A stretch of DNA of 5,246 bases from Candidatus Omnitrophota bacterium (lineage in GTDB: Bacteria > Omnitrophota > Gorgyraeia > Gorgyraeales > Gorgyraeaceae), in assembly GCA_020057645.1 (NCBI GenBank), contig JAGVFL010000020.1:1-5246 (forward strand). The letters are read 5' to 3'. A program made the position numbers and the translations under genes. The notes under the pieces are model-generated. The model saw only the letters and a list, made by a program, of their open reading frames with translations, was not told the DNA's origin and did not search any database. Each line of letters begins with the position of its first letter. The stretch's first letter is position 1. Shown here in pieces: positions 1 through 5,246 of this stretch.

Positions 1-2
1 CG

Positions 3-1100
3 CTCTTAAATAATCTGGCGCTTGTCTGGATCGCCATCGAGATGACGACGCTCGTCTCCGCGTTTCTGGTTGGTTTTCATAACGTGAAAGAATCCATTGA
101 GGCTGCGTGGAAATATATTATTATTTGTTCAGTGGGGATAACTTTCGCGTTGTTGGGGATAATACTTTTTTATTACACTTCTTCGAAAGACGCCGGGATA
201 AAGAGTCTGGAATGGGCGAATATGCTTTCCGGATCAGGTCTGTTTGATCCAAAAATTGTGAAATTCGCGCTTGTTTTTATCTTTGTCGGCTATGGAACCA
301 AGGCGGGTTTGGCGCCTATGCATAATTGGCTTCCGGATGCGCACAGCCAGGCGCTTTCTCCCATCAGCGGATTATTATCAGGAGTGTTGCTTAAGATCTC
401 CTTATACGCCATATTGCGTTTTGTGATACTGGCGAATCTTTCTATCGGATATGCGTATAGCGCAAAACTTTTTATTTTATTCGGCCTTTTTTCTCTTGTT
501 TTAGCGAGCATTTTTATCCTTGTGCAAAAAGATTTAAAAAGGCTCTTGGCGTATAGCAGTGTCGAGAACATAGGTCTCATCTCTTTAGGGCTTGGCTTTG
601 GTCCTTTTGGCGGTATTTTTTCCGGCTTGCTTCATGCATTCAATCATGCCGTAACCAAGGCGCTTATGTTTTTCTGCGCCGGCAACGCCGTGCGAGCCTA
701 TAAAAGTAATAATATGAATAAGATGCAAGGCCTGGTCAAGCTTATGCCTTTTACAGGGATAACCATGTTTCTTGGATTTTTTGCGTTAGTCGGGATGCCT
801 CCTTTTTCAATATTTATCAGCAAATTGTCGATTTTGATTGCTGCTTTTCAGGGCAAATATTATTTTGTAGCCACGCTCATGTTTATTTTTATTGCCTTCG
901 CCTTTGCAAGCCTGCTTTATCACATAAGCCGTGTGGTTTTAGGCAATATGCCTCAGGCGATGCCTGTTCAAAAAGAACCTTTAAGCTCAAAAATAGCTTT
1001 ATTATTTTTAGGAATTTTTATATTAGGATTCGGATTAAGAATTCCGCAGGCGTTTTTAAATCTACTTTACAACTGTCAGCAACTTATTTTGGGTCAATAA
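3..1100 (+). CDS. hyfF: HyfF/NuoM-like proton-translocating membrane subunit (5'-truncated by window edge)
   Basis: This is an antiporter-like subunit of the NuoL/M/N, MrpA/D and HyfB/D/F family (proton_antipo_M), expected to move H+ or Na+ across the cytoplasmic membrane. The frame is open from base 3, and the residues before the first internal ATG (base 42) read LLNNLALVWIAIEMTT, which is conserved family sequence, so the true start lies upstream. In the 365 visible residues I see the TM5 glutamate (E13), the broken-helix lysine region GTKAGLAPMHNWLPDAHSQA (K100), a lysine at LLKISLYAILRF (K131), NHAVTKALMFF (K219) and GMPPFSIFISK (264-274). These are the residues of the ion-conduction path. 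Many hydrophobic segments are visible. HyfF is usually near 500 residues, so roughly a quarter to a third is missing. The stop codon abuts the next start, implying translational coupling in one operon. HyfF is favoured over HyfB/D because a HyfG-like gene follows directly. Confidence 0.93.
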   Translation, partial: LLNNLALVWIAIEMTTLVSAFLVGFHNVKESIEAAWKYIIICSVGITFALLGIILFYYTSSKDAGIKSLEWANMLSGSGLFDPKIVKFALVFIFVGYGTKAGLAPMHNWLPDAHSQALSPISGLLSGVLLKISLYAILRFVILANLSIGYAYSAKLFILFGLFSLVLASIFILVQKDLKRLLAYSSVENIGLISLGLGFGPFGGIFSGLLHAFNHAVTKALMFFCAGNAVRAYKSNNMNKMQGLVKLMPFTGITMFLGFFALVGMPPFSIFISKLSILIAAFQGKYYFVATLMFIFIAFAFASLLYHISRVVLGNMPQAMPVQKEPLSSKIALLFLGIFILGFGLRIPQAFLNLLYNCQQLILGQ

Positions 1101-2684
1101 ATGAATCACTCTGATTATGTAGGAAATATCTTGGGTTCTGAAAAGATCAATATCATTGATTTGTCTGAAATCTATCAAGACGAGCTCTATGTTATCGTTG
1201 ATAGTACCGATTTTGTTAAAGCGTGCCATCTGTTGCATAAGCGCCTTGATTCTTCGGTCATGATGTTTTTCGCCGAAGATTTGCGGCAGGAATCCCAGAT
1301 TTTTGCGCTTTATTGTGTTTTTTTAAATGTTCAGTCACATACGTGGCTATTCGTGCGGCAGAATATCGCGCAGGATAAACTAAAGTTCGATTCTCTTGCA
1401 AAGGATATTTATTCTGCCAGTCTTTTTGAGCGCGAAATCAGGGAGATGTTTGGTTTAGAACCCGTCGGCAACCCGGATATGAGGAGGCTTAAGCTGCACG
1501 ATGAGGTTTGGCCTAAAGAGTATTATCCATTGCGCAAAGATTTTACCGGGCCGAAGGAGGATAGCTTTAAGGGCGCGTCTTATGTGTTTAAGCGCGTGGA
1601 AGGAGAAGGGATTTTCGAGGTTCCGGTGGGGCCGGTCCATGCAGGTATCATTGGTTCGGGCCATTTCAGGTTTAGCGCCGCAGGAGAGCCGATCATCAAT
1701 TTAGAGATACGCTTGGGTTGGACGCACAGAGGAATAGAGAAGGTTCTGGAAGGAAAAGACACCAATGATGCGCTGAGGATTTTTGAGTGTATTAGCGGCG
1801 ACACTGCATTTGGCTATAGCATGGCGTTTTGTCAGGCGATAGAAAAAATTCTTGGGTTAAATATTCCGGTTCGTTCACAGCTTTTGCGAATTTTATGTTT
1901 AGAACTTGAACGGCTATACAATCACGCCAATGATATGGGCGGGATCGCGCTTGATGTCGGATTTAGTTTTCCAGCGCAGTTTGCGAGTTTGATCAAAGAA
2001 GCGATTTTACAGCTTAATGAAGGATTGTGCGGATCCCGTTATCTTAAAGGTGTTAATACGGTCGGGGGTGTCAAGCAGGACATCGATAGGGTAAAGAGCG
2101 GCCTTATCATGGGAGCACTTGCAAAAGTTAAAAAAGATTTTATTGCTCTTGAGGAGATGCTCTTCTCAAGTATTTCTTTTATGGACCGCGTTGACGCAAC
2201 CGGGGTTTTGCGTTTAAGAACAGCGCGCGATCTTGGCATCATGGGGCTTGCGGGGCGCGCTAGCGGCATCGCGCTTGATATGAGAAAAGTTTTTCCAGGC
2301 ATTTATAACAATTTTTCTTTTAAGATGGCGAAAGAACACACCGGCGACGTGGCCGCGCGCCTGAAAATCAGATGCAGCGAAGTGAAGGAATCGTTGAATA
2401 TCATACAGCACTGCTTGGAAAAGCTCGATGCCTGTAGTCCAGAGCTTAAAATGACCGGTGAAGAAAAAGGGGGTTTTGCATTAGGTTGTGTGGAAGCCTG
2501 GCGCGGCCCTGTCCTGGTTTGGGTGAGACTAAATACAAAGGGCAAAATAGAACGATGTAAAATCGTGGATCCTTCTTTTCATAACTGGGACGGGCTTTCT
2601 TTCGCCGTGCTCGGTAATATTATTCCTGACTTTCCGTTATGCAATAAGAGTTTTGATCTATCGTATTCGGGGAATGACCTATGA
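1101..2684 (+). CDS. hyfG: Fused NuoC+NuoD-type large subunit (HyfG/HycE-like), Ehr class without NiFe ligands
   Basis: This 527-residue protein is the large subunit of the cytoplasmic arm of a group 4 hydrogenase/complex I-like enzyme. Residues about 20-150 are the 30-kDa (NuoC) domain, with the signature ASLFEREIREMFG (107-119), NPDMRRLKLHD and YYPLRKDF. Residues about 172-527 are the 49-kDa (NuoD/NiFe large subunit) domain: VPVGPVHAGIIGSGHFRF, GWTHRGIEKVLEG (207-219), LELERLYNH and NKSFDLSYSGNDL at the end. In true NiFe hydrogenases two CxxC pairs bind the metal centre. Here the first aligns with S232-G-D-T235 and the second with D490-P-S492-F-H-N495, so no nickel site is possible. That is the hallmark of Ehr complexes, whose reaction is not established. 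The ATG follows the upstream TAA with no gap, and the 3' end overlaps the next gene by 4 bases. The fusion is as in HycE/HyfG, so it is not an assembly artefact. Confidence 0.93.
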   Translation: MNHSDYVGNILGSEKINIIDLSEIYQDELYVIVDSTDFVKACHLLHKRLDSSVMMFFAEDLRQESQIFALYCVFLNVQSHTWLFVRQNIAQDKLKFDSLAKDIYSASLFEREIREMFGLEPVGNPDMRRLKLHDEVWPKEYYPLRKDFTGPKEDSFKGASYVFKRVEGEGIFEVPVGPVHAGIIGSGHFRFSAAGEPIINLEIRLGWTHRGIEKVLEGKDTNDALRIFECISGDTAFGYSMAFCQAIEKILGLNIPVRSQLLRILCLELERLYNHANDMGGIALDVGFSFPAQFASLIKEAILQLNEGLCGSRYLKGVNTVGGVKQDIDRVKSGLIMGALAKVKKDFIALEEMLFSSISFMDRVDATGVLRLRTARDLGIMGLAGRASGIALDMRKVFPGIYNNFSFKMAKEHTGDVAARLKIRCSEVKESLNIIQHCLEKLDACSPELKMTGEEKGGFALGCVEAWRGPVLVWVRLNTKGKIERCKIVDPSFHNWDGLSFAVLGNIIPDFPLCNKSFDLSYSGNDL

Positions 2685-3205
2685 GTCTATCTATCCTTAA
2701 AAATAGCCTTAAAAAAGGTAAAGTTACTATAAAACTTGATTTCGTCCGCAGCGCGTTGCCGCCCGAGATAGAAGAGTTGGGCCAGGAACTTAAAAAGACA
2801 ATTCACACGAAGTTCGGCAGGTCATTTCATATCCGTGAAGTGGATACAGGATCCTGCGGCGCCTGCGAATCAGAGATCATCGCATGTTCTAATCCTTTGT
2901 ATGATATCCAGCGTTTCGGCATAGATTTCGTAGCTTCGCCGCGTCACGCGGATGCGCTTTTGGTCACGGGGCCGGTTTCTAAGAATATGGAGTTAGCGCT
3001 TAAAAAAACTTATGAAGCTATGCCTGAACCAAAGTTTGTCATTACGTGTGGTCATTGTGCTTTGGATGGCGGGATTTTTAAAGATTCTTATTATGTTGTG
3101 GGTGCAGTAAAGGAGATATTGCCGGTAATACTTCACATTCCGGGATGTCCGCCAAGTCCGTTGACAATCATAAGAGCATTGCTAGGTTTTTTAAGACAAT
3201 CTTAA
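2681..3205 (+). CDS. hyfI: NuoB/HyfI-like [4Fe-4S] small subunit
   Basis: This 174-residue protein is the small subunit that carries the last iron-sulfur cluster (the N2 or proximal cluster) next to the large subunit. The four expected ligands are visible: C59 and C62 in DTGSCGACESE, C126 in CGHCALDGG and C156 in HIPGCPPSP. The CxxC spacing at the first pair is hydrogenase-like; complex I NuoB has adjacent cysteines there. C69 and C123 are extra. Length matches HycG/HyfI/NuoB for a single-domain protein. The start is fixed by the ATGA overlap with the upstream stop and by GGGGA at 2669-2673, seven bases before the ATG. In E. coli hyf and hyc operons a polyferredoxin-like HyfH/HycF gene sits between these two subunits; here it is absent. 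The operon appears to end at this gene. It probably passes electrons to or from the nickel-free large subunit. Confidence 0.93.
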   Translation: MSLSILKNSLKKGKVTIKLDFVRSALPPEIEELGQELKKTIHTKFGRSFHIREVDTGSCGACESEIIACSNPLYDIQRFGIDFVASPRHADALLVTGPVSKNMELALKKTYEAMPEPKFVITCGHCALDGGIFKDSYYVVGAVKEILPVILHIPGCPPSPLTIIRALLGFLRQS

Positions 3206-3212
3206 TAAAGGG

Positions 3213-3241
3213 TTGTCTGATTAAAAAGGTTTAAGTATAAT
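3213..3241 (+). promoter_or_regulatory. Candidate sigma70-type promoter at head of non-coding array
   Basis: TTGTCT (3213-3218, four of six bases match TTGACA) is followed 17 bases later by a perfect TATAAT (3236-3241). It lies just after the Ehr operon stop, and no gene follows, so it would transcribe repeat A and the two hairpins behind it. The -35 is also the right arm of an AGACAA/TTGTCT inverted repeat (3194-3199 with 3213-3218). AT-rich sequence yields such matches by chance, so confidence is limited. Confidence 0.4.
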
Positions 3242-3280
3242 TAAGATTAAAGCAATAAATAAAAACAGGATTAAGTCTTG

Positions 3281-3352
3281 GTGCGAATCTCGTGAGGAGG
3301 GGTGAGGGGATACGAACCTCTCTGAGTTCGAATCCCGCAAGAAACCCCAGTA
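3281..3352 (+). repeat. Palindromic TTCGAAT repeat, copy A
   Basis: This is the first of four related elements. It has a left box GTGCGAATCTC, a middle inverted box GGGATACGAAC (3307-3317), a CTCTCTGA spacer, a right box GTTCGAATCCC (3326-3336) and the end ACCCCAGTA (3344-3352). Middle and right boxes pair with one mismatch. An outer GGGGT (3299-3303) can pair with ACCCC (3344-3348). The right box has tRNA T-loop spacing: seven loop bases, five stem, seven acceptor, one base, then CCA. The 16 bases at 3325-3340 recur exactly in copy D. Confidence 0.7.
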
Positions 3353-3353
3353 C

Positions 3354-3384
3354 TTGTAACTCGTTGTGCTGCAATAAGTTACAA
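3354..3384 (+). other. Hairpin H1 of unit 1
   Basis: A perfect 8-bp stem, TTGTAACT (3354-3361) with AGTTACAA (3377-3384), encloses a 15-nt loop containing CGTTG and GCAAT. The matching hairpin in unit 2 has an unrelated stem but a loop that again begins CGT and contains GCAAT, so the loop is conserved while the stem sequence is not. Confidence 0.6.
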
Positions 3385-3387
3385 CAC

Positions 3388-3421
3388 ATCACCGATGGTC
3401 TACGATCGTCGGTGATTTTTT
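3388..3421 (+). terminator. Rho-independent terminator-like hairpin H2 of unit 1
   Basis: ATCACCGA (3388-3395) pairs perfectly with TCGGTGAT (3409-3416), followed by six T. The 13-nt interior can extend the stem: a T.G wobble, then GGTC/GATC, then triloop TAC. It looks like the stop of a short transcript coming from the left. Its architecture repeats in unit 2. Confidence 0.65.
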
Positions 3422-3490
3422 ATCTCCTAACGTTTACAATGGTTAGGGCATTAAGGGAAAGTTTTCCGTCGGGAGAATTATCTTTTAAAC

Positions 3491-3624
3491 TCTCTGTTTT
3501 ATAGACCTCTCTGAATCAAGCCAGATTATCTCTATAGTAGGCCAAAACCTCTCCTATTTAATGAAGGCTATTTAATGCCAATACCGTCGAGATTTTGGAG
3601 CATTATGAGACCATTAAATAGAGA
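3491..3624 (+). repeat. 21-bp iterated TCTC boxes and half-site triplet, unit 1
   Basis: TCTCT/TCTCC boxes start at 3491, 3508, 3529 and 3550; the last three are exactly 21 bp apart. The half-site CTATTTAATG lies at 3554-3563 and again at 3568-3577, with its inverse CATTAAATAG at 3612-3621. With the flanking TCTC/GAGA the outer arms (3550-3563 and 3612-3624) pair along 13 bp with one bulged C. This may be a protein-binding array on DNA or a long RNA stem; the sequence alone does not decide. Confidence 0.65.
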
Positions 3625-3632
3625 AGCCTGTA

Positions 3633-3711
3633 CGCGTCTCCCCAGGGTGCCCAGGAATGGTGAGGGGATTCGAATTTCTCCGAGTTCGCGTCTCCCCAGT
3701 GGACCCCAGTA
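3633..3711 (+). repeat. Palindromic TTCGAAT repeat, copy B
   Basis: Left and right boxes share an exact 13-base direct repeat, CGCGTCTCCCCAG (3633-3645 and 3687-3699). Between them lie GGTGAGGGGATTCGAA (3659-3674, the inverted box) and TTTCTCCGAG. The end is GACCCCAGTA (3702-3711). The right box again fits T-loop plus 5 plus 7 plus 1 plus CCA spacing. Its left half aligns with copy C through GGGT, CCCAGG, TGGTGA and GGGATTC. Confidence 0.65.
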
Positions 3712-3716
3712 ATATC

Positions 3717-3740
3717 CTTCTCCCGTCGCAATCGGAGAGG
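3717..3740 (+). other. Hairpin H1 of unit 2
   Basis: TCTCC (3719-3723) pairs with GGAGA (3734-3738), extendable outward with a bulge to CC/GG. The loop CGTCGCAATC keeps the CGT and GCAAT elements of the unit 1 hairpin although the stem sequence is unrelated. Confidence 0.5.
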
Positions 3741-3742
3741 TT

Positions 3743-3779
3743 AAAGACCATGATTGATCCGATCAGTCATGGTCTTTTT
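3743..3779 (+). terminator. Rho-independent terminator-like hairpin H2 of unit 2
   Basis: AAAGACCATGA (3743-3753) pairs perfectly with TCATGGTCTTT (3767-3777), and the T-run covers 3775-3779. The interior continues as a T.G wobble, TGAT/ATCA and triloop CCG, the same plan as in unit 1 with different sequence. Confidence 0.65.
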
Positions 3780-3864
3780 ATGTGTCGAGGTGTCAAAGAG
3801 TTAGGCGAATAGTACTTTTAGCCCCTGCAGGAAATATTCCGTCGGATCTGCTGTTTACAAAGCC

Positions 3865-3978
3865 TCTCTAAATCAGCCGATTTTATCTCTGAATTAGGCC
3901 AATGTATCTCTTAGTTTATGGCGGCTAGTTTATGCCATAATTCGGCCATTATCTTGATCTATTATGGCCATAAACTAA
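3865..3978 (+). repeat. 21-bp iterated TCTC boxes and half-site triplet, unit 2
   Basis: TCTCT starts at 3865, 3886 and 3907, exactly 21 bp apart. Half-sites are TTAGTTTATG (3911-3920), CTAGTTTATG (3925-3934) and the inverse CATAAACTAA (3969-3978). TTAGTTTATGGC (3911-3922) pairs perfectly over 12 bp with GCCATAAACTAA (3967-3978). Two nested palindromes are also present: TTATGCCATAA (3930-3940) and TTATGGCCATAA (3962-3973). Spacings equal those of unit 1. Confidence 0.65.
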
Positions 3979-3993
3979 AATCTAGCGAATATT

Positions 3994-4067
3994 CTGGGTC
4001 CCCAGGGGTGGTGAAGGGATTCTGACCTCTCGGATTAGAAATCCGTCAAGAATCTAAATTTTCAGTA
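3994..4067 (+). repeat. Palindromic repeat, copy C (degenerate)
   Basis: This is the most diverged copy. CTGGG/CCCAG (3994-3998 with 4001-4005) leads into GGGGTGGTGAAGGGATTC, then CCTCTC, a small perfect hairpin CGGATT-AGA-AATCCG (4031-4045), GTCAAGAATC and the end TTTTCAGTA (4059-4067). The right box has lost TTCGAAT and the CCCC of the end. AATCTA (4051-4056) can pair with TAGATT (4072-4077) just beyond the boundary. Confidence 0.5.
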
Positions 4068-4089
4068 TCTATAGATTTAAAGTTCGTCC

Positions 4090-4118
4090 TTGACATCTGT
4101 TCTCAAAATGAGTACAAT
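4090..4118 (+). promoter_or_regulatory. Sigma70-type promoter of the MNT/HEPN operon
   Basis: A perfect TTGACA (4090-4095) and TACAAT (4113-4118) are separated by 17 bases. The expected start near 4125 gives a leader of only about 15 nt with no strong Shine-Dalgarno (AGAG at 4130-4133 at best), so the first gene is nearly leaderless. Confidence 0.8.
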
Positions 4119-4139
4119 TGTTCTCAAATAGAGAACAAT
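4098..4139 (+). promoter_or_regulatory. Two tandem 21-bp palindromic operators over the promoter
   Basis: Site 1 is TGTTCTC-AAAAT-GAGTACA (4098-4116). Site 2 is TGTTCTC-AAATA-GAGAACA (4119-4137), whose arms extend to a perfect 9 bp, ATTGTTCTC/GAGAACAAT (4117-4139). The two 21-bp repeats differ at three positions, and their centres are 21 bp (two helical turns) apart. Site 1 covers the -10 box and site 2 the expected start point, so a bound dimer would repress. The winged-HTH domain of the first gene is the obvious binder, which implies autorepression. Confidence 0.75.
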
Positions 4140-4712
4140 ATGCTTAAAAATCTCATAGGGTCAAAAACCCGTCAAATCGTACTTAAGGCATTTGTTGAAT
4201 CGCCTGATACGGAATACTACACCCGCCAACTGGCCGGTCTGCATCGCATTTCTGTCGGTACACTGCATAGAGAGTTAAAAAAACTCAGTTCTTTAGGGAT
4301 ACTCAAAGCACGTAACATCGGCAATATAAAACTATTTTCTTTAAATAAACAAAATCCGGTTTACGAAGAGATTAAAAATATTATCTATAAAACCGAAGGC
4401 GTGGTGAAATTCTTAAAAGACGCTATACCCGGGATCAACGGTATTAAAGCCGCTTTCGTATATGGATCTTTCGCAAAAGGAGATGAAAGGCAGGATAGCG
4501 ATGTTGATATATTTTTGATAGGGGATGCCATTGACGAGAATGAACTTATACGCGCCATAAATAACATAGAAAAAAAGCTCTTTAAGGAAATCAATTATAC
4601 GCAATATACGGAGAGAGAATACAAAAGAGAAAAGAAAAAGAAAAATTCCTTTATTGTAGAAGTCATCAAGGGCAAGAAGATATTTATAAAGGGGAGCGAA
4701 AATGACCTCTAA
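4140..4712 (+). CDS. Winged-HTH + MNT-type nucleotidyltransferase (putative antitoxin/regulator)
   Basis: The protein has 190 residues. Residues about 5-75 form a winged helix-turn-helix (YYTRQLAGLHRISVGTLHRE, then LSSLGILKARNIGNIKLFSL as the wing). Residues about 85-185 are a minimal nucleotidyltransferase of the pol-beta superfamily with the catalytic motif GSFAKG...SDVDIFLIGD: G109-S110, ten residues, then D121-x-D123. In HEPN/MNT pairs the MNT protein neutralises the HEPN toxin, in the Shewanella oneidensis case by adding AMP units to a tyrosine. The fused DNA-binding domain suggests that it also represses its own operon through the tandem palindromes ending at the base before its start codon. 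The next gene overlaps by 11 bases. A lysine-rich stretch (161-170) lies near the C-terminus. Antitoxin function is inferred from pairing; a lone regulator role is possible. Confidence 0.88.
   Translation: MLKNLIGSKTRQIVLKAFVESPDTEYYTRQLAGLHRISVGTLHRELKKLSSLGILKARNIGNIKLFSLNKQNPVYEEIKNIIYKTEGVVKFLKDAIPGINGIKAAFVYGSFAKGDERQDSDVDIFLIGDAIDENELIRAINNIEKKLFKEINYTQYTEREYKREKKKKNSFIVEVIKGKKIFIKGSENDL
4691..4696 (+). promoter_or_regulatory. Shine-Dalgarno of the HEPN gene
   Basis: GGGGAG lies five bases before the ATG at 4702, inside the 3' end of the upstream gene. It is much stronger than any site before the first gene, so the second protein could be made at a high rate relative to the first. It also fixes the start of the HEPN frame. 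Confidence 0.7.
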
Positions 4713-5169
4713 AGATTTTTTGGCCGAGTATCTCGGGAAGGATCTGATAAAACCGGAAAAAATAGGATTTGATCAGATAGAGAAGGTCATGAAGAGCGCC
4801 GAGAAAGATATTAAAGTCGCTGAAAAGTTGTTAGCTATTGACGAAGGTCATGCCTATGAAACGGCCTATACGGCAATGCTTCACGCGGGCAGGGCGTTTG
4901 TATTTGCTAAGGGTTTCAGGCCATCGACAAATTTCCAACATAAGACCGTTGTCAGTTTCACAGGCTACTTCTTGGGTGATAAATATAAGGCCTTAACTGA
5001 AAAATTCGACCATATGAGGAAGAATCGTAATAATTTTATTTACGAGCCATGGAAATTTCACGTCTCTATGACCGATGCAAAGAGCGCATTAAAGTCAGCG
5101 CGTGAATTTATTGATATTATCAAAGAAGAGCTTAAAAAGCAGCATCCCCAGGAACATTTTAAATTCTGA
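4702..5169 (+). CDS. HEPN-domain protein (putative toxin of MNT/HEPN pair)
   Basis: This 155-residue, mostly helical protein has a typical HEPN pattern: EKDIKVAEKLLAIDEGHAYE (about 34-53), AYTAMLHAGRAFVFAKGFRP (55-74), HKTVVSFTGYF and the C-terminal motif RKNRNNFIYE (106-115). HEPN toxins are RNases with an R-x4-6-H motif. Here the R and N are kept, but the catalytic histidine position is not evident and Y114 stands near it. It is the usual partner of a nucleotidyltransferase, here overlapping by 11 bases and presumably forming a complex. Y114 is a candidate modification site by analogy with Tyr adenylylation in the Shewanella HEPN/MNT pair. It may be an inactive or non-RNase HEPN, so 'toxin' is an inference from context. 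Cytoplasmic: no signal peptide or membrane segment is seen. Confidence 0.85.
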   Translation: MTSKDFLAEYLGKDLIKPEKIGFDQIEKVMKSAEKDIKVAEKLLAIDEGHAYETAYTAMLHAGRAFVFAKGFRPSTNFQHKTVVSFTGYFLGDKYKALTEKFDHMRKNRNNFIYEPWKFHVSMTDAKSALKSAREFIDIIKEELKKQHPQEHFKF

Positions 5170-5173
5170 TTTT

Positions 5174-5246
5174 AGTTCGAATCCCGCAACGCGCGGGAAG
5201 GGATTCGAAATCTCTCTGAGTTCAAGTCCCCTGAGGCACCCCAGTA
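5174..5246 (+). repeat. Palindromic TTCGAAT repeat, copy D
   Basis: The left box AGTTCGAATCCCGCAA (5174-5189) is identical to part of copy A (3325-3340). TTCGAATCCC (5176-5185) pairs perfectly with GGGATTCGAA (5200-5209). Alternatively CCCGC (5183-5187) pairs with GCGGG (5193-5197), or the middle box pairs with GTTCAAGTCCC (5220-5230). It ends CACCCCAGTA at the window edge. It starts four bases after the HEPN stop codon and may act as the operon's 3' structure. Confidence 0.7.

Follow-up and report, generated by a model that had tools for sequence, protein, structure and literature searches.

The triplets of short half-sites in the window, by which we mean the whole stretch of 5,246 nucleotides of Candidatus Omnitrophota DNA that was analysed, are probably sites for a ParB/Noc-like tail of a large serine recombinase, and would be the label of one tRNA-targeting mobile element. 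Since the copies of the word mostly co-vary within a unit and track a predicted helix of the recombinase whose gene adjoins many of the units, the word is likely to be an address label by which the enzyme finds its own cassettes. The best reading of the window, made on its sequence and that of its relatives, is that it holds two putative element ends with different labels and a toxin-antitoxin-like gene pair.

The window is one entire contig of a fragmented genome (916,614 bases in 184 contigs, 62% complete). Genes with complex-I and hydrogenase domains are found 5' of the units and an MNT/HEPN gene pair 3' of them, and a 47-nt repeat with four copies, at 3295, 3653, 4004 and 5189, partitions the whole. 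The features are as follows.

3295..3352, + strand: tRNA-3'-end-like junction 1 (GTTCGAATCCC ... ACCCCAGTA), repeat family D1; it occupies the place of the tRNA gene in related loci
3387..3423, + strand: terminator-like hairpin of element end 1, read from the sequence; relatives have a terminator-like hairpin at the equivalent place
3508..3549, + strand: TCTCT-type repeats of unit 1, 2 x 21 nt, repeat family D2, spacing taken from the sequence
3554..3563, + strand: unit 1 half-site, direct copy 1, CTATTTAATG
3568..3577, + strand: unit 1 half-site, direct copy 2, CTATTTAATG
3612..3621, - strand: unit 1 half-site, inverse copy, CTATTTAATG on the minus strand
3653..3711, + strand: tRNA-3'-end-like junction 2, with ACCCCAGTA at 3703-3711, from repeat comparison
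3743..3781, + strand: terminator-like hairpin of element end 2, inverted repeat I3 followed by a T run
3865..3906, + strand: TCTCT-type repeats of unit 2, 2 x 21 nt, repeat family D2
3911..3920, + strand: unit 2 half-site, direct copy 1, TTAGTTTATG
3925..3934, + strand: unit 2 half-site, direct copy 2, CTAGTTTATG
3969..3978, - strand: unit 2 half-site, inverse copy, TTAGTTTATG on the minus strand
4004..4050, + strand: junction copy 3, degenerate, 72% to the first, repeat family D1
4140..4712, + strand: MNT-type nucleotidyltransferase (Pfam Polbeta, NTP_transf_2), likely cargo, the antitoxin side by analogy
4702..5169, + strand: HEPN-domain protein (Pfam HEPN), likely cargo, the toxin side by analogy
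5189..5246, + strand: junction copy 4, with ACCCCAGTA at the contig end, from repeat comparison

The word ACCCCAGTA is also found 3' of real tRNA-His genes in three related loci (L007, L023 and L029), and the CCCCA ends of the junctions precede the two unit matches of the window by 161 and 159 nt. A strict junction pattern has one place in the window's own genome. ARAGORN finds no tRNA gene in the window, and the possibility that the junction repeats are themselves tRNA genes was rejected for that reason. We read the window as putative tandem elements, where 3344-3702 is a gene-less element end and the next element carries the MNT/HEPN pair. The contig of the same genome that holds its tRNA-His gene (G000:C165) terminates exactly at the tRNA 3' end, CCACCCCA, as would follow from an assembly break at the repeated junction. 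Just 5' of the MNT start codon, at 4098-4139, there is a tandem 21-nt repeat with a palindrome-like word, TTGTTCTCAAA..GAGAACAA, which is likely the operator of the MNT/HEPN pair. A promoter-like region at 3213-3241 (TTGTCT, 17 nt, TATAAT) is situated between the hydrogenase-type operon and the first junction, and from this region AAGTATAATTAAG.TTAAAGC also precedes the junction in L007 and L023.

The positions of the half-sites claimed in the first-pass annotation (3554, 3568 and inverse 3612; 3911, 3925 and inverse 3969) were borne out, as were the offsets of +14 and +58, identical in both units, and the inter-unit distance of 357. In the larger sample of 80 units, several of which share one genome or come from close relatives and are not independent, the sites were located by the constant letters TA....ATG alone, regardless of the variable letters 3-6. 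This criterion located all three sites in 55 units, and missed the direct pair in 18 and the inverse copy in 7. The four variable letters of the two direct copies are alike in 53 of the 55 units, an agreement that was not enforced by the search. Those of copy 2 and the inverse copy are alike in 48, where complementary pairs are favoured in the sample because the second search model (10 units) encodes that pairing; units found later via the recombinase are independent of this model. All three cores agree in 46 units, compared with 4.7 on average and at most 13 in 2,000 shuffles. The earlier claim that all three copies within a unit change together stands for these 46 units, and it does not hold throughout: in part the 10-mers vary independently, with nine of the 55 triplets not fully matched (L102, L028, L104, L109, L117, L118, L026, L123 and L133). 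The core classes of copy 2 are GTTT in 23 units, TTTA in 12, TATA in 10, GTTA in 7 and GTAA in 3. The distance from copy 2 to the inverse copy is 52-53 nt in 47 of the 55 units and 42-43 nt in three, namely both window units and one unit of L094, so that the window has the minority form. This form is one helical turn shorter, and a spacing that differs by one helical turn suits proteins on one DNA face.

L022 (G008:C45) and L024 (G009:C128) have orthologous units, of which that in L022 is without the inverse copy, apparently lost by deletion between two short direct repeats (GCG.CGAATTT). L094 (G164:C26 88000-107000) has four module matches and a recombinase in 19 kb, with one triplet interrupted and others partly lost, and is a second array useful for tracing decay.

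The module occurs widely. A DNA search of 59 genomes added a single unit, from a congeneric genome, and of 12 genomes of the genus seven, among them the window's own, had matches to a sequence-only model made from the two window units and a relative. Across the class, the ten-unit model found the module in 65 of 384 genomes. The units fetched were the stronger places of this class-wide scan; 58 of 75 rows were kept from a first set (of the rows omitted, 16 were weaker overlaps on the opposite strand and the last was a weak separate row) and 22 of 24 from a second (two weaker opposite-strand overlaps omitted), which makes the total of 80. When named genomes were scanned for the linked recombinase, 16 of the 17 best loci were from Omnitrophota or Omnitrophica (L143-L159 without L144). 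A plasmid collection gave no match, viral contigs held no exact match to one strict pattern, and for recombinase relatives outside Omnitrophota the 260 nt 3' of the genes score like shuffled sequence, with the exceptions of L195 (22 vs 20 for shuffled) and L198 (21 vs 20).

The first-pass annotation had proposed to look for the 10-mers near a recombinase or HTH gene, and a large serine recombinase gene is indeed present within 2.5 kb downstream in 26 of the 80 units. In the window's own genome (62% complete) there was no recombinase of the family at E 1e-40. All three enzymes that were scanned have Resolvase, Recombinase and zinc-ribbon domains in one protein, above curated cut-offs. They are followed by an additional C-terminal domain, ~95 residues long, which is outside the reach of all 22 matched structure sequences, the best stretches of which end by profile position 438 of 535. 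The predicted model of this tail resembles the DNA-binding domains of Noc and Spo0J (ParB/Noc). A structure search of the tail with Foldseek gave no match reaching E 0.001, and HTH_ParB (PF17762) had weak matches to 9 of 40 tails at E<=1, the best at 0.0068.

That each unit has one matched protein partner, as had been suggested from the two window units, is well supported, and the half-site class follows the predicted recognition helix in the tail of the adjacent recombinase. The site classes of 49 recombinases were assigned by eye from the sequences, and residues are numbered as in L096. Among the 519 columns of 36 full-length enzymes, residue 477 has the top association with the core. In a test of 24 same-core and 23 different-core pairs with body identity of at least 70% (means 81% and 78%), the helix at 474-485 had a larger contrast than any other of the 511 windows, with identities of 78% and 46%, respectively; another tail window, 506-517, came close behind. 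The helix ranked first at a body-identity cut-off of 75% and second at 80%, and its contrast was matched in size by one of 5,000 label shuffles. Of six different-core and six same-core sister pairs, chosen by the analyst from the tree, the eight best windows begin at residues 473-480. The body tree of the 36 enzymes requires 12 site-class changes where the least possible is 5. A global partial-correlation scan over all pairs gave another order, since the helix was outranked by zinc-ribbon and far C-terminal windows; in the scan of single columns, 481 came fourth and 477 fifth of 440.

Over the 49 enzymes, H481 goes with GTAA in 15 of 15 cases, ten of them found after the rule was written (see below), Q477 with GTTT in 9 of 9, V477 with TTTA or GTTA in 11 of 11, S477 with GTAA in 8 of 8 and A477 with GTAA in 7 of 8. 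Other residues at this position are mixed: T477 is found with GTAA (4) and GTTT (2), I477 with TATA (1) and GTTA (1), and P477 with GTTA (1), GTAA (2) and GTGA (2). Close relatives point in the same direction. L146 and L147, which carry the same isolate name, are 97% identical in the body and have 21 aligned differences, five of which fall within the helix (478 and its neighbours, including 477 and 481), and their sites read TAGTTAATG and TAGTAAATG, respectively. L099 and L105 are 88-89% identical in the body and differ in both helix and sites. L098 looks like a natural mosaic, where residues ~172-451 are closer to the TAGTTT-type enzyme L092 and the parts before and after are closer to TATTTA-type enzymes; the differences along the protein are modest, the tail excepted. 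It clusters with L088 and L092 in the body tree, yet its sites are TATTTAATG, so the sites follow the tail. In L252, L254 and L284, LPRLCQ or LPKICE helices are found beside a very different half-site class, CGTAACAGG and CGTGACAG.

Five helix-to-site rules were written before the scans for new recombinases. The rule that H481 predicts TAGTAA was right for all ten new enzymes with assigned sites, some of them closely related (L147, L148, L152, L154, L157, L266, L267, L272, L274 and L285), and L258, examined later, also fits. Two further H481 enzymes, L155 and L282, have no unit adjoining. Of 18 H481 enzymes, 12 were assigned GTAA by an automatic site call that was blind to the helix, four received no call (L155, L282, L269 and L274, the sites of the last two being outside what the pattern can match) and two, L148 and L266, were given another word; the sites of these two read TAGTAAAGG. 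The catch-all rule, by which other Q481 enzymes should have TAGTTAATG, failed: it was right for L146 alone and wrong for 13 (L153, L179, L277, L257, L279, L281, L259, L262, L263, L252, L149, L150 and L151). The rule that KIYLI predicts TATATAATG could be applied to a single new enzyme, L253, which has the word once within 230 nt and lacks a clear triplet. Because the H481 rule held and the Q481 catch-all failed, the helix-site code is real in part and incomplete.

A same-strand tRNA gene is found upstream of 38 of the 80 units at a median distance of 161 nt, and in 30 of the 38 the distance is 156-164 nt, while tRNA genes on the opposite strand or downstream, searched for within 700 nt as controls, were found for none of the 80. 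The upstream genes are of eight kinds (His 29, Glu 2, Met 2, and Arg, Asp, Gln, Lys and Asn one each), and between tRNA and unit there are a hairpin, a terminator-like hairpin and a TTAGGGC-like motif. No upstream tRNA was found for 42 units, 35 of which have enough upstream sequence; among these 35, a T-arm-like word is present near the expected place in 6 and CCCAG in 18, where the chance level of the T-arm word is 1.4% of random 80-nt stretches. At the far side of the element a tRNA-like end was seen in 3 of 15 examined loci (L030, L023 and L007), and many loci stop short of that side or were not resolved. No empty site was found for the L030 element, the search with its right flank matching the element's own genome alone among 12. 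A second kind of junction, without the T-arm, is found upstream of ACCCCAGTA in L024, L025, L028 and L022. It follows a TATAAT word and reads like GAGAGGTTCC.CCTCGGCT.ATACGAGAGGGACCCCAGTA, in some loci within the inverted repeat CTCGCTATA/TATAGCGAG, and might represent either a short transcript or half of an attachment site.

There are other ways to read the triplets. The first-pass annotation had also considered base pairing, with the two direct copies competing for the inverse arm in two exclusive structures, and an RNA hairpin in which the two direct copies serve as alternative 5' arms can indeed be drawn, as either of them can pair with the inverse one and unit 2 has a folding z-score of -2.41. 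The other two units folded have scores of -0.84 and -0.50, however, Rfam has no match in the window at E<=1, and in four loci (L029, L030, L106 and L120) the arrangement differs, with an extra direct copy beyond the inverse one in place of the +14 copy. The likeness of the direct copies to each other, the variation of the spacing by a helical turn and the tracking of a protein helix by the core also speak against RNA, and we find the hairpin very improbable. That the copies are alike merely through gene conversion within the unit, with no partner at all, is harder still to believe: the copies are within ~80 nt of one another, but the match is limited to words of 9-10 nt with differing flanks, one copy is inverted, and the words track the helix. 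The inverted pair was also considered as a split attP, which was set aside because the module remains whole next to integrated recombinase genes.

The remaining alternatives accept a protein reader. The sites could be read by another protein of the element, for instance that of the DUF2924 gene, which is found within 2.5 kb in 15 of the 80 units, adjoining the recombinase gene, and the helix correlation would then come from genes that travel together. In that case an even contrast along the recombinase would be anticipated, but it peaks at the predicted recognition helix (the test was made on the recombinase only), and we regard this explanation as unlikely, if the least unlikely of the four. 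The predicted ParB/Noc-like fold of the tail could instead mean that tail and sites serve partition or silencing of the element in the manner of ParB-parS, and not recombination. The domain is, however, fused to a recombinase and the module is placed at a fixed distance from a tRNA end, so this gets somewhat less credence than a DUF2924 reader.

Under the preferred reading, a recombinase with a label-reading tail, the tail would bind all three copies, two direct and one inverse, on one DNA face and so bring the matching recombinase to the element end, and the catalytic part would recombine at the tRNA 3' end. The module is found ~160 nt inside stretches that start at a tRNA 3' end or a tRNA-end-like junction. 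Elements that lack a recombinase gene, among them the gene-less end 1 of the window and end 2 with its MNT/HEPN pair, would rely for their movement on an enzyme with the matching tail that acts in trans. Unit 1 (TATTTAATG) and unit 2 (TAGTTTATG) would in that case each have a recombinase of its own. More tentatively, and with somewhat more doubt than belief, we hypothesize a system with two keys, where the catalytic core selects almost any tRNA 3' end via the universal T-arm and the fused ParB-type tail reads the element-specific label; a much-rewritten protein-DNA code would then distribute families of toxin-antitoxin cassettes that have no recombinase among the different recombinases. Large serine recombinases serve DNA insertion, and specificity is their limit. 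In the present enzymes a second DNA reader seems to have been gained in evolution, one whose target word has switched repeatedly. If true, this would provide a recognition code for a ParB-type domain and explain the selective movement of cassettes that have no recombinase, and the near-identical natural pairs and the natural mosaic are directly testable material.

Several known systems share parts of this arrangement, and the titles and abstract starts that searches of open-licence literature on large serine recombinases or integrases, ParB and DUF2924 brought up contain no description of the whole. The large serine integrases of the phiC31 and A118/LI type have the Resolvase, Recombinase and zinc-ribbon domains in common with the enzymes described here, which differ by the extra C-terminal domain and by sites that are outside the crossover; the LI integrase contacts a 25-bp attP half-site, according to PMC3783163. 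The tail resembles the ParB/Noc family, with its parS and NBS sites, in its predicted fold. In that family specificity switches via few residues of the DNA interface, with the recognition helix among the contacts, according to PMC7383237, and the NBS is given as 16 bp in the abstract of PMC8429893. Here the domain is instead fused to a recombinase, and two direct half-sites and an inverse one 42-54 nt away replace the compact 16-bp palindrome. A DUF2924 protein downstream of a large serine recombinase is described for the Wolbachia WO prophage in PMC11376236; this neighbourhood is common to both, and the WO elements are prophages. Integron cassette arrays are alike in their tandem small units, toxin-antitoxin-like cargo and common end structure, whereas the present elements would use a serine recombinase, tRNA 3' ends and element-specific labels. 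Genomic islands that integrate in tRNA genes likewise enter at tRNA 3' ends, and a partial copy of the tRNA end is present on the far side in three of our loci. Unlike in these islands, the candidate enzyme is a serine recombinase, and the modules are found beside eight kinds of tRNA gene.
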